63,218 nucleotides of DNA from the NCBI GenBank assembly GCA_900315225.1, contig OMYM01000334.1, positions 1 to 63,218 of the forward strand. The letters run 5' to 3'. The notes beneath the pieces are model-generated. The model saw only the letters and a program-made list of their open reading frames with translations. It did no database searches and was not told the DNA's origin. Numbering within the stretch: position 1 is the stretch's first letter; every line of letters starts with the position of its first letter. The DNA comes from an uncultured Erysipelotrichaceae bacterium. Its GTDB lineage: Bacteria > Bacillota_I > Bacilli_A > Erysipelotrichales > Erysipelotrichaceae. The translations under genes were made by a program, and so were the position numbers. Shown here piece after piece: positions 1 through 63,218 of this stretch.

Positions 1-108
1 ATATGAAGATTGTTCATGCAAGGTATGCCTTTCACATGTAACGAATGGCGTTAGACAATCACACACGAGAAAGCAATATGATGTCTGTAAATGTTTCTCT
101 ATGTAGAA

Positions 109-135
109 AAGGCGGAAAGCTAAGCTTTCCGCCTT
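109..135. terminator. Terminator after the ABC-2 permease gene
   Basis: A near-perfect hairpin (AAGGCGGAAAG, loop CTAAG, complementary arm) lies just beyond the stop of the leftward ABC permease gene. A short T-rich tract follows on either strand, so it could serve both directions. Nothing recognisable precedes it in bases 1-108. Confidence 0.7.
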
Positions 136-139
136 ATTG

Positions 140-1690
140 TCATAGCTTGGCAAATATCTTGACACCCTGGGTGAACACAAGCAGCGCCAGGATGACATCT
201 AGCGCCATATAGAAGACATATACGCCTGCCAAGGCAAGCCATGAGATCCACTCGAAGTTGATCAGCACAACAACCACTATAACACCCAATACCAATGGCG
301 CAAAAGTTCCAATGAACGTGGATGCGGAACGTTTGATCACCTGTGCTTCATTGTCGAAGTCCAGCCTTGGAAACAACAGGTTGACATACAAACCAAGTAA
401 CGCAACAAACCCACTGCTCGCAAGCAAATGCAGAATGCCAAGGACATAGTAGAACAGCGAAGCCTCAAACACAATCCCCAGCAACAACAATGACAACAAC
501 GACAATGGCAACACAGCGGTCAGGTTGACCGCGATCTTGCTCAGGAAGATGTCTGGCGTAGACACTGGCAGCGTCTTGATGACCCACAGGCTCTTTCCTT
601 CCAAGGAAATAGAAGTATCGGTTGTGGATGTCATTTGGACCGCAAAGCCAACGGCCAAGACAAGCATCACTTCAATCATGCTCTTTTCAGAACCGAGCAT
701 GCGGGTAAACGCCCTTACATCGTCGATCCTGACTAGCGCATAAATAGATAACCCCGTTAACATGATCATCATTACGAAGCGATTCAAGACGAGGTAGAAA
801 TTAGTGAAACAGCGCTTGAATTCTTTCTTGAACATTGCCATGAAACGGCTGTTCACCTTTGTTTTAACAATCTTGAAGTCTTTGACATGATAGCCTACGG
901 TTCCTCTTTCGTTCAAAGCGATAATAATCGGAGAAACCCAATTGACAAACACCAACGCCAATAACAGTGAAACAGCCGCCAAAGCCAATAGCCATAGCGG
1001 ATTCTTCATTGACAGCACATACCAATGCGCAAGGAAGAACGGATATTTGCCAGCGGAAACCATGGAGACATAATCGGCACTTTCACTTAAGACAACGTTG
1101 ACCGCAACGATGACGACAACGATCGCAATGAGGTTTCCGCCATTGTTGATCAGGTTCTCAAACCGACTGCCCGAAGAGAAACGTTTTATCGCCAACCCCA
1201 ATAAAGCCGCTACGACCGCTGGTCCTAGCGGTACAAACAACCCTCCTATAAATGCCAGAATGTAGAACAATGGTCCCTGTCCGCTATCAATGCCATAGTA
1301 GGCCATGGCACCCAGGATAAAAAATATGCTATAAAGGTATTCGGCGAGCAGATAAGTGATCGTCTTTACCGATACGATGTTGCGCTTGGTAAATGGAAGC
1401 GACATTAACAAGTCGTAGTCCTTGAAGCCAAATAGAAGCGCCTGGCTGCCTGAGATTCCTACCATGACCGTCAGAACGCAGCCAATGAATATCATCATTT
1501 CCGTTATGTAGATATGCACCGAGGAATCCGTCATTTCGTACATGATGTTGCTGTACCAAACGGAATAGAATGTCGTTATGACAATGACCAACGCCACGCC
1601 AGCCAATCCGCCGATCTTTCCCTTTGTGCCTTTGTTGGCGTATTGGTTGCGCAACGTTGCCCCAAGAAGGGTCAAGAACCTGTTTTTCAT
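140..1690 (-). CDS. ABC-2 type transporter permease
   Basis: A 516-residue polytopic membrane protein, probably the membrane half of an ABC-2 exporter. Hydrophobic segments occur in two blocks, roughly residues 30-260 and 300-510, with a charged stretch between them. The C-terminal block contains a TSTTDTSISLEGKSLW stretch, a kind often seen between membrane segments of large Bacillota ABC-2 permeases. Its ATG overlaps the stop of the upstream ATPase gene in an ATGA, so the two are translationally coupled and should form one transporter. The substrate cannot be read from the sequence; lipids, peptides or antibiotics are all possible. Confidence 0.85.
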   Translation of the reverse strand: MKNRFLTLLGATLRNQYANKGTKGKIGGLAGVALVIVITTFYSVWYSNIMYEMTDSSVHIYITEMMIFIGCVLTVMVGISGSQALLFGFKDYDLLMSLPFTKRNIVSVKTITYLLAEYLYSIFFILGAMAYYGIDSGQGPLFYILAFIGGLFVPLGPAVVAALLGLAIKRFSSGSRFENLINNGGNLIAIVVVIVAVNVVLSESADYVSMVSAGKYPFFLAHWYVLSMKNPLWLLALAAVSLLLALVFVNWVSPIIIALNERGTVGYHVKDFKIVKTKVNSRFMAMFKKEFKRCFTNFYLVLNRFVMMIMLTGLSIYALVRIDDVRAFTRMLGSEKSMIEVMLVLAVGFAVQMTSTTDTSISLEGKSLWVIKTLPVSTPDIFLSKIAVNLTAVLPLSLLSLLLLGIVFEASLFYYVLGILHLLASSGFVALLGLYVNLLFPRLDFDNEAQVIKRSASTFIGTFAPLVLGVIVVVVLINFEWISWLALAGVYVFYMALDVILALLVFTQGVKIFAKL

Positions 1691-2394
1691 GCGTTCTCCG
1701 TTTCCAGGAAGATCTCTTCCAGGCTATCGCCCTGGGACATGATGTCGATTGTCCTTCCTTGCTTGACGACTTCCCCTTCCTTGAGGATTGCGATTTCATC
1801 GCAAAGATTTGAAACCACTTCCAGCACATGGGAAGAGAAGAAGATACCCGCGCCTGTTTCCGTCAATTGACGCATTTTGTTCTTCAGGATAAACGCTGCC
1901 TTGGGGTCTAGTCCGACGAATGGCTCGTCCAAGACCAACAGTCTTGGCTCGTGCATAAACGCGGATATGACAGCCACCTTTTGCTTCATGCCGTGGGACA
2001 ATGTGCGGATCTGGTCGCCTAGGTTTTCGTAGATCTCCAATTCCCTGGCAAGTTCTTCGATCTTCCCCTTTCGCTCTTCCCCCATGCCAAAGATATCAGC
2101 GATAAAGTTCAGATACGTGATACCTGTCAGATTCTCATAAAGATCGGGATTGTCCGGCAAATACGCAATGCGTTCCTTGACTGCCACTGGATCACGTTGG
2201 ATGTCGATGCCATCCACCATGATCCTTCCTTGCTCAAAGTCTAGGATCCCTACGGCAGCGCGGATTGTCGTTGTCTTTCCCGCGCCATTGTGGCCAATGA
2301 AACCGTAGATCTCTCCATCCGGCACATTCAGGTCGATCCCTTTCAATACATGCTTTGTTCCAAAGGACTTGTGTAGATTCTTGATTTCCAGCAT
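1687..2394 (-). CDS. ABC transporter ATP-binding protein
   Basis: The ATPase subunit (235 residues) that energises the ABC-2 permease downstream. Walker A is GHNGAGKT at residues 34-41. The signature is LSHGMKQ near 132, with histidine replacing the usual second-position glycine, which is common in ABC-2 ATPases. Walker B is LLVLDEP near 152, followed by FVGLD. It overlaps the permease gene by 4 bp. Length is normal for a stand-alone nucleotide-binding domain. It lies 12 bp downstream of the small membrane protein gene, so all four leftward genes from the XRE regulator onward may share one transcript. Confidence 0.93.
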   Translation of the reverse strand: MLEIKNLHKSFGTKHVLKGIDLNVPDGEIYGFIGHNGAGKTTTIRAAVGILDFEQGRIMVDGIDIQRDPVAVKERIAYLPDNPDLYENLTGITYLNFIADIFGMGEERKGKIEELARELEIYENLGDQIRTLSHGMKQKVAVISAFMHEPRLLVLDEPFVGLDPKAAFILKNKMRQLTETGAGIFFSSHVLEVVSNLCDEIAILKEGEVVKQGRTIDIMSQGDSLEEIFLETENA

Positions 2395-2406
2395 AAAATA
2401 CCCCTT

Positions 2407-2841
2407 TCAATATCTTGCTTCGTTTTTGGCGTAAGCGATTTTTCCCATGATCATTTGCGCTATGATTAACATGGACGAGACAATCATGATGCACTTGGCA
2501 TATGGCTCGCATATCTCCATCATCCACAAAAAGCTAGAGACACACATCATTCCCGTTAACAACAAACACATCGCGGTGTTTGTCTGGAAACCGCTCAATT
2601 GCCGCAACATGACCATTCTTTCATCGACTGCATCGATATGCCGCTGCTTTGCCATCTCTTGCATGGCATCGTCATTTTGCCTTAAGTAACGCCATAAGCG
2701 ATATATCCCATGCCCAAGGCTTGCGCCTGCCCAGGCAGCGAAATAACTGCTTCGCTGTTCTTCCGTCAGAATTGCCAAGATCAACGTAATACCCGCTAGC
2801 ACAAGCAGCGAAAGTCCGATATACAACTGTTTCCTATCCAT
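2407..2841 (-). CDS. Small four-helix membrane protein partnered with XRE regulator
   Basis: About 144 residues with roughly four hydrophobic segments (near 5-25, 30-50, 85-105 and 115-135) and a charged middle containing QEMAKQRHIDAVDER. It resembles the small membrane proteins that often follow XRE-type regulators in Bacillota; the exact family is not certain. The ATG chosen at 2841 overlaps the regulator stop by 8 bp. A TTG at 2856, preceded by GAGGA, is an equally plausible start. It probably shares a transcript with the regulator upstream and the ABC genes downstream. Function unknown. Confidence 0.7.
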   Translation of the reverse strand: MDRKQLYIGLSLLVLAGITLILAILTEEQRSSYFAAWAGASLGHGIYRLWRYLRQNDDAMQEMAKQRHIDAVDERMVMLRQLSGFQTNTAMCLLLTGMMCVSSFLWMMEICEPYAKCIMIVSSMLIIAQMIMGKIAYAKNEARY

Positions 2842-3034
2842 CTTTTTCATAGACAAAGATATCCTCGATCATCATTCCAAAGTAATTCGCTATCTTGAAG
2901 GCAAGAACAAGGGATGGGTTGTATTTCCCATTCTCTAGGGACGATATCGTCTGGCGGGATACCTCCAGTGCCTCTGCTAGCTCTTCTTGCCGTATCCCTC
3001 GTTCTTTGCGCAGTTTCTCAAGCTCGTTCTTCAT
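2834..3034 (-). CDS. XRE-family HTH transcriptional regulator
   Basis: A 66-residue DNA-binding protein consisting almost only of a Cro/C1 helix-turn-helix: LRKERGIRQEELAEALEVSR, then QTISSLENGKYNPSL and FKIANYF. Small stand-alone regulators of this type usually repress their own operon, which here holds a membrane protein and an ABC-2 transporter. The gene has a clear sigma-A promoter within the 130-bp divergent region shared with the SNF2 helicase gene. TTTACATC-like repeats flank that promoter and could be its operators. Confidence 0.9.
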   Translation of the reverse strand: MKNELEKLRKERGIRQEELAEALEVSRQTISSLENGKYNPSLVLAFKIANYFGMMIEDIFVYEKDG

Positions 3035-3045
3035 GGAAAGTTTCC

Positions 3046-3110
3046 TTTACATCACCAACTATAGCACTGCGCAAAAAAATGTCAAGCTTGCTTTACATCT
3101 TGTACATCAC
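3046..3110. promoter_or_regulatory. XRE promoter with candidate operator repeats
   Basis: On the minus strand TTGACA (3085-3080) and TATAGT (3063-3058) are separated by 16 bp, 24 bp from the XRE start. TTTACATC occurs at 3046-3053 and 3092-3099, and a related TGTACATC at 3101-3108, bracketing the promoter. This is the arrangement expected for an autoregulated XRE gene. Calling the repeats operators is inference. Confidence 0.6.
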
Positions 3111-3134
3111 TAATTTGCCATGGTTAATTCGTGC

Positions 3135-3158
3135 TATAATATCGCTTGTACAAGGAGA
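3135..3158 (+). promoter_or_regulatory. -10 box and ribosome site of the SNF2 helicase gene
   Basis: A perfect TATAAT at 3135-3140 lies 25 bp upstream of the chosen ATG. TTGCCA at 3115 is only 14 bp away, so the -35 is weak. AAGGAG at 3153-3158 fixes the start at 3165 or 3168 and rules out an earlier ATG at 3120. Confidence 0.6.
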
Positions 3159-3164
3159 TCTTAC

Positions 3165-5750
3165 ATGATGAATATCAGTTTTATCTTTACCGAAAAAGGA
3201 TTCTATCCCGATTTAAACGACACCATGCCCCAGGAAGCCAAGGACGAGGGGCAGGCGTGGAAAGATGATCCCGACCGTATGCTCTATGAGCTTGGCGCAG
3301 GTCCCAAGCCGCAAGAGCTGACTGCCTCCGCCAGATTCCTGTATCTGGTGTCTTCCACTTTCTTCAAGAAACTGACGGCTCTTCCCGAATTGGAGATTGC
3401 CCGTGACAGGGCAAAAGTCTTCCTTGACAGGGATACCATGATGAAGCTTCTGGAATCCATGCCTTTTTCCCTTGGCTCTGAGAATATCTCGGAAGCCTGG
3501 CTCAAGGACATTTTCCGTCGTCTACAGAAGGTCTTTTCCGCAGAGATCAAGGAATACGATGGCTCCGTCCAAATGTATCTCGCCGAGAAGAACCAAGATC
3601 TCCATGTGCCGGAAAGAGTGTTCTTCCATTTGGTGGAACAGGAAGACGACATGTATCCCTTTGCGTTCATGGCAACCTATGCCACAAAGGTGGACAAGAA
3701 GATATCCCATTTTCCTTTGCAGTATGCCTTGACGGAATATAAGACAGATCGCTCAAAGCTCATTGCCTTGTTGTCTTCCATTAACAAGGCTGCCGATGTC
3801 TCCCCGATCATCGCCGAGTTCATGTCCACGGGTGAACTTTTCCATCCCTTGCGCTTGACTGCCCAGGAAGCTTTTTCGTTTCTCAATGACATCGAAAAGA
3901 TCGAGGCTGTCGGTATCTTGTGCCGCATACCAAACTGGTGGCGCTCTAAGTCGATGAATCCTAACCTGGTTTTCAAGATTGGCGATGATCAGCCATCCTT
4001 GCTTGGCTTTGACTCCATCCTGTCGATGAAACCTGTACTGGAGATCGATGGCGTTCCTTTGACGAAAAGCGAAATACAGGATCTCTTGAACCAGACCGAG
4101 GGTCTGGCAATGATCAAGGGAAAGTGGATCCACGTCGACCACGCCCGCTTGCGCGCCATATTGGACAAGATGGACGAGGAGATGGAAGGCATCTCTTTCA
4201 TGAACGCCCTCAAGAAACAACTGCAGACAGACGAAGAGGCAGATGCGGACAATGGCTACACGATCCAAAACGGCGCATGGCTCACGGAAATGCTGAATTC
4301 CCTGCGCAACCCCTCCAAGATAAAGAAAGCCAAGGTTCCCTCATCCGTCCACGCGGACTTGCGTCCTTACCAAAAGGTTGGGTTTGACTGGCTTTCATAC
4401 ATGAACAACCTTGGCTTTGGCGCATGCTTGGCGGATGATATGGGACTTGGCAAGACGTTGCAGGTATTGACCTTCCTGGAATCCCTCAGAAACAGCAAGA
4501 AAAACGCAAAAGTGTTGTTGGTTGTTCCTGCCTCTCTGCTTGGCAACTGGCAATCGGAACGCGATAAATTTGTTCCTGGCATGGACATCTGCGTCTTACA
4601 TTCCTTGACCAAGACACAAGTCGCAACAAGGCTTCAGGAACCTCACTTCTTGTACATCACCACCTATGGCATGGCATTGCGACTAGAGAAACTACAGGAA
4701 AGCCAATGGGATTGCGTGATCTTAGACGAGGCACAGGCAATCAAGAACCCACTTGCGAAACAAACCAGAGCGATCAAGAAGATACCCGCCATGCAAAGAA
4801 TCGCCTTGACGGGAACCCCGATTGAAAACGACCTTGGCAACCTATGGAGCCTTTTCGATTTCTTGAACAAAGGTTTGCTTGGCTCTTCCCAAGACTTTTC
4901 GGAATATTGTCGCAAACTGGAAAACAACCCCGAGCAATACGCTCGCTTGCGCTCCATGATCTCCCCTTTCCTGCTTCGCAGAATGAAGACGGACAAGAAG
5001 ATCATCAAGGATCTTCCCGACAAGATAGAAATGCTGCGCTACACGGAACTCTCCAAGAAACAGACATTGCTCTATCGGAAATACGTCGAGGACATGGAGA
5101 AAAAGATCAAGGATCTCAATGGCATGGAGAGAAGGGGAACCATCTTGGCTGCCCTTACGCATCTCAAGCAAATATGCAACCATCCCGACCAATACCTTGG
5201 GGTAGACAACTACAAGACGGATGAATCAGGCAAGTTTGAAATGTTGAAAGAGATATGCGAAACGATCTACGAAAAGCGTGAGCGTGTCTTGGTATTCACC
5301 CAGTTCAAGGAAATCATCCCCCACTTGGCCATATGCCTGGAGGAAGTCTTCCACGCCAAGGGAAGAGTGATCCATGGTGGCGTATCGGTCAAGCAAAGGC
5401 AACACATCGTTGAAGAATTCCAATCGAAGGAATACATCCCGTTTATTGTCTGTTCCCTCAAGGCGGCAGGCACTGGATTAAACCTCACCAATGCATGCCA
5501 TGTCATTCACTTCGACCGCTGGTGGAACCCAGCAGTGGAAAACCAGGCAACCGACAGAGCATTCCGCATTGGACAAAAGAAAAATGTCATGGTCTATAAG
5601 TTTGTCAACCGAGGGACCATCGAAGAGAAGATCGACTTGTTGATCAACTCCAAGAAAGAACTGGCGGAGAATGTCATTGGTGCAGGCTCCGAGACATGGC
5701 TCACCGAAATGAGCAACGAAGAATTGTTGAATCTGTTGAAACTGGAGTAA
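3165..5750 (+). CDS. SNF2-family DEAD/DEAH-box helicase
   Basis: An 861-residue Swi2/Snf2-type ATPase that would translocate along double-stranded DNA and remodel bound proteins. Two RecA-like lobes occupy about residues 390-860: motif I DDMGLGKT near 423, motif II DEAQ near 520, the LTGTPIEND segment, and motif VI with RWWNPAVENQATDRAFRIGQ near 785-803. The first ~390 residues are a helical region typical of bacterial SNF2 proteins. An SD at 3153 sets the start. The downstream SWIM zinc-finger gene begins 3 bp after its stop, and this pairing recurs in bacteria. The cellular role (repair, transcription recycling or other) is not determined by the sequence. Confidence 0.93.
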   Translation: MMNISFIFTEKGFYPDLNDTMPQEAKDEGQAWKDDPDRMLYELGAGPKPQELTASARFLYLVSSTFFKKLTALPELEIARDRAKVFLDRDTMMKLLESMPFSLGSENISEAWLKDIFRRLQKVFSAEIKEYDGSVQMYLAEKNQDLHVPERVFFHLVEQEDDMYPFAFMATYATKVDKKISHFPLQYALTEYKTDRSKLIALLSSINKAADVSPIIAEFMSTGELFHPLRLTAQEAFSFLNDIEKIEAVGILCRIPNWWRSKSMNPNLVFKIGDDQPSLLGFDSILSMKPVLEIDGVPLTKSEIQDLLNQTEGLAMIKGKWIHVDHARLRAILDKMDEEMEGISFMNALKKQLQTDEEADADNGYTIQNGAWLTEMLNSLRNPSKIKKAKVPSSVHADLRPYQKVGFDWLSYMNNLGFGACLADDMGLGKTLQVLTFLESLRNSKKNAKVLLVVPASLLGNWQSERDKFVPGMDICVLHSLTKTQVATRLQEPHFLYITTYGMALRLEKLQESQWDCVILDEAQAIKNPLAKQTRAIKKIPAMQRIALTGTPIENDLGNLWSLFDFLNKGLLGSSQDFSEYCRKLENNPEQYARLRSMISPFLLRRMKTDKKIIKDLPDKIEMLRYTELSKKQTLLYRKYVEDMEKKIKDLNGMERRGTILAALTHLKQICNHPDQYLGVDNYKTDESGKFEMLKEICETIYEKRERVLVFTQFKEIIPHLAICLEEVFHAKGRVIHGGVSVKQRQHIVEEFQSKEYIPFIVCSLKAAGTGLNLTNACHVIHFDRWWNPAVENQATDRAFRIGQKKNVMVYKFVNRGTIEEKIDLLINSKKELAENVIGAGSETWLTEMSNEELLNLLKLE

Positions 5751-5753
5751 GCA

Positions 5754-6482
5754 ATGGCAAGATACTGGACTACCCAAACATATTATGCGCAACCAGACCT
5801 TGAGACACTCAAGCGCAAGGCAGAATCCTCTGCTGCCAAGGCAAAGAAGAAAGGCATCGTCTATGAGCCTGTCATCATTGAAGGACGTAATATCGCCAAT
5901 ACATGGTGGGGGATTTCTTGGTGCGAAAACCTAGAACGCTACGCCGACTACGAAAACCGGATTGATCGCGGAAAACGCTATGTCCGCAATGGTTCGGTCA
6001 TCGATCTTCAGATCGAAGAAGGAAAAGTCACCGCCAGGGTGCAGGGAAGACGCCCTGTCCCTTATCGCATCACGGTCAAGATATCCCGTCTTTCCGAAGC
6101 CAAGATCGATGCGATCATGGAACGTTGTGGCAAGCGGCTCGAAAACATCGAGATGTTGCTGGAGGGGAAGTTCCCCGATGAAATGAAGGAAGTGTTCATG
6201 GAAAAAGGCGGTCTTTTCCCCGCCCCCAACGAAATCAACTTCGATTGTTCATGTCCCGACTGGGCTTCCATGTGCAAGCATGTGGCTGCCGTGCTGTATG
6301 GCATTGGCGCACGTTTTGACAAAAATCCCCTTCTCTTCTTTCAATTGCGTGGCATCGACGTGGAACGCTTCGTGGATGTCACGATTCAAAACAGAGTCGA
6401 AGACATGCTCGCAAATGTGGAGAACAAGACAAGCAGGATGATGGACGACGTGGATCTCACCAAGATCTTTGGCGTATTATAG
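5754..6482 (+). CDS. SWIM zinc-finger domain protein
   Basis: 242 residues with a SWIM zinc finger, CSCPDWASMCKHVAAV, near 165-180, matching the CxCx(n)CxH pattern. SWIM fingers bind DNA or protein and bacterial copies are usually encoded beside SNF2 ATPases. The GGAG of its ribosome site lies inside the last codons of the helicase gene, so expression is coupled and the two products probably act together. The N-terminal ARYWTTQTYYAQ stretch is part of the conserved region preceding SWIM in these partners. A strong terminator follows immediately. Confidence 0.9.
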   Translation: MARYWTTQTYYAQPDLETLKRKAESSAAKAKKKGIVYEPVIIEGRNIANTWWGISWCENLERYADYENRIDRGKRYVRNGSVIDLQIEEGKVTARVQGRRPVPYRITVKISRLSEAKIDAIMERCGKRLENIEMLLEGKFPDEMKEVFMEKGGLFPAPNEINFDCSCPDWASMCKHVAAVLYGIGARFDKNPLLFFQLRGIDVERFVDVTIQNRVEDMLANVENKTSRMMDDVDLTKIFGVL

Positions 6483-6506
6483 AAAAAAGCCCCAAGGGGC
6501 TTTTTT
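6483..6506. terminator. Bidirectional terminator between convergent operons
   Basis: AAAAAAGCCCC, loop AA, GGGGCTTTTTT: a perfect stem with A and T tracts on both sides. It ends the rightward SNF2/SWIM operon and the leftward SRPBCC gene. Confidence 0.9.
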
Positions 6507-6508
6507 CT

Positions 6509-6904
6509 TTACCTGAAGTATTTCTTCAAATCTTTTTCCATTGTCTTCAATCGTTTGTTCATAAGAGAACCAAGCATCGGATTGCCGATGAGCTTCTTGC
6601 TTTTGAAATCATCCATCAAGGCAATCCTAGCGCCATTTCCTTCCTCCATGAACAGGATAATGCGACGCCCTCTTTCCGTGTCTGTCTCAACATCAAACTC
6701 CAATTTCTCGTAAAAATCCCTGTGCGTCAGTTCAAATCTCATGTATCCATCGGGACGATGTTCGATGAAATGCCCTTCACCCAGGACATCGACATGGAAC
6801 ACTTCGCTTTGCCAATCGATCTTGCCAGGCTTGTCGAACAATTCCCATAGCTTGGAAATGCTGCAGGGTGCCGTGAAATCCAGTTGTGCCATTGCCATAG
6901 TCAT
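6509..6904 (-). CDS. SRPBCC (START-like) family protein
   Basis: 131 residues with the pattern of polyketide-cyclase/START-like proteins: an N-terminal strand then PCSISKLWELFDKPGKIDWQ, a central beta-rich region, and a long C-terminal helix (LGSLMNKRLKTMEKDLKKYF). These helix-grip folds bind hydrophobic ligands; no substrate can be assigned. The first ATG overlaps the upstream AI-2E-type gene stop by 4 bp; the third codon, also ATG (6898), is better spaced from AGAGG and may be the true start. Confidence 0.75.
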   Translation of the reverse strand: MTMAMAQLDFTAPCSISKLWELFDKPGKIDWQSEVFHVDVLGEGHFIEHRPDGYMRFELTHRDFYEKLEFDVETDTERGRRIILFMEEGNGARIALMDDFKSKKLIGNPMLGSLMNKRLKTMEKDLKKYFR

Positions 6905-8064
6905 TTACCTCTTCTCTCTATAGTTCCCATTCTTTCCTTCCGCCGCAAAAGCCACGGAAAGAAGTATTCTTTGTATATAAACGTCAAGATTGCCGCAATG
7001 GGAATCGCCAACAGGATTCCCACAATGCCAAACAGATTCCCACCCACGACAATCGTAATCAGTATGCCCGAGGACGGAACGCCAAGCGTTCCGCCAAAGA
7101 GCTTTGGCTTGATGATATATCCATCGATCGTCTGTAGAATCACGGTGAACACCAGGAACAAAAGGGCATTCCTTGGCTCATTGAGCACAAGAATAAACAT
7201 ACCCAACAGACAACCGATGATCGGACCAATATTGGGCAATAGATTTGTCGCCCCGATGATCACGGATATCAGGGAAATATACGGCATGCCAAAAATCCAC
7301 ATGAATATTGCGTTGGCAACGCCAACGACAATGGCCTCCAGGATGGTCATGCCTATGTATTGCGAGAGAATGGCGTTGCACCTAGACCAAAATAACGTCC
7401 TTGACCTGTATTGGCTATCAGTGTACAGGGTTTTGCGCAAACGGGTAAAGTTTGAAACAATGAACGTTTTCCCCAACAGGAAATACAACGCAAAGATGAG
7501 GCCTATGACCCATTTCAACACACTGCTTCCCACGGCAGCAGACTTGGAGATAAATGTCGTCGTATAGCTTGGCAACGATTGCAAGAGGTTGGAAACCCAC
7601 ATCGACACATGGTCGATCACTTTGCTTAGGTCAATGCCGAATTCCCTCGCCTTTTCTTCGAGCCATGACATGAACTTACCGATGGTCTCAGCGTAGTTGT
7701 TGATGTTGTTGAACAACATCATGAAGCTATCGGTGAGGGATGGGATCAAAGTCATCACAAGCCATGTTATTAACAATATGATAATCAAAAAGGCAACCCA
7801 CACAGCCAATGTGTGCCTTGTATCTTTCTTCTTGATGTTTGCGAATATGCTTTCTTCGAAAAAATCGACAAGTGGATTGATGATATATGCCAAGACTGCG
7901 CCTATAATAATGCTAGAGACAATGGAAAACAAATAGTTTATCGAATTCACGATATCGGGAATATGCACCAGCCCCAGGTATAACAACACCGCTGAACATG
8001 CGGCGCATGTGTACGCCGCCCATGGCTGCGCCAGGAATTGTCTTCTTCTTTCCTTGTCAAACAT
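6901..8064 (-). CDS. AI-2E family transporter (TqsA/PerM-like)
   Basis: 387 residues, with two N-terminal membrane spans, a long extracytoplasmic segment near 130-190, and a C-terminal cluster of spans with conserved GATNLLPNIGPIIGCLLG and GGTLGVPSSGILITIVVGGN motifs. This is the AI-2E/PerM permease family, which includes autoinducer-2 exporters and sodium-proton antiporters; the substrate here is unknown. GGAGG precedes the ATG. It is cotranscribed with the SRPBCC gene. Confidence 0.88.
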   Translation of the reverse strand: MFDKERRRQFLAQPWAAYTCAACSAVLLYLGLVHIPDIVNSINYLFSIVSSIIIGAVLAYIINPLVDFFEESIFANIKKKDTRHTLAVWVAFLIIILLITWLVMTLIPSLTDSFMMLFNNINNYAETIGKFMSWLEEKAREFGIDLSKVIDHVSMWVSNLLQSLPSYTTTFISKSAAVGSSVLKWVIGLIFALYFLLGKTFIVSNFTRLRKTLYTDSQYRSRTLFWSRCNAILSQYIGMTILEAIVVGVANAIFMWIFGMPYISLISVIIGATNLLPNIGPIIGCLLGMFILVLNEPRNALLFLVFTVILQTIDGYIIKPKLFGGTLGVPSSGILITIVVGGNLFGIVGILLAIPIAAILTFIYKEYFFPWLLRRKERMGTIERRGK

Positions 8065-8284
8065 ACGCTGTCACCTCCGTTTCAAATATATGATAGCACA
8101 AATCATTCTTATGGTTTTCTTAATATTGCTATACTTGGATGCACAATTATGCCTAACGATTGTAAATATATGTTCCAGATATTTGAGCGTTCCAGTACAT
8201 ATTCAGAGGCATACGTATGTATGCGCGCCGGAGAAAGAATGTGACCACATCATGCGTGTTTTCAGGCAAGCGAAAGCTATTTGT

Positions 8285-8333
8285 TTGCCGTTCCAAAAGC
8301 TAATTTGGTATGATTTACAAAATCACAAGGAGG
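8285..8333 (+). promoter_or_regulatory. Promoter and ribosome site of the AGCS symporter gene
   Basis: TTGCCG (8285-8290), an 18-bp spacer ending in TTTGG, TATGAT (8309-8314), then AAGGAGG at 8327-8333 five bases before ATG 8339. The 274-bp region back to the divergent gene shows no glycine-riboswitch signature that I could recognise. Confidence 0.55.
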
Positions 8334-8338
8334 ATATT

Positions 8339-9733
8339 ATGGATATCGGTAAAATACTGACAAACTTTGACGACATTCTGTACACTTGGTTGCTCATCTA
8401 CATGCTTGCCGGGGCAGGCATATATTTCACCATCAAGACACGCTTTGTCCAGATCCGTCTGTTCAAGGATGCAATCATTGCCATGACGGAAAAGAAATCG
8501 CACGAAAAAGGTGTCTCTTCCTTCCAGGCACTCATGATCGCCACGGCTTCCCGCGTTGGCACAGGAAACATGGCAGGGGTTGCCACGGCGATCATTTCAG
8601 GTGGACCTGGCGCGGCTTTTTGGATGTGGCTCATGGCAATCCTAGGCTCTGCCTCAGCTTTTATCGAGTCCACTCTTGCCCAGATCTACAAGAAGAAAGA
8701 AGGGCATTCATTCAAGGGAGGACCAGCCTACTACATCGAAAAAGCACTTCATGCAAGATGGCTTGGCATTGTCTTTGCTATCTCTCTGATCCTGACGTTT
8801 GCCTTTGGCTTCAATGGCCTACAGGCATATAACATCGTCTCTGCCCTTGACTACTACATTCCCGATATTTCTGCCAGCAACGTTCCCACCATCGTCGGGG
8901 TCATACTGTGCGTTGTTTCCATGGCTTTGTTTTTTGGCGGCACCGACAAGATCTCCAAGTTATCCGAGATCCTTGTCCCCTTCATGGCAATCATCTACAT
9001 TGCTATCGGTCTTTTCTGCATCGTGACACATATCACAGCCATCCCCTCTATCCTTGTCATGATCGTCAAGGATGCATTCAACCTCAAGGCAATCTTTGGC
9101 GCTTTCACTGGTTCCTGCATGGTCTATGGCATCAAGCGCGGCTTGTTTTCCAACGAGGCAGGCATGGGTTCCGCCCCTAACGCTTCTGCCTCTGCCCAGG
9201 TATCCCACCCGGCAAAACAAGGTCTTGCCCAGGTAATCTCGGTGTACATCGATACCTTGCTCATCTGCTCGACAACCGTATTCGTTGTGCTGCTTACCGG
9301 GGTATACACGGGATCGCAATACGATGGAATCCCCTTGATCCAACACTCTGTCGCAACAATCCTAGGTCCCATCGGCATCCACATCATCACCATTTCCGTT
9401 ATTCTTTTTGCCTTTACCTCGATTATCGGCAACTATTTCTACGCCGAAAGCAACATCCTGTTCATCACGCGAAACAAAACCGTCATGAATGTATTCCGCG
9501 TCTTGGCAGGCTTGATGGTATTCATCGGGGCGCGCAACTCCATGTCCGTTGCATGGGCATTGGCCGATATCACCATGGGATTCGAAGCAATCGTCAATAT
9601 CATTGTCATCGTCTTGCTTGGCAACATTGCCTTCAAGGCATTGGAAGACTACGAAAAACAAAAAGCCGATGGCTTGGACCCCGTCTTCCACGAAGCCAAC
9701 ATCGGTCTTCACAACACAGATATCTGGAAATGA
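8339..9733 (+). CDS. Alanine/glycine:cation symporter (AGCS family)
   Basis: A 464-residue secondary transporter importing alanine or glycine with sodium or protons. Family motifs are TASRVGTGNMAGVATAI near residue 70 and KRGLFSNEAGMGSAPNASAS near 265-285, with about 11 membrane spans. The ATG at 8339 follows AAGGAGG, so the longer upstream reading is not coding. Its stop abuts the stop of the convergent PAP2 gene with no spacer. Which amino acid it carries is not decided by sequence. Confidence 0.93.
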   Translation: MDIGKILTNFDDILYTWLLIYMLAGAGIYFTIKTRFVQIRLFKDAIIAMTEKKSHEKGVSSFQALMIATASRVGTGNMAGVATAIISGGPGAAFWMWLMAILGSASAFIESTLAQIYKKKEGHSFKGGPAYYIEKALHARWLGIVFAISLILTFAFGFNGLQAYNIVSALDYYIPDISASNVPTIVGVILCVVSMALFFGGTDKISKLSEILVPFMAIIYIAIGLFCIVTHITAIPSILVMIVKDAFNLKAIFGAFTGSCMVYGIKRGLFSNEAGMGSAPNASASAQVSHPAKQGLAQVISVYIDTLLICSTTVFVVLLTGVYTGSQYDGIPLIQHSVATILGPIGIHIITISVILFAFTSIIGNYFYAESNILFITRNKTVMNVFRVLAGLMVFIGARNSMSVAWALADITMGFEAIVNIIVIVLLGNIAFKALEDYEKQKADGLDPVFHEANIGLHNTDIWK

Positions 9734-10648
9734 TCAACTCTTTTCGTAATATTTGAATGACATCGGATATATCCCAAAGGTGAGAAACGAAGCGATCATG
9801 TAGCGTATTAGCCGTATCAACAACGCCATCATGCGTCCCGATGCCAAGAATGCTTCAGCAAACGGCATCTTCAACAAGTAGTTTGTTCCTAGATACACTG
9901 CCAAGCCACCCATAACCCTGAAAATCGTTGTCTTGATATCACGGGTATTTTGGAAACCTACGAAACGCTCTTCGAACCAATCGGCGAGAAAGAACCCCAT
10001 CGCAAGCCCAAGGGATGAATAATAATCCTCGCTCCGACAGAAGAAAACCCCGATACACCCCACCGCCAGCAACTGTCCATGCGCAACATGCCTGTTGCTG
10101 GCGTGTTTTTCCAGATACCCCATGAGCAATATCACGCTTATCCCCAAAAGCCAGCCAACAAGCACATCCGTGGGATAATGCACGCCTGCCACCACCCTTG
10201 CCAAGCCCACAAGCAAGGGAATCACAATCCCCGCAATGCGATATCGTTTTTCTTGTTTCTCCTTGGCCAGTGTTCCATACGCGACCATGGAATTCGTGCT
10301 ATGCCCCGAAGGAAAGGAAAAACCTTGCGCCTTGACATCGTATATGTCCCTATCCTGCTTGATTGGCCGCAAGCATTTTATCTCCTCGTGGTCCATGTAT
10401 GGTCTTCGACGAAGAACCATGTTTTTCAACATGGTGTTGAACACCAAGCCAATGCATATATTCGAGGTAATGATACGCCCAAGTTCCTTATCGTAGCACC
10501 AATAGAGAAAGATTAACAACGCAACCAAGACAATCTCTTCCCCAAACAAACTGAATACATTCGCAAAGACCAGCCCAACAATGCCTAGCATCGATTGGAG
10601 CCATGTTATCAAGGCAATCTCCCAATCGAAAGCAAATGCCATGCCCAT
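9734..10648 (-). CDS. PAP2-family membrane phosphatase
   Basis: 304 residues carrying the three PAP2 catalytic motifs: K75...RRRP (to 83), PSGHS 113-117, and R151-x5-H157-x3-D161. Such enzymes dephosphorylate lipid phosphates such as undecaprenyl pyrophosphate or phosphatidic acid on the outer membrane face. There are hydrophobic spans before, between and after the motifs, with extra C-terminal spans of unknown role. CCTCCTT on the plus strand (an AAGGAGG site) lies 7 bp before the start. It ends flush against the convergent symporter gene. Confidence 0.9.
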   Translation of the reverse strand: MGMAFAFDWEIALITWLQSMLGIVGLVFANVFSLFGEEIVLVALLIFLYWCYDKELGRIITSNICIGLVFNTMLKNMVLRRRPYMDHEEIKCLRPIKQDRDIYDVKAQGFSFPSGHSTNSMVAYGTLAKEKQEKRYRIAGIVIPLLVGLARVVAGVHYPTDVLVGWLLGISVILLMGYLEKHASNRHVAHGQLLAVGCIGVFFCRSEDYYSSLGLAMGFFLADWFEERFVGFQNTRDIKTTIFRVMGGLAVYLGTNYLLKMPFAEAFLASGRMMALLIRLIRYMIASFLTFGIYPMSFKYYEKS

Positions 10649-10756
10649 GTCATGCCCTCCTTTTCAACCTATCCATTATACTTGAAGCAGGCAATTAAAC
10701 AATACTTCATTTTTTGCTGTGGGCTGTGTCTTTTGGCGCAAAATTGATATATTGTA

Positions 10757-10785
10757 TTGAAGTCGCAAGATCTCTGACTTATAAT
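10757..10785 (+). promoter_or_regulatory. Sigma-A promoter of pyk
   Basis: TTGAAG (10757-10762), exactly 17 bp, then TATAAT (10780-10785), about 40 bp upstream of the pyruvate kinase ribosome site. Confidence 0.8.
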
Positions 10786-10831
10786 ATAAAACGATTCATA
10801 CATATACGTAATCACAACAAGGAGATAAATA

Positions 10832-12247
10832 ATGAGAAAGACAAAAATCATCTGCACAATCGGTCCTTCCAGCGAAGACCGCGAGACATTCAAGAAGATG
10901 TGTGAGGCAGGGTTGAATGTCGCCCGCCTGAATTTCTCCCATGGGACACACGAGGAACACCAAAAAAAGATCGACATGATCAAGTCTGTCCGCGAGGAAC
11001 TTGGTCTTCCCATTGCGCTCATGCTTGACACCAAGGGACCTGAATACCGCATCAAGACATTCAAGGATGGCAAAATCACCCTGAAGGAAAACGATACCTT
11101 CACTTTCACCACCAGGGATATCGTTGGCGATGAGAGCATTGTTTCCGTCAGCTATGCCGGCCTAGCGGACGAGATTTATGTTGGTGATTCGATTCTGGTA
11201 AACAACGGTTTGGTCAATTTCGAGGTCGTATCCATCGAAGGAACGGAAATTCATTGCAAGGTTGTTAATGGTGGCGTTCTTTCCGACCGCAAGAGCATGT
11301 CCTTCCCTGGCAAGATCCTAAAGCAGGAATACTTGAGCGAGCAGGACAAGAGCGACTTGTTGTTTGGCATCAAGAACGAGGTAGACTTCGTTGCTGCATC
11401 GTTTGTCTCGACCAAGCAAGACATCATGGATCTCAAGAACTTCCTCAAGGCCAACGGTGGTGGAGACATCGACATTATCGCCAAGATCGAAAACCAGTCC
11501 GGCATTGACAATATCGATGATATTTGCGATGCATGCGAAGGCATCATGGTCGCTAGAGGTGACCTTGGCGTAGAAGTTCCTTACGCCGAATTGCCAGGCA
11601 TCCAGAAATACCTGATCAACAAGTGCAGAAGACGTGGCATGCGTGTCATAACCGCTACCGAGATGCTTGAAAGCATGATCTCCAACCCACGTCCCACCCG
11701 TGCCGAGATCTCCGACGTTGCTAACGCGGTCTATGATGGCACCAGTGCCATCATGTTGTCAGGCGAATCCGCTGCCGGCAAATACCCCGTGGAAGCAGTA
11801 CGCGTCATGAGTCGTATCGCGGAAAAGACCGAAAGCCACATCGACTACAACAATAATTTCCATTCCGAAAGATATGTCATCCACAACAGGGTGGATGCCA
11901 TCTCCCATGCAGCATGCACCATGGCGATCGACCTGAACGCAAGCGCCATCATCGTCACTTCCCTTTCAGGCTTGACCGTCCGCATGGTTTCCCGTTTCCG
12001 TCCTTCCACGCCAATTCTTGGCTTGGCCACAAGCACTCGTGCATGGTACAAGCTCGCCTTGTCATGGGGTGTCGTTCCGTTATTGACAGAACAGTTCCCG
12101 ACCATGGACGTCTTGTATTTCTTTGCGCTAAGGGCAGCGAAGAAGCAGCTGAATCTAAAGGCTGGCGAAACGGTTGTCATGACGGGTGGAAACACCAATG
12201 GCATTTCCGGTAGCACAAACGTCTTGCGCATCGAGACAATCTCTTGA
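10832..12247 (+). CDS. pyk: Pyruvate kinase
   Basis: 471 residues converting phosphoenolpyruvate and ADP to pyruvate and ATP, the last step of glycolysis. The N-terminal TKIICTIGPSS, the substrate-site MLDTKGPEYRI, the catalytic segment IDIIAKIENQSGIDN and MVARGDLGVEVP near 240 are all present, followed by the C-terminal allosteric domain. The extra PEP-utiliser-like C-terminal domain found in Bacillus enzymes is absent. AAGGAG precedes the ATG and a strong promoter lies upstream; the gene appears monocistronic. Confidence 0.97.
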   Translation: MRKTKIICTIGPSSEDRETFKKMCEAGLNVARLNFSHGTHEEHQKKIDMIKSVREELGLPIALMLDTKGPEYRIKTFKDGKITLKENDTFTFTTRDIVGDESIVSVSYAGLADEIYVGDSILVNNGLVNFEVVSIEGTEIHCKVVNGGVLSDRKSMSFPGKILKQEYLSEQDKSDLLFGIKNEVDFVAASFVSTKQDIMDLKNFLKANGGGDIDIIAKIENQSGIDNIDDICDACEGIMVARGDLGVEVPYAELPGIQKYLINKCRRRGMRVITATEMLESMISNPRPTRAEISDVANAVYDGTSAIMLSGESAAGKYPVEAVRVMSRIAEKTESHIDYNNNFHSERYVIHNRVDAISHAACTMAIDLNASAIIVTSLSGLTVRMVSRFRPSTPILGLATSTRAWYKLALSWGVVPLLTEQFPTMDVLYFFALRAAKKQLNLKAGETVVMTGGNTNGISGSTNVLRIETIS

Positions 12248-12253
12248 TCCACT

Positions 12254-12285
12254 AACGCCATCCCAGCAATGGGCCGGCGTTTTTT
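12254..12285 (+). terminator. pyk terminator
   Basis: An AACGCC ... GGCGTT stem with an inner TCCCA/TGGG helix and a T6 tract directly after the pyk stop. It is imperfect but well placed. Confidence 0.65.
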
Positions 12286-12293
12286 CATGCACA

Positions 12294-12324
12294 AAAGGCA
12301 AGAAGCGATATGCTTCTTGCCTTT
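12294..12324. terminator. Terminator of the giant repeat-protein gene
   Basis: A perfect 13-bp stem (AAAGGCAAGAAGC, loop GATAT). Read leftward it is followed by TTTTGT, just after the stop of the giant gene at 12333. Confidence 0.7.
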
Positions 12325-12332
12325 GTTGCGTA

Positions 12333-15300
12333 TTAGGCAAACACAAGATTAGGGTTACGACCAAACGTCAACCCCGGCACTTCATCTTGCTTGTAGATTC
12401 TACGAAGCAGGAAGTGAAGCTCATGCTTGTCGAGAATATCGTATTCTTTCATGAGTTCAGGATGTGCGTCAAACAATGTCTCGGTAGACATCTCCAGACC
12501 ATGGAATTGTCCAAGATCCAGCTCATCCTTGAGCTTTGTATAGTCTCTAGAATCAATGTCATAGAAACGCAAGACTGTCTTAGAACGGCACAAGACATGA
12601 CGTCCCCTCATCATTCTTTGCATGATCTTTGTTTCGGATCCTTCGACCCAGGCAAGCTGGGGATATTCGTCAAGGTGATAAATGGCGATAAAGTCTTTAT
12701 AGTATTCCGCAAATTGGGCAATGTCTGTTTGTTCCGTACACCTAGTCTTGAGGATGTAGTCTTCCATGACCTGCTTGTTTACAAGCAAATCCACGCCTTC
12801 CAGGCGCACAATGCTCTTGCGGCGATATTTCTCTATGCCCTCCTTTACGTTCTTTGGCGCATTGGGATCCTCTAGCACTCCCATCATATCCCTTGTGCCT
12901 TTCTTGTAGTACAACGCCAGGAAATTCAAGGTCTCTGCACTGATATTCATGAATCCCTGGTATGCATCGTCAGGTATGTTGTATGTCTGGTATACATGGG
13001 CAAGGCGATCCTCTTCCATCATATCGGTTCCATAATGTTCCAGACTTGCGACACGAAGCTCATCCGCGCCTTGTCTGACCATTGCCTTGACTTGTTGCAC
13101 ATCCAAACCAATGGTATCGCCGATCTGTTCATAGGAATCGCCGCCAAGGCAACGCAACAGAACTCTTGCCATGCGGTCATTGCCCATTTCCATGGCAACT
13201 ATTCTCGCTCTTGGAAGAACAATCGCATATCTTCCCTTTTTAACCGTTATATCATAATTGTCCAACATATCGCTGAGATATGTATAGAAGTCTCTTGGAT
13301 CGATGCCTGAAGCCTCGACAAGCTCGCTCTCGGTAAAGCTCTTGAGCGGATTGTTCTTAAGAACCTGATACACGGTGTTATCAAGGATAGCATCGGTTTC
13401 TTCGCTTGCGTTTAGATAATCCTCGCGCAAGTTGTTATAGTAGCGTCTGACATACACACTCGCCAAAGAAACCATGCCCTTGGCAAATGCATCGCAAAGC
13501 TCTTTCTCATAGCGTATGCCTTCCCTCGCCAAGGCATCAAAGTCATCCTGCGGCAAGGCAAATTCGTCTATGAGTCCTCCCTCGCGCTCAATATACTCCT
13601 CAAACGTTTCCTGCGGTTCATCCGCATATCTTTCGGCTTTCTCCTTGATGGAGAAGATCAAATCGTTTGCTTCGACCATATCCACATCGGGATAGCTGGC
13701 AAGTTGCCCTGAATAATACGCATCCATCAACTGGCTGTACAACACAATGCCATGGCTTGCCAAGGAATCATAGAGATCTTGCGTCGTCTCATCGACAATC
13801 GCATGGTCGCAATCCTCCAGATACTTCTGGACATTTTCATCCATTGGCTCGACAATCTCATTGACCACAAATGTCTCGGCATCATCCATGCCATAGTCGT
13901 TTAGCGGCGTGTCATCGGTGATCTCATCCACGACAAACGACTCCATGTCATCCAAGTCATAGTTGTACACCGGCAAGTCATCCATATTGATCGATGGAGT
14001 GTAATAATCGTTGCTTTCCTCTTTCTGTTCTTCGTCATCATCGTCAAAGAACGGTATTTGCATTTGTTGCGGCGCTTCTTCCTTGAACAGATTCTTCAGC
14101 GTCTCAAGGCCATCAAAGTCATACGGGAAGCCAACGTCTTCCATCTCCTCGTAGATGTCCTTGTATTTAGCAACAATGAGGTCGCGACAAGACGCAACGT
14201 TTGCCTTGCCCATGCCACGGGTATTCGTAAACGCATCTTGATCCTTCATGGCGGAAAGAAGATCCCCTTCGGTCACAATGGATAGCTTGGCAAGCAGGTT
14301 ATACGCGCGCGTAGAAAGAATATCCTTGTCATCTTCCAGCAAAGTGTCACGCATGCTTTCGATTCTCTCGCGGAAATCAGTCTTGATCTCCGTCTGTGGC
14401 AAGAATGATGGAATCTCCACTGGCGTGGAAGTCTTTGGCTCCACCACCTTCTCGCTGACAGGTTTCTCTTCCTCGGCAACTCTTTCCTCTCTTGCGCCAA
14501 TGGCATTGTCATACAACGCTTCCACTGCCGCAAGGTCTTGCCCATTGAATGGATATCTCAGATTATTGAGAATCCACCTATATTGGGCATATTTCTTATC
14601 CAGATACTCCTCGACCTGCTCCAAGGCTCTTTCACCCAACCCCTTGGCCAAGACAAAATCCTTGCCCTTGGAGAAATCATACAGTTCCCCATCCGTTGCA
14701 ATATTCAATTGCGCAAGGCTATAGGCAACCCTTGGACTCAAAGATCCAGGCGTAATCTTTTCGTTGCACTTATGCACAAGATCCGCAAACAGTACTTCCC
14801 TGATCTCTTTCTGGATATAATCATCGGATGTATTGCGCAACGTCTCTCTATCGTAGATCGCCGCCAAGTCGACATCATACACCGATCTTCTCTTCGAGGC
14901 ACTTTCCAAGGCATTCTCGAACAACTCCTCGATTTGCGACCAATTCCCTATCTCCAACGGATAAGACACTTCCTGCAACAAGCAAAGGATAGCACCAAAC
15001 TTGTTTCTCATATACTCCCCAAGATCCTCAGCAAGCTTATCGCCAAGGACACGGGACATCTCTTCCGTCTTCTGGGTCATTGCCTGAAAGACATCGCTGT
15101 CTTTCTTGATATCGTTCTTATACAAGATTCCCATGGCACGAGAAGTAAAGCGTTGTTCATCAATAGGCTCATCAGACACCTTGATGTACTCCTGCAAAAG
15201 CGCATCACGCATCATGTTTTCTGCCTGGGCATGTGACAAACCCTTCTTTTCCGCATCATGGTATGCCTTGCATGCCATTGCGGCAAGGTCTTTCAAGCGT

Positions 15301-18300
15301 GCTTGCTCAAGAATCTCCTCATGTACCTCTACTTCTTCTACGGGAGGTTCTTCTGGGATCACTTGAGGAGTTTCTTCTTGCGGCTTGGCACTTGTTAATT
15401 CAGATTTCTCTTCGAAGGGTGCTTCGATTGGCTGGTTTGTTTCCTCAGGCTGCGCTACTGGGGTTTCCTCGACTGGCTCACTTGTTTCTTCTGGTTGTTC
15501 CTGGGGAGCTTCCTCAACTGGTTCGCTTGTTTCTTCTGGTTGTTCCTGCGGAACTTCCTCGATTGGTTCGCTTGTTTCCTCAGGTTGTTCCTGGGGAGCT
15601 TCCTCGATTGACTCGTTTGTTTCCTCGGGTTGTTCCTGCGGGGCTTCCTCGATTGGTTCGTTTGCTTCCTCGATTGGCAAAAGAATCTCTTGTTCTGGAT
15701 CTTCCATGTCGCCAAAGAGCGACTTCAGATAGGAAAGCCCTTCGAATTGAACAGGGAATCCTTGTTCCTTCAGCTTCTCGTAGTGATACGCATAATACTC
15801 TTTGAAGTATTCTTTGATTCTTTCAATCGTTGCGGCTGCTATGCCTTTTTCGGACCTAAAGGCTTTCATGTTGGACATGGCCGAAAGGAGTTTTCTGTCT
15901 GTGTCATATCCAAGCTTCATCAAAGTGTGGTATGTCACGGGACTGAACATTTTTTCGTCTATTTGGGAGTCCAGCATTTCATCGATTGTCCATCCTTCAA
16001 TGACCTCTTGACCATCAAAGAGAGACTTGAGATATGTAAGTCCGACAAACTGGAGCGGGAAGCCCTGGTCTTTTTGATCCTCATAGAAAGGCTCGTAGTA
16101 GTCAGAGAAATATGAATCGATCTCTTCACGTTCTCTTTCATTGAAAGATGTGCCTTTGTCCATGATAGCCAAAAGGTCTTTGTCTTTTGCCACATGAAAC
16201 TTTCTTAGCGATAAAACAAGGGGACGGGAGAAACGGGAATAATCGATGGGCGATTCCAGCATTTCCGCAAGCGTTGGAATGTATTCTGTCTCGCCCAGAG
16301 CGACCATCAGGTAGTCTCTTCCAGGAAAGCCATCAGTTGCCTTTAGGCTGTCCAAAAGGTGGCTGTATCGTTTTACAAGGTATTCCTTGATGATATCTCC
16401 CGTTGCGCCACCAAAGCCATCTTCATATTCAAAGCCATGGTCTTTTTCCGCCAGTTTCAACAAATCGCCATCGGTTGAAACACCCTTGTTCATTAACACA
16501 TTATATAAGCGGAAACCGAGAGTCTTACGGCTGATCGGCATTTCCAGCATTTCCGCAAGGGTTTTGTTTTCAAGGTTTTCTTCGGTTGGTCCTTGGACTA
16601 GCGTGCCATTGTCAAATAGATTCTGCAGATATCCTAGGCCAGGGAATGATTCGGGGAATCCCTGTGCCTTCATCTTGGCGAACATTTCGGCGTAGCGGTT
16701 GCGGCAATAACCGTTGATATCACGAGCAAAGACACGAGCGTTGCCTGCGAATGACTTCAATGATTCAAAGTCTTCAAGTCTTTCCAAGAGCGCACGGTCG
16801 GTCTCGATTCCCTGTTCCTGCAGCACGTTCCAGGAGCGAGAAGCAAACCTATCTTTGTCCAATGGCGAATCCAGCAGTTTCTGTAGGTTATCGCCAACGG
16901 GCATCTTTAAATTATCTGATTGTTCATTCTCCGTTCTGACATGGAACACACGCATCATATAGCTTTGCCCTGGCATCGCCTCTGGGAAGCCTTTCTCTTG
17001 CATATTCGTGAAAAGATGGGCGTATCTCTTGCGTAGATGGGCATTGATGTCACGGATAAAGACACGGTCGTTTCCCGTCGCTGCCTTGAAGGATTCAAAG
17101 TCATCCAGTTTTTCCAAGAGCGCACGGTCAGTGTCGATGTTCAATTGTTCAATGTATCTTTTGGAACGTGAACTGAAGCAATCAAGTTCCAATGGGGAAT
17201 CCAACAACTCTTCCAAGGATTTGGCGGAATAGTCGATGAATGGATTTGCTTTCTCGGACGCAATGCCAAACAAGCCAAGCACATAGTCTTTTCCAGCGAA
17301 TTCTTTCTTGAAGCCTTCTTCCTTCATCTGTTCAAACACATGGACGTATCTGCGCTTGATAAAGCGATTGATGTCACGGATAAATACGTGGTCGTTATCA
17401 ATTGCTTCCTTGAAGGATTCGATGTCATCCAGTTTTTCCAGCAACGCACGGTTGGTGTCGATGTTCAGCTGCTCAAGGTATTTCTGGGAGCGGGGAACAA
17501 AGGACGCAATGTCCAATGGCGTATCCAGCAATTCTTCCAGCGACAATGAAGAGTAATCTACGGCAGGATGGATTTCTTCGGCTTGCACGCGGAACAAGCG
17601 GAACAAATAGTTTCTTCCCGCAAAATCATCTTTGAAGCCTTCTTTTCTCATGCGCTCGAATTCACGGATATATCTACGTCTTATATAGCCATTGATGTCG
17701 CGAATAAAGACACGGTCGCTACCTGTTTCCTGTCTGAATGCATCCCAATCCTGTAGCTGTTCGAACAATGAGCGGTCGGTCGTGATGCCCAACTGTTCCA
17801 GGTAGCCTTGCGAACGAGGGCTGAATTCATCTAGCACAATCGAAGAATCCAGTAGCTCGGGAAGTGTCATCAAGGCAATGTCGCGTTCTGTTTCCGCTGT
17901 CGCATCGGTATCTTGTTCTTCCTGGGGAAGGACGACCTTGAACAGCTGCAGTATGTAGTCTCTGCCTGGGAATGTATCCTTGAAGCCATCTTCCTTCATC
18001 TGCTCAACCGCATGGGCGTATTTGTCGCGGATGTAGTTGTTTATGTCGCGCACAACAACGCGATCACTGTCGATGGATGCCTTGAAGGATGCCATGTCTT
18101 CCAGCTTCGCAAACAATTCCCCATCGGTAGAGACACCCATTTGCTCGATGTAGGACTGGGAGCGAACGCAGAAACGATCAGTCTCAAGCGGGGAGCCTAA
18201 TAGCTCAGATAGCGTCATCGATTCATAGCCTGGTACTTCTTCGTCCTGCTCAATATGCACCTTGAAAACATGCAAAAGATAATTTTTTCCAACAAATGTT

Positions 18301-21284
18301 TCGCTGAAGTCATTTGCCTTCATCAATTCGAAAGCATGGGCATATTTTTCCTTGATATAACGATTGATGTCGCGGGTAACAATACGATCATTGCCTGTCG
18401 CTTCCTTGAACGAATCTACGTCTTCAAGTCTTGTGAACAAGTCTCTATCGGTCGCAATTTCCAGATGTTCCATGCTTTCTCTGGTGCGCAAGGAAACTTT
18501 CTTTTCTTCCCAAGGTGAATCCAGCAATTCTTCCAGGGACATGGTGGCGTAGTCTAGTTTTTCACCATCATCTTCCAGGTCGATACCGAAAAGACGCAAA
18601 ACGTATTTTTTTCCAGCAAGCGTATCATCGGCTTGCATTTCTTCAATAACGTTGCCGTATTTGTGTCTGATGTATCCATTGATTTCACGGGTAACGACAC
18701 GGTCATTGCCAATGGCTTCCCTGAATGATTCTATGTCTTCCAATCTGGCGAAAAGGACATGGTCGTTTTCAATGCCTAGGCTTTCTAGCAAGCTACGCGT
18801 CCTTGGACAGAAGAAGCCTGGGTCGAGCGGGGAATCCATCAGCTGGGCAAGGGACATGCCCGTGTAGTCGATATCGAGTGGCTTGTCGTCCTCGTCCTCT
18901 TGCTTGACGTAGAACAAACGTTTGAGAAAACCAATCGCCGCAAAGGACTCTGGGAAGCCATCGGGTCCTAGTTGGTCGTATATGCCTTGGTAGCGTTTCT
19001 CGGCATATTCCTTGACTTCGTTTATGATATTGCGCGATACGCCAGGCAAGGAACGGAAATCAGCCATGTTGGACACTGCCTCGAACAAGTCGCGGTCGGT
19101 ATATATCTCGTTGCGCAACAGGGTGACGTATGCCCTTGGCGATAACATGAAATAATCCAGGTGCTGTCCAAGCATCTTCCTAAGGGAATATTCTGCGTAG
19201 TCATTATCTCTGTCGCCAAGCAATCCCTTGAGATATGGCGATCCCTTGAAACGCAGCTTGGAACCATTCGCCTTGACTTGTTCGTATGCCTCGCCATAGC
19301 GTTCCTTGAGGTAGTCATTGATCTGTTCGCATGTCGCATGGGTGACTTTTTCGTGTTTAGCAAATTCCTCGTAGTCGCTCAATACGCGGAATAGGTCGCG
19401 GTCGGTCACGACATTCATTTCGCCTAAAGCCTTGATGCTAGCGTTGCTAAAGTATGAAAAATCGACTGGTTCGCCAAGCATAGAATCCATGGATATAACA
19501 AAAGGTTTTACCTCGATGCTTTGCAAGGCGTTTGCCTTGGCTTCCTGCAACTGACTAATCAATTGCGACAATTCATCGTTCTTTTCGATCGGGAACGTGA
19601 TATTATCTGCCAACGCAAAAACATCATGGTATCTATTTTCTAGGTAAGACTGTATCGAATCGATGGTTGTTATGCCAATCCCAGGGATTTCCAGCAGCTT
19701 GTCGGATTTGTATAGCGTATATAGCTCATAATCATGGAATATGCCTTCCTTGGCGAAAACCCTAAGGTTTTTCTTATTGATCTCGCTCATGTCGATAGCT
19801 TCGCCACGAATGGCGATCAAGCCGCATGAAAGCAATTCTCTAGCAGTATCGGTTGCCTTTTCCTGCTCTATGCCTCGCTCCAGCATAGAAGCGTATGCTT
19901 CGTTTGCCTGTTGAATGGCATCGCGGCTTGGGTCATAGGCAAACCCGCCCGTCTTTGTTTCGTTAAAGACATCCGTGAATACATCGCCATAGGCAAAAGA
20001 AGCGGGGAAGCCTTCCTTTGCCATGGCTTTGTAGGTCTCTTCATAACGCTCCCTAATGTATTGGCGCATGTCATTTATGATTGCCTTGTCGCTTTCTTCT
20101 CCCGCTTGCATGTAGGCAAGAAGAGCTTCGTCTGTCTCTATTCCCTTGGCCGCAAGAGCATGCCTAAGGCGGGGAGTGGCGCAACCATTGATCTTAGAAG
20201 CCAAAAGGTCTAAAAGGGATTCGCCTTTGCGGGAAGTCACCTTGGCCTTTGGGTTCTTGTAGAGTCGTTCTAGTTTCTTTTCATCGTTTTCGCTGAAAGG
20301 GAATGTCATGGTTTGCAAGGCATCCAGCACATTTCCATATTTTTCCTGCAGGTATTCACGCATCAAGCGTCCTGACTTATGGCCAATGGCGCGCTGCTGT
20401 TCAAAATCAGGATCTTGCAGGCGGCGGAACAAGGCACTGTCAGTATTGATCTTTTGCTCTGTCATGGCAGTGTATGTACGACCGGCAAGTGTTTCGATGT
20501 CAAGGCGTTCCTTGCTCAGGTCGATGAGTTGGGCCACAATGGCCAAGCGGATGTCTTCTTGTATCTCTTCGCTCGGCAACAAGATAAATGCATCGTCGTT
20601 GAACACTTTCTTCGCCGTTGCGACATACGGGGGATCTGCCTCGTCTTGCGGCAATTGCGTCATGCCAAACGGTTCAACAAATGGCGCAAGAGGACCGGCA
20701 GCCTGGAAAATAGAAACGATTTCGTCTCTTGTTAGATCAAGACTGGTTTCTTCAATCCTTGAAAACAACTGCCCATAGCGCGTGGAAAGATACTCTTCGC
20801 ATTCCTTTGCCAAGGCATCGTCAAAGTCTGGTTGTTTCTTCAAGGAAGAAACATTGCTTTCAAGCTCTTGCGCCAATGCGCCATCGCTTTCAATCATCAA
20901 GCGGGAAAGAATCTCCTTGAGTCCTTCAGACATGTCTTTGGTATCGATTTGTTCCCCGACCCTAAGCAACATGTATACCTTGATGGTTCTTCTTGCCATA
21001 GCGAGGATGCTTGCCTCGCTATGGCCGGCAAGCTTTTCCTTGATGCATGCGATGCGTTGCGACAAGCGCTTTGCTTCTACTTCGTAGTGAAGGTAATCGT
21101 ATGCCTTGTCTATCATCTCCAGGGCTGTCTTGAAATCCAGTTTCAATGACTGGACAAGATCGTCCGTGCCTGCCTCCGCTACGCTTTCGAGGGTGTCGTA
21201 TCCCCTGCGCAGCATTTTATTCGCTTCCGCCTTGGACACCCCTAGCACTTCTTGAAATATTTTCTTTATATCGTCATTTCCCAT
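12333..21284 (-). CDS. Giant alpha-CTD/HhH-like repeat protein with C-terminal HTH segments
   Basis: A single uninterrupted 2,983-residue reading frame, acidic and without signal peptide or membrane span, so cytoplasmic. Residues ~13-65 look like a helix-hairpin-helix (KAEANKMLRRGYDTLESVAE). From ~258 a unit of about 107 residues recurs: an LLDSPL lead, then FSPRSQGYLEQLGITTDR, a LEDxxSFK segment, a DRVFIRDIN segment, a Y-rich helix, then GFxxxFxGxxYLxxLF. I count 15 copies to ~1,860 and three more at ~2,050-2,420. The R..x.L...gI.T..dL.....g.....I...L pattern resembles the RNA polymerase alpha C-terminal domain; one copy has IPGIGITTIDSIQSYL (~530). A Pro/Glu/Gln tandem linker (~1,870-1,990) separates the blocks. 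The last ~300 residues include a winged-helix-like segment (~2,635-2,688) and a sigma-region-4-like HTH (YEQIGDTIGLDVQQVKAMVR, ~2,715). AAAGGAG precedes the ATG. Function is not known; a nucleic-acid or RNA polymerase scaffold is inference. Confidence 0.85.
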   Translation of the reverse strand: MGNDDIKKIFQEVLGVSKAEANKMLRRGYDTLESVAEAGTDDLVQSLKLDFKTALEMIDKAYDYLHYEVEAKRLSQRIACIKEKLAGHSEASILAMARRTIKVYMLLRVGEQIDTKDMSEGLKEILSRLMIESDGALAQELESNVSSLKKQPDFDDALAKECEEYLSTRYGQLFSRIEETSLDLTRDEIVSIFQAAGPLAPFVEPFGMTQLPQDEADPPYVATAKKVFNDDAFILLPSEEIQEDIRLAIVAQLIDLSKERLDIETLAGRTYTAMTEQKINTDSALFRRLQDPDFEQQRAIGHKSGRLMREYLQEKYGNVLDALQTMTFPFSENDEKKLERLYKNPKAKVTSRKGESLLDLLASKINGCATPRLRHALAAKGIETDEALLAYMQAGEESDKAIINDMRQYIRERYEETYKAMAKEGFPASFAYGDVFTDVFNETKTGGFAYDPSRDAIQQANEAYASMLERGIEQEKATDTARELLSCGLIAIRGEAIDMSEINKKNLRVFAKEGIFHDYELYTLYKSDKLLEIPGIGITTIDSIQSYLENRYHDVFALADNITFPIEKNDELSQLISQLQEAKANALQSIEVKPFVISMDSMLGEPVDFSYFSNASIKALGEMNVVTDRDLFRVLSDYEEFAKHEKVTHATCEQINDYLKERYGEAYEQVKANGSKLRFKGSPYLKGLLGDRDNDYAEYSLRKMLGQHLDYFMLSPRAYVTLLRNEIYTDRDLFEAVSNMADFRSLPGVSRNIINEVKEYAEKRYQGIYDQLGPDGFPESFAAIGFLKRLFYVKQEDEDDKPLDIDYTGMSLAQLMDSPLDPGFFCPRTRSLLESLGIENDHVLFARLEDIESFREAIGNDRVVTREINGYIRHKYGNVIEEMQADDTLAGKKYVLRLFGIDLEDDGEKLDYATMSLEELLDSPWEEKKVSLRTRESMEHLEIATDRDLFTRLEDVDSFKEATGNDRIVTRDINRYIKEKYAHAFELMKANDFSETFVGKNYLLHVFKVHIEQDEEVPGYESMTLSELLGSPLETDRFCVRSQSYIEQMGVSTDGELFAKLEDMASFKASIDSDRVVVRDINNYIRDKYAHAVEQMKEDGFKDTFPGRDYILQLFKVVLPQEEQDTDATAETERDIALMTLPELLDSSIVLDEFSPRSQGYLEQLGITTDRSLFEQLQDWDAFRQETGSDRVFIRDINGYIRRRYIREFERMRKEGFKDDFAGRNYLFRLFRVQAEEIHPAVDYSSLSLEELLDTPLDIASFVPRSQKYLEQLNIDTNRALLEKLDDIESFKEAIDNDHVFIRDINRFIKRRYVHVFEQMKEEGFKKEFAGKDYVLGLFGIASEKANPFIDYSAKSLEELLDSPLELDCFSSRSKRYIEQLNIDTDRALLEKLDDFESFKAATGNDRVFIRDINAHLRKRYAHLFTNMQEKGFPEAMPGQSYMMRVFHVRTENEQSDNLKMPVGDNLQKLLDSPLDKDRFASRSWNVLQEQGIETDRALLERLEDFESLKSFAGNARVFARDINGYCRNRYAEMFAKMKAQGFPESFPGLGYLQNLFDNGTLVQGPTEENLENKTLAEMLEMPISRKTLGFRLYNVLMNKGVSTDGDLLKLAEKDHGFEYEDGFGGATGDIIKEYLVKRYSHLLDSLKATDGFPGRDYLMVALGETEYIPTLAEMLESPIDYSRFSRPLVLSLRKFHVAKDKDLLAIMDKGTSFNEREREEIDSYFSDYYEPFYEDQKDQGFPLQFVGLTYLKSLFDGQEVIEGWTIDEMLDSQIDEKMFSPVTYHTLMKLGYDTDRKLLSAMSNMKAFRSEKGIAAATIERIKEYFKEYYAYHYEKLKEQGFPVQFEGLSYLKSLFGDMEDPEQEILLPIEEANEPIEEAPQEQPEETNESIEEAPQEQPEETSEPIEEVPQEQPEETSEPVEEAPQEQPEETSEPVEETPVAQPEETNQPIEAPFEEKSELTSAKPQEETPQVIPEEPPVEEVEVHEEILEQARLKDLAAMACKAYHDAEKKGLSHAQAENMMRDALLQEYIKVSDEPIDEQRFTSRAMGILYKNDIKKDSDVFQAMTQKTEEMSRVLGDKLAEDLGEYMRNKFGAILCLLQEVSYPLEIGNWSQIEELFENALESASKRRSVYDVDLAAIYDRETLRNTSDDYIQKEIREVLFADLVHKCNEKITPGSLSPRVAYSLAQLNIATDGELYDFSKGKDFVLAKGLGERALEQVEEYLDKKYAQYRWILNNLRYPFNGQDLAAVEALYDNAIGAREERVAEEEKPVSEKVVEPKTSTPVEIPSFLPQTEIKTDFRERIESMRDTLLEDDKDILSTRAYNLLAKLSIVTEGDLLSAMKDQDAFTNTRGMGKANVASCRDLIVAKYKDIYEEMEDVGFPYDFDGLETLKNLFKEEAPQQMQIPFFDDDDEEQKEESNDYYTPSINMDDLPVYNYDLDDMESFVVDEITDDTPLNDYGMDDAETFVVNEIVEPMDENVQKYLEDCDHAIVDETTQDLYDSLASHGIVLYSQLMDAYYSGQLASYPDVDMVEANDLIFSIKEKAERYADEPQETFEEYIEREGGLIDEFALPQDDFDALAREGIRYEKELCDAFAKGMVSLASVYVRRYYNNLREDYLNASEETDAILDNTVYQVLKNNPLKSFTESELVEASGIDPRDFYTYLSDMLDNYDITVKKGRYAIVLPRARIVAMEMGNDRMARVLLRCLGGDSYEQIGDTIGLDVQQVKAMVRQGADELRVASLEHYGTDMMEEDRLAHVYQTYNIPDDAYQGFMNISAETLNFLALYYKKGTRDMMGVLEDPNAPKNVKEGIEKYRRKSIVRLEGVDLLVNKQVMEDYILKTRCTEQTDIAQFAEYYKDFIAIYHLDEYPQLAWVEGSETKIMQRMMRGRHVLCRSKTVLRFYDIDSRDYTKLKDELDLGQFHGLEMSTETLFDAHPELMKEYDILDKHELHFLLRRIYKQDEVPGLTFGRNPNLVFA
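14050..20510 (-). repeat. About 18 coding tandem repeats of an alpha-CTD-like domain
   Basis: The segment encoding RDIN and its equivalents recurs near 16713, 17042, 17366, 17691, 18041, 18361 and 18681, that is every ~320-350 bp. Units near 17.0-18.7 kb are the most alike; outer units are diverged, with identity kept at the RS/R..YL, T-D-x-x-L, D-I-N-x-Y-I and G-F positions. This pattern suggests recent expansion from the centre. Confidence 0.8.
15420..15672 (-). repeat. 45-bp tandem repeat encoding a Pro/Glu/Gln linker
   Basis: Five full copies of a 15-residue unit (EPIEEAPQEQPEETS and variants) plus a degenerate tail lie between the two blocks of alpha-CTD-like repeats. The unit is acidic and proline-rich, as expected for an extended flexible spacer. 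Copy number is likely to vary between strains by slippage. Confidence 0.85.
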
Positions 21285-21570
21285 TTTTGGCCAACTCCTT
21301 TATTTGATCTAACGATGAAAAACATATAAAAACCAATTCTGCCAAACCACAAAAAACCAATGTTTCGACATGTATCGATATTCGGATGAACGCATAAAAT
21401 CAACAGCCAAGCCATTGATAAAACAGGATAATCTCTTGAATGAAGCGTGTGTTTCGATTTTTCCAGTCTTTCACCCAAGATTATTTTAACACAGTTCATT
21501 TATAACGCAATGCAAAAATCATTCTTCTCCCCGCAGCAATCGCAAACAAAAGAATGCCTTGCGACGAAAC
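21285..21570. other. Upstream region of the giant gene
   Basis: An intergenic stretch of about 290 bp. On the minus strand AAAGGAG lies about 10 bases before the giant ATG, and TTGATT, 17 bp, TATCGA near 21400-21370 is a weak candidate promoter. No other gene or repeat is evident. Confidence 0.4.
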
Positions 21571-21599
21571 ATGGCGCTGTGGCATTGCCACAGCGCCAT
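21571..21599. terminator. Terminator of the LRR/CAP surface-protein gene
   Basis: A perfect dyad (TGGCGCTGTGGCA and its complement), 8 bp past the stop of the leftward surface-protein gene. The T tract after the stem is short, so termination may be incomplete. Confidence 0.65.
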
Positions 21600-21606
21600 A
21601 TTTTAA

Positions 21607-24600
21607 CTATCTTTTGCGTCTTGTCAAGACACCTGTTTTCTCATCGAAGTAGTATTCCTTGCCTTCGATGGTCACCCATCCCTTGGACATTTGCCCGGTC
21701 TTCAAGTCGTAGTAGTAGGTGTTTCCCTCTTGCTTGGGATATAGCTTTGCTTCATCATCAACAACGTTGTACCAACCTTTGATCATCTTTCCCGTGTTGT
21801 CGTAGCGCACCCACTTTCCTTCCTTGTTCTTGCCTTTCTTGAGGTCTTCCTGGTAGATGTATGGCATCCATACTTCCTTGCTTGATGCCTTGGCTCCATC
21901 GTATATGCAATCAAGCCAATACCATCCATCGGACTCAGGGTCATAGATTTCCCTGCCTCTTTCCTTGCCATATACTTCATCCCAGATGTTCTTGGGATCG
22001 CCTTTCACTGCCTGGCGCTTTCCTTTCTCAAACCAATAATCTTTTCCTTCATACGCACAGAAGCCAAATACACGGCAATAGGCAGGGTCTTCCTGTGGCT
22101 CGACAGTGATATCGACCGTGATGCTCTTGCCATCGTATTGGGCTTTTATCACGGCCACACCTTGGCTTGCGGCGATAAGCTCTTTACCCTCGACATAGAC
22201 GATTGCCTCATCGCTGGAAGAAAGAACAGCTTCCACTTCTTCATCGTCTTCATATACTGTCAACATCTGTCTTTCGCCAACCTTCATTACAGCGTTAAAC
22301 TCCCCAAAAGACAATACGCCAATATCGACGACGGTCAAGTCAAAGGAATCTTGCAATCCATCCACCCTGGCATATATCGTTGCTTTGCCAGGATTCCTGG
22401 CAAAGACATACCCCGCCTTGTCAACGATCGCCACGTATGTGTCGCTAGACGCAAACACCACGTCTTCTTCACTTGCTCCAACAAGCGCCAGATTGATCTC
22501 CTGGATTTCCCCAACACGCATCTTTTGGCGTGGCTCGACAATCCTCAAGCTTGACTCTATCTTTCCTTCCACAGTCAAGACAAAGGAATCCTTTGCGCCA
22601 TGGTATGTTGCGCTAATGATCGTTGTCCCAGAATTTCTCGCATAGACAACGCCACTCTCCGACACCTCAGCAACCATCTTATCACTTGAAGCATATTCAA
22701 CGACACCATCCGCCAAGACATTGAGCGTCTGCCTTTCACCCACCTTCATTTTTAGCAAGGGATCGATGATCCTGACCTTTTCCGAGGCAGGAGTGACGAT
22801 AATCTCGTGGAACACCGAGGCATTGCCTGCGGTGGCGGTGATCACCGCCTTGCCTTCCGCCATGCCTGTCACAAAGCCATCCTGATCGACAAACGCCACT
22901 TCTTCGTTGGACGAAGAGAACACCACCTTTAGTTCCTCATCCGAAACCACCTGAACATCCAGTTCTTTTCTTTCCCCCACCCGAATCTCATCAAAGGGAT
23001 TGATGAAAAGAATCTTCCTGACGACATTATTGCCTTGCTCGACATCCACATGGATGTTAAAGGAAACGGTATCATCGCTCAAGTTCCTCGCAATGATTTC
23101 CGTTGGTCCCTTCTTGATGCCGTAGATCATTCCGTTTTCATCGATTTCACAATGTCCGTTGTCTGTCTCATACTTGAAAGATTTCGCAAGAACCGGGTTT
23201 TCCTGCACGCCATTGGCGATACGGAAAGAAAGCAGGCGTGTCTCTCCTGTCTTTAGCGTCAGCCTGTTTTCCACCAGCCGCGGCGTGCCGTTTCCCTTGA
23301 TCCCATGCACTTCATACGTCTTTACGTCAATGTCCGGCCGTTCCTTGAATACGGCTTGCTTAGAAGAAAAATCCTGCGTCCAGTAGATATGGTCTTCAAC
23401 GATGAATATCCCAATGCCCACGCTATTCCAGCGATCATCCAGGATCTGCCTGCGGTGGGCGGTGGAATTCATCAGGATGTTCATCGCCTCCTTGGCATCC
23501 CTAGCGCCATACACGATGTTTTCCGCCTCGGCGCCATTGCCCAAAGTGCCAAAGGAAGTGCCATCGGGACGCGTGTGGCTCCAATACACCGATAGCTCGC
23601 CAGCACGCAACATCGCCCCCTCCAACAATGATTCATCCATAGCAAGCGCTCCCAGCCCATATTTCGCCCTTTCCTGATTGAGAATGTCCAGACACTCATA
23701 CGCCATGGAAAAATCCCTGCTGCCCATGACAAACCACGTCACACACTCCCTGGCATACGAACGAGTCGCTTCATCGATGCACACCATTCCAGCCGGAGGA
23801 GTAAACGTCTTTTCAATCGGCGTTCCCCGAAAAGCATTCGCCCGAATCTCATTGAGCGAATTAGGCAGATTGACTTCCTTGAGGACACCATCCCCGTCAA
23901 ACGCCTTCTTCCCAATGACCTTGATCTTCGCGGGAAGCGTAACCTTTGCTAGCGAGAGATTCCCCGCAAAGCTGCTTTCACCAATCTCCCCAAGCGCTTC
24001 ATACCTGGAAAGATCAATGCTGGAAAAACCACATCCACTGAAAGCGCTATCTCCAATCGTTGCGACATTCGCCGATAGCTCGACATTCTTCAACAAAGCG
24101 TCCTCCAGACACAACCCTCTGGGAATATCCGCCATGGCGTTGGCGAAATTCACCCTAGCAAGCGATGGCATGTTCGCCAACGCCTTCTCATCCATCGTTT
24201 CAACCGATGCAGGAATGTCAAGGGATGAAATGGACGTATACGCAAACGCCATCTCCCCGATCCGCCTGACATTTCCCAAATCAACGCCAGTCAAACGCTC
24301 TGCGTTGACAAACGCACACCTGCCAATGGCATCCACGAAGGAAGGAACCGTAAAACTAGACAACGATGAATTAGGCATATACATGACCAGCGTCCCCGTG
24401 TCCTTGGTATACAGTTGGTTATCGATGACCGTGTAGTATTGGTTCTCGCTTGGCACTGTAACGGAACGCGCGCGGTTTGTCAATTCCTTATCTGATAGCG
24501 CTAGCGGGGAAAACCGCCGCATCGCTTTCGGCATTTTGAAGTCAACAATCCCCAATCCCTGCAAAGCATAGTCTTCTATCTCCGCCAAAGAATCAGGCAA

Positions 24601-25071
24601 GACAAGATCTCTCACCTTTGCGTCACACAACCCACTCCTGCCGATAAACTCCAAGGTATCCGGCAGCGAAAGATCCCTCAGTTTCTTCATGTACGCCAAA
24701 CCATACCCCTCGATCCGCTTGACCCCACGAGGAATGGTCAACGACTCCACCACCGCATCCCCATAGAAAGCCATGAAGCCTATGGTCGTAACCGGCTTGT
24801 TCCCTAACATGCTTGGTATCATTAGCGATACCTGATCGCCTTCATATCCCGTGACAATTGCTTCCTCGCCCTTGATTTCATACAAAAGACCAGTGACATC
24901 CTTATATTCATCCTGTGGCTTATCGACGACTTCTGGCACATTGGACTCAACATCATACTGCGACAATGTCTCGTATCCCCGCTCGATTTCCCCAACCCCA
25001 TTGCTCGCTGTCAATGGATTCAAATTCCCCAGCAATCCCAATGCCAGGAAAAGACTCATTACCTGTTTCAT
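21607..25071 (-). CDS. Secreted BspA-LRR / CAP / Big2 surface protein with wall-binding-like tail
   Basis: 1,154 residues from an ATG preceded by AAGGAG (25071); the longer upstream reading lacks a ribosome site. An N-terminal signal sequence (MKQVMSLFLALGLLGNLNPL) is followed by BspA-type leucine-rich repeats (~50-440, e.g. SLTIPRGVKRIEGYGLAYM), then a CAP/SCP domain (~460-577, LNQERAKYGLGAL, WSHTRPDGTSF, STAHRRQILDDRWNSVGIG). About five Big2-like Ig domains follow (~600-1,000), and a tail (~1,005-1,154) rich in G, W and Y (GREIYDPESDGWYWLD, KEVWMPYIYQ, GKWVRYDNTGKMIKGW, GNTYYYD). The same tail ends the lectin protein at 56173. LRR, CAP and Big domains suggest host or matrix adhesion; no sortase motif is present, so the tail probably anchors the protein. 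Confidence 0.9.
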   Translation of the reverse strand: MKQVMSLFLALGLLGNLNPLTASNGVGEIERGYETLSQYDVESNVPEVVDKPQDEYKDVTGLLYEIKGEEAIVTGYEGDQVSLMIPSMLGNKPVTTIGFMAFYGDAVVESLTIPRGVKRIEGYGLAYMKKLRDLSLPDTLEFIGRSGLCDAKVRDLVLPDSLAEIEDYALQGLGIVDFKMPKAMRRFSPLALSDKELTNRARSVTVPSENQYYTVIDNQLYTKDTGTLVMYMPNSSLSSFTVPSFVDAIGRCAFVNAERLTGVDLGNVRRIGEMAFAYTSISSLDIPASVETMDEKALANMPSLARVNFANAMADIPRGLCLEDALLKNVELSANVATIGDSAFSGCGFSSIDLSRYEALGEIGESSFAGNLSLAKVTLPAKIKVIGKKAFDGDGVLKEVNLPNSLNEIRANAFRGTPIEKTFTPPAGMVCIDEATRSYARECVTWFVMGSRDFSMAYECLDILNQERAKYGLGALAMDESLLEGAMLRAGELSVYWSHTRPDGTSFGTLGNGAEAENIVYGARDAKEAMNILMNSTAHRRQILDDRWNSVGIGIFIVEDHIYWTQDFSSKQAVFKERPDIDVKTYEVHGIKGNGTPRLVENRLTLKTGETRLLSFRIANGVQENPVLAKSFKYETDNGHCEIDENGMIYGIKKGPTEIIARNLSDDTVSFNIHVDVEQGNNVVRKILFINPFDEIRVGERKELDVQVVSDEELKVVFSSSNEEVAFVDQDGFVTGMAEGKAVITATAGNASVFHEIIVTPASEKVRIIDPLLKMKVGERQTLNVLADGVVEYASSDKMVAEVSESGVVYARNSGTTIISATYHGAKDSFVLTVEGKIESSLRIVEPRQKMRVGEIQEINLALVGASEEDVVFASSDTYVAIVDKAGYVFARNPGKATIYARVDGLQDSFDLTVVDIGVLSFGEFNAVMKVGERQMLTVYEDDEEVEAVLSSSDEAIVYVEGKELIAASQGVAVIKAQYDGKSITVDITVEPQEDPAYCRVFGFCAYEGKDYWFEKGKRQAVKGDPKNIWDEVYGKERGREIYDPESDGWYWLDCIYDGAKASSKEVWMPYIYQEDLKKGKNKEGKWVRYDNTGKMIKGWYNVVDDEAKLYPKQEGNTYYYDLKTGQMSKGWVTIEGKEYYFDEKTGVLTRRKR

Positions 25072-25251
25072 GATCAACTCTCCTTCTATGATAAGTTTTT
25101 TAAACATCAGCGTGATTTTACTATATTTATTAACCGTCAAAAAGAACATGCACATCCATAATATAACCCGTGAAATTTCGCTTAAATTATACATGATGAT
25201 GATTTCTGCGCAAGAATAATTATGCAAGAAACATGGCAACGTGGTTAAGAC

Positions 25252-25299
25252 TTGCTTTTGTTTTCAATAAAGACGATAATGAATAGCGTTAAAAAGGAG
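25252..25299 (+). promoter_or_regulatory. galE promoter and ribosome site
   Basis: TTGCTT (25252-25257), 17 bp, GATAAT (25275-25280), then AAGGAG at 25294-25299 ten bases before the ATG. Confidence 0.6.
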
Positions 25300-25309
25300 A
25301 TTTTGAAAA

Positions 25310-26326
25310 ATGAAGATACTTGTGACAGGCGGAACCGGATTCATCGGTTCCCACACCGTCGTCGAGCTTATGAATTCCGGCTATGACGTCGTCATCGTTG
25401 ACAACCTGTATAACTCCAAGGCGATGGTCGTCGACCGCATCGCGGAAATCACCGGCAAGCGCCCTGTTTTCCATGAACTCGATGTTCTCGACAAAGACGC
25501 GCTAAACGCCGTATTTGAAGAAGAAAAGATCGATGCAGTCATTCATTTCGCCGGCTACAAGGCCGTTGGCGAATCCACGCGCATGCCCATTGAATACTAT
25601 ACAAACAACCTTTGCTCGACATTGACGTTGTGCGATGTCATGCGCCACCACAACTGCAAGAACATCGTGTTCTCTTCCAGCGCCACGGTGTATGGCGACC
25701 CCGCCTTTGTCCCGATCAGCGAGAAATGCCCGCTTGGCGAAAGAACCAATCCCTATGGCGAAAGCAAGGCAATGCAGGAAAGAATCCTTTCCGACATTGC
25801 CAAGGCAGACCCAGAATGGAAAGTCGTATTGTTACGCTATTTCAATCCGATTGGTGCCCATGCTTCGGGATTGATTGGCGAAGATCCCAAGGGCATTCCA
25901 AACAACCTGTTGCCGTTTGTGGCACAGGTGGCCTCTGGAAAGCTGGAAAAAGTCCATGTCTTTGGCAACGACTACGACACTCTGGATGGAACAGGCGTAC
26001 GCGACTACATCCATGTCGTTGACCTGGCAAAAGGGCACGTCAAGGCAATCGACAACTTCGCAAAGCTATCAGGCGTAAGCATCTTTAACCTTGGCACAGG
26101 CATCGGCTATTCCGTGCTTGAGATCATCCATACCTTCTCCCGCGTCAACAACATCGAGATCCCCTATGTCATTGATGGCAGAAGACCTGGCGACATCGCC
26201 ACCTGCTACGCCGACCCAAGCTTGGCAAATGATGTCCTGGATTGGCATGCGGAAAAGAACCTCGAAGACATGTGCAGGGATGTCTGGAACTGGCAATCAA
26301 AGAACCCCAACGGCTACGTCGAATAA
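25310..26326 (+). CDS. galE: UDP-glucose 4-epimerase
   Basis: 338 residues interconverting UDP-glucose and UDP-galactose (Leloir pathway and polysaccharide precursor supply). The N-terminal NAD-binding GGTGFIGSH, the SSSATVYG segment, catalytic YGESK near 145, and substrate-site RYFNPIGAH and RRPGD motifs are typical of extended SDR epimerases; length is standard. A strong terminator follows the stop. The last ~11 codons and this terminator are duplicated, in decayed form, at 29196-29258. Confidence 0.96.
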   Translation: MKILVTGGTGFIGSHTVVELMNSGYDVVIVDNLYNSKAMVVDRIAEITGKRPVFHELDVLDKDALNAVFEEEKIDAVIHFAGYKAVGESTRMPIEYYTNNLCSTLTLCDVMRHHNCKNIVFSSSATVYGDPAFVPISEKCPLGERTNPYGESKAMQERILSDIAKADPEWKVVLLRYFNPIGAHASGLIGEDPKGIPNNLLPFVAQVASGKLEKVHVFGNDYDTLDGTGVRDYIHVVDLAKGHVKAIDNFAKLSGVSIFNLGTGIGYSVLEIIHTFSRVNNIEIPYVIDGRRPGDIATCYADPSLANDVLDWHAEKNLEDMCRDVWNWQSKNPNGYVE

Positions 26327-26356
26327 CAATAAAAGGACCAAATGGTCCTTTTATTG
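26294..26356 (+). repeat. Direct repeat A: galE 3' end plus terminator
   Basis: 63 bp that align without gaps to 29196-29258 with 54 identities. This copy holds the intact end of galE with its TAA. Confidence 0.85.
26327..26356. terminator. galE terminator (copy A of a duplicated tail)
   Basis: CAATAAAAGGACCA, loop AA, and a complementary arm with T4. It lies directly after the galE stop. A second copy of the same hairpin occurs at 29229-29258. Confidence 0.9.
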
Positions 26357-26548
26357 ATCGTTCCGCATATAACAGCAGGCAGACAATGCGGAATTCTTCC
26401 CTATTTGTGCGTCCAAGTATTGCCCTGATGGACACTCCAGATAAGGCTGGAAATGCATCAACCCTTATGCGGAGAGACTGGTCATCCCTAAGCGGGAAGA
26501 GCTTGAGGGCGATAGGATACCCTGGTGAAAAGGATATCGAAAAGAACC

Positions 26549-26609
26549 TTGACAGATCGGGTTTATAACTATAGACTTGTAGATGATCTATCGTTATAGA
26601 CCTAGGAGG
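26549..26609 (+). promoter_or_regulatory. blaI-type promoter/operator and ribosome site
   Basis: TTGACA (26549-26554) with TAGACT 17 bp on (26572) or TATAGA 15 bp on (26570) as -10. TAGAT-G-ATCTA at 26580-26590 is a perfect dyad inside an outer CTATA ... TATAG inverted pair, covering the start region as expected for a BlaI/MecI-type repressor site. AGGAGG at 26604 sets the ATG at 26615. Confidence 0.6.
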
Positions 26610-26614
26610 ATTTT

Positions 26615-26974
26615 ATGAAAGACCTGAAATTAGCTGAGAGCGATTATCGTTTCATGGAGGTAATCTGGGACAATGAACCGTTATGCTCCATGGAACTGGT
26701 AAAACTGTGCGGGGAAAAGCTGGGCTGGAAGAAATCGACCGTCTTTACCATGCTCAGGAAGATGTGCGACAAAGGTCTGGCGGAAAACAACAATACAGTT
26801 GTTACCGCCACTGTCAGGCGGGAAGAAGTGCAGTCCTGTCAAAGCGACTATGTGATCAATCAGACTTTTCATGGTTCATTGCCACGTTTTTTGGCTGCCT
26901 TTTTGCGAAATCGTCCCTTAAGCAAGGCGGAAGCGGATGAGTTGCGAAAGCTGATTGACGAATATGAAGAATGA
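26615..26974 (+). CDS. BlaI/MecI/CopY family repressor
   Basis: 119 residues with the winged-helix of penicillinase repressors: LAESDYRFMEVIWDNEPLCS at the N-terminus, KKSTVFTMLRKMCDKGLAE as recognition helix and wing, and a C-terminal dimerisation part. In the family a BlaR1-type membrane protease signals cleavage of this repressor. The next gene, 12 bp on, is such a protease, and a dyad overlaps the promoter. It is not necessarily a beta-lactam system: no beta-lactamase or PBP gene is adjacent. Confidence 0.93.
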   Translation: MKDLKLAESDYRFMEVIWDNEPLCSMELVKLCGEKLGWKKSTVFTMLRKMCDKGLAENNNTVVTATVRREEVQSCQSDYVINQTFHGSLPRFLAAFLRNRPLSKAEADELRKLIDEYEE

Positions 26975-26986
26975 GGAGAAACCGGC

Positions 26987-29095
26987 ATGTTGAAGGATCT
27001 GTTTCTGTTTGTTTTGAACCTCAGCATTACAGCATCCTGGGTCATTCTCGCTGTCACGATCATCCGTTTCCTGCTTCGCAAGTCGCCCAAGAAGTATTCG
27101 TATTATCTCTGGGCTGCCGTGGCGTTTCGCTTGGCATGCCCAGTGTCCTTCAGCAGCAAAATCAGCCTGCTGGCCATGGCGTCAGCATCTGCTGTCACCC
27201 TACAGGAAGTACCTGTTTCACAAATGGTCTATGTCCAGGAAACGGACATGCCCGAAAAAACCATACAGACAACACCGCCTGCTGCTGAAACAGCTGTTAC
27301 ACCGACAAAAAAGAAAGTGGATCCCTATGCGGTTGGCTCCTTTCTCTGGGTCAGCGGGATGGCGGTCTTAGGGATCGCTGGCACCATCAGCTATGGCCAA
27401 ATCGCAGTGTTCATCCGTCATTGCGAAAGAAAGGGAAATCTTTGTTACTGCGATGGGATTCCCTCGCCGTTTGTCTTCGGTCTGCTGCATCCCGTGATCT
27501 GCCTGCCGCTTGGCCTGCCGAAAGAAAGCAATCGGTATATCCTTGCCCATGAAAGATATCACATCCGCCGTGGCGATCATCTGGTCAAGCTGGTTGGATA
27601 TGTTCTTTGCGTGATCCACTGGTTCAATCCCCTGGTATGGCTGGCATACCGCATGATGGAACAGGATATGGAAATGAGCTGTGATGAGGCGGTCATTGCC
27701 CAGGGCAAGGCTGCCCGCAAGGATTATGGAAGACTGTTGTTAAGCTTTGGCGAACAGCACAGCACGCTGTATAAGCCTCTGTCTTTCGGGGAAACAGATA
27801 TCGCATCAAGGATCAAGAATATCCTGTCTTTCCGCAAACCGAAAAAGTCAATGGCTGTAATCTATGCGATTGCCGTCACCCTGGCGGTCATCGGTTGTTC
27901 CATAAATCCCTCATCCACCTTACCAACAGAAAACCCATCCGTTATCTGGACCCAAGAACCGTCAATGGCGCTGGACATGGTCAAAGAACCCAGCGGTTAT
28001 GTCAGCACCTTCACGGCAGAAGGAAACCGTTTTGTCATGGCTTCCTGTTTCAATCTAGAAGGATACTCTCCATCCTGGTTCGGAAACTGGACTGCAAACG
28101 CCATTATTGTGGCTGAAAATGGAAAACAGGGCATTTATGACTACAATGGCAATGAACTGTATCCATTGCTAGTGCAGCCAAAAGATGCCTACCAGATCGG
28201 TATCAGCCGCTTTTTGACTGGTGAAAACGATCTTCAATTTGGCTATCTTACAGAAAAGACTGGTGAGATGATGGGAAAGGGAATGGTATTTTCCGATGAC
28301 TTCCGCTCAGCACTCCCTTGTGAAACCATGTACATTGATCCTTTTGAAGGGGATATGTTCTATGTCTACAGCGTCATGCATGACGGTCAATACGGAACAC
28401 TGAATCTCATGGACGACACTTTTACACCCCAATTACCAGTGAAGCGATATGAAATATGCCGTCAATGGAAAGAAGGTTATATGTTTGAAGAAGAGAAGGT
28501 GCTTGTTTATGACGGCAGGATCATTGCCAAGGTGGATCACGGATATGATGAAAGACTGATCAATGGTTATTACGGCTATTACCGCAATGGCCTCAAAGGC
28601 ATGATCAAGGCCACAGAAGAAAAAAAGATCACCGAAGCAGTATATGAAGATGTCAAATGGTTTGAAGAGGGCCTATGCCCAGTGAAATACAATGGTAGAT
28701 GGGGATACATCAATGAAGAAGGAAAGCCGGTCACAGAGTATCTGTTTGACGATGCTTCCACACTCTATGACGGCAAGGCATACGTTGCTGTCAACGGTCT
28801 TTACGGCATCATTGACCTGAAAGCCACCCTCGCCAATGGCATTCCAGTCACGCATGAAACCTGCACCGTATGGGAAAAGGAAGAACCCATCATGCGGATT
28901 ACCGTCCTTCCCGATGCCATCAACATCCGTACAGCACCCTCGCTTAAGGCGGATATTACAGCCAAGGCGCTACAGGGAAGCTCGTACCCGGTCTATGAGA
29001 CAACCGAGGCAGAGGGCTATACATGGTACCGCGTTGGCAAAGATCGTTGGATGGCAGATGACGGCACATGGTTAGCAAAAGTTTCTTCCGAGTAA
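26987..29095 (+). CDS. BlaR1-like M56 metalloprotease with WG-repeat and SH3 sensor region
   Basis: 702 residues. Residues 1-310 form a BlaR1/MecR1-type M56 peptidase: N-terminal spans, zinc motif HERYH near 188-192, EMSCDEAVI near 227, and a last span (AVIYAIAVTLAVIGC) near 290-305. The extracytoplasmic part is not a penicillin-binding domain: it holds KWG/WG-type repeats (GRWGYINEEGKPVTEYLF near 570) and an SH3-like end (INIRTAPSLKADIT ... WYRVGKDRWMADDGTW). By family logic it senses an envelope signal and triggers loss of the BlaI-like repressor encoded upstream. The ligand is unknown; the SH3 suggests peptidoglycan. Confidence 0.88.
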   Translation: MLKDLFLFVLNLSITASWVILAVTIIRFLLRKSPKKYSYYLWAAVAFRLACPVSFSSKISLLAMASASAVTLQEVPVSQMVYVQETDMPEKTIQTTPPAAETAVTPTKKKVDPYAVGSFLWVSGMAVLGIAGTISYGQIAVFIRHCERKGNLCYCDGIPSPFVFGLLHPVICLPLGLPKESNRYILAHERYHIRRGDHLVKLVGYVLCVIHWFNPLVWLAYRMMEQDMEMSCDEAVIAQGKAARKDYGRLLLSFGEQHSTLYKPLSFGETDIASRIKNILSFRKPKKSMAVIYAIAVTLAVIGCSINPSSTLPTENPSVIWTQEPSMALDMVKEPSGYVSTFTAEGNRFVMASCFNLEGYSPSWFGNWTANAIIVAENGKQGIYDYNGNELYPLLVQPKDAYQIGISRFLTGENDLQFGYLTEKTGEMMGKGMVFSDDFRSALPCETMYIDPFEGDMFYVYSVMHDGQYGTLNLMDDTFTPQLPVKRYEICRQWKEGYMFEEEKVLVYDGRIIAKVDHGYDERLINGYYGYYRNGLKGMIKATEEKKITEAVYEDVKWFEEGLCPVKYNGRWGYINEEGKPVTEYLFDDASTLYDGKAYVAVNGLYGIIDLKATLANGIPVTHETCTVWEKEEPIMRITVLPDAINIRTAPSLKADITAKALQGSSYPVYETTEAEGYTWYRVGKDRWMADDGTWLAKVSSE

Positions 29096-29195
29096 ACGGG
29101 ATGAAAAAAAGAATAGTAAATTTGATCGTTCTGGTATATCTTGCATTGCCATGCATCCTTCTCCCGTATCATCGATGAAAAAAGACCTGGATTGA

Positions 29196-29258
29196 CAATC
29201 AAAGAATCCCAACGGTTGCGTCATACAACAACAAAAGGACCATTTGGTCCTTTTATTG
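29196..29258 (+). repeat. Direct repeat B: decayed galE tail plus terminator
   Basis: 54 of 63 positions match 26294-26356. The reading QSKNPNGCV is still visible, but the galE stop has become CAA and the frame is interrupted by TGA upstream. The terminator arm at 29229-29258 remains intact and now also serves the leftward TelA gene. Confidence 0.85.
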
Positions 29259-30152
29259 TTTGCCAAACATCAGGAAGCTTTCCTTTTGCTTTGCGACCCC
29301 GCTCTTTCGCGCCTTTAGAATTCCTTCTAATGCATCGCGCAACGATGCATTGGTTGCCATGAACTCGTCTGTGTCGATCAATGGCGCGCTATTCTCCTTG
29401 ACACTGAGCGATATGATGACCCTGTTTTTGTACAAAGGAAAAACATGTGCAACCAAATTGTTGAGGTTTTCCGCAATCACTCCATCCGTCTCCTGGATCA
29501 AGCGAATCTGCGCCAATGTCTGCAATGGAAGCGCCCTTGTCAATGCCAAGGTCTGTTTCTTCTTTTCCAGTCTATCCAATGCCTTCGTATAATCTGTCAC
29601 CTTCATGTAATCCTCGAGTAGCCCCGTCTTCTTCGCCCTTTCCTCAAGCTCCTGCAGCCGAGTGTTCCTGCCATCCGCCAAGGCATATTCCGCCGCCAGG
29701 ACATACATGTCAAACTCCCTGACAATCGCATAGCATTCCGCATACACGCGCTCCATCCGATTGACATGGCGAAGAATTGAATCCCGCAAGACCTCCAGTT
29801 TCCTTTCGCCCTCATCGATATCGGCGCTAAAGCGATCATAGGCGCTGCGAAACTCCTGCATGGACTTTTTCGACCCAGCGCGCAAATCCTTCTTGGCAAG
29901 AATCCCCTTCTCAAAGCCATTCAACTTCCCAAGCAATTCTTTAATCACCTTGTCCACGTCATTCAAGTCATTGACCGGAATATCCAGGATGGAACGATCC
30001 GCAAAAGCATTGAACTTCTTCTGCGGCACGGTTCCATACTTCAAAATCGTGGTGGTATCCGTCACCTGTATTCCCTTCGCAAATTCCTTGGCATACGCTA
30101 TTTCCTTATCCGAAAGCTGTGTTGCCAAAGGTGTTGTTCTTGTCTCGCCCAT
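29253..30152 (-). CDS. TelA/KlaA family toxic anion resistance protein
   Basis: 299 residues from the ATG at 30152, chosen because AGAGGAAAGG precedes it and a TATAAT just upstream leaves no room for a longer leader. Helical, soluble, with the family pattern KYGTVPQKKFNAFADRSI, LNGFEKGILAKKDLRAGSKK and a C-terminal MATNASLRDALEGILKARK. TelA proteins are linked to tellurite and envelope stress tolerance but the mechanism is unclear. A terminator overlaps its 3' end. Confidence 0.88.
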   Translation of the reverse strand: MGETRTTPLATQLSDKEIAYAKEFAKGIQVTDTTTILKYGTVPQKKFNAFADRSILDIPVNDLNDVDKVIKELLGKLNGFEKGILAKKDLRAGSKKSMQEFRSAYDRFSADIDEGERKLEVLRDSILRHVNRMERVYAECYAIVREFDMYVLAAEYALADGRNTRLQELEERAKKTGLLEDYMKVTDYTKALDRLEKKKQTLALTRALPLQTLAQIRLIQETDGVIAENLNNLVAHVFPLYKNRVIISLSVKENSAPLIDTDEFMATNASLRDALEGILKARKSGVAKQKESFLMFGKQ

Positions 30153-30168
30153 ACCTTTCCTCTCATAC

Positions 30169-30176
30169 ATGTCATT
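30169..30176 (-). promoter_or_regulatory. -10 region of the TelA-family gene
   Basis: On the minus strand GGTATATAATGAC contains a consensus TATAAT about 17 bp before the chosen start. No clear -35 is present. Confidence 0.5.
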
Positions 30177-30263
30177 ATATACCAAACGCATGGAACAAAC
30201 ATTTCAAAAACAGCATTTGTGCGGAATTCTGTAGCGTCTACCTACAGCTATGACAATTCCATT

Positions 30264-30968
30264 TCATTCACATTTTGCAAGGTTTCCAGCAACCGTATGA
30301 TTTTTATATGTATTCCAGGTCGGCTCATATGACGCATCCGCTTGGTTCCCCCACATATCCCAGCCATCACGATCACCTCTAGCAAACAATTCTATTCTAG
30401 GAGCCAGGCTACAAGCTTCAATAATCGGTATGATCTCATCTGGTTTTCGGCTATGTTCTCGTTTTATCGCCCTTATGAGGTTGACTTGCGATCTTGCAGG
30501 ATCAAGGGTTCTGTTAGGATTACTCTTCTTTTTTATACCGAACAGAAGCAGTTCAGTAACATTTCTAAAATAAAAGCCAACACCACGACCATCCGGCTGT
30601 CCATCTTTGCGTACTTTTTCCCATATGATATTTGATTTATACTCAAACCCCCAGGCATCCATCACAGACAATCCATCAGGCAATAAAGCATTGGGAACCC
30701 AGAGATATAAGTGGGCTTTTTCACCTGCGAATTGCGCAATCGGAAGATTTTTGATTTCTTCAATCGTCATTGTTTCATATCGATTCAACCTCTGATGTTC
30801 TGGTGCCACTTTTCCCGTTCTATTTTGAAAACGCCAAGGTGGATCAGCATAAATCGTATTATATTTTTTCCCATGTACAAAATCAAGCAGATTATCTGCT
30901 GTAATGAGCCTATCTTCCATAACCTTCAATGCACCCCTTTTTTTATCCCCACAGCAAGGACAAGACAT
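30264..30968 (-). CDS. MT-A70-type adenine methyltransferase, orphan
   Basis: 234 residues with catalytic DPPW (YADPPWRF near 41), the family segment NRYETMTIEEIKNLPI, LYLWVPNALLP, and RVGFYFRNVTELLLFG-type late motifs. MT-A70 enzymes methylate N6 of adenine in DNA or RNA. A CPCC pair at residues 3-6 could bind metal. No restriction enzyme or target-recognition subunit is adjacent, so it is solitary. The ribosome site is poor, and the upstream DNA is more AT-rich than its surroundings, both consistent with acquisition. Confidence 0.88.
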   Translation of the reverse strand: MSCPCCGDKKRGALKVMEDRLITADNLLDFVHGKKYNTIYADPPWRFQNRTGKVAPEHQRLNRYETMTIEEIKNLPIAQFAGEKAHLYLWVPNALLPDGLSVMDAWGFEYKSNIIWEKVRKDGQPDGRGVGFYFRNVTELLLFGIKKKSNPNRTLDPARSQVNLIRAIKREHSRKPDEIIPIIEACSLAPRIELFARGDRDGWDMWGNQADASYEPTWNTYKNHTVAGNLAKCE

Positions 30969-31000
30969 CTATCATTTTTCCAATGCTGGAACGATCAAAT

Positions 31001-31081
31001 AACTGTTTCAGTATATAACTTGACAGTTCTCATGCATCAAGCAATTATATGTTATCATATATTATGAAATATACAAGTCAA
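31001..31081 (-). promoter_or_regulatory. Promoter and dyad of the MT-A70 gene
   Basis: On the minus strand TTGACT (31081-31076), 16 bp, TATGAT (31059-31054). Downstream an AACTGT ... ACAGTT inverted pair spans 31001-31028, in the position of an operator or leader hairpin. The leader would be about 80 nt. Confidence 0.55.
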
Positions 31082-31167
31082 AAAATGAGCGAATTTTAAA
31101 GTGACTCATCTTACTACATAAATACAGAACTACTGAAAGGCAACGCCACCATGCATGTGGTATAAAA

Positions 31168-31186
31168 AAAACGCCGAAGGCGTTTT
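31168..31186. terminator. Bidirectional terminator
   Basis: AAAACGCC, loop GAA, GGCGTTTT, overlapping the 3' end region of the leftward lipoprotein gene that stops at 31188. Confidence 0.85.
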
Positions 31187-31187
31187 C

Positions 31188-32264
31188 TTATTTTTCGATA
31201 TAGCCGCTGATCGGTCTGGCGTACATGTCATCGCTTACCGCCTGGTACCTGCTTCCGGAATAGTCATCGCTAAATCCGTTGTAGGCCTTGTATACATCGC
31301 CAGTCTCGGTATCGTAGACTCGTTCATAGCCTAGTGTTGCATCAGACTGCTTCTGGCTAGCTATATCGTAGGAAGTGCTTCTTCTTTCCCATGAATCCAT
31401 GATCATGTCGGTGATTTCGTCATAAATCCGGGCGTTTGCTTGAACCGTCGAAACCATGATTTCTTCTTCTCTTGCATAACCTTCCAGAAATGCCTGGCTG
31501 AAGGTGATCGTGCCGATGCAATTGTCCATAATAGTTGCCCAGTCGTTGAAATCCGCATCTGGTGCCATCATCATCACATTGTGATAAGAGCTTAGTGGCG
31601 CCAGGTCATAGCCGTACATGATGTAGGATCCAGGATCATAAAGCGAAGCCGTGAACAATCCTTGCATTGCATCGCCGCTATCATTTTGAAAGGTTGCCCT
31701 CAATACATCGCCGCCCAGGGGGAGCTGGCCTAGGTTCTCCACCACGTTGAACTGGTTCAGGTTTGGAAAGTAGCTATACCTCAGCTGGGTTTCATTGGCC
31801 ACCTTGGCATTATGGTTCCAGACCTCGAAAAACCTCTCTGTCGTCTGTGGGTCGATGGCGTGCAGCTTGCCGTAGACAGAATCAGGATATAGCGAAGCAA
31901 ACACTTGCTGTGCATCCTCGCTCTTCAGGAAACCAGTAAGTTTCAAGCAAAACAAGAACATGTAACGGGGGTCTTCCGGGTCATACGCCTTGAAGGTATA
32001 GCTAGCATAACCGGTATTTGGCACATCGACTTTCCAGCCTTTCGGGATCTGCAAGCTCACATAGCCATTGTCATAATTGTCGTAGGACATTCTTGCTGTT
32101 TCAGCAACCTTGATATTGACCTTGGCATCCGGCTTTTGTGTCGCCGTGTTCTCACTTGTGTCGAGCTTGCCTGTCGAATGCAACACAGAAGCGGCTGAAT
32201 TTTCGGAACAGCCAGCCAGCATAGCAAAAGCCAGCAATGCAGTCAAATAGATTTTTCTCATCAT
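31188..32264 (-). CDS. Putative lipoprotein, unknown function
   Basis: 358 residues. The signal peptide MRKIYLTALLAFAMLAGC ends in a lipobox (LAGC), so the mature protein should be lipid-anchored outside the membrane. The rest alternates beta-rich segments with aromatic residues (GYVSLQIPKGWKVDVP, YASYTFKAYDPEDPRYMF) and does not match a family I recognise. AGAGGAAAA precedes the ATG; terminators flank it, so it is probably a single-gene unit. Confidence 0.75.
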   Translation of the reverse strand: MMRKIYLTALLAFAMLAGCSENSAASVLHSTGKLDTSENTATQKPDAKVNIKVAETARMSYDNYDNGYVSLQIPKGWKVDVPNTGYASYTFKAYDPEDPRYMFLFCLKLTGFLKSEDAQQVFASLYPDSVYGKLHAIDPQTTERFFEVWNHNAKVANETQLRYSYFPNLNQFNVVENLGQLPLGGDVLRATFQNDSGDAMQGLFTASLYDPGSYIMYGYDLAPLSSYHNVMMMAPDADFNDWATIMDNCIGTITFSQAFLEGYAREEEIMVSTVQANARIYDEITDMIMDSWERRSTSYDIASQKQSDATLGYERVYDTETGDVYKAYNGFSDDYSGSRYQAVSDDMYARPISGYIEK

Positions 32265-32341
32265 GGTTTTCCTCTCTATCTTTCAATAACAATACCTTGG
32301 CCAGGGGAAGAAAACAAGGTTAGTTTTTAGGATAGGTGTTA

Positions 32342-32369
32342 AAAAAGGCACTTGCCAAAGTGCCTTTTT
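32342..32369. terminator. Terminator downstream of coaX
   Basis: AAAAAGGCACTT, loop GCCA, AAGTGCCTTTTT. It lies about 135 bp past the coaX stop and is the first strong hairpin for the leftward operon; the 135 bp between hold nothing I recognise. Confidence 0.8.
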
Positions 32370-32504
32370 GCCTCGATTATCAGAATCCTGCTCCTGAACG
32401 TCTTGCCTCAAGGGATCTCCCTTGTGAATCTGGTTTCGCTGCCCAACGCCAAGAAGATTTAGACATATAAGCCAATCGTTCCAGTATAGTTCTTTCTCAA
32501 CTTG

Positions 32505-33281
32505 CTATGCCTTGTTTTTTTGGTAGATGGCCATGATTCCCTTGCCGGCAAGGTAAGGGTCGTAGATATCGATGACATCTGTCTCATTCGCAATGACCTT
32601 GCCCATGCCTCCCGTGGCGATGACCTTGCATTTCTCGTCACGCAGTTCTTTTTTCATCTGCTTGACAATGTACTCGACCAAGCCAATATAGCCATAGACC
32701 ACTCCCGCCTGCATGCCGGAAATCGTGTTGCGTCCAAGGATGCTTGCGGGTTTTTGGATCTCTATGTCGGGAAGCTTGGCGGTATTGGCTGTCAAGGCAT
32801 TGGCGCTGATGCCAAGGCCTGGGGCGATCACGGTGTATTCAAAGACTCCCTTGGATGAGATATAGTTGAATGTCGTGGCGGTTCCAAAGTCGATCACAAT
32901 GCAGGAATCCTGGCATATGTGGTATCCCGCAACGACATCGACAATACGGTCGGCACCAACCGATTTGGGGTTTTCCATGCGCATCTGGATGCCTGTCTTG
33001 ATGCCAGGGCCAATCACCATTGGTTCCTTGCCTAAGTATTTGTATATGGCGGAAGTCAAGGAATACATGATCTTGGGGACAACCGATGATATCACGACAT
33101 CCATGACATTGTCTTTCACAAGCCCGCATGTATTCAGGAATTCACGGATGCATACGCCGTATTCATCGCTTGTACGCTCGATTTTGGTCGTCAGGCGGAA
33201 ACTGCCAATGGATTCATAGCCATCCATCAGCTGCATCTTAATGTGCGTATTCCCCACGTCCATCGCCAGCAGATATTGCAT
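32505..33281 (-). CDS. coaX: Type III pantothenate kinase
   Basis: 258 residues from the ATG at 33281 (AAGGAG seven bases before). It phosphorylates pantothenate, the first step of coenzyme A synthesis. CoaX motifs: MDVGNTHIK near residues 7-15 (phosphate loop), GADRIVDVV near 107, and IDFGTATTFNYI near 127. Its start lies 44 bp inside the preceding ECF S-component gene, so the two are coupled, which supports a vitamin-salvage role for the pair. Confidence 0.94.
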   Translation of the reverse strand: MQYLLAMDVGNTHIKMQLMDGYESIGSFRLTTKIERTSDEYGVCIREFLNTCGLVKDNVMDVVISSVVPKIMYSLTSAIYKYLGKEPMVIGPGIKTGIQMRMENPKSVGADRIVDVVAGYHICQDSCIVIDFGTATTFNYISSKGVFEYTVIAPGLGISANALTANTAKLPDIEIQKPASILGRNTISGMQAGVVYGYIGLVEYIVKQMKKELRDEKCKVIATGGMGKVIANETDVIDIYDPYLAGKGIMAIYQKNKA

Positions 33282-33921
33282 TGTCTTTCTCCTTGTAGAA
33301 TCCCATTCTCTCACAGATTGGACGCAATGCCCGCGTCAATGCCGGAATGGCAATCATCGCAAAGGCGGCCTCCAACAAACCATTGCTTAGCACTACGCCC
33401 ATCAAGACCTTCTCCAAGGTTTCCCTCGCCACGCCAATCGCCTGGGCATACGAAACGCCAAAGAACAGGTCGATCATGCCAAGCACCAGAAACGTATGCA
33501 CCAAGGTGCAAATGCCTGCCGTAATGCCGCAAGCCAGGGCGGTGCTTTTCATCTTGCTAACGAGAAGTCTGGAAAGCACACCTGCGAGGTAGCCAAGAAG
33601 AATCCTTGGGCCTAGCGCAATCAACACCGAGAAGCCATTGCCATGCACGCCGCCAACCGTGATAAACGGAGAAAAGACAAATGATGTGATGCCTGGGACG
33701 AATGTCGCGCGCAACAAGCTTGTCATGCCAAAGACAAAGCCAAGAATCGCTCCTTCCTTTTTCCCCATCAGCACGCCCGCAAGAATGACCGGGACATGCA
33801 TTGTCGTGATGCTCAAGGGACCAATCGGGATGTATCCGATGGATGTGACGACCATGATGACCTCAATCGCTACAAAGAATGCCATCAGCGCCAAACGTTG
33901 TGTTCTTTTCTTTCTGTCCAT
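33238..33921 (-). CDS. ECF transporter S component, probably for pantothenate
   Basis: 227 residues, about six membrane spans, with ECF S-component features: RLALMAFFVAIEVIMVV as the first helix, then IPIGPLSITTMHVPVILAGV and KEGAILGFVFGMTSLLRA. It would bind a vitamin and couple to the general ECF energising module encoded elsewhere. GGAGGAAAAA precedes the ATG. Overlap with coaX suggests pantothenate as ligand (PanT-like); that is inference, since S components are poorly predicted by sequence. A ~110-nt structured leader precedes it. Confidence 0.8.
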   Translation of the reverse strand: MDRKKRTQRLALMAFFVAIEVIMVVTSIGYIPIGPLSITTMHVPVILAGVLMGKKEGAILGFVFGMTSLLRATFVPGITSFVFSPFITVGGVHGNGFSVLIALGPRILLGYLAGVLSRLLVSKMKSTALACGITAGICTLVHTFLVLGMIDLFFGVSYAQAIGVARETLEKVLMGVVLSNGLLEAAFAMIAIPALTRALRPICERMGFYKEKDNAISAGDGRGEYAH

Positions 33922-34030
33922 TTTTTCCTCCTGCCGCTCACTTAGGATGCGGTGAACAATAGACTGTATTGCGCAGGCTTTTGCGCGCAGCGTCAATGCC
34001 TAAAGGTCATTGCGCCGCAAATGCCTGAGC
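33922..34030 (-). promoter_or_regulatory. Structured 5' leader of the ECF S-component/coaX operon
   Basis: The predicted transcript starts near 34030. CGCTCA near its 5' end pairs with TGAGCG just upstream of the AGGAGG ribosome site. Enclosed are GCG-CAATG ... CATTG-A-CGC, GCGCA ... TGCGC and CAATA ... TATTG hairpins. A competing TCAC ... GTGA pairing shares the 3' side. This looks like a cis-acting switch controlling translation. It does not match the TPP or THF consensus as I remember them. Confidence 0.5.
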
Positions 34031-34036
34031 GTTAAT

Positions 34037-34065
34037 GTTATAGCACATACTACCGTTGTAGTCAA
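34037..34065 (-). promoter_or_regulatory. Promoter of the ECF S-component/coaX operon
   Basis: TTGACT (34065-34060), exactly 17 bp, TATAAC (34042-34037), starting only 10 bp after the stop of the upstream CapA-family gene. Confidence 0.8.
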
Positions 34066-34074
34066 TTTGACTAT

Positions 34075-35166
34075 TTATTTAAGGCCAAAAGATATTTTGT
34101 TATCCATGCTTGTCATCAAGTCACGAAATGTTTGTTCATATTCTCTTGGATTGGGCAAAATAGCGTTGGTTACCCGGGAAAAGGGCAATACCTCGATATC
34201 GGTGCGCAAGACGGAAAGATCCCCTGTGTATTTTACGTACGTAAATGCCACGCGCGCATTGGATACCGTGACTTTCCCATTGTGGTCAACGTCAATGTCC
34301 AGCGAGCCAAGCATGCCTGTTCTGCGATCTTCGCCAATCTGGGTGGACACAAGGTTGCCCATGGCATAGAACACCGGGACATCGCCAATCCATTCAAACG
34401 GCTGGATGGCGTGGGGATGGTTGCCTATGATGATGGTCGCACCAGCCTCCACCAGCTTCCTTGCCAGGGTCTTTTGTTCATCGTTGACCGCGTGGGAATA
34501 TTCTGTTCCCCAATGCATCGCAACAACGACAATGTCGTTTTCCACCCTTGCCTTTTGGACACGGGCAAGCATTTCCTTCTCATTGCCAGGATAGTCGTTC
34601 ACCTGCCAATCATTTTCCTCAATAACGCCATTGGTGCCATATGTGTATGAAAGCAAGGCAACCCGCACTCCTTTGACCTTGATGGAAGGCACCATATGGG
34701 ACTCGTATTCCATCGCATTGGTGCCATCCATGGCGACATTGCGCTGGCTGTTCCAGAATTCACGCGATGCTTCGATCCCTGCGGTTCCCTTGTCCAGGCA
34801 ATGGTTATTGGCGGTAGAAACAAGATTGAAGCCTTTTTCCACCATGTATTCGCCAAATTCCATGGGACTGTTGAAAGTAGGATATCCCGAAAGACCTAGC
34901 GCTGTCCCACCCAGGATGGTCTCCTGGTTGTAGTATGCCAAATCGTAGTCTTTCACCTGATCTAGTATTCCATCGAGTTGCTTGTGAAAGTCAAACGTTC
35001 CATCTCTTTTCATTGCATCGGTGTACACCGACTCATGTAAAAGGGCATCGCCCGCGATGAACATGCGCAAATGCACCGTGTCATCCGTTTCCAATGTCTC
35101 TGGCATAGGCATAACGCTTTGTCCCACCAAGGACAAGGAAAGCAGGAACATAGCTATCGGTTTCAT
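34075..35166 (-). CDS. CapA family protein (metallophosphoesterase-like)
   Basis: 363 residues with an N-terminal signal peptide (MFLLSLSLVGQSVM). The CapA/PgsA-type fold is indicated by RMFIAGDALLHES near 35, NQETILGG, STANNHCLDKG near 125, VVVAMHWGTEYSH and IIIGNHPHAIQP. In capsule operons CapA takes part in poly-gamma-glutamate export; solitary secreted relatives have unknown substrates. It overlaps the preceding peptidase gene by 4 bp and follows it in the same transcript. Confidence 0.88.
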   Translation of the reverse strand: MKPIAMFLLSLSLVGQSVMPMPETLETDDTVHLRMFIAGDALLHESVYTDAMKRDGTFDFHKQLDGILDQVKDYDLAYYNQETILGGTALGLSGYPTFNSPMEFGEYMVEKGFNLVSTANNHCLDKGTAGIEASREFWNSQRNVAMDGTNAMEYESHMVPSIKVKGVRVALLSYTYGTNGVIEENDWQVNDYPGNEKEMLARVQKARVENDIVVVAMHWGTEYSHAVNDEQKTLARKLVEAGATIIIGNHPHAIQPFEWIGDVPVFYAMGNLVSTQIGEDRRTGMLGSLDIDVDHNGKVTVSNARVAFTYVKYTGDLSVLRTDIEVLPFSRVTNAILPNPREYEQTFRDLMTSMDNKISFGLK

Positions 35167-35903
35167 TTGTAGTCGCCTCCTTCTAAGCCAAAGTACTCTT
35201 CAAAGCATTGGCCTGATCGATAGATATCCTTGGCATATTCCATTCCTACATACCTAAAATGCCATGGTTCAAAGTCAAACCCGGTGATGTCCTCCTTCCC
35301 CTTGGGATAGCGAAGAATAAAGCCATATTCATGTGCGTGCGCCGCAAGCCATTGTCCCTGGGGCGTGTCCGCAAAGCCTTCGTTGACCTGGTAGGACAAA
35401 TCCGCCGCCAGTCCTGTCTGATGCTCGGAATAACCTGGCCGTGAGCTAACCGAATCAGCAAAATCTTGCCCACCTTCCTTGACGTATCCCGAATAGAGGC
35501 TGAGTTGTCTTTCCTCAGAGCGATAGGCAGATGCGCACACAAGTTGCACGCCATCCTTCAAGGCAGCCGCAAACATGTCTTCCATGTGTTTCGCCGCTTC
35601 TTCCCGCATTTCGCAAAGAGCGCCTGCCGTATAGATGTCCATCTCGCGCAAGTCCTCGGGTATATATCCATCTGGCAATGGGTGTTTCTTGTTCGCTAGC
35701 AACAGATTTGAATCCAAGTCGCTAAACCTAGGGTCTTCTTCAGGCGAAAGGGTTGGCTCTGGCGTAGCCGGGATGACATCAACGTCATCAACCACGCTTT
35801 CAACAACCGTCACCCGTATGTTTGGTCTAAATATGATAAATAATCCAGTAAATGCGACCATTCCCCCCAGAATCAAGGCAAACACCGATAGTTTTTTCGT
35901 CAT
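35163..35903 (-). CDS. D-Ala-D-Ala carboxypeptidase family (VanY/M15B)
   Basis: 246 residues with an N-terminal membrane anchor (VFALILGGMVAFTGLFIIF). The M15 zinc site is visible: SAYRSEERQ, SEHQTGLAADL (His and Asp ligands) and EPWHFRYVG (third ligand). Such enzymes trim the terminal D-alanine of peptidoglycan stems. It is translationally coupled to the CapA-family gene downstream, so both probably act on the cell wall. AGGAGG precedes the ATG and a TATAAT lies at 35932-35927 on the minus strand. Confidence 0.92.
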   Translation of the reverse strand: MTKKLSVFALILGGMVAFTGLFIIFRPNIRVTVVESVVDDVDVIPATPEPTLSPEEDPRFSDLDSNLLLANKKHPLPDGYIPEDLREMDIYTAGALCEMREEAAKHMEDMFAAALKDGVQLVCASAYRSEERQLSLYSGYVKEGGQDFADSVSSRPGYSEHQTGLAADLSYQVNEGFADTPQGQWLAAHAHEYGFILRYPKGKEDITGFDFEPWHFRYVGMEYAKDIYRSGQCFEEYFGLEGGDYK

Positions 35904-36058
35904 TCCATTTCCTCCTGCGGCTTCTCATTATACTCCAAAGAAAACAAAGTGATTGCAAAGACTTTTTTAAGAAATCTTCATTTTGCGCCTATGACGCGTC
36001 TTCTTGCGCATCATTCATACTTGTAAGCACTTACATTCCGTTTCAGTTGAAATATTGC

Positions 36059-36087
36059 TTTACAAACGTTTCCCTTCCTATTAGAAT
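36059..36087 (+). promoter_or_regulatory. Promoter of the uracil permease gene
   Basis: TTTACA (36059-36064), 17 bp, TAGAAT (36082-36087), about 28 bp before the ATG, leaving room only for the AAGGGGG ribosome site and no attenuator. Confidence 0.7.
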
Positions 36088-36114
36088 CTTGTCTCAAAAG
36101 GGGGTTAGACAACT

Positions 36115-37461
36115 ATGAAACTTGTCTATAAAGTCGAAGACAAACCACAGCCAAAAGACTTGATTGTTTTCGCATTCCAGCAAGTCCTTGCTATTATGGC
36201 GGCAACCATTGCCGTGCCAATGATCGTTGGCCACGGCATGAGCACAGCAGCGGCGCTTTTTGGGGCAGGCGTTGGCACTCTTGTTTATATTTTCTTCACA
36301 AATAAGAAGAGCCCTGTGTTCCTGGGTTCTTCTTTTGCGTTCCTTGGCTCCATGGCGGCAGCATTCGCCAGCGCCCCAAGCGACAACGCGGGTTTCGCCG
36401 GTCTTTTGCTTGGCGCCATTTTTGCGGGATTGGTGTATGTCGTTTTCGCTCTGGTAATTAAATCGGTGGGTACCGACTGGGTCAATGACCTCATGCCTCC
36501 GGTGGTAATCGGTCCAACCGTTGCCATCATCGGTCTTTCCCTGGCGGGAAACGCTGTTGGAGACTTGCAGACAAGCAGCGTTAGCGGGCAAACAACCCAA
36601 TGGGCAGTCCTTTGTGGACTTGTCGCCTTATTGGCAACCATGCTTGCTAGCACCTATGGAAAGAAAAACGTGAAGCTCATTCCGTTTATCATCGGCATCC
36701 TTGCCGGCTACATCGTAGCCGCCATCCTCACGTTCATTGGCAACGCCACAGGCAACGAAGCAATGATGATCACTGATTTCTCGCCCATCACGGGACTAGT
36801 GGCCAATGGCGTATCCCTGAAGACATTCTTCGCCATCCCAGACTTTACATTCATTAAGGCAGCCAAGGGACTGGGAGAGATTTCCGGTGGATACATCGCT
36901 ACCATCGCCGCCGCATATATTCCTGTCGCTCTTGTCGTGTTCGCCGAACATATCGCCGACCACAAAAACATATCCACGATTATTGAAAGAGATCTTCTGG
37001 AAGACCCTGGCCTCAATCGCACCTTGCTTGGCGATGGCGTAGGATCCATGGTCGGCGCTTTCTTCGGCGGCTGCCCAAACACCACGTATGGTGAATCCGT
37101 CGCATGTGTGGCAATTACCAGAAACGCCTCTGTCGCAACAATCTTCGTTGCAGCAATCGAGTGCATCTTCATCTCTTTCCTTAGCCCGTTCGTGGCTTTC
37201 ATCTCTTCCATTCCATCCTGCGTGATGGGTGGCGTATGCATGGCATTGTATGGCTTCATCGCTGTATCCGGCCTCAAGATGATCAAGAAAGTCGACCTGG
37301 AAAAAAACAAGAACTTGTTTGTCGTTTCCACGATCCTGATTTCAGGCATCGGCGGTCTCTCCCTCACCTTCGGCAGTATTACCATCACCACGGTCGCTTG
37401 TGCCTTGATCCTTGGCATCATCGTAAACAAGATCCTCGCCAACGACCCCGACGCACGTTGA
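36115..37461 (+). CDS. NCS2 family uracil permease
   Basis: 448 residues, about 14 hydrophobic segments. Nucleobase:cation symporter-2 features include FAFQQVLAIMAATIAVPMIV and the substrate-helix motif GGCPNTTYGES near 320, whose NTTYGE form is typical of uracil (UraA/PyrP) rather than xanthine carriers. The short leader shows no PyrR attenuator. A strong terminator follows, so it is a single-gene unit. Confidence 0.92.
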   Translation: MKLVYKVEDKPQPKDLIVFAFQQVLAIMAATIAVPMIVGHGMSTAAALFGAGVGTLVYIFFTNKKSPVFLGSSFAFLGSMAAAFASAPSDNAGFAGLLLGAIFAGLVYVVFALVIKSVGTDWVNDLMPPVVIGPTVAIIGLSLAGNAVGDLQTSSVSGQTTQWAVLCGLVALLATMLASTYGKKNVKLIPFIIGILAGYIVAAILTFIGNATGNEAMMITDFSPITGLVANGVSLKTFFAIPDFTFIKAAKGLGEISGGYIATIAAAYIPVALVVFAEHIADHKNISTIIERDLLEDPGLNRTLLGDGVGSMVGAFFGGCPNTTYGESVACVAITRNASVATIFVAAIECIFISFLSPFVAFISSIPSCVMGGVCMALYGFIAVSGLKMIKKVDLEKNKNLFVVSTILISGIGGLSLTFGSITITTVACALILGIIVNKILANDPDAR

Positions 37462-37466
37462 CAAAG

Positions 37467-37499
37467 AGATTCCCGCGGCGTGCCGCGAGAATCTTTTTT
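37467..37499 (+). terminator. Terminator of the uracil permease gene
   Basis: AGATTC-c-CGCGGC, loop GT, GCCGCG-a-GAATCT followed by T6. Confidence 0.92.
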
Positions 37500-37516
37500 C
37501 TATGAAAGGACTACCC

Positions 37517-38137
37517 ATGAAGAAATACATCAAGTTTATTTTCCTGGCCATGATCTGTTTAACCCTTGCTTCATGCATGGACATCTCCCTGTCCTATGAC
37601 ATCGACAAAAAGGGAAACATCACGCAAACCGGGACAATGTTGTTTGACAACTCACTAATCGAAAGCGAAACAAACTCTTCCATCGATGAATATCTCGAAG
37701 AAATGAAAGAAGAACTAGCAACCAACCACCCCAGCCTCGTCATGGACATTATCCATGACGGAAACAAGTCAGGCCTATCCCTGCGCGGGGAATCGTTCTA
37801 TGAGCCAGCCATCGTCAAGAGCGGAAACACCATCACCCTCACCATCGATCTTGTGCAAGCAAAAGACACCCTTTCCCAAGAAGCAATGTTCATTGGCACG
37901 ACCATCGAAGACATGCGACAAGAAGGCGGACAATTCAACATCTATGTGACAATGCCCGCCAAGCCAAAGTCCAATGTTGGCTCTATCAAGAAAAACACCG
38001 TCAAGATCGATCTATTAGAAACCGATGCCAACACCGCCACCATCACCTGTTCCCTGTCCAATCCATTGATTCCCTTTCTGATAGCACTAATCGTTGGTCT
38101 CTTAACCATTCTCGCTAGAATCCTGCTACATCGATGA
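37517..38137 (+). CDS. LppM-like lipoprotein, paralogue 1
   Basis: 206 residues, start fixed by AAAGGA 7 bp before the ATG. The signal peptide ends in LASC (lipobox). The mature part starts DISLSYDIDKKGNITQTG, followed by a mixed alpha/beta region and a C-terminal span (LIPFLIALIVGLLTIL). Lipid anchor plus C-terminal span resembles the LppM/DUF3153 group, a tentative assignment. The next gene encodes a paralogue with the same layout. Function unknown. Confidence 0.75.
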   Translation: MKKYIKFIFLAMICLTLASCMDISLSYDIDKKGNITQTGTMLFDNSLIESETNSSIDEYLEEMKEELATNHPSLVMDIIHDGNKSGLSLRGESFYEPAIVKSGNTITLTIDLVQAKDTLSQEAMFIGTTIEDMRQEGGQFNIYVTMPAKPKSNVGSIKKNTVKIDLLETDANTATITCSLSNPLIPFLIALIVGLLTILARILLHR

Positions 38138-38175
38138 ATATGGTACAATAGAGTCAAAGGTGAAAGGAGAAACAC

Positions 38176-38826
38176 ATGAAAAAACATCTTAAGGCATTGT
38201 TGGCATTAATCCTAGCATTCACGCTGTCTGGCTGCGCCAAATTTCGCATGACATACGACGTAGACAAAAACGGGAATCTCACGGGAACCATCGCCACCCT
38301 TTATTCAATGCGCGCCATTGAATCATTCAATCCCGGCATGACCGACGTCGACCGTGAGGAGCTTCTCTCGGCCTTGAAGGAAGAAATGCAGGAATCATAT
38401 CCAGATGCGACAATCACGTATGTCTCCGAAGGGGAAGGCAAGGATGCCTACGCTGGATATATCGTCAGTGGAATCACCGAAATCGAAGGCATCGAGATAA
38501 CCAAGGAAGGCTTTAAGCTAACCCTGAAATACCCCATCGTCAAAGTGGCGGAAACACTTGCCCAAGAAAACGGTCTAACGCAATACTCGACAAACCTACT
38601 CGTAGAGAATGGCTTTGAGGCTACCGTTGACTTCAACATGCCTGGCAAGCCGGAATCCAACATTGGCGAAATCACCGGCAACACGGTTCACATCGACCTG
38701 CTCGATCTACCCGCAGGCGTAGACACCGCCATCATCACTTGCTCTGTATTCCCGCTGATCCCCGTTGCGATCGGGGGAGGAGTTCTCATCCTGCTAGTAA
38801 TCATTCTTGCGCTTAGGAAAAAATAA
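38176..38826 (+). CDS. LppM-like lipoprotein, paralogue 2
   Basis: 216 residues: signal peptide with LSGC lipobox, KFRMTYDVDKNGNLTGT, a GYIVSGITEIEGIEI segment, MPGKPESNIGEITGNTVHID, and a C-terminal span (VAIGGGVLILLVIILAL). It aligns along its length with paralogue 1, including MPxKPxSNxG and NTVxIDLL, so the pair arose by tandem duplication. GGAGA precedes the ATG and TACAAT upstream could be a separate -10. Confidence 0.78.
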   Translation: MKKHLKALLALILAFTLSGCAKFRMTYDVDKNGNLTGTIATLYSMRAIESFNPGMTDVDREELLSALKEEMQESYPDATITYVSEGEGKDAYAGYIVSGITEIEGIEITKEGFKLTLKYPIVKVAETLAQENGLTQYSTNLLVENGFEATVDFNMPGKPESNIGEITGNTVHIDLLDLPAGVDTAIITCSVFPLIPVAIGGGVLILLVIILALRKK

Positions 38827-38828
38827 CG

Positions 38829-38850
38829 AAACAACCGAAAGGTTGTTTTC
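38829..38850 (+). terminator. Terminator after the lipoprotein pair
   Basis: AAACAACC, tetraloop GAAA, GGTTGTTTTC. Confidence 0.85.
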
Positions 38851-38894
38851 TTTCTTCCCCTGAATATATATAATTTTGAAAAGGAGATCATACA

Positions 38895-39710
38895 ATGTAT
38901 AAACTGATTGTCAGCGACCTAGATGAAACCCTGATTGCCCGCGACCGCACCATCGGCCAAAAGACCATTGAGGCGATCAAGAAAGCAACCGCAGCAGGTG
39001 TTCTCTTTGTGCCAGCCACAGGACGTGGCTTCAACTCCGTCTACACCACCACAAAAGAACTAGACCTCTACGACAAAGAAGGCCAGTACGTCATTTCCTA
39101 CAACGGTGGCGCCATCACTGAAAACAAAGACGATAAAATCCTGTATTTCCAAGGCATTACCTTTGCTGAAGCAGAAGCCCTTTACAAAAAAGGCATTACC
39201 TATGACAACATCTGCGTCCATGTCTACACCCCTGACCAGGTATGGGTCAGAAACTTCTACCCGGAAGAAGTGGAATACCTCGCTTCAAGGCAACCATGCA
39301 CGGAGATCTTTGGCGATGACATTGATTTCCTCAAGGGCAAGGAAATCGTCAAAGCCATTTACATGAACACTGACTATGACTACCTTCGCCGCATCCAGTC
39401 AGAGATTACCGATCTCACAAAAGAAATGGATGTCTCCTTCTCTTCCAACCGCTACATGGAATTCAACCGCAAGGGCGTAAACAAAGGCAATGGTCTGCAA
39501 AGGCTTTGCGATATCCTTGGCATCGATATCCAGGACACGATCGCGATTGGCGACAATTTCAACGACCTCTCCATGATCAAGGCGGCAGGACTGGGTATTG
39601 GCGTAGCCAATACCGTAGAGGAAATGAAGAAGGAATGCGACTTCATCACCGAAAATGATTGCGACCATGACGCTGTAGCGGAAGTCATCGAGAAATTCAT
39701 CTTTTGCTAG
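38895..39710 (+). CDS. Cof-type HAD-IIB phosphatase
   Basis: 271 residues. HAD motifs: SDLDETLIARD at 7-17 (nucleophile Asp, with DLDE replacing the usual DLDG), a cap domain in the middle, a lysine in NRKGVNKGNGL near 195, and GDNFNDLSMIKAAGLGI near 218. These act on sugar phosphates, flavin or pyridoxal phosphates; the substrate is not predictable. A terminator follows. Confidence 0.92.
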   Translation: MYKLIVSDLDETLIARDRTIGQKTIEAIKKATAAGVLFVPATGRGFNSVYTTTKELDLYDKEGQYVISYNGGAITENKDDKILYFQGITFAEAEALYKKGITYDNICVHVYTPDQVWVRNFYPEEVEYLASRQPCTEIFGDDIDFLKGKEIVKAIYMNTDYDYLRRIQSEITDLTKEMDVSFSSNRYMEFNRKGVNKGNGLQRLCDILGIDIQDTIAIGDNFNDLSMIKAAGLGIGVANTVEEMKKECDFITENDCDHDAVAEVIEKFIFC

Positions 39711-39712
39711 AC

Positions 39713-39741
39713 AAAAAAGCCAACCAGTCGGTTGGCTTTTT
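39713..39741. terminator. Bidirectional terminator
   Basis: AAAAAAGCCAACC, loop AGTC, GGTTGGCTTTTTTT between two convergent genes. Confidence 0.92.
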
Positions 39742-41502
39742 TTATGCAATGCCGTTCCAAAGACGATAGTAGATTCCCTGTTTTTGCAATAGTTGCTCGT
39801 GTGTTCCCTCTTCCGCAATGCCTTCCTTGCCTAGGACAATGATCCTATCCGCATGACGAATAGTCGTCAAGCGGTGTGCTATGGTAAGCGTTGTTCTTCC
39901 TACCGACAGTTTCTCCAGGCTCTTTTCAATCAGTATCTCGCTTTCGTTGTCAAGGGCGCTTGTTGCTTCATCCAACAACAAGATTGGTGGATTCTTCAAG
40001 AATACCCGGGCAATCGCTATGCGTTGCTTTTGCCCACCGGAAAGCTTGACGCCACGCTCTCCGACATACGAGTCGTATCCTTTTGGCAACGCCTCGATAA
40101 ATTCATTTGCGCCCGCCAATTGCGCCGCATATTCGATTTCCTTACGGCTAGCGCCTGGCTTGCCATAGGCGATATTCTCAGCAACAGTCCCTGAGAAAAG
40201 ATACACATCCTGTTGGACAATGCCAATGGCATTGCGAAGACTCTTCAATGTCACCTTACGGATATCTTGCCCATCAATGTAAATGGTGCCACCAGTCGTG
40301 TCATAGAAGCGAGGAATCAATGAACATAATGTTGTCTTTCCACCACCACTTTCACCAACCAGCGCTAGGTTTTCTCCTGGCTTGATGCAAAGATCCAGAT
40401 GATGCAAGACTCGGTTATGGTCATCGGGATATTCAAACGAGACATCGTTGAAGACAATCTCGCAATCTTTGATCGCAAGTTCCTTGGCATCTGGCGCATC
40501 CGCAATATCCACTGGCGTATCCATGATCTCCAAGAATCTCTCAATGCCTGTAATGCCCGAAGAGAATTGTTCCGCAAAGTCGACGATCCTTCGGATCGTT
40601 GCAATCATAATCTGCACATACAGGATATAGCCGACAAGATCTCCCGCCGTGATCGCTCCTTTCACCAAAAACAATCCACCCGCCAAGATCGTCGTCACAT
40701 ACATGAACGCATCAAACAAACGCGTACACATTGCATAATTCGCAAACGCACGATAGCGCTCTTTCTTGATCCTCTTGAAGTCTTCATTGCCGATCGCAAA
40801 CTTCCGTATCTCGATGTCTTCTGCCGCAAACGCCTTGACGACTTTTTCACCCAGCAAAGAATCTTCCACCCTGGCATTGAGTTCGCCTAACTGCACCCGT
40901 TGTTCCTTGGAAGCAGCCCGCAAACGATGATTCAGGCGAATAGAGAAATACAGCATGAACGGAACGCAGGCAAACACAATCAACGTCAATAACACCGAGG
41001 CATGGCACAAAATGACAAAAGATACGACAAACTTGATAAACGCAATAAAGAACTCCTCTGGGCAATGATGAGCAAACTCTGTCACATCGAATAAGTCGGA
41101 TGTTATCCTTCCCATGATTGTCCCAATCTTTGTGTTGTTGTAGTAGCTGTCGCTCAATCTTTCCAAATGGTCGAACAGATCTGTGCGCATGTCTGTCTCA
41201 ATGTATACACCCATGACATGTCCCCGAAAAGACATATAGTAATACGCAACAGCATCAATCAACCGCAACACGCCATACAGCAATGCCATGCGCAGGATCA
41301 ACCCCACCGTAACAAGCGATGCGTCATTGCTTGCCAAGTTGGTCAGGTATGACATGATCCTAGGCAACGCAATGTCGCATAGCGTTGTCAAGGAAGCACA
41401 GAATAAATCGAAATACAGCATCTTCCTGTATTTCATCATATACGGGGCGAATCTTTTTAACAACTCTCCCATTCCATAGTTTCTTTCTATCGTCTGGCTC
41501 AT
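39742..41502 (-). CDS. ABC exporter, fused membrane and ATPase domains
   Basis: 586 residues: a six-span exporter domain (~20-320) followed by an ATPase: Walker A GESGGGKTT near 372, signature LSGGQKQRIAIARV near 474, Walker B ILLLDEATSALD near 496, H-loop TIAHRLTT. It is an MsbA/LmrA-type half transporter expected to work as a homodimer, since no partner is adjacent. Substrate could be lipid, drug or peptide. AAGGAG precedes the ATG. Confidence 0.93.
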   Translation of the reverse strand: MSQTIERNYGMGELLKRFAPYMMKYRKMLYFDLFCASLTTLCDIALPRIMSYLTNLASNDASLVTVGLILRMALLYGVLRLIDAVAYYYMSFRGHVMGVYIETDMRTDLFDHLERLSDSYYNNTKIGTIMGRITSDLFDVTEFAHHCPEEFFIAFIKFVVSFVILCHASVLLTLIVFACVPFMLYFSIRLNHRLRAASKEQRVQLGELNARVEDSLLGEKVVKAFAAEDIEIRKFAIGNEDFKRIKKERYRAFANYAMCTRLFDAFMYVTTILAGGLFLVKGAITAGDLVGYILYVQIMIATIRRIVDFAEQFSSGITGIERFLEIMDTPVDIADAPDAKELAIKDCEIVFNDVSFEYPDDHNRVLHHLDLCIKPGENLALVGESGGGKTTLCSLIPRFYDTTGGTIYIDGQDIRKVTLKSLRNAIGIVQQDVYLFSGTVAENIAYGKPGASRKEIEYAAQLAGANEFIEALPKGYDSYVGERGVKLSGGQKQRIAIARVFLKNPPILLLDEATSALDNESEILIEKSLEKLSVGRTTLTIAHRLTTIRHADRIIVLGKEGIAEEGTHEQLLQKQGIYYRLWNGIA

Positions 41503-41551
41503 TGGTGACTCCTTTCAAACTGTTTCATTATAACAACTATACCAGAAAAAA

Positions 41552-41573
41552 GGATGCCTACATTTGGGCATCC
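41552..41573 (-). terminator. Terminator overlapping the stop codon of the kinase-like gene
   Basis: Read leftward: GGATGCC, loop containing the TAG stop, GGCATCC, then T6. The stop at 41558-41560 lies within the hairpin, so ribosomes reaching the stop would cover it. Confidence 0.8.
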
Positions 41574-43432
41574 TGTATCAAGCGATAGATTTCTTGATTG
41601 AGATTGTTCCACGTTTCGTAGTCTTGTTTTTCAAACAAGTGGTTGGCGAATTCGATTGCTTCGCGACAAACCAATGACTTGCCATTGATGCTCATCAGAG
41701 CAAGCAATAGCTCGTATAGCTTGTCACAGTTACGTCCTGTTGCCTTTGCTGTCTTGATGCGCGAGACAATTTCTTTTTCCCAGTCATCGTATCCTGTATG
41801 GCGAAAGAGTCTCCTTTTGCCTAGGATATCCCCCATGATGTAGAAGTCTGCCTGGCGCAAGAGATTTGTCAGATTGTTGGAAACAATGCTCATTCTTTCA
41901 CCCTTCTCATAGTAGATGACTTCCTTGTGGTCGTCATCCACCACGCCATAGATCGCAGGGTTGTCTCTGCCGCTTTTGGGCGATATGAAAATCAGTCCTG
42001 TATCCAACTCGTGCAACAGATGGTGGAAGGATTTTTCCTGTAACATGCCGCAATTGGTGAGATCATTGCTACAGAAGTTGCGCACAATGACACAATCGTA
42101 CATGTTCAAGGCATTGAAACGGCTTTGCATTTCGTCTTTTTCTTCATCGATCTTCTGGTAGAGTGGCTTCATTGCCATGTTTTCAACCATCTTTGTGCAA
42201 TGATCGATGCCTTCCTCGGATGGGTAGTTCATCGCAATGGTGTTGATGCCTTCTTTGCGCAATGCGTTTTCCAGCTTCATCGCAAAGTCTGCCTCTTCAT
42301 TGCCATAGATGAACACGGTCTTTCTGCCATCCGCCACGTATGTCTCAAATACATCTGGGTCGTATTCCATCTCGACAAAGCCATCTTCGTATGGGGCTGT
42401 CTTGTTCTCCAGCGATAGCACCAGTTCTTTGACATCCTCTAGCATCTCGCTGGCGGTTTGGTAGCGCAGCCTGCGGTCGTATTCCGTTGCTTTCACAAGG
42501 ATATGGTTGAGTACCCTGCGGGATATGTCCTGGTCAAGCCCAATCTTTCTAGCGGCTTCCGCCGTCACGATGCGAAGGCGTGGTTCTTGCGGGTTGTGGC
42601 GTATCAAGTCTCTTGCGACTTGGAAGGTGTGCCTTGGCATCAGCGCCCCCATTAACAACATCCCTGCCCCGTATGTGTCGGATGAAGAATACACCAATAG
42701 GGACCTGACGGTCTCAGGAGCAGCCGTGTTTTCATCGTACATGGCTTTTTCGTTGAAGACAGCCTTGCCATCGACTGCCTTGAGCGTGTTTGCCTCGTTT
42801 AACAAGATTACCTTGTCGATGTTGCCCTCATTCATGACAACCGCAAAATTATGCTCGTTGATGTTTCCCGCCAACCTGTCTTGCTTTGCCAAGTCGCACA
42901 AATATTCCAACAATGCCTTGATAAACGCACATACCGTATGAACATTGTTGCTTTCGGCGAGAAGTTCACGCAATCGCATGACATCCTTTGGCACGCTGCG
43001 GTCAATGTAGTATGTATTTCTATCGATAATCTCGGTGAATGGCGTTTCATCTGTCGCCAACTGTTGTTGTTGGCGCTTTACCTTGAAACGGGCATCGTCA
43101 TACGTCCTTCCCTGGGGTTCAATGATACCGTTCTCCCCTCTTGTCTGGGTGGGCTTGCCATCCTTGTCCAAGGCGAAGGGAAAGACCTCCCGCACAATCC
43201 GCCACACGTTAAGACCTGGATCCTCGCAAAGGTAATATAAGCATAGCTCGTCCCAGCCTATGAGTTTTTCCACCCGGAACCTGCCGCCAATTACTTCATC
43301 TTTGTTCAGGGGAACCCGTTGAAGATCCGGATTCACTGCCTTGTCCAGGATCAGGTCGCCAAACTCCGATTTCCCTTTCGTATTCGTGGACACTACATAT
43401 GCTCCCAAGCTTGTCAATCCTAAATCTTTCAT
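41558..43432 (-). CDS. Pseudokinase-like protein with possible TIR-like C-terminal domain
   Basis: 624 residues from an ATG preceded by AAGGGGTGATGGA; no membrane span. Residues ~50-385 follow the bacterial Ser/Thr kinase order: RFRVEKLIGWDELCLYYLCE in place of the Gly-rich loop, WRIVREVFPFAL in place of VAIKEYFP (catalytic Lys replaced by Arg), NINEHNFAVV for the HRD/DxxPxN loop, no DFG, then APETVRS, SSSDTYGAGMLLMGAL for the TDIYSLG helix, and a closing KATEYDRRLRYQTASEML. It is probably catalytically dead. Residues ~392-560 are alpha/beta: TVFIYGNEEADFAMKLENAL resembles TIR/SEFIR starts, with IVRNFCSNDL and GLIFISPKSG strands following. Both assignments are by eye. The partner or signal is unknown. 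Confidence 0.6.
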   Translation of the reverse strand: MKDLGLTSLGAYVVSTNTKGKSEFGDLILDKAVNPDLQRVPLNKDEVIGGRFRVEKLIGWDELCLYYLCEDPGLNVWRIVREVFPFALDKDGKPTQTRGENGIIEPQGRTYDDARFKVKRQQQQLATDETPFTEIIDRNTYYIDRSVPKDVMRLRELLAESNNVHTVCAFIKALLEYLCDLAKQDRLAGNINEHNFAVVMNEGNIDKVILLNEANTLKAVDGKAVFNEKAMYDENTAAPETVRSLLVYSSSDTYGAGMLLMGALMPRHTFQVARDLIRHNPQEPRLRIVTAEAARKIGLDQDISRRVLNHILVKATEYDRRLRYQTASEMLEDVKELVLSLENKTAPYEDGFVEMEYDPDVFETYVADGRKTVFIYGNEEADFAMKLENALRKEGINTIAMNYPSEEGIDHCTKMVENMAMKPLYQKIDEEKDEMQSRFNALNMYDCVIVRNFCSNDLTNCGMLQEKSFHHLLHELDTGLIFISPKSGRDNPAIYGVVDDDHKEVIYYEKGERMSIVSNNLTNLLRQADFYIMGDILGKRRLFRHTGYDDWEKEIVSRIKTAKATGRNCDKLYELLLALMSINGKSLVCREAIEFANHLFEKQDYETWNNLNQEIYRLIQDAQM

Positions 43433-43485
43433 TCCATCACCCCTTGCTTTATTGTACAACAAAACGGTTGTCTATGAAATATAAA

Positions 43486-43502
43486 GGCAACCTTCCGTTG
43501 CC
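43486..43502 (-). terminator. Terminator of the AP2-domain gene
   Basis: GGCAAC ... GTTGCC stem, with TTTATA following in the leftward direction; it overlaps the last bases before the stop at 43508. Confidence 0.55.
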
Positions 43503-43507
43503 TCTGG

Positions 43508-43936
43508 TTACTCCGTTGCTTCTTCTTCAACGTGACCAAAATACTTCAGTTCCGCATCCTTGCGTGCCTTGATTGCGTCATTTACATCAGTGTATGTTCC
43601 AAGGAAGATATTCCTGCCTTTCACAAAAATCCTTGCATTCCACTTTTCGAGCGCAACATTCCAAGTGACGCCCGTCTTGCCGGACTTGCTGCGCTTGGAA
43701 ACCTTGCGGTTTTGAATTTTCTCTATCGTATTTGGCGATACGAGATCCGCCTGGTGTCCCTTGCCGCAAGTCTTGGTGTGGCCGGATTTCAGGTGAATCT
43801 GCCTGACTGTCACGCGGTTGCCGCAATCACATACGCAATTCCATTCCGCATGTCCGTTTCTTCTGCCTGAAAAGCTTTCAACTGTCAAGTAGCCAAACTT
43901 TTGTCCCGTTAGATCAACGCTATATCCTGTTCCCAT
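43508..43936 (-). CDS. AP2-domain DNA-binding protein
   Basis: 142 residues. The C-terminal half is an AP2-type DNA-binding domain (GKTGVTWNVALEKWNARIFV, then LGTYTDVNDAIKARKDAE). The N-terminal half begins DLTGQKFGYLTVESF and has a cysteine cluster (CVCDCGN near 34-40 and TCGKG near 56) likely to bind zinc. This layout is known from phage-borne and HNH-associated AP2 proteins, but no HNH nuclease motif is present. It stands alone; a mobile origin is plausible but unproven. Confidence 0.8.
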   Translation of the reverse strand: MGTGYSVDLTGQKFGYLTVESFSGRRNGHAEWNCVCDCGNRVTVRQIHLKSGHTKTCGKGHQADLVSPNTIEKIQNRKVSKRSKSGKTGVTWNVALEKWNARIFVKGRNIFLGTYTDVNDAIKARKDAELKYFGHVEEEATE

Positions 43937-43986
43937 TGCTTTACCTCTTTTCTATGCATGATTCACTACATTCAATTCTCTCTAGC

Positions 43987-44004
43987 ATCGCAAAGCTTCG
44001 CGAT
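43987..44004. promoter_or_regulatory. Dyad in the AP2 gene leader
   Basis: ATCGCAAAGCTTCGCGAT is an 18-bp near-palindrome (one mismatched pair) located between a TATAGT/TATACT -10-like region and the AP2 ribosome site on the minus strand. It could be an operator, possibly for the AP2 protein itself. Confidence 0.4.
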
Positions 44005-44098
44005 ACCTCGGGTATAGTATACTCCAATATTGCCTGGAACGCACGGGTTTTTTGAAATTGCCGATGGATGATTTCAAATTCTTCATGCGCATAAAGAA

Positions 44099-44121
44099 AT
44101 CTTCACTCTAAGAGTGAAGAT
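44099..44121. terminator. Terminator of the LLG-repeat protein operon
   Basis: ATCTTCACTC, short loop, GAGTGAAGAT, with TTTCTT leftward and T5 rightward. Confidence 0.8.
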
Positions 44122-44140
44122 CTTTTTGTGTTTCGGTGTT

Positions 44141-44842
44141 TTACTTCTTCCCCAATAGCAGACCCGCTAAGTCGAACATCGAGCCAAGGGACGATGAGGA
44201 CGTATTGTTGGTGGCTTGCCCTTGATCCAGGGTAAAGCCTTGCTGGGGAGTGGTGGCTTGCGCGGATGCGCCAAGCAGGCTTTGCAGGACACCAGTCAAT
44301 TGGCCTGTGTCAGTGTTCTGCGCTTGCGCCTGTTGTTGCGTTCCGAGCAATGCGCTCAACAATTGGTTGGATGATTGTTGCTGGGCTGGCTTTTGGTTGT
44401 TGCCAAGCAATGCGGCCAATGGGTTTGTCGAAGTGTTTTGCTGGCTCTGTCCGCCAAGCAAAGACAACAGCGAAGAAGCGCCAGATCCCTTGTTGAACAT
44501 TTTGTACAGTGTAATAAAGTCGTTGATGTCAAGCTTGCCATCCAGCAAAGCCATGACTCCAGAAGCCCTGGTCGGGTTGGAGTCATCGTTAACAATGCGC
44601 ATCAACTCGTTTGCGTCAATGTCGCCATTTGCCTCGGTGAACAAGCGAACCAATGGATTCTCGCTCAGCTCTTGCTTGACAGCGTCCACATCCTCACTGT
44701 TTCCTGCCAGTTCCCTGACGACATCCTTGTTGGAATCAAGCAGGTCGTTCATCTTTGCGGGATCTTTTTCAAACGCCTCCAGAACCTTGACTGTCCCTTT
44801 GCGCCACTTGCTTTGCGATGTCTTGAAATATGCTTTGGACAT
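44141..44842 (-). CDS. Q-rich protein with LLG repeats and EF-hand-like motifs
   Basis: 233 residues, no signal peptide or membrane span. Residues 1-120 are helical and charged, with two EF-hand-like loops (NGDIDANELMRIV near 73 and DGKLDINDFITLY near 101) that lack the usual first Asp. Residues ~122-233 are a low-complexity Gln/Asn/Ser/Thr stretch holding five spaced LxxLLG-like motifs: SLLSLLGG, PLAALLGN, LLSALLGT, VLQSLLGA and LAGLLLGKK. I recognise no family. AAGGAGGG precedes the ATG; it is the last gene of a three-gene unit with the CpXC protein. Confidence 0.72.
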   Translation of the reverse strand: MSKAYFKTSQSKWRKGTVKVLEAFEKDPAKMNDLLDSNKDVVRELAGNSEDVDAVKQELSENPLVRLFTEANGDIDANELMRIVNDDSNPTRASGVMALLDGKLDINDFITLYKMFNKGSGASSLLSLLGGQSQQNTSTNPLAALLGNNQKPAQQQSSNQLLSALLGTQQQAQAQNTDTGQLTGVLQSLLGASAQATTPQQGFTLDQGQATNNTSSSSLGSMFDLAGLLLGKK

Positions 44843-44873
44843 GATAACCCTCCTTGTTGCTATCGATAATCTT

Positions 44874-45518
44874 TCATGCGTTTCCTTGTGCCTGGGTAAA
44901 GAGTGAAATCACCCATGCGCTGTTGACCAACGGGATCTCTGCCTCGTCGATGCTGTACAAATCTGCTTCCGCCTTGATCTCTTCTTCCAACAGATTGACG
45001 GGGATATGGAACGACATTCCCTTGTCATCGGTGCGGATGTTGATCTTCATCACATCGTTCTTTGTGCTTTGGTATTCAATCGAAGTAATGTCTGCGGGAT
45101 TTCCCTTGCGGTTGTCGATGAACTCAATGAAGCAATCGTATTTGGCGATTTCCACCAATATATCGTCCATTCCGTCTTCGAACACCTGGATCTTTTCCGT
45201 GAATTCCTCAATGGTCGAGCATCTTCGCAAGCGAAACCCTGCGGCAGCCAATGGCTGCGCGTATGCCTTGACGCTTGGGGGCAGCTCAACATCCGAAAGC
45301 CACAGGATGAACCTATGATCCATGTCGGTGTAGACCATGTGCGGCTGCACCATGAACTGGGTGTGGCAATGGGGGCATGTATGCCGAAAGATATCCCCTG
45401 AGAGGCATCGATCCCGCAAATCGGGATCGTCGCGGGTGTTCACCGTGGTGTACGTGGTGATCTCAAACGCCTTGCCACAATATGGGCAGACGTATGCCAT
45501 CTCCCTTGCCTCGCTCAT
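44874..45518 (-). CDS. CpXC-domain zinc-binding protein
   Basis: 214 residues with two CPxC pairs, YVCPYCGKAFEI at 9-20 and HTCPHCHTQFMVQP near 46-59, which define the CpXC domain, a putative zinc-binding module of unknown role in Bacillota. The remainder is acidic and mixed alpha/beta. The gene starts one base after the stop of the upstream gene and its GAGGAG ribosome site lies inside that gene, so the two are tightly coupled. Confidence 0.82.
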   Translation of the reverse strand: MSEAREMAYVCPYCGKAFEITTYTTVNTRDDPDLRDRCLSGDIFRHTCPHCHTQFMVQPHMVYTDMDHRFILWLSDVELPPSVKAYAQPLAAAGFRLRRCSTIEEFTEKIQVFEDGMDDILVEIAKYDCFIEFIDNRKGNPADITSIEYQSTKNDVMKINIRTDDKGMSFHIPVNLLEEEIKAEADLYSIDEAEIPLVNSAWVISLFTQAQGNA

Positions 45519-45519
45519 T

Positions 45520-46191
45520 CTAGCTCCTCATGGAAAAGCCATTGAACGTCAAGCCATGGCTTTCCATTTCCTTGATCATTCGATCAATTTCCTGTCTTTC
45601 TTCTTCGCTCAATTGCGCCCCGACCGGTATCGCCAACAAGTGGACTTGCTTGTCGTAGATGTATGGCAAGGCAAGCATTGGCTCGCCTTCAATCTTGCCA
45701 GAGAGGAAGGGTCCCCTCACTCCTTTGATCTCCAAAGGGAATTCCCTGATATAGCGACCGTTGAACAATCCTGCCAGCACTTTGTCGGGATAGTCGTAGT
45801 CGCGCAAGTCGTCCAGTCTTCCATCATGCCTTGTCTTCAGGATGTCGTCATCGACATTTTCTTCCGTTGCATCGAAGAACGGCTGGTTCTTTTCGATCAT
45901 TTCATCGTCGGGGTCCAATAGCCTTGCTTCCTTGTCCTCCACTTGCTGCATGGTGTAGAAGCCCAGCATATTCTTGTCATCCAGCCCCCGCATCGGACCA
46001 TCCCACGAATTGCCAAGGGAAAGGACATTGAACTTCACCATCCCATCCGTCTCCACATAGCAAGAGCATAATGCATAGCAGTCATCGTCGTGAATGCCAA
46101 AGGCAGGGTCAAGCAGAGCCGTCAGCTCGTCTGCCTCTATGACCAAATACCCTCCATAGTATTCAGAGAAACACATATCCTTGATTAACAT
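45520..46191 (-). CDS. Conserved-looking protein of unknown function, CpXC partner
   Basis: 223 residues, soluble and acidic. Beta-rich start (YYGGYLVIEADELTALLDPA), cysteines in DDCYALCSCYVE, a VLSLGNSWDGPMRGL segment, and a helical end (SEEERQEIDRMIKEME). I do not recognise a family. It is the first gene of the unit with the CpXC and LLG-repeat genes; GGAGG precedes its ATG. Confidence 0.7.
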   Translation of the reverse strand: MLIKDMCFSEYYGGYLVIEADELTALLDPAFGIHDDDCYALCSCYVETDGMVKFNVLSLGNSWDGPMRGLDDKNMLGFYTMQQVEDKEARLLDPDDEMIEKNQPFFDATEENVDDDILKTRHDGRLDDLRDYDYPDKVLAGLFNGRYIREFPLEIKGVRGPFLSGKIEGEPMLALPYIYDKQVHLLAIPVGAQLSEEERQEIDRMIKEMESHGLTFNGFSMRS

Positions 46192-46246
46192 ACCGGCGCC
46201 TCCTATATTTTCGCTGATTCATATATTTGCTTGGATAACCACAAAA

Positions 46247-46266
46247 GGCAGGCGATGCCACCTGCC
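46247..46266 (-). terminator. Terminator of the Bax inhibitor-1 family gene
   Basis: GGCAGG ... CCTGCC stem followed leftward by TTTTG, 7 bp past the stop. Confidence 0.7.
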
Positions 46267-46272
46267 CTAAGC

Positions 46273-46989
46273 CTATCTTCTCGAATTTCTGCTGCCGAGA
46301 ATGCGCAGCACGCGCAGGAATATGTTGATGAAGTCCAAGTAGAGCTGGAATGCGGCGTATACCGCCAGGTTGCGCTTCATCATTCCATCTTGCACGTTGT
46401 AGTAGTAACGTTCGATCATTTGCATGTCGTATGCCGTAAGGGCAAGGAAAATGCCAAGTCCTAGATAGCTGATAAGCAGCGACTCACGCAATACGGGAAT
46501 GAAGATCGATACCAGGGTCGTGATGCACAATGCCATCAAGGCTCCCATCAAAAGACCTCTGAACTTTGTCATGTCGACACTGGTGAACTTTCCAATCACC
46601 GCGCAACTGCCAAACAACACGCCGGCAAACATGAACGCCGTAAATACCGTTGAAACGCCATATGCCAATGGCAATGTGCTAAACGTCACGCCTGTCAATG
46701 CCGCATAGGCATAGAACAACAAACGGATGGTTCCCGCCGAGAAACGTGTAAGTCCTGCCGACAAGGCGATGACCACGCCAAACTGGGCAATTACCAGCAC
46801 GAGTGGGAGGAAACTGGAACTGACCAGGATCTGGTACATGAGTCCTCCGTTGATCAGGCTGATGTAGGACATGATGGCCACGACCGTCGTTACCGCCAAG
46901 CCCAAGGCCATGTTCACAAATACTTTCGTAACATATTCATTCAGCGTTTCACCAACGCCATAGTAAGCTGTATTTCTGTATTCACTCAT
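46273..46989 (-). CDS. Bax inhibitor-1/YccA family membrane protein
   Basis: 238 residues, seven membrane spans. Family features include the N-terminal TLNEYVTKVFVNMALGL, the LLFYAYAALTGVTFS segment and the C-terminal LDFINIFLRVLRILG. Bacterial members (YetJ, YccA) are proton-sensitive calcium leak channels or FtsH modulators. It is a single-gene unit with its own terminator. Confidence 0.92.
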   Translation of the reverse strand: MSEYRNTAYYGVGETLNEYVTKVFVNMALGLAVTTVVAIMSYISLINGGLMYQILVSSSFLPLVLVIAQFGVVIALSAGLTRFSAGTIRLLFYAYAALTGVTFSTLPLAYGVSTVFTAFMFAGVLFGSCAVIGKFTSVDMTKFRGLLMGALMALCITTLVSIFIPVLRESLLISYLGLGIFLALTAYDMQMIERYYYNVQDGMMKRNLAVYAAFQLYLDFINIFLRVLRILGSRNSRR

Positions 46990-47092
46990 AGTATCTTCCT
47001 ACCTTTCTTGACAATATCTATGATAGTTGGCTTTGGGAAAATGTCAAATGGCTTGCCTATGTTTTCCCGAAATCTTCAGAAAGTCTTCACAT

Positions 47093-48028
47093 TTATACGC
47101 TTTCATGAGCCAGAAATGACGTTGCGGGCGCATCGTTTCGCCATGCGTCTATCGTTTCCAGCATTTTCTCGTGCGCGGCAGGTTCGTCCATATCCAGCCA
47201 ATGCACGGGCATTTGGTGGTTGAGCCAGGTGTATTGCCTCTTGGCGAATTGGCGCGAGTGTTTCTGTATTTCCGCAATGGTTTCCGCCAATGACTGATCT
47301 GCCAGGAAATAGGCTTGCCATTCCTTGTACCCTATGCCTTTCATGGGTGGAGCATCAAAGCTCACGCCTCTCTCTAGCATTATAGCCACCTCTTGTTCCA
47401 GCCCATCTGCCACCATCTGTTCCACCCTGCGGTTGATCTTGGCGTACAGCCTTTCCCTTTCACATGTGCATGCGACAATAAAGGCGTCATACACCATGCG
47501 GTGTTCTTGCGCATCCTCGATGTCGCTTTTCGTCTTGCCACTGTTTTCCATGATGGAAAGACACCTTAGCATCCGTTGCCGGTTGTTCATGTGGATCTTT
47601 TCCGCTTGCCTGGGGTCTTTTGCCTGGATCATGGCGTGGAGCGTGGCATTGTCCTTTGTTAATAAATGCGTGGGAATATCGCTTGGCGCGCTTTCATCAA
47701 ACACATAGTCATACAGGCATGCTTTCAGGTACAGTCCCGTTCCCCCGCAGATGATCTTCATCTGGCTTGAGGCATCGATGATTTCCCTTGCCATGCGTTG
47801 GAAATCCGCGACACTGTAGTTTTGCCAAGGCTCCAGCAAGTCGATCAAGTCATGATGGATCCCTTCCTTCTCTTCTTCCCTGATCTTTCCCGAGCCAATG
47901 TCAAATCCCTTGTACACCTGGATCGAATCTCCCGATATGATGGAACAGCCATATCGTTTCGCTAATTCAATGGACAATCGCGTCTTGCCCGAGGCGGTAG
48001 GACCGGCAATCACCAAGACTTTCTTCAT
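47093..48028 (-). CDS. miaA: tRNA dimethylallyltransferase
   Basis: 311 residues from the ATG overlapping the mutL stop (TGATG), with AAGGAG inside mutL. It adds a dimethylallyl group to A37 of tRNAs reading UNN codons. Motifs: P-loop GPTASGKT at 9-16, SGDSIQVYKGFDIGSGK, GGTGLYLKA, and the RQFAKRQYTWLNHQ tRNA-binding segment. mutL followed by miaA is a common Bacillota order. Confidence 0.95.
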   Translation of the reverse strand: MKKVLVIAGPTASGKTRLSIELAKRYGCSIISGDSIQVYKGFDIGSGKIREEEKEGIHHDLIDLLEPWQNYSVADFQRMAREIIDASSQMKIICGGTGLYLKACLYDYVFDESAPSDIPTHLLTKDNATLHAMIQAKDPRQAEKIHMNNRQRMLRCLSIMENSGKTKSDIEDAQEHRMVYDAFIVACTCERERLYAKINRRVEQMVADGLEQEVAIMLERGVSFDAPPMKGIGYKEWQAYFLADQSLAETIAEIQKHSRQFAKRQYTWLNHQMPVHWLDMDEPAAHEKMLETIDAWRNDAPATSFLAHESV

Positions 48029-49773
48029 CAGCCAAACTCCTTTTCGATTGTCTTGTCGTTGATCATGACCAGGATCGCCTTTCCTTTTGGCGAATAGAAA
48101 CAGTTTTCGCATTGGGACAATTGGGCAAGCAAGGATGTCATTTCCGAGGGGGACATGTGGCCAGCCTTGACATGCGCGCACGCCGCCAAAGCCACCTTGT
48201 GCCTTTGGCTATAGGCAAGGGCGGCAGATGAATCTTCCTTGAAGGCATCCACAAAGTCAGCGAAGAACGCTTCTGCGTCCATGTTCTTGAGCCATGATGG
48301 TATTCTCCTGGCCATCAGGGTGTCATGGCCAAATGGCTCAAAGACAACGCCTATGCCCTCTAGCTGCGCATTGATTTCATCCAGGCGCCTGACCATGTCG
48401 TCGCTTGCGTGGATGGCAAGGGGAACCAACAGTTCTTCCTGCACGGCAGGTGCGCTCAATTGCCTAAGGCATTCCTCATAGGCAACCCTTTCCCTTGCCC
48501 GCTTGACATCGACCAAGGCAATCCCATCGCTTGCCTGACATGCCATGTACTTGTTCTTGTATAACCCCAAAACCGTCAATGCGGGAAATGGCTCTCGTTC
48601 TTCCTCATGCACTTCATGCTTGGGCTTGGGTTTCTTTTCTTCCTTCACAATGGGCTTGGCTTGCTTGCTTGGTTCCTTGGGTATGTTTACTTCGACAGGT
48701 TCCTCGTTTTTAAACACGAATTCCGCTGGATCAAAGGACATTGGCTGGTAGTATGCCTGTTGCCGGGGTGTTTCCATCTCTACCAATGCTTCTTGCGAAC
48801 AAAGAACCCCTTTGATCCCCTCTTTTAACAAGGCAATCAGTTGGTTTTCCTTCGAAAGACGCACCTCCCACTTGGAAGGATGCACATTGACATCCAGGAT
48901 ATGGGAATCCATCTCGACATTCAATGCAACGATGGGGTAGCGTCCATCCGCAATAAGCGAGCCATACGCCTCTTGCACCGCCTTGTAGAGGCGATATGTC
49001 TTGACCATGCGTCCATTGAGGAAGATGTTCATCAGATTCCTGGAAGCCCTGGAAAACGTTGGCTTGACAATCAGTCCATTGACCTTGTAGTCATAGTCGG
49101 AAAACGACACGGGAATGGCTTCTTGCGCCACTGCCCTTCCCGCCACGGCATAGAGGACTTCCGTCAAGTCTCCCTGCCCGCTTGTCGAAAAGCCGCATTT
49201 CCCTTCGTTGTAGAAATGAAAGGCGATCTCGGGATGGGACAAAGCGAATTTCATGACCACATCCTGCACAAGCGAGGATTCATAGGAAGCCGAGCGCATA
49301 TGCTTTAATCTTGCCGGTGTCTTGTAGAAAAGCCCCTCGACGCCAATCTGCGTCCCTTGGTTGCACGGATAGGGCATTGCCTGGACGATCTTGCCGTATT
49401 CCACGACGATCTTTGTCGCATCGTTGCCATCGCTGGTGACCATGGTCAGCTTGGAAACCGAAGCAATGGAAGGCAATGCCTCCCCGCGAAAGCCTAACGT
49501 GTGGATCGACCATAGGTCGTTCTGGCTTTTGATCTTCGATGTCGCATGTCTTTGAAACGCCATTTGCGTGTCTGCGGAATCCATGCCACAGCCATTGTCC
49601 TGCACCGTCAGTTTCTTCATGCCGCCTTCTTCGATCAATACATCGATCCTGGTCGCCCCTGCGTCAATTGCATTTTCCACCAGTTCCTTGGCAACACCCA
49701 TCGGTCTTTCGACCACTTCCCCCGCAGCGATCATATTCGCTGTCTGTTCATCCAATTGCACGATTCTTCCCAT
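48028..49773 (-). CDS. mutL: DNA mismatch repair protein MutL with degenerate endonuclease motifs
   Basis: 581 residues. The GHKL ATPase part is intact: ELVENAIDAGAT near 35, DNGCGMDS near 60, HTLGFRGEALPSIASV near 90. The C-terminal dimerisation domain lacks both metal motifs of endonuclease MutL: the DQHAxxE site reads DVKRARERVAYE, and the CPHGRP site reads YSPKGKAI. Loss of nicking activity is therefore inferred. The ATG at 49773 is chosen because a TATAAT lies only ~21 bp upstream; the ribosome site is weak. It overlaps miaA. Confidence 0.93.
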   Translation of the reverse strand: MGRIVQLDEQTANMIAAGEVVERPMGVAKELVENAIDAGATRIDVLIEEGGMKKLTVQDNGCGMDSADTQMAFQRHATSKIKSQNDLWSIHTLGFRGEALPSIASVSKLTMVTSDGNDATKIVVEYGKIVQAMPYPCNQGTQIGVEGLFYKTPARLKHMRSASYESSLVQDVVMKFALSHPEIAFHFYNEGKCGFSTSGQGDLTEVLYAVAGRAVAQEAIPVSFSDYDYKVNGLIVKPTFSRASRNLMNIFLNGRMVKTYRLYKAVQEAYGSLIADGRYPIVALNVEMDSHILDVNVHPSKWEVRLSKENQLIALLKEGIKGVLCSQEALVEMETPRQQAYYQPMSFDPAEFVFKNEEPVEVNIPKEPSKQAKPIVKEEKKPKPKHEVHEEEREPFPALTVLGLYKNKYMACQASDGIALVDVKRARERVAYEECLRQLSAPAVQEELLVPLAIHASDDMVRRLDEINAQLEGIGVVFEPFGHDTLMARRIPSWLKNMDAEAFFADFVDAFKEDSSAALAYSQRHKVALAACAHVKAGHMSPSEMTSLLAQLSQCENCFYSPKGKAILVMINDKTIEKEFG

Positions 49774-49792
49774 AGTCTTTTCACCCGGTTCA

Positions 49793-49799
49793 TTATACA
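49793..49799 (-). promoter_or_regulatory. -10 region of mutL-miaA
   Basis: TTGTATAATG on the minus strand, an extended -10 (TGTATAAT), sits in the 53-bp divergent gap facing the YigZ gene. Confidence 0.5.
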
Positions 49800-49826
49800 A
49801 TACAAATGCCAAAAAGGAGAATAACC

Positions 49827-50435
49827 ATGCGCCTGAAAGAAGAATTTCGCCAAGAAACCATCATTAACAAATCTCGTTTCATCGCTTGTGTCAATCGGGC
49901 AACAAGCGAAGAAGAAGCACGCGCGTATATCGAGGAGATCCGCAGCGAGTTCCGCGATGCAACGCATGTATGCACCGCTTACATGCTAGGTCCAAACAAC
50001 ATGATCCAACGCTCCAGCGACAACCACGAACCCAGTGGCACCGCAGGCGTTCCGATGTTGGAAAGCATACGCAAATCAGGGCTTAGCGATGTCGTCGCAT
50101 GTGTCGTCAGATACTTTGGAGGCATCAAGCTTGGCGCAGGCGGCCTGGTCAGGGCATATGGCGGCGCTGTCGCCGATGCCCTGGCCAAGGCAAAAAAAAC
50201 CGAAGAAGTCACCCTGCACAGATACTCCATCACCTATCCCTACAGCATGTCCGGCACCTTGGAATCCTGGCTGCGCCGCTACACAACCATCGATGAGCTA
50301 TACTACGATGAACAAGTGACCGCTTCCATCCTCACCGACCGTTCCGATATCGAGAAACAAATAAAAGACCTTTCACGGGGTTCCGTAAAGGCCGAATTCC
50401 TATGGGATGAAGCAAGCGAAAGAGACATCATCTAG
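49827..50435 (+). CDS. YigZ/IMPACT family protein
   Basis: 202 residues; AAGGAG precedes the ATG at 49827. The IMPACT N-terminal domain is clear: NKSRFIACV, ARAYIEEIR, DATHVCTAYML, DNHEPSGTAGVPML and RYFGGIKLGAGGLVRAYG, followed by the short C-terminal DUF1949-like domain. Members affect translation regulation and ribosome-associated processes. It is divergent from mutL and its end overlaps the GH25 gene by 8 bp. Confidence 0.93.
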   Translation: MRLKEEFRQETIINKSRFIACVNRATSEEEARAYIEEIRSEFRDATHVCTAYMLGPNNMIQRSSDNHEPSGTAGVPMLESIRKSGLSDVVACVVRYFGGIKLGAGGLVRAYGGAVADALAKAKKTEEVTLHRYSITYPYSMSGTLESWLRRYTTIDELYYDEQVTASILTDRSDIEKQIKDLSRGSVKAEFLWDEASERDII

Positions 50436-51285
50436 GGACAAAGCGAATGTCCATGTCGCAATTTCCCTCGATGCCATCCACCTGTCCTTTGCTGGAGTAT
50501 TGCCATATCTCAAACACATACGGATACTTGGGATACGAAGCATAGTCCGCCACCCATAGCCGCGTTGTCTCAAGATATCCTAGCATGTAATCCTGGGAAA
50601 ACAACATCGAGCTATCATACAACATGCCTTGGTATCCTGCCTCTTCGATGCAGGCAAGGAATGTCAAGGCTATTTCCGTCTGGGCCTGTCGATCCAAAGA
50701 CTCGGCTCTCCCTAGCGAGCCATCCTCGGGGTCTTCCATGTCAAACACCACGGGATATGTGACATCGTATCCCTGGATATGATCAATGACATATTGCGCT
50801 TCTTGTGCCGCCTCTTGCGTTGTGATCGCCTGGGAGAAGAAGTAGATCCCTACTTCAATCCCGTTTTCCAATGCACCTTTGATATTCGCCTCGAAATACT
50901 TGTCAGGGTATACATTCCCCAGGCTAGTGCCGCGATAGCCAACGCGGATAAACGCAAACTTGATGCCGCTTTGCGCCACTTTCTGCCAATCGATCTCTTT
51001 TTGGTGTTGCGATACATCGATCCCTTGCAGGGATGTGTATCTTTCGTCTTCGTACGATACAAACGAATCGTTCCATTGCAGGCGATCCCAATCATACGCA
51101 TGCCTTGCTAGGTCCAGTTCCTCCATTTCATCCAAATTCACATCGGGATATGGCGAAAGATCGTTGGATCTTTCGCATGACCATAAACGCATGCCGTAGT
51201 ATAGGAAAAACACCGCCACCATGCATTTCAACAGTTGTCGGAAACCGTCTGTGTTTCCGTTTTTTTCTCTTTTTTTGCGCGCCAT
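50428..51285 (-). CDS. Membrane-anchored GH25 lysozyme-like hydrolase
   Basis: 285 residues: a basic start, one span (LKCMVAVFFLYYGMRLW) and a GH25 (1,4-beta-N-acetylmuramidase) domain from ~90: GIDVSQHQKEIDW, FAFIRVGYRG, GIYFFSQAI, and catalytic VVFDMEDPEDG. It would cut peptidoglycan outside the membrane. A TTG at 51318 could extend it by 11 residues, but TATAAT ends 7 bp before the ATG at 51285, so a leaderless mRNA is possible. It follows the lipoprotein and zinc-ribbon genes and may also be read from their transcript. Confidence 0.88.
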   Translation of the reverse strand: MARKKREKNGNTDGFRQLLKCMVAVFFLYYGMRLWSCERSNDLSPYPDVNLDEMEELDLARHAYDWDRLQWNDSFVSYEDERYTSLQGIDVSQHQKEIDWQKVAQSGIKFAFIRVGYRGTSLGNVYPDKYFEANIKGALENGIEVGIYFFSQAITTQEAAQEAQYVIDHIQGYDVTYPVVFDMEDPEDGSLGRAESLDRQAQTEIALTFLACIEEAGYQGMLYDSSMLFSQDYMLGYLETTRLWVADYASYPKYPYVFEIWQYSSKGQVDGIEGNCDMDIRFVPR

Positions 51286-51326
51286 GTTATCTATTATACC
51301 AAGACACACCTGCCGCAATTCTTAAG

Positions 51327-51833
51327 TTAATCGTAAACATGCCAGACATCGCCAATGCGATATACCATGACTGTCTCATCGATTTCCTTGTGCTTTGCTT
51401 GCGCAATGTACACTACGCCCGCCACTTGAATGTTCCTGGCATCCATCACTTCTTCCGGATCCATCTCCAGGTACGCAAAAAAAGCCATCATACGCTCCCT
51501 TGCCTCGCCAAGGGGAATTTCCTCATTGGCCACAACCGCAAGCTCCACGCTCGCTTCTGCGCCATCCCAGGAGAATTGCGCTGTCTTGGCCGCTAAGTCT
51601 GCCATCTTCCTTCTCGCCTCGCCATCGCCTTCCCCTTCGCCAAACGTTGGATACGCCATGGCATACAGCCGTTCATATCGATCTGCAAGTTCTTTCTTGT
51701 CCTGGACGTATTCCATGGTTGCTACAATCCCCACGTACTCCTTCGCCACTTGCTCCGCTTGCGTGCCCATGGCGCTATCACCCACGCAAGCCCCCAGAAA
51801 CAAGACCGCCAAGACCGCCAACAATCTTTTCAT
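51327..51833 (-). CDS. Small lipoprotein of unknown function
   Basis: 168 residues; start fixed by AAGGAGGAAGG before the ATG, which overlaps the preceding stop (ATGA). Signal peptide LLAVLAVLFLGAC with a GAC lipobox. The mature part is mostly helical, then beta-rich (MVYRIGDVWHVYD at the end). The ending resembles that of the adjacent zinc-ribbon protein (YMMKNEGTWHVVNLV), hinting at a shared domain. Function unknown. Confidence 0.78.
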   Translation of the reverse strand: MKRLLAVLAVLFLGACVGDSAMGTQAEQVAKEYVGIVATMEYVQDKKELADRYERLYAMAYPTFGEGEGDGEARRKMADLAAKTAQFSWDGAEASVELAVVANEEIPLGEARERMMAFFAYLEMDPEEVMDARNIQVAGVVYIAQAKHKEIDETVMVYRIGDVWHVYD

Positions 51834-52408
51834 CCTTCCTCCTTGAACAACATCACCCGCCACTTCTCCCGACACTTGTAGATGAGAAACGACGCGTTTT
51901 CCATGCGTATGACATCCACCTTGGACACTATCTCAATGTCCACGTCCATTGCCTTCAACCCATGGATTTCCTGAAAATCTGTGTTGTTTTCCTGTAGATA
52001 CCTGCGAAATACAGCAAGCTCCATCTCGCTTGGATCGCGCACTTTGCCGTATTCGCTATGATTGCCCTCTTTGAGGGATTGGGTATTGGGAAGGGAATCA
52101 TATACCTCCCAATGATAGTTTTTGTGTTCCAGGCTATAGCCATCCAGCTCCTGTAGCGCTTTCTCTTGTTCCTTCTCGCTTCCATGGCAATAGTCCATCA
52201 AGGCATTAGCGAACGCCTTGGCGCGATAGAGATATCCCCCGCGCATCGTCCACCATCCCATGAACAATCCCAAAACCACAAGCGCACCAACGCATGCCAG
52301 GATCATATTGTCATACCGCGTATCCTTTGTCTTCATTTCGTAGCCGCAATTGAAACAAAACACATCACCCCTGGGAACGTGATGCCTGCATCGTGGACAC
52401 CTCGCCAT
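51830..52408 (-). CDS. Zinc-ribbon membrane protein
   Basis: 192 residues. An N-terminal zinc ribbon (CPRCRHHVPRGDVFCFNC at 4-21), then one span (MILACVGALVVLGLFMGWW), then an outside domain ending IYKCREKWRVMLF. The ribbon is cytoplasmic by topology. It starts one base after the stop of the related 240-residue protein gene and overlaps the lipoprotein gene, so the unit is tightly coupled. Function unknown; the ribbon may act in regulation or assembly. Confidence 0.78.
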   Translation of the reverse strand: MARCPRCRHHVPRGDVFCFNCGYEMKTKDTRYDNMILACVGALVVLGLFMGWWTMRGGYLYRAKAFANALMDYCHGSEKEQEKALQELDGYSLEHKNYHWEVYDSLPNTQSLKEGNHSEYGKVRDPSEMELAVFRRYLQENNTDFQEIHGLKAMDVDIEIVSKVDVIRMENASFLIYKCREKWRVMLFKEEG

Positions 52409-52409
52409 G

Positions 52410-53132
52410 TCAATCCTCCAATGGCACTAGATTCACCACATGCCATGTGCCTTCGTTTTTCATCATATATATTTTCGTCCCTGCAATCTCGTGCATCCCT
52501 TCTTCTTGGTTCTCTTGGTGAACGTCAACGCTGATGGCGCAAGCGTGCGTCCAAGTGGACGTGTCCACGTCTTCCGCCATGAAAATGCCTTGTATCATTT
52601 CATCCATGTCTGTCTCTTCATACCTATAGTTGTCTATCCATAGCCGATCATTCCCATGTCTTCCCTGGTCTTGTGGCCAATATGGCGCCAACAAGTCGTA
52701 GTTCTCTTCGACCTGTCGCCTAAAGTCATCGCTAAATGTTGCCTCGAATTCTTCTTGTGAATATGTCGCATACCGCACCAATGCGCGGTATGCATCAACA
52801 AACCCTTCTTTGCCCGGGTTTGGCGCAAAGCCCAACAAAATGATGCGGCATTCGTTGTAATGTTTCGCGGCAGCCAACGCCTGTTTCTTTTTGGTGGGAA
52901 ACAGCAACAGCGCCACCACCATCATTAGGCAAGCGAAAACCCCCATTGCCACAAGCATGGGAACCTTTGACTTTCGCTTCTTTGTCTCTATCGGCTTCTC
53001 GGATGTCTCATGCCCGCACACCGGGCAAAAGACATCCCCTTCAGGGAGCTTTGTGCCACACCACGGGCATGGGACATACGTTATCCCATCATCTTCCAGC
53101 GCAACATCCATTTCTTCTTTCTTCTTAACCAT
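52410..53132 (-). CDS. Zinc-ribbon membrane protein
   Basis: 240 residues. Zinc ribbon CPWCGTKLPEGDVFCPVCG at 22-40, a basic linker, one span (MLVAMGVFACLMMVVALLLF), then an extracytoplasmic domain with EFEATFSDDFRRQVEENYD and an ending KIYMMKNEGTWHVVNLVP. It is the first gene of a leftward unit with a second zinc-ribbon protein, a lipoprotein and the GH25 enzyme, suggesting a membrane complex concerned with the wall. Function unknown. Confidence 0.78.
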   Translation of the reverse strand: MVKKKEEMDVALEDDGITYVPCPWCGTKLPEGDVFCPVCGHETSEKPIETKKRKSKVPMLVAMGVFACLMMVVALLLFPTKKKQALAAAKHYNECRIILLGFAPNPGKEGFVDAYRALVRYATYSQEEFEATFSDDFRRQVEENYDLLAPYWPQDQGRHGNDRLWIDNYRYEETDMDEMIQGIFMAEDVDTSTWTHACAISVDVHQENQEEGMHEIAGTKIYMMKNEGTWHVVNLVPLED

Positions 53133-53225
53133 TGCTACCCCTCTGATTCACCCATAATCATACATGATGTTGCCAAGAAACCGAAACAAAAGGAAGACTT
53201 TTCGATATAACCGCGAAAAATAGGA

Positions 53226-53263
53226 TATAATGATATAGCCTTTAAAGGCATGCGCACAGGAGG
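53226..53263 (+). promoter_or_regulatory. -10 and ribosome site of the zinc-ribbon/SH3 gene
   Basis: TATAAT at 53226-53231 and AGGAGG at 53258-53263 before ATG 53272. No good -35 is seen. Confidence 0.55.
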
Positions 53264-53271
53264 AGACATAT

Positions 53272-54297
53272 ATGGAAAGCTATATCTATTGCGAAAAATG
53301 CGGAACTCTGATTCCCAATGGACAAAACGCATGTCCAAAGTGCGGCACACCAATCAATCTGAAGACAAGCGGCATCGGGGACGAGGATACCCTCAGTTCA
53401 TTGCTTGCGGCAATTGAGAAGCAAAACCAGAATGATGTGTCCGACGACGATGATGATATCGACTTGACGATCGTCCAGTCGATTGTCGATCCAAAGGAAC
53501 GAACAAACACGTTGAACCTGCCATCGTTCGCCACTTCCAACACCCAGCCGATTCCGATCATACGCGAGGAAGACGAAAGGAAGTTCTTCATTCCCACGGC
53601 GGATGAAGCAATGAGCAGAGACCAAGCGCGCCAAACGGCAGATATCCCCACCATCCGGCCGCAGCAGACGCAACGTCCGCTTACTCCAAACAGTGAGCTG
53701 TTTGACGTTCCAAGCAGCGCACAAACAGAGCCAGACAACACCGAGGAACTGACCTTGGCGGATATCGAGGTCATCAAGGAGAACGCCGCAACGCCACGCC
53801 GCAGGCGACCAGAGGTCACCAAGGTCTTCGACCTAGACGATATCAAGAAGGAAGACGAAGCAATGGATGACGATGAAGATGACGAAGAAGAAGACGATGG
53901 TTCAAGGACGCCTCTTCTTATTGGCATTGTCATAGCGCTTGTCGCTGCCATCCTTGCGGCAGTGATCATTTTCAAGCCATTTGGCGATTTGTTCTCCCAC
54001 GAAGATACCCCTGTTTCTTCCGCTGTTGAAACAACGCCAGAGCCAACCCAAGAACCAGAGCCTGTTCCCGTCGATGCGTCCATCGGTACGCTGACCGTGA
54101 CAACAGGTTCCCTGAACGTCCGCAACGAGCCATCCACCAATGGCGATGCTATCAACACCCTCGATTATGGCGATGAAAGAAAAGTCTTCGACAGAAGGGA
54201 CAACGATGGCTACACCTGGTACAAGATATCCGAAACAGAGGAACAATGGATCGCTGACAACGGTTCATGGATCCGCTTCACAGAAAAAGCCGAATAA
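53272..54297 (+). CDS. Zinc-ribbon membrane protein with extracellular SH3 domain
   Basis: 341 residues: zinc ribbon CEKCGTLIPNGQNACPKCG at 7-25; a long acidic, Thr/Pro-rich cytoplasmic stretch (to ~200) with DDDDDIDL and DDDEDDEEEDDG; one span (LLIGIVIALVAAILAAVIIF) near 222-241; and an outside bacterial SH3 domain (GSLNVRNEPSTNGDAINTL, ending EEQWIADNGSWIRF). The cytoplasmic part contains TxD-rich segments of the kind kinases modify. Divergent from the related four-gene unit. Possibly an envelope sensor; function unknown. Confidence 0.82.
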   Translation: MESYIYCEKCGTLIPNGQNACPKCGTPINLKTSGIGDEDTLSSLLAAIEKQNQNDVSDDDDDIDLTIVQSIVDPKERTNTLNLPSFATSNTQPIPIIREEDERKFFIPTADEAMSRDQARQTADIPTIRPQQTQRPLTPNSELFDVPSSAQTEPDNTEELTLADIEVIKENAATPRRRRPEVTKVFDLDDIKKEDEAMDDDEDDEEEDDGSRTPLLIGIVIALVAAILAAVIIFKPFGDLFSHEDTPVSSAVETTPEPTQEPEPVPVDASIGTLTVTTGSLNVRNEPSTNGDAINTLDYGDERKVFDRRDNDGYTWYKISETEEQWIADNGSWIRFTEKAE

Positions 54298-54298
54298 T

Positions 54299-54330
54299 AT
54301 GACAAAAGGCGCATATGCGCCTTTTGTCAT
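54299..54330. terminator. Perfect palindromic terminator
   Basis: A 32-bp perfect palindrome (ATGACAAAAGGCGCAT and its complement) directly after the zinc-ribbon/SH3 gene. Confidence 0.75.
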
Positions 54331-54340
54331 GCTAGATAGC

Positions 54341-54398
54341 AAAAAAAGAAAGCTGAATTTCTTCAGCTATCCCACGGGATGGTGTGCCTTAGCTAGGC
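54341..54398 (-). ncRNA. Candidate ~58-nt small RNA with three stem-loops
   Basis: On the minus strand an extended -10 box TGATATAAT (54413-54405) places a start near 54398. The transcript would form GCCT-AGCTA-AGGC, then ATCC-CGTG-GGAT, then AGCTGAA-GAAA-TTCAGCT followed by TTCTTTTTTT, a classic intrinsic terminator. No reading frame with a ribosome site is included and no minus-strand gene lies upstream, so the terminator has no other obvious client. No consensus -35 is present. Existence is inferred from sequence alone. Confidence 0.45.
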
Positions 54399-54404
54399 AT
54401 CTTC

Positions 54405-54413
54405 ATTATATCA
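54405..54413 (-). promoter_or_regulatory. Extended -10 promoter of the candidate small RNA
   Basis: TGATATAAT on the minus strand matches TGnTATAAT exactly; the -35 position holds CAGTGA, not a match. Confidence 0.45.
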
Positions 54414-54699
54414 TCCACCGTATTCATTCACTGCCTCTCGCCAAGACAAAAATCTCTTTTTTCTCCTCGAAAAGCAAATACGCAAATAATTGTTTCTGAA
54501 TCGGAAACAGGCATCAGGTATTTTGATTCTTATCATAATATATACTGCTTGTATAAATATATGATATATATCATTCGTTTATTTTGACGTATTTGCAAGC
54601 ATTACTCAAAACCCAGCCCTTTCGTTGACCACGCATAATGGTATAATATACTTGTTCTTTCACCCAAAGAAAATCATTGTCCAAAAAAGGAGGGGCAAT
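54414..54699. other. AT-rich intergenic region before the GGDEF gene
   Basis: About 290 bp without a gene. It contains TTGACC (54625), 16 bp, TATACT (54647-54652), a good promoter for the diguanylate cyclase, and AAAGGAGGGG before ATG 54700. A perfect 14-bp palindrome ATGATATATATCAT at 54561-54574 and a GTTTC ... GAAAC dyad near 54493 may be regulator sites. Confidence 0.5.
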
Positions 54700-56148
54700 A
54701 TGAACTATCAGAATATCGCAGATGGCTTTGACGCATTGGCATGCGTCTTATCCATCGAAAAACTGGCAGACGGAAGCCATGGCAAAATCCGTATTGTGAC
54801 AGGAAATCAGAAATACATCGATTCCATTGAGCATCCCTTGGGCAGCATGCGGATGTTGAAAAGTTCTTTTGTGCCAAATAGCTTATACACGGACTATTTG
54901 CCCATAGATCTGAACTTCGAAGAGTATTGTTATAAGGCAGCCATTAACAAGCAATGTCTGCACGCCTACGCCAATCCAGGCAGGTTTGGCGTTTGGCTGG
55001 ACATGACGTTTCTTCCCCTGCCCTCAGAAGAAGAAAACCTTTGTTATTGCCTATATGTCATGGAGATCAGCAAAACGGCGGATACCCAAAGAATGTCCAA
55101 TGTTTCTCAGGCAATCGCTGCCTCTGTGTTGGACACTTGCCTCAAGGTGCGTGGTGCCATCGACTTCAAGGAAGCAATGAACAACGTGATCAAAGACATT
55201 CGCTTGTTGTGCAAGGCAGACCAATGTTCCATTATTCTCATGGATCATCGTTCCAAGATGTCTTCCCTTTTATGCGTTGATACTGATGAAAATTCCTCCT
55301 TGCGAGAAACGGGCGATATCATAGACTACCTGACTTATAACCTACTTGCTTCTTGGAACGATACCCTCAGTGGCACCAATTGCCTGATTGTCAAAAGCTC
55401 CCAGGAGATGGAATACATCGCACAACGAAACCCTTTCTGGCACCATCAGCTTGTCACAAGCCATATTTCTTCCTTTATCTTGTTTCCCCTTGTTGGCAAG
55501 AAGGAGCTTCTTGGCTTCATGTGCGCCACCAATTTCAACGCGGACAACACCGAGACAATCAAGCAAACACTGGAATTGACAACCTTCATCCTTGCGACAG
55601 AAATCGACAATGAACTCATGTTAAAGCAATTGCGTCTGTTGAGTTCCCAAGACATGTTAACGGGAGTGTTAAACCGCAATACCATGAACGACTATGTTAC
55701 TGCCTTGGGCAATCGGGAAGAAGGCATAGGAAAGACAGTCGGGGTGTTCTTCGTTGATTTGAACGGCTTAAAGACCATCAACGACCAATTAGGCCATACC
55801 GCTGGCGATGAGTTGTTATGGACAGCAGCCAAGGCACTCAAGGAAGTGTTCCGCGAAGAGGAAATCTTCCGTGCCGGTGGCGATGAATTCACCATCATCC
55901 AGATCGGTGTATCGTGGGAATCGATGGAACGCCAGGCATTGGAGCTACGACATGCATGCGAGCATTACGACAATATCAGCTTTGCGATCGGGTATCATCT
56001 AGTGGAAGACGCAAGCGATGTGCGCATCGCCTTGCGAAAGGCAGACGAAAACATGTACGAAGACAAGCGCAAGTATTATGAGAAGCACCCAGAAAGAAAA
56101 AGAGGTGCCTCAAAAGACGCTTTCTATTACGATACTAACAAGCAGTAG
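54700..56148 (+). CDS. GAF-like/GGDEF diguanylate cyclase
   Basis: 482 residues, no membrane span. The C-terminal ~165 residues are a GGDEF domain: LTGVLNRNTMNDYVTALG, VFFVDLNGLKTINDQLGHTA, and the active-site FRAGGDEFTII near 390, so synthesis of cyclic di-GMP from GTP is expected. The preceding ~150 residues resemble a GAF sensor (DIRLLCKADQCSIILMDH, FILFPLVGKKELLGFMC), and a further N-terminal domain is unassigned. The next gene, a secreted lectin protein 24 bp on, may be cotranscribed. Confidence 0.92.
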   Translation: MNYQNIADGFDALACVLSIEKLADGSHGKIRIVTGNQKYIDSIEHPLGSMRMLKSSFVPNSLYTDYLPIDLNFEEYCYKAAINKQCLHAYANPGRFGVWLDMTFLPLPSEEENLCYCLYVMEISKTADTQRMSNVSQAIAASVLDTCLKVRGAIDFKEAMNNVIKDIRLLCKADQCSIILMDHRSKMSSLLCVDTDENSSLRETGDIIDYLTYNLLASWNDTLSGTNCLIVKSSQEMEYIAQRNPFWHHQLVTSHISSFILFPLVGKKELLGFMCATNFNADNTETIKQTLELTTFILATEIDNELMLKQLRLLSSQDMLTGVLNRNTMNDYVTALGNREEGIGKTVGVFFVDLNGLKTINDQLGHTAGDELLWTAAKALKEVFREEEIFRAGGDEFTIIQIGVSWESMERQALELRHACEHYDNISFAIGYHLVEDASDVRIALRKADENMYEDKRKYYEKHPERKRGASKDAFYYDTNKQ

Positions 56149-56172
56149 CAAGCATAAAAGGAGATCGCTATT

Positions 56173-58152
56173 ATGACTCAGAAATTATCGGCGCTATTAT
56201 TATCATCATGGTTCATGGGAATCATGGTTCTTTCGACCTATGTCCCGCTTCAGGCGGAAGCTGCGTTCGTGTTGGATGTCAATGGATTCCTTGATGGGGT
56301 ATCGTGCCAATCCTTGGAAGGATATGCTACCGTGGATGTATACCTCGATGGCGTGCTTGTCGCAGACGATGTCAGCGACTATCGCCAACCTGTCCCCATG
56401 GGGACGCAATACCGCATCATGGACATCACTACCGGTTTCTTCAAGAGTTTCAACGGATATCACTTGGGGGCTTGCCAGGGAACAATCGAGGATGCGGATT
56501 GTCTTCTTGAGCTGGACTTTACAACCATCGATGTTTCAGTGAAAGGGGAAGGAACAAAGTTGGAAGTATTCAACGACCATACCTACCTGATGTTTGAGCG
56601 TGAAGAGACATGGTATTCCGCCAACGAGATATGCAATGCCCTAGGTGGCCATCTTGTTTCGATCAATTCCAAGGCAGAAAACGACTATATCGCGAATTTC
56701 ACGGATTTCGATATCTGGACGGGTGGAACCGACCGCGACAAGGAAGGCGTCTGGACGTGGACTAGCAAGGAACAATTTGTCGACTATGGATTTTCGGCGG
56801 GAGAGCCAAACAACATCGACAACAACGATGAACTGGAGGAAAACTATCTTGAGACATTCCATGGCGTATGGAACGATTCCCATGGAAACTTCAAGAAGCC
56901 ATTTGTCTGTGAGTTTGACAGTATTACCAACCCTTATGATTTCCATGGCTACCTGACCAACGCCATGGAATGGAAAAACCTCGAAGCATGGGATGGCAAG
57001 CTGCGGATATCCCCTGAAGTCGACACTTACTATCCCCGTGGCATATGGCATTTTAAGATGCAAGAGGACGGATATTTCATCATCTATAACTGCTATGACG
57101 ACAAAGTGCTGACAGCCGATATTGACAAGCAATCAGTCTCTCTGGAAGAAGACAAAAACCTGGATACACAAGCCTGGTGGATCGATCTTTTCCCCTATGC
57201 CAACCTGCACCCCAAAGGCAGCGACCTTGTCTTGAATGTCGTGGAAAACAATCATGTTACCATTGCGAATTTCAACGACAGCGATCGCCAAGGATTCACC
57301 ATCTATGATATCGCCCGTAATGCTATATCCTATAACAAGCCCAACAAACCCATTGCGCCTATCTTAAGCGCCAACAAGACATATACTCCAGACGAGGATA
57401 TCACCCTGCATTGGAGTACATCACCGCAAACAGGAGAACTTGACAAGAGAACCTATGCCATCCGCATCTGTGACGATGAAAACAAGACGGACCTCTTCTT
57501 CAATGACATCGAAGAAGAGACGATCAACATTGGCAAGCTTTCCCCCAACACCTACATTGCGACAGTATGGGCAATCAACAGCCTCTATGAAGGATGGCGC
57601 ACGGAAAGCAACACCATTTCATTCACTGTCACCCCAAGACACCTTGTCTTCATCGATGATTTCTGGTATGAAGATGGTGTCCTGCAAGGAAACTATGGCG
57701 ATCCCAAGAACATCACCGATACAATCTATGGCTTTGAAAGAGGACGTGAAATCTTTGATCCTACTTCCGATGGATGGTATTGGCTGGACGCTGTTTTTGG
57801 CGGCAAGCGTGCCAAAAACAAGGAAGTATGGATGCCCTACATCTACCAAAACGAAGATTCATGGGACGATGCAGAAATCCGCACGAACGCCAATCATGCG
57901 GATCCTGGCATGGAAGAATTCACCTATCAATGCATGAAGAAAAAGAGTGGCAAATGGGTGAGATATGATGAAAACGGAAAGATGTTCAAGGGATGGGTAC
58001 ATATCGAAGGAGACCTTGCCCAGATTTACCCAAAGCAGGCAGGCAACACCTACTACTATGACCACATGACCGGGCTTATGGCAAAAGGAACCATTGTGAT
58101 CGATGGTGAAACACATGTCTTTGACGATATGACCGGCGTGTTGATTCACTAA
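56173..58152 (+). CDS. Secreted C-type-lectin surface protein with wall-binding-like tail
   Basis: 659 residues with a signal peptide (LSALLLSSWFMGIMVLSTYV). A C-type lectin-like domain lies near 135-255: ETWYSANEICNALGGHLVSI, IWTGGTDRDKEGVWTW, GEPNNIDNNDELEENYLE, GVWNDSHGNFKKPFVCEF, with the calcium-site EPN and WND motifs intact. Then a ricin-like carbohydrate module (~275-390), an FN3-like domain (~395-490) and the same Gly/Trp/Tyr tail (~495-659) as the LRR protein. It probably binds glycans at the cell surface. AAGGAG precedes the ATG; a terminator follows. Confidence 0.88.
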   Translation: MTQKLSALLLSSWFMGIMVLSTYVPLQAEAAFVLDVNGFLDGVSCQSLEGYATVDVYLDGVLVADDVSDYRQPVPMGTQYRIMDITTGFFKSFNGYHLGACQGTIEDADCLLELDFTTIDVSVKGEGTKLEVFNDHTYLMFEREETWYSANEICNALGGHLVSINSKAENDYIANFTDFDIWTGGTDRDKEGVWTWTSKEQFVDYGFSAGEPNNIDNNDELEENYLETFHGVWNDSHGNFKKPFVCEFDSITNPYDFHGYLTNAMEWKNLEAWDGKLRISPEVDTYYPRGIWHFKMQEDGYFIIYNCYDDKVLTADIDKQSVSLEEDKNLDTQAWWIDLFPYANLHPKGSDLVLNVVENNHVTIANFNDSDRQGFTIYDIARNAISYNKPNKPIAPILSANKTYTPDEDITLHWSTSPQTGELDKRTYAIRICDDENKTDLFFNDIEEETINIGKLSPNTYIATVWAINSLYEGWRTESNTISFTVTPRHLVFIDDFWYEDGVLQGNYGDPKNITDTIYGFERGREIFDPTSDGWYWLDAVFGGKRAKNKEVWMPYIYQNEDSWDDAEIRTNANHADPGMEEFTYQCMKKKSGKWVRYDENGKMFKGWVHIEGDLAQIYPKQAGNTYYYDHMTGLMAKGTIVIDGETHVFDDMTGVLIH

Positions 58153-58260
58153 TCGATCAGGAGATACTTATCGGAACACTTATATTATTTTTGATGACCT
58201 GAATCTCGGTTTCTTTAAAAGAAGGGATCCCTGGCATCGAATACTGGCGCAACTTCAAAC

Positions 58261-58287
58261 AACCGGCCCAAACAGCCGGTTTTTTCA
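58261..58287 (+). terminator. Terminator of the lectin-protein gene
   Basis: AACCGGC, loop CCAAACA, GCCGGTT plus T5, 109 bp after the stop. Confidence 0.85.
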
Positions 58288-58399
58288 CATTTGGGAATTT
58301 CAATCCCGAACGACAAATGTTGTAACAGCATGATAAATCCAGAGTATTCGCCAAGACTGCCCTGAAGGATCCCATGCAAAAATCAATATGACATAAAAA

Positions 58400-58423
58400 A
58401 TCCTCCAGAGCTTGCCAGAGGAT
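58400..58423 (-). terminator. Terminator of the BRO/DinD-like gene
   Basis: ATCCTC ... GAGGAT stem followed leftward by TTTTTTA, 8 bp past the stop at 58431. Confidence 0.75.
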
Positions 58424-58430
58424 GAAGGTG

Positions 58431-59321
58431 TTATTCTTTGTTGTCCTTTGAATCACCTGCTGCTGATGCACTTGCTTCTATCATCTGAGTGACTACATGG
58501 TTTAGCTGTGCAGCGTTGGCACTCGTGACAACCGGTCTGCCAAGCCGCTGTTCCAGATCTTTTCTGGCGTTGCCTGCTACGGAACCGCCAGCTTGCGCAA
58601 CGCGCTTGTTGGCTTCAAAACCCTCTGGCTGCTCCTGCTGCGACAGTTCTCGAGTGGCCACCTCAGCGAGTTGGTTGAGCGTCAACTCTGTTGTGCTCAT
58701 GTTATCGCACAGACTCTGTTTCTTAAGACCCTTGAGGTTTTTGTATTGCCTTGTGGTCATGCCAGACCAGGCGCGGGTAAGCTCATCCGTAAGGATCGCA
58801 TACTCTTTACCCTGCTGAATGCCGCGTTCTTTCCATTCATCAGTGAGTTCCTTTCGAGCGCTGATAGACTGAAGTCGCTGATTGATCCACTCTCGGGTAT
58901 AACCTGCATGTTCGTAGGTGGAAACCAGACGGTCAGCAATCAACTCTGGATCAAGCGTTTCCTCGATACGTTCACGACCGACCTGCGCCAGCCACAATTT
59001 GAAAGGCTCGGCTTTCTTAGAGGGAATGGATTGGATGATGCGAAGAAGCTGTTCAGTGTCGGCAACATCGGTGAAGCGGTGCTTGCCGTCAGATGCTTTC
59101 AATTTCAACTGCTTACAATTTGTAAGCAGTTCGCTGGCACCTTCTTCTTTCAGGCGTTTTTTCAAAACCGCCCAATAGGTGCTGGCATGCCTGGCATCGG
59201 GTTGGTCTGTTAAAGCCCATACAACATCAACGATAGAGAAGTACCACTCTTCTGCTTCTGCATCCCAGGCTGTACGGATGGCTTGGTCTTCGAAAAGCTG
59301 AAGACTTTCAGTATTTCTCAT
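58431..59321 (-). CDS. BRO-N / DinD-like protein
   Basis: 296 residues. The N-terminal ~110 residues match a BRO-N/antirepressor domain (WYFSIVDVVWALTDQPDARH, YWAVLKKRLKEEG, FTDVADTEQLLRIIQSIP). The remainder follows DinD: EYAILTDELTRAWSGMTTRQ, YKNLKGLKKQSLCDNMS, LEQRLGRPVVTSANAAQL. DinD is SOS-induced in Escherichia coli and modulates RecA. Base and codon use (frequent CTG, CGG, GCG) differ from neighbours, and no phage gene is adjacent, so a transferred stand-alone gene is likely. A promoter and AGGAGG lie upstream. Confidence 0.85.
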   Translation of the reverse strand: MRNTESLQLFEDQAIRTAWDAEAEEWYFSIVDVVWALTDQPDARHASTYWAVLKKRLKEEGASELLTNCKQLKLKASDGKHRFTDVADTEQLLRIIQSIPSKKAEPFKLWLAQVGRERIEETLDPELIADRLVSTYEHAGYTREWINQRLQSISARKELTDEWKERGIQQGKEYAILTDELTRAWSGMTTRQYKNLKGLKKQSLCDNMSTTELTLNQLAEVATRELSQQEQPEGFEANKRVAQAGGSVAGNARKDLEQRLGRPVVTSANAAQLNHVVTQMIEASASAAGDSKDNKE

Positions 59322-59349
59322 GATAGCATTCCTCCTGACAATTATTTAC

Positions 59350-59377
59350 ACCATAACACATCCCTACTTTTTGTCAA
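59350..59377 (-). promoter_or_regulatory. Promoter of the BRO/DinD-like gene
   Basis: TTGACA (59377-59372), 16 bp, TATGGT (59355-59350) on the minus strand, with CAGGAGGAA before the ATG. Confidence 0.65.
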
Positions 59378-59654
59378 GTGTTTTTCTCGTCTTGAGTCGA
59401 CTGTTTTGGCGCATCATGTCTTGGTTGATGATCTTAGTGGTCGCTGGTGATCTTTGCGAGCAATGCGGATTTCTTCCCATTTCGAGTGGACAAAAGGAAG
59501 TGTGTTCTCCAGTATAACGCTAATTTCGGATTTTCCAAATACGATTTATTCCAATATAATTTCACGGAAAGTTGTTCCAGTAAACCAGCATCATCCTGAG
59601 ACAAGCTTTTTTTAGCTACGATATATTTCGACTTCTTCAAATATGCAGGGATCC
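59378..59654. other. Intergenic region, no gene supported
   Basis: A 68-codon minus-strand frame (59434-59640, rich in Lys, Leu and Tyr) has no good ribosome site and no family I recognise. It may be decayed coding sequence like the adjoining pseudogene. Nothing else is evident. Confidence 0.4.
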
Positions 59655-59970
59655 AAAGATCTGTTTACCTTGTCACGAAGCCACAGGAAACGATCATCGA
59701 TTACGATACAGCTGTGCTACAGCGTCAGAACCAATGGCAGCCATGATGTACGTGTCTGCCTGCTGGATGCCCATTGCAATCTTGTAGCAAGCTCTATCAC
59801 AGACAAAGTCATTCTGAAGGTAGAAAATGCCAGGCTATGGAATGTACGCGATGCATATCCCTATACATTCGTCACGAGATCCATGATGGCAACCAGGCAA
59901 TCGACCAATATTGTGCAAAACATGGTATTCGTACCATTGAAATCCAATGCGTCAAGATCCTTGCCTGTCG
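59655..59970 (+). pseudogene. Glycoside hydrolase family 2 fragment, frameshifted
   Basis: Pieces of a beta-galactosidase/glucuronidase-type GH2 protein appear in different frames: YLVTKPQETIIDYDTAVL (59667 onward), then GSHDVRVCLLDAHCNLVASS and LKVENARLWNVRDAYPYTF in a second frame, then HDGNQAIDQYCAKHGIRTIE in a third. The order matches the domain that precedes the catalytic barrel (LW ... PY ... GIRTIE), so at least two frameshifts separate them. Neither the sugar-binding N-terminus nor the catalytic barrel remains. Confidence 0.6.
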
Positions 59971-60144
59971 CTAGTGCGCACATAGAACCACAAAGGTTAA
60001 CCTAGACTTTACGGTCTCAGTTCATCAAACAAGTATCGTTGCATATCCAGCGTAATGAATACTTAACCAGTTCTTAAGTACCTAGCGACTGTATTCGTAA
60101 TCGCCTGCTGGGTATGCTTTTTATGTTGATACACGGAGGTGCAT

Positions 60145-60717
60145 ATGAACGGAAAGACGATGAAACGCATCGCTGAAGCGATGCTAGGGGTATTGTTAGT
60201 GATATCGTTGGGTTTCTTTATCCACGCTTGGCGACAAGGACATTTTCAATCGGTCGCATCATTGCGTGCGTATCTACAGACATATGGGTGTATTGGACCT
60301 TTGGCACTCATCCTGATACAGGCGCTACAGGTGGTTTTGCCAGTGTTGCCGGGGTTTCTTGGCTGTGCCGTGGGAGCGATGATGTTTGGCGCAACCCATG
60401 GCTTCTGGATCAATTATATCGGTATCAGCGCAGGTTCTTTGGCTGCCTATTGGCTTGCCAGGTGGTTTGGGGAAAATCTTGTGCATGACATGATACCCAT
60501 GGATGAATACAACAAATGGATCACTTGGATCAATGGGAAAAGAAGCTTCTCCATCATGCTGTTTTTAGCGATACTTCTTCCCCTTGCGCCAGATGACTAT
60601 CTTTGTTACTTGTCTGGCCTAGCATCTATGCCAGCCAAGCGTTTCACCCTCATCATCCTTTTGGCGAAACCTTGGTGCATTCTGTTCTATTGCCTGTTCT
60701 TCGCGTATCTCATCTAG
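60145..60717 (+). CDS. VTT-domain (TVP38/TMEM64, DedA-like) membrane protein
   Basis: 190 residues; GGAGG at 60135-60139 points to the ATG at 60145, not the GTG inside that site. The VTT core is visible: ALILIQALQVVLPVLPGFLG, AVGAMMFGATHGFWINYIG, SAGSLAAYWLARWFG and the later LLPLAPDDYLCYLSGLASM. DedA/VTT proteins move lipid carriers or phospholipids across the membrane. It begins an operon of phospholipid genes, which fits phospholipid scrambling; that is inference. Confidence 0.88.
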   Translation: MNGKTMKRIAEAMLGVLLVISLGFFIHAWRQGHFQSVASLRAYLQTYGCIGPLALILIQALQVVLPVLPGFLGCAVGAMMFGATHGFWINYIGISAGSLAAYWLARWFGENLVHDMIPMDEYNKWITWINGKRSFSIMLFLAILLPLAPDDYLCYLSGLASMPAKRFTLIILLAKPWCILFYCLFFAYLI

Positions 60718-60727
60718 GAGGATTCAC

Positions 60728-61273
60728 ATGATTGGCATATACAATTACACTGTTATTCTCACCTATGTGGGAATGTTGATCGGCTTTATCGGGATCACCT
60801 GCACACTAAAGGGAAAGATCCATGTTGCCTTAACTTGTCTTGTGCTTTGTGGAATATGCGATATGTTTGATGGAAAGATCGCCTCCACCAAGCAAAGGAC
60901 AAGGGAAGAGAAACTCTTTGGCATCCAGATCGATTCCCTTAGCGATCTTGTGTGTTTTGGGGTTCTTCCTGCCTTGATCGTCTATGTCTTTGATACTAGG
61001 GGCTTGTCCATGTTCGCTTCTGCCATATACCTTCTTTTCGCTCTTATACGCCTGGCATGGTTCAACGTAGATGAAAGCCAACGGCAAGACAAGGAAGAAG
61101 GACGCAGGAAACATTACCTTGGCTTGCCTGTGACTACCGCAGCCATAATCTTTCCCATTGTCATGAACATCCATCAAGGCATCTTAGCTCCATATGCATT
61201 GATCGCTATGGCCATTGCCTTCCTGACACCCTTTCGGGTGCCCAAGCCAACCCTGTCTTTCAAGCATGAATAA
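60728..61273 (+). CDS. pssA: CDP-alcohol phosphatidyltransferase, probable phosphatidylserine synthase
   Basis: 181 residues, several spans. The CDP-alcohol motif reads DGKIASTKQRTREEKLFG followed by IDSLSD: the two Asp pairs are kept, but the usual Ala-Arg is Ala-Ser and the gap before Gly is 11 instead of 8 residues. It should join serine to CDP-diacylglycerol. The identity is supported by the decarboxylase gene that overlaps its end by 8 bp. AGGAGG lies over the preceding stop. Confidence 0.88.
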   Translation: MIGIYNYTVILTYVGMLIGFIGITCTLKGKIHVALTCLVLCGICDMFDGKIASTKQRTREEKLFGIQIDSLSDLVCFGVLPALIVYVFDTRGLSMFASAIYLLFALIRLAWFNVDESQRQDKEEGRRKHYLGLPVTTAAIIFPIVMNIHQGILAPYALIAMAIAFLTPFRVPKPTLSFKHE

Positions 61274-62099
61274 GCATATGGAAAACGATATCTCTGTCGC
61301 ATTCCTGTATGGGACATTCATTGGACGTTTGGCATTGAAGGGCATCATGTGGACACATCTTGACCTATTGATTATCTTTTTCCTGCGATCCCGTCTATCG
61401 CATTCCTACATGATACACTATGCGAAAAAACACGGCATTGCATTGTCAATGCAAAAGCTTCAACAATACCGCACATTCCATGACTTCTTCATTCGACACA
61501 ACCCTTCCATCGCATATGACCCCAATCCCTTGCATGTCATCAGTCCGTGCGATGGCTACTTGAGTGTCTATGATATCACGGAAGACGGTCCTCTTGCGAT
61601 CAAGGGATCGCATTATGGTCTTGAGGACATATTGCCTTGCGATAGCCTGGCAACAAAGTTCCATGGCGGTCTATGCCTGGTATTTCGCCTATGTGCCTCG
61701 GACTATCACCGCTATATCTATATTGATGATGGCTACCAACATGGCAATCACTTCATCGAGGGACAATTGCATAGCGTTCAACCCATTGCCTGCAAGACAT
61801 ATCCCGTCTATGCGTTAAACCGACGCTCCTGGACCATTATGGACACAAGACACTTTGGATCCATCGCCCAAATCGAAATCGGCGCATTGATTGTCGGAAG
61901 CATTGTAAACAACAAGGAAAATACACATTTTCATAGAGGCGAAGAGAAAGGACACTTTGAGCTTGCTGGATCTACCATCGTTATATTGTTCGAACAAGAC
62001 ACAATCACTCTATTGCCCCAATATGCGTCCATATTGGGCAAAGAGAAAGAACTACGCGTAAAACAAGGCGCATGGCTCGCAAGCAGGAGGAAATCATGA
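61266..62099 (+). CDS. psd: Phosphatidylserine decarboxylase proenzyme
   Basis: 277 residues that decarboxylate phosphatidylserine to phosphatidylethanolamine. Family features: RTFHDFFIRH near 76, ISPCDGYLSVYD near 95, FRLCASDYHRYIYID near 140, and the self-cleavage site HFELAGSTIVILF near 238-250, where AGST replaces the more usual LGST or FGST; the pyruvoyl-forming serine is retained. Start may be 61266 or the ATG at 61278; both rely on coupling to pssA. It overlaps the PAP2 gene by 4 bp. Confidence 0.94.
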   Translation: MNKHMENDISVAFLYGTFIGRLALKGIMWTHLDLLIIFFLRSRLSHSYMIHYAKKHGIALSMQKLQQYRTFHDFFIRHNPSIAYDPNPLHVISPCDGYLSVYDITEDGPLAIKGSHYGLEDILPCDSLATKFHGGLCLVFRLCASDYHRYIYIDDGYQHGNHFIEGQLHSVQPIACKTYPVYALNRRSWTIMDTRHFGSIAQIEIGALIVGSIVNNKENTHFHRGEEKGHFELAGSTIVILFEQDTITLLPQYASILGKEKELRVKQGAWLASRRKS

Positions 62100-62776
62100 A
62101 CAGATACAAGAAACAGTATTTCTATATCTCCCTGGCATTGATGATAATCACAAACCGTATTCTCTTTATGACAACAAGACTCATCAACCAAGGATTCATC
62201 CACCACAGCATGCATACGGAAATCGATAACATGATCCCTTTCTTGCCCTGGACAATCATCATATACAACGGCGTATATCTTTGGTGGCTACAGGCATTCT
62301 GGCTGATTGTAAAACATGGAGACGCAAATCGTTTCTTCGCCGCAAACATCCTCGCAAAAGCCATCACGTTTGTTTCTTTTGTCTTTTACCCAACGATCAT
62401 GAAGCGCCCATCCTTAGGGAATGCCTCGCTATGGAACAGCCTTGTCCGCATACAGTATATGTTGGATGATCCAGACAACCTGTTTCCTTCCATCCATTGC
62501 GTCCTAGGCTGGTTCTGTTGGATTGGACTCAGGGGAAAGAAAGACATCGCATTGCCATGGCGAATAACCGCCTTTTTCATGGCAATCGCTGTATGTCTTT
62601 CGACATTGACCGTACGCCAACATGTATTCCTAGATGTATTTGCTGGGATTGCCTTAAGCGAGGCCTGTCATGGCATATGCAAGATACAGACAATGCGACA
62701 GATGTATGATAACTTCGTTCATGGCATCATCCAGCATTTCCCCATGGAGGCTAACACATGGATTGGCAATTTGTAG
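62096..62776 (+). CDS. PAP2-family lipid phosphatase-like membrane protein
   Basis: 226 residues, about six spans; AGGAGGAAATC precedes the ATG. The second and third PAP2 motifs are seen as NLFPSIHCVLGW (PSxH) and RQHVFLDVFAG (R..H...D); the first is reduced to KRPSLG. The variant PSIH form occurs in inositol-phosphoryl transferase-like relatives as well as phosphatases. In this operon a role in phosphatidic acid or lipid head-group turnover is likely. Confidence 0.85.
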   Translation: MNRYKKQYFYISLALMIITNRILFMTTRLINQGFIHHSMHTEIDNMIPFLPWTIIIYNGVYLWWLQAFWLIVKHGDANRFFAANILAKAITFVSFVFYPTIMKRPSLGNASLWNSLVRIQYMLDDPDNLFPSIHCVLGWFCWIGLRGKKDIALPWRITAFFMAIAVCLSTLTVRQHVFLDVFAGIALSEACHGICKIQTMRQMYDNFVHGIIQHFPMEANTWIGNL

Positions 62777-63218
62777 CACGCCACATGGCAAGTGGAATCT
62801 TGCCAGAAACAGTGGCTCTGGAACTGTATTTCCTTCTGTTGCATGTGACGGGACGCAAACAAACGCTTGCTCATATCATTGCGTCAAGCGTCTTCTGCTT
62901 CTATCTCCTTGCCATATTGACACTGACAGGGATATGCATCAGCGGCACCTTTTCCCCAAACATATCTCTCATCCCACTAGTGGACATGGTCAAAGGACCC
63001 GTGGATACCGCCTTGAACATCCTTCTGTTTGTTCCAATGGGCATTTTCCTTCCCCTTCTGAATGACAAACATGACAACATACGCATCATAGCCGTAGAGG
63101 GATTCCTCATTTCGCTATCCATAGAAATCGCCCAGATGTTTGGAACCGGAATAACGGATGTCAATGACTTGATCACCAATACGCTTGGTTCTTGCCTAGG
63201 ATATGGCGCATACACAAT
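62758..63218 (+). CDS. VanZ-family membrane protein, cut by the window end
   Basis: At least 153 residues with no stop before the window ends. GGAGG lies 8 bases before the ATG at 62758, which overlaps the PAP2 gene by 19 bp. VanZ features: NILLFVPMGIFLPLL, then ISLSIEIAQMFG and ITDVNDLITNTLGSCLGYG. VanZ proteins are implicated in teicoplanin and lipoglycopeptide tolerance. Placement in a phospholipid operon suggests an envelope role. Confidence 0.88.
   Translation, partial: MDWQFVARHMASGILPETVALELYFLLLHVTGRKQTLAHIIASSVFCFYLLAILTLTGICISGTFSPNISLIPLVDMVKGPVDTALNILLFVPMGIFLPLLNDKHDNIRIIAVEGFLISLSIEIAQMFGTGITDVNDLITNTLGSCLGYGAYT

Follow-up and report, generated by a model that had tools for sequence, protein, structure and literature searches.

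A protein of 2,983 residues from an uncultured Erysipelotrichaceae bacterium carries about twenty copies of a helix-hairpin-helix (HhH) module that sequence profiles trace to the C-terminal domain of the RNA polymerase alpha subunit (alpha-CTD). They precede a region homologous to a family of ~900-residue proteins that harbor alpha-CTD, sigma-region-4 and winged-helix modules. In a tentative reading that has almost an even chance of being right, this giant is a lineage-restricted member of that family acting as an acidic, protein-recruiting scaffold, the N-terminal alpha-CTD-like module of the family having been multiplied, in this proposal, to about twenty copies.

The window, i.e., the whole stretch of 63,218 nucleotides that was analysed (contig OMYM01000334.1, assembly GCA_900315225.1), holds the gene and its signals as follows.

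12333..21284, minus strand: repeat-protein gene, with an ATG start and no internal stop
21295..21300, minus strand: ribosome-binding site AAGGAG, 10 nt before the ATG, by direct reading
12289..12329, minus strand: hairpin just past the stop codon, between the giant's gene and the convergent pyruvate kinase gene (folding z -5.87)

A sequence-only reading made earlier had described one frame of 2,983 residues at 12333-21284 and gave no strand. The frame is real and lies on the minus strand, where it runs from an ATG at 21284-21282 through 2,983 codons (2,983 residues) with no internal stop, while the plus strand read from 12333 contains many stops. The ribosome site announced in that reading is present (AAGGAG, 21300-21295), and its terminator is borne out as far as the strong hairpin is concerned (-24.5 kcal/mol, z -5.87), whereas a strict terminator scan at the 3' end passes no site. 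Eighty-five bases separate the end of the gene from the convergent pyruvate kinase gene. The upstream neighbor, on the same strand, codes for a surface protein of the leucine-rich-repeat/CAP/choline-binding kind (21607-25239, minus strand; 1,210 aa, with BspA leucine-rich repeats, CAP, Big_2 and choline-binding repeats). It is followed by a stem-loop at 21571-21599, which the scan lists as a plus-strand terminator, and a minus-strand sequence resembling a promoter, TTGACA-16-TAAAAT (21627-21600), precedes this stem-loop, three promoter-like sites having been found for 1.0 expected. The giant's gene would form a single-gene transcription unit. As had been claimed, the product has no secretion signal: neither a hydrophobic N-terminus nor a membrane span was detected, the highest 19-residue Kyte-Doolittle mean being 1.14.

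The protein is organized into the following modules.

21105..21254, minus strand: N-terminal helix-hairpin-helix, residues 11-60 (Pfam HHH_5, 1.1e-5)
20724..20957, minus strand: alpha-CTD-like unit, residues 110-187 (iterated self-profile, 3.5e-21)
15714..20528, minus strand: 15 contiguous alpha-CTD-like units, residues 253-1857 (self-profile; AlphaFold2 of three)
15285..15695, minus strand: acidic linker rich in Pro and Glu, residues 1864-2000, with a net charge of -44 (charge computation, tandem repeat)
14085..15182, minus strand: three spaced alpha-CTD-like units within residues 2035-2400 (self-profile; Pfam)
13620..13799, minus strand: probable further alpha-CTD-like four-helix domain, residues ~2496-2555 (helix order in the model)
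13221..13403, minus strand: winged helix, residues ~2628-2688 (model; VIA-align)
13032..13208, minus strand: degenerate sigma-region-4-like helix-turn-helix, residues ~2693-2751 (alignment to relatives; model helices)
12336..13016, minus strand: remaining conserved C-terminal region, with further winged-helix-like modules (secondary-structure reading)

The array was delineated by iterating a self-profile from one seed unit, whose final round recovered 19 units with scores between 5e-36 and 3.5e-21, the profile then being built on those same 19 units. The seed alone, with no iteration, found 16 units at E<=0.1, and 20 of 20 composition shuffles that kept the seed returned nothing else, versus 19 units in the real sequence. 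One unit lies at residues 110-187, 15 are contiguous from 253 to 1857 with start-to-start spacings of 95-133 residues, and three fall within 2035-2400. Two further domains bring the total to ~21. The first, at residues 11-60, matches HHH_5 at 1.1e-5 (26.2 bits, just below the cut-off of 27) and, in the PDB, RadA (2bke, 7.8e-4), then weakly NusA chains (0.07-0.22). The second, at ~2496-2555, is missed by the unit profile and is probably alpha-CTD-like, judging from helix order in a model whose blocks between residues 2500 and 2549 reach pLDDT 92-96. The repeat array of the sequence-only reading therefore stands, its count of about 18 giving way to 19 by self-profile and ~21 with these two domains; the peptide that it had quoted, IPGIGITTIDSIQSYL, is present in the translation.

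At the DNA level, Tandem Repeats Finder reported just two stretches, the linker with its 45-bp unit and a segment in which a 324-bp stretch holds 2.1 copies at 72%, indicating that most units are far diverged. The linker itself is coded by 5.5 copies of its 45-bp repeat (15424-15671), a likely site of length variation. The proportion of silent differences over all unit pairs has a median of 0.78, i.e., is saturated, and the nearest pair (59% identity) has Ka 0.28, Ks 1.30 and a Ka/Ks of about 0.2, values that show purifying selection between these two coding units. Each unit harbors an extra stretch of ~30 residues with the consensus GFPxxFxGxxYLxxLF, and the seven central units (residues 811-1557) share a motif peculiar to them, [DA][RH][VI]xxR[DE]IN, which suggests one common partner surface.

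Pfam detects RNA_pol_A_CTD in the giant at 6.6e-14, the best stretch being residues 2323-2360. Taken singly, just four of the 19 match PF03118 at E<=1, with 0.0021 as the best value, which shows that the units are highly diverged; a phmmer search of the PDB with the whole protein returned nothing at E<=0.1. When the 19-unit profile, which holds no RNA polymerase sequence, was run against the PDB, the first 15 matches were all RNA polymerase alpha chains, at 8.9e-5 to 0.068 (1doq, 8.9e-5, and 1z3e, 8.8e-4, at the top; also 3ihq and 3gfk), and hhalign of this profile with nine rpoA CTDs gave a probability of 94.9. Three contiguous units were modeled with AlphaFold2 from an alignment of non-overlapping unit triplets, five rows of which came from the giant itself (mean pLDDT 77.6, pTM 0.37); in this model the single units are fairly trustworthy and their mutual placing is not. 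RNA polymerase entries made up 37 of the 50 rows listed by Foldseek, all at E-values above 1; the first row was a designed PPR protein and 13 rows were not RNA polymerase. With VIA-align they made up 39 of the first 40 rows, with Z up to 6.9 (a Z below 8 may denote a common arrangement, according to the tool's own note), an rmsd of 2.2 Å and 66 aligned residues, the first and third modeled units being covered. BAF and others are also found among the structural matches. A viral structure library yielded nothing at E<=0.001, although its weaker rows include three phage proteins labeled 'RNA polymerase, alpha subunit, C-terminal'.

The alpha-CTD family call made in the sequence-only reading thus holds, on the PDB profile matches, the hhalign probability and the two modeled units that align to alpha-CTD structures, and it is the sequence profile rather than the fold match that makes it firm. 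Profile and predicted structure agree in giving the unit an alpha-CTD (HhH) fold, and descent of the repeats from alpha-CTD is shown at the level of sequence. The giant resembles the RNA polymerase alpha-CTD (PF03118) in unit fold and sequence signature; it differs from alpha in that no alpha N-terminal domain is among the 11 Pfam families listed for it at E<=1, and its units differ from alpha-CTD by the added ~30 residues and by the loss of most DNA contacts.

This loss was gauged at R265, N268, C269, G296, K298 and S299, which we take to be the DNA-contact set of the E. coli alpha-CTD and whose numbers were mapped onto the units via profile alignments. Among the 19 units of the giant, the contact residue is present at R265 in 14, at N268 in three, at C269 in none, at G296 in six, at K298 in two and at S299 in one. 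The corresponding counts in the short family are 130, 122 and 38 of 146 units for R265, N268 and C269, and 115, 83 and 90 of 137 for G296, K298 and S299, a comparison that leans to canonical units since these were gathered with the alpha-CTD model. Most canonical DNA-contact residues are thus shown, by alignment, to be lost in the giant. Parts of the surface are retained in some units (R265, G296, K298 and S299 in unit 253; R265, N268 and G296 in units 1575 and 2316; R265 and G296 in units 2035 and 2174), so that some DNA contact is possible there. R265 is kept in all seven units of the central block and may perhaps be kept for structure. The protein has a pI of 4.59 and a net charge of -235, and the net charge of each of the 19 units is zero or negative.

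The last ~360 residues are read as a chain of winged-helix, sigma-4-like and winged-helix-like modules. Their homology to the ~900-aa family is shown by alignment, e.g., at 4.6e-34 to a frame of 1,064 aa in a genome of the same genus. A model of residues 2490-2983 built with 39 relatives reached a mean pLDDT of 85.1 (mostly below 50 at ~2568-2631). VIA-align, whose rows for this model cover mainly the first winged helix, superimposed the latter on ZBP1 (chain 9j89_D; Z 10.8, rmsd 1.6 Å, 63 aligned). In four of five relatives Sigma70_r4 scores 1.4e-8 to 2.4e-4 or better; for the giant no sigma family is listed, and its region-4-like segment was recognized by alignment and model. The recognition helix of the relatives, R-E-R-x-R-Q, reads V-Q-Q-x-K-A in the giant, which keeps none of the five conserved residues (R in 39, E in 36, R in 38, R in 36 and Q in 39 of 39 relatives), one of the changes, R to K, being conservative. 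When conserved columns were defined as the 30 with one residue in at least 36 of the 39 aligned relatives, the giant kept 19 of the 25 outside this helix, and one of eight in the whole sigma-4-like module; it also kept eight of the 11 columns that are invariant in the 39. A YDIxDxxELHxLL-type motif is present, in which H has replaced Y and F has replaced N. Other sigma-4 columns and Y465 are changed too, and the loss is therefore not confined to DNA contacts.

By these residue counts both DNA-contact surfaces, that of the units and that of the sigma-4-like helix, are largely gone; the remainder is better kept, though altered too. The sequence-only reading had seen in the giant a DNA- or RNA polymerase-binding organizer of the nucleoid or of transcription, an inference that does not follow from the likeness to alpha-CTD, and a nucleoid or UP-element organizer is disfavored by the sequence: the contact set is mostly lost, the sigma-4-like helix is replaced and the pI is 4.59. 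A multivalent DNA binder, whose HhH units would wrap or bridge DNA as a nucleoid organizer or coat promoters and UP elements, is rather unlikely. It draws on the HhH fold, on the retention of the R265 position by 14 of the 19 units and of G296 by six, and on the precedent of Methanopyrus topoisomerase V with its 12 tandem (HhH)2 domains, a long tandem HhH array like that of the giant (PMC9489208). Set against it are the disappearance of N268, C269, K298 and S299 from most units, the acidity of the protein (net -235) and the replaced recognition helix. The giant also differs from topoisomerase V in that its units are acidic and of alpha-CTD rather than generic HhH descent, and no topoisomerase family is among the Pfam families listed for it at E<=1.

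The giant shares with its ~900-aa relatives the C-terminal homology and the order of domains. In contrast to the giant, the relatives mostly have two or three detected alpha-CTD units and reach 1,311 aa at most, their RERxRQ helix is near-invariant (39 aligned), and they continue for ~330 residues beyond the point where the giant ends (four measured). Among 77 family rows of at least 700 aa, which include some genes fetched twice, two units were found in 39 rows, three in 18, none in 15, one in four and five in one; these counts are lower bounds, because the alpha-CTD model alone misses most units of the giant, detecting one to six of the 19 (four in the last round). The five-unit row is a 1,164-aa protein of a Treponema bin (L107:2846-6340). 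The family was found at 68 loci in named genomes, most of them, going by their titles, of Bacillota; the others include two spirochaete bins (L107, L108) and a Succinivibrionaceae bin (L096), and a Winogradskyella record (L143) matches in the sigma-4 part only. A viral contig from IMG/VR carries a relative of the C-terminal region (L144:6001-6852; 9e-31, 27% identity). The giant's own genome has a second member of 1,074 aa, on a 4.7-kb contig and with an intact TRERVRK helix, and a third of 532 aa (L011:820-2418, minus strand, contig C161), in which residues ~109-313 align to several units of the giant and which has two unit-like stretches, an altered sigma-4-like helix and a truncated C-terminus. 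No name for the family emerged from PADLOC (two members), NCBIfam (six members) or paper searches, and in the literature, as covered by titles and abstract openings with few subscription journals, no description was found of such an array or of an alpha-CTD/sigma-4 family.

The neighborhoods of the short family were compared at 81 loci, i.e., 14 plus 67 of the 68 in named genomes (L100 duplicates L043; own-genome loci and L008, L009, L012, L045, L046 and L059, mostly duplicates, were left out). The family gene was found at E<=1e-5 in 80 of them. Within four frames of it, at least one recurrent, BLAST-linked neighbor occurs in 45 of these 80 loci and none in 35, the clusters being of ~370-600 aa (36 loci), ~520-870 aa (19) and ~130-370 aa (16), plus two linked ones of ~235 aa and ~350-440 aa in the same six loci. 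Annotation was tried on example loci only. HEPN_Swt1 and HIRAN neighbors were found in L008 (contig shared with L076), SNF2 helicases in L047, L049 and L058 (the last outside the BLAST clusters), two of these loci also showing a PLD-like domain in Pfam, and RloB/AbiLii and AAA/AbiLi neighbors in L051; PADLOC gave PbeA, ZorD and PLD-helicase matches in both of the SNF2 loci on which it was run. Neighbors of ~410 aa may be ParB-like, by their motif; Pfam found nothing in three and NCBIfam nothing in one. A 1,401-aa protein adjoins the alpha-CTD/sigma-4 gene and a HIRAN gene (L059:2413-6618), and the same frame at L008:14413-18618 matches nothing in Pfam at E<=0.01. A group recurs in L047, L049, L058, L008/L076, L050-L054, L056 and others, in which the family gene and a neighbor of ~410-575 aa are accompanied by HEPN_Swt1 (L008), by SNF2 helicases with a PLD-like N-terminus, or by HIRAN or AbiL-like pairs; it looks like an unnamed defence-type system.

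This setting bears on a distinctly unlikely alternative, in which the giant, an RNA polymerase mimic, would act in phage defence either as a bait or as a guard, titrating or sensing phage factors that take over the host polymerase. Its bait form is less probable still, ranking as very unlikely: about twenty alpha look-alikes, largely devoid of DNA contacts, and a blunted sigma-4 look-alike would soak up phage proteins or trigger a response. R265 is the sole contact kept in most units, and in seven of seven of the central block, and PMC2988021 reports that Alt and ModA of T4 modify Arg265 and that AsiA binds sigma region 4. The recurrent neighbors of the short family (45 of 80 loci), defence-type in the examples tested, are consistent with such a role, as are weak matches, far below the cut-offs, of the relatives' sigma-4 to MzaA and of their alpha-CTD units to PglW. 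PglW of type 2 BREX has an alpha-CTD-like domain followed by winged helices, as in the giant's family, and differs by its nuclease and kinase domains, according to PMC12839542; MzaA of the MZA system (NCBIfam NF041931) has a sigma-4-like segment, again as in this family, and the giant itself matched neither in NCBIfam. Conversely, the giant is flanked by the pyruvate kinase and surface protein genes, with no defence-type neighbor, and matches none of the PADLOC-DB 2.0.0 families at E<=0.01; R265 is possibly structural; and the sigma-4-like module is degenerate, with one of eight conserved columns.

The array itself was found in one genome only. The search for orthologues that the sequence-only reading had proposed returned, with the unit profile, no second array in 395 class, 315 order and 272 family genomes, sets that overlap and for which the number of candidates scored in each genome was limited. 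Weak matches at class level were mostly rpoA-sized frames (~315-345 aa), a few others including frames of 465 aa in G133, 738 aa in G376 and 494-495 aa in G038 and G043. Plasmids and phages gave no whole-protein orthologue, and six exact peptides, a search that reaches close relatives only, had no match in genome and viral contigs. A profile built from residues 2628-2983 together with five relatives matched in 12 of the 395 class genomes besides the giant's own at E<=1e-15, the weaker matches listed being apparently mostly sigma-4 of RpoD-sized frames, and among the 70 genus genomes a single further one had matches, all of the C-terminal type. In ten same-genus genomes whose pyruvate kinase is 60-64% identical, the stretches around that gene gave no convincing unit match; four of these stretches stop, or were cut, about 1 kb or less from it. 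The bin is a metagenome assembly flagged as 9% contaminated, of 5.2 Mb versus 1.3-4.0 Mb in other same-genus genomes. Judging from pyruvate kinase identities, the contig fits it fairly well: among 23 same-genus genomes identity is 60-67% in 15 and 42-43% in seven, with no match in one, and it is 44-48% in 16 genomes of the order's other family.

No such array turned up in searches of 70 genomes of the genus and 272 of the family, which indicates that the giant is not a core factor. This argues against a transcription-machinery scaffold whose units would bind RNA polymerase, or regulators that touch alpha-CTD, without DNA, and so change global transcription. The alpha-CTD descent of the units and an N-terminal HhH nearest to RadA and then, weakly, to NusA favor that idea, which we regard as unlikely. 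A decaying or selfish expansion devoid of function is hardly credible: it would fit the confinement to one genome and the missing C-terminal ~330 residues, and is opposed by 2,983 codons with no stop, by the Ka/Ks of about 0.2 between nearest units and by the preserved ribosome site.

In the protein-recruiting scaffold that we tentatively prefer, the array would recruit proteins multivalently through small helical binding modules strung into a soluble, acidic chain, and the C-terminal winged-helix chain would be the sensing or anchoring end; such a scaffold would have descended from a DNA-binding protein, and would not be an UP-element or nucleoid binder. The analogy is with NusA, for which two reports describe acidic repeat domains, AR1 and AR2, the second being a double HhH that binds proteins and recruits alpha-CTD, SuhB, NusG and lambda Q (PMC6614801, PMC7171158). 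NusA differs by having two repeats to the giant's ~20, and the sequence match is weak (E 0.07-0.22) and confined to the N-terminus of the giant. The finding shows that a fold familiar from RNA polymerase, where the alpha-CTD serves as a transcription module, can undergo amplification into a giant array, and an array from which most DNA-contact residues have been removed offers a clear test of what else this fold binds. The giant also points to a widespread, unnamed alpha-CTD/sigma-4/winged-helix family that lies near recurrent, partly defence-type genes (45 of 80 loci).

Follow-up and report, generated by a model that had tools for sequence, protein, structure and literature searches.

Bacterial pseudokinases that have lost all of the catalytic motifs are already known, and functions have been established for few of them (PMC12599244). 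The class is described by a kinase fold in which VAIK, HRD and DFG have become degraded; among its members EssB/YukC, ActPs1-3, GLW and CP1, in which all three motifs have diverged, scaffold roles have been proposed, with partners in membrane/secretion, COG3899 or MviN (PMC12599244). The same review covers the SelO- and SidJ-type precedents for other catalysis by the kinase fold, and the terms 'TIR domain' and 'Toll' are absent from its text. Fusion of a pseudokinase to a TIR or TIR-like part is undescribed in the open-access literature that we searched. Active kinase-TIR fusions are present in relatives of the uncultured, gut-type Erysipelotrichaceae bacterium studied here. We describe a pseudokinase joined to a part with a TIR-like opening, PSK, encoded in a window of 63,218 nucleotides (the whole stretch of DNA that was analysed). 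Like EssB/YukC and its counterparts, PSK has diverged at all three catalytic motifs, but it differs from them in their partners.

The PSK reading frame occupies exactly the coordinates given in the first-pass annotation (Table 1). It starts with ATG, is preceded by a ribosome-binding site (AAGGGG) 7 bases 5′ of the start codon and shows native codon usage; frame 0 alone gives a coding signal (+0.19 versus -0.11 to -0.51 in the five other frames). Hydropathy analysis found no stretch hydrophobic enough for a transmembrane segment. On the basis of the start, the ribosome-binding site, the terminators on either side, the codon statistics and the lack of a membrane helix, PSK is a genuine, single-gene, cytosolic protein.

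Table 1. Coordinates of the PSK gene, its signals and the domains and residues discussed in the text
Feature	Position	Strand	Basis and remarks
PSK, whole gene; 624 aa, monocistronic, cytosolic	41558..43432	-	ORF, translation, RBS, terminators, codon usage, hydropathy
Terminator, 3′ end of PSK	41551..41574	-	8 pairs, T-run
Terminator-like stem, 3′ of the upstream HNH-like gene; splits PSK from the operon above	43483..43505	-	
Promoter-like site TTCATA-16-TACAAT ahead of PSK	43451..43478	-	9/12 matches; chance level in the region
Pseudokinase domain, residues 44-343	42404..43303	-	lineage kinase HMM, PADLOC, NCBIfam, AF2, VIA-align
R81, replaces the catalytic β3 Lys	43190..43192	-	profile and MAFFT alignments
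N190, replaces the HRD Asp	42863..42865	-	profile and MAFFT alignments
LLNEANTL (210-217), replaces the DFG stretch, without Asp	42782..42805	-	alignments
α/β domain, residues 365-545; 365-425 TIR-like, remainder without TIR signal	41798..42340	-	
E466, aligned with the catalytic Glu in the TIRs of two kinase-TIR fusions; no backing from profile scores	42035..42037	-	MAFFT
Helical tail, residues 548-624, four predicted helices	41561..41791	-	AF2, modest confidence

The neighbours of PSK include genes for an ABC transporter, a CpXC protein and a Bax1-I protein, as well as mutL. Defence genes are absent beside PSK, as are MADS genes nearby; PSK is a solitary gene flanked by housekeeping genes. 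Nearly all of 18 relatives share the order g223-CpXC, with mutL and miaA upstream where checked; none of the 18 carries PSK, and gene content after CpXC varies. PSK sits at a variable spot downstream of this conserved mutL-miaA-g223-CpXC synteny. An operon of PSK with the upstream HNH-like gene or with CpXC was rejected because of the terminators and because PSK is missing from relatives that keep g223-CpXC. The base composition of PSK equals that of its surroundings and therefore gives no sign of very recent import.

Several neighbouring genes deserve mention in their own right. Directly upstream of PSK, positions 43508-43936 (minus strand) encode a 142-aa protein with an AP2-like C-terminus, which matches the HNH-endonuclease-type phage family phrog_374 (2.9e-30) and has no Pfam match. 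In most members of the genus an uncharacterized 223-aa protein, likewise without a Pfam match and present in 47 of 70 genus genomes, adjoins a CpXC protein (45520-46191 and 44874-45518, minus strand). The 233-aa Gln/Asn-rich protein at 44141-44842 (minus strand) has no Pfam assignment; its family is widespread, with members at unrelated loci in roughly half of the genus, and shows no link to kinases. Elsewhere in the window, 26987-29095 (plus strand) encodes a BlaR1-type M56 peptidase that also carries WG repeats and an SH3 domain, and 12333-21284 (minus strand) is one ORF of 2983 aa.

No PSK orthologue was found in 40 relatives or in overlapping samples of 295 genomes from the order, 70 from the genus, 273 from the family and 392 from the phylum, nor in GTDB contigs (two pattern-based scans), IMG/VR, phages or plasmids, where the GTDB and IMG/VR scans detect close relatives only and Clostridia-type genomes lie outside the profile searches. 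Apart from chance matches, the searches returned nothing but kinases that align with the C-lobe; the phage match MT835604 is an ordinary PASTA-type kinase. As an orthologue is absent from all searched samples, PSK is treated as an ORFan, so far unique; arguments from conservation are impossible for any of its residues, and there are no orthologue neighbourhoods to compare.

The N-terminal half of PSK is a pseudokinase. A lineage kinase profile, for which 13 kinases and pseudokinases were taken from this genome and related ones, aligns with residues 44-336 over the full domain from end to end (64 bits), which bears out the Hanks-type order of landmarks read in the first-pass annotation. Several members of this profile carry KE-x-[FY]P at strand β3, followed by an insert. 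General libraries match the C-lobe of PSK only (Pfam Pkinase, E 0.089; phrog_2361, 9e-4; NCBIfam PknB, 1.4e-4). The closest family matches are the defence kinases PD-T4-6 (6.6e-7) and MAD6 (5e-6) of PADLOC; these significant but weak profile matches are again confined to the C-lobe, and no full-length match to either model was found. Both models represent kinases of defence systems, whereas PSK is devoid of catalytic residues and of adjoining MADS genes. In its C-lobe PSK is most similar (29% over about 110 residues) to PASTA/PrkC (PknB) kinases, which belong to the same superfamily but are active, membrane-anchored and equipped with PASTA repeats.

All four motifs reported as replaced are indeed replaced in the alignments. 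The glycine-rich loop reads LIGWDELCLYY, and the β3 stretch is IVREVFP in PSK versus VVKESFP, ALKECFP and VAIKEYFP in kinases. LAGNINEHN occupies the position of IIHRDIKPQN, and Glu213-Ala214-Asn215 fall on DFG in two of three alignments and slightly earlier in the third. In addition, the αC segment (residues 111-125) is without a Glu. Asn195, Glu240 (of APE), Asp252, Gly257 and Arg323 of the kinase fold are retained. With Arg81, Asn190 and LLNEANTL at the catalytic sites in every alignment, PSK is a pseudokinase and no active kinase. It thus fits the class as described (PMC12599244), in which the kinase fold persists and VAIK, HRD and DFG are degraded.

The predicted structure agrees with this assignment. 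An AlphaFold model computed from an alignment of 11 kinase and pseudokinase relatives has pLDDT values mostly of 70-95 for residues 40-345, and VIA-align superimposes residues 47-343 on solved kinases with a Z-score of 20.6; the kinase part is therefore confident and kinase-like. Foldseek and VIA-align both place the model among kinases (PknG, PknB, JAK, SYK). Because the input alignment contained kinases, the model depends in part on the kinase profile, although its confidence is still that of the query; the single-sequence prediction is useless (pLDDT 34).

The C-terminal part had been called TIR-like, and this holds for its opening, TVFIYGNEEADFAMKLENAL, which starts at residue 372. A profile built from 44 TIRs of the window's own genome scores the C-terminal part at 9.8 bits, above all 500 shuffles (best shuffle 8.4), and ranks it first among 722 real-protein fragments, the 30 true TIRs aside, and first against 199 E. 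coli K-12 controls, including CheY, PhoB, CheB, CreB and UspC. Profile alignment gave 27.9, with 27.4 for the best of 300 shuffles. With four re-sampled TIR profiles PSK always came first against the E. coli controls, first to fifth among the shuffles, and at rank 31-33 among the real fragments, that is, at or just after the true TIRs. The signal is concentrated at the start: residues 365-425 score 11.6 bits, a value reached by none of 2000 shuffles, whereas residues 428-545 score -0.3 and are equalled or exceeded by 943 of 2000, the split having been picked after the first alignment was seen. These half-by-half scores establish that the βA/αA/βB opening is TIR-like beyond chance and that the remainder, where the catalytic Glu would be expected, is unrecognizable as TIR.

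Curated models do not extend the TIR assignment further. Neither the whole protein nor its C-terminal part has a TIR match in Pfam (E up to 10), and PADLOC yields none either (E up to 1 for the whole protein and 10 for the C-terminal part). For residues 346-624, PADLOC and the PDB sequences gave no match and Pfam none of note. A profile derived mostly from TIR-WD40 proteins likewise gave no signal; of the TIR profiles tried, only that of the diverse own-genome TIRs did. For residues 365-545 AlphaFold predicts the order β-α-β-α-β-α-β with low pLDDT (mostly 35-60), and the VIA-align list consists of kinases only and is uninformative on this part. As the second half scores no better than shuffles, no curated TIR model matches and the predicted structure is of low confidence, the C-terminal part can be named TIR-like at its start but is not assigned to the TIRs. 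A lead to DUF4062/Swarozyc (PMC13174449) was dropped, as PSK has no DUF4062 match.

The nearest counterparts in architecture are found in the same genus. A kinase-TIR protein of genome G266 (L012) has, like PSK, a kinase domain with an α/β or TIR domain directly behind it at the same position, and its kinase alignment with PSK (250 columns, 26% identity) is the longest among TIR-bearing relatives. In contrast to PSK, its motifs are intact (ALKECFP, HLDIQDGN, IDFGSS), its TIR is recognized as TIR_2/ThsB_TIR and it has a long extra C-terminal part. Two proteins of the window's own genome combine a pseudokinase and a TIR in one chain, as kinase-TIR-pseudokinase (L187:590-2584) and as TIR-pseudokinase-FHA (L189:3-1502, the FHA-like part assigned by eye). 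The second kinase domain of L187 shows losses similar to those of PSK (VMVRICPG, YHGNIKL). Both proteins differ from PSK in domain order, in their Pfam-matched TIR and in the extra active kinase or FHA part, and direct sequence homology to PSK is limited to the kinase fold. Since L187 and L189 are both present, the joining of pseudokinase and TIR arose more than once in this genome.

The repertoire of this genome (G000) is exceptional. It contains 47 TIR_2 matches, 45 of them above the Pfam cut-off and many on short contigs (loci L193-L241), and 15 Pkinase matches; as the assembly is large (5.2 Mb, versus 1.3-4 Mb in relatives) and 9% contaminated, the repertoire may span more than one strain and these copy counts are upper bounds. 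Other genus members mostly have 0-5 TIR_2 matches, with higher counts in G200 (22), G004 (16), G192 (10) and G021 (10), and this disparity marks the host genome as a place to seek new conflict systems. The partners fused to its TIRs include DUF6273, NTPases and, by eye, Sel1-like repeats.

On these grounds, we propose that PSK is a pseudokinase module controlling a C-terminal α/β output domain in phage defence or in conflict or stress signalling, a reading to which we give a probability of roughly 40%. The pseudokinase would act as a binding and conformational module devoid of phosphotransferase activity; binding of a ligand or partner may expose or cluster the C-terminal α/β domain, which would provide the output, more probably through self-association than through catalysis. 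A dead kinase in the role of a sensor, as suggested in the first-pass annotation, would be compatible with the motif loss and the predicted fold. Phage defence or conflict/stress signalling is the likeliest setting because of the exceptional repertoire of TIRs, kinases and mixed proteins in the same genome. Against this reading stand the missing TIR signal in residues 428-545, the poor model and the lack of an identifying match for the C-terminal part, the absence of adjoining defence genes and of an orthologue in the searched samples, and the matches to PD-T4-6 and MAD6, which cover the C-lobe only and would fit ordinary PrkC-type kinases as well. PSK as a switch protein in a TIR- and kinase-rich genome is plausible but unproven. 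A more specific version, in which PSK would be a single-gene immune switch made of a dead Hanks-type kinase sensor and a fast-evolving TIR-derived effector, within a genome-wide mix-and-match set of TIRs, kinases and sensors, seems to us rather unlikely. If real, PSK would unite two immune modules in a single chain, much as eukaryotes pair pseudokinases with immune receptors.

The chief alternative concerns the identity of the output domain. It might be another three-layer α/β fold, flavodoxin- or Rossmann-like, that shares only the β-α-β opening with TIRs, and PSK would then be a pseudokinase-regulated protein of stress or metabolic signalling. That the second half scores at shuffle level, that no curated TIR model matches and that a (pseudo)kinase of the same genome (L188) carries, by eye, a non-TIR α/β part behind its kinase domain make this a real possibility. 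However, the CheY-like, universal-stress and other α/β controls of E. coli all score below PSK with the TIR profile, and an alternative family for the C-terminal part was likewise not found. Next comes the view that PSK is what is left of a kinase-TIR fusion, a copy in decay that drifts without any function, as the loss of all kinase and most TIR motifs and the lack of an orthologue in every relative searched could suggest. We consider it distinctly unlikely, because 624 codons have stayed open with native codon bias in one frame, the ribosome-binding site and terminator are intact, and the structural residues Glu240, Asp252, Gly257 and Arg323 have been retained while the catalytic ones were lost. 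Still less probable is a kinase fold with relocated residues and another chemistry, such as transfer of AMP, glutamate or ADP-ribose in the manner of SelO or SidJ: Arg81, Glu213 and Asn195 could conceivably still touch a nucleotide, but Lys, the HRD Asp and DFG are all missing, and Pfam and PDB sequence searches revealed no resemblance to SelO or SidJ. A true TIR NADase gated by the pseudokinase is hardly credible, since the suggestive placement of Glu466 on the catalytic Glu of two kinase-TIR fusions falls in the half where profile scores are noise, and PSK lacks both the βB D/W and the box-1 Ser of TIRs.

Two further features of the window's genome were noted apart from PSK. A C-terminal DUF6273 (WWLRSPG) is common to TIR proteins and to a kinase/coiled-coil protein (L205:7134-8357, L231:3913-5655 and L144:301-2736), as though different effectors drew on a single sensor or target module. 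Furthermore, two kinase-like proteins (L188:7341-10022 and L215:218-3397) have an unassigned α/β part behind the kinase domain, and the one at L215 is encoded just upstream of a TIR gene.
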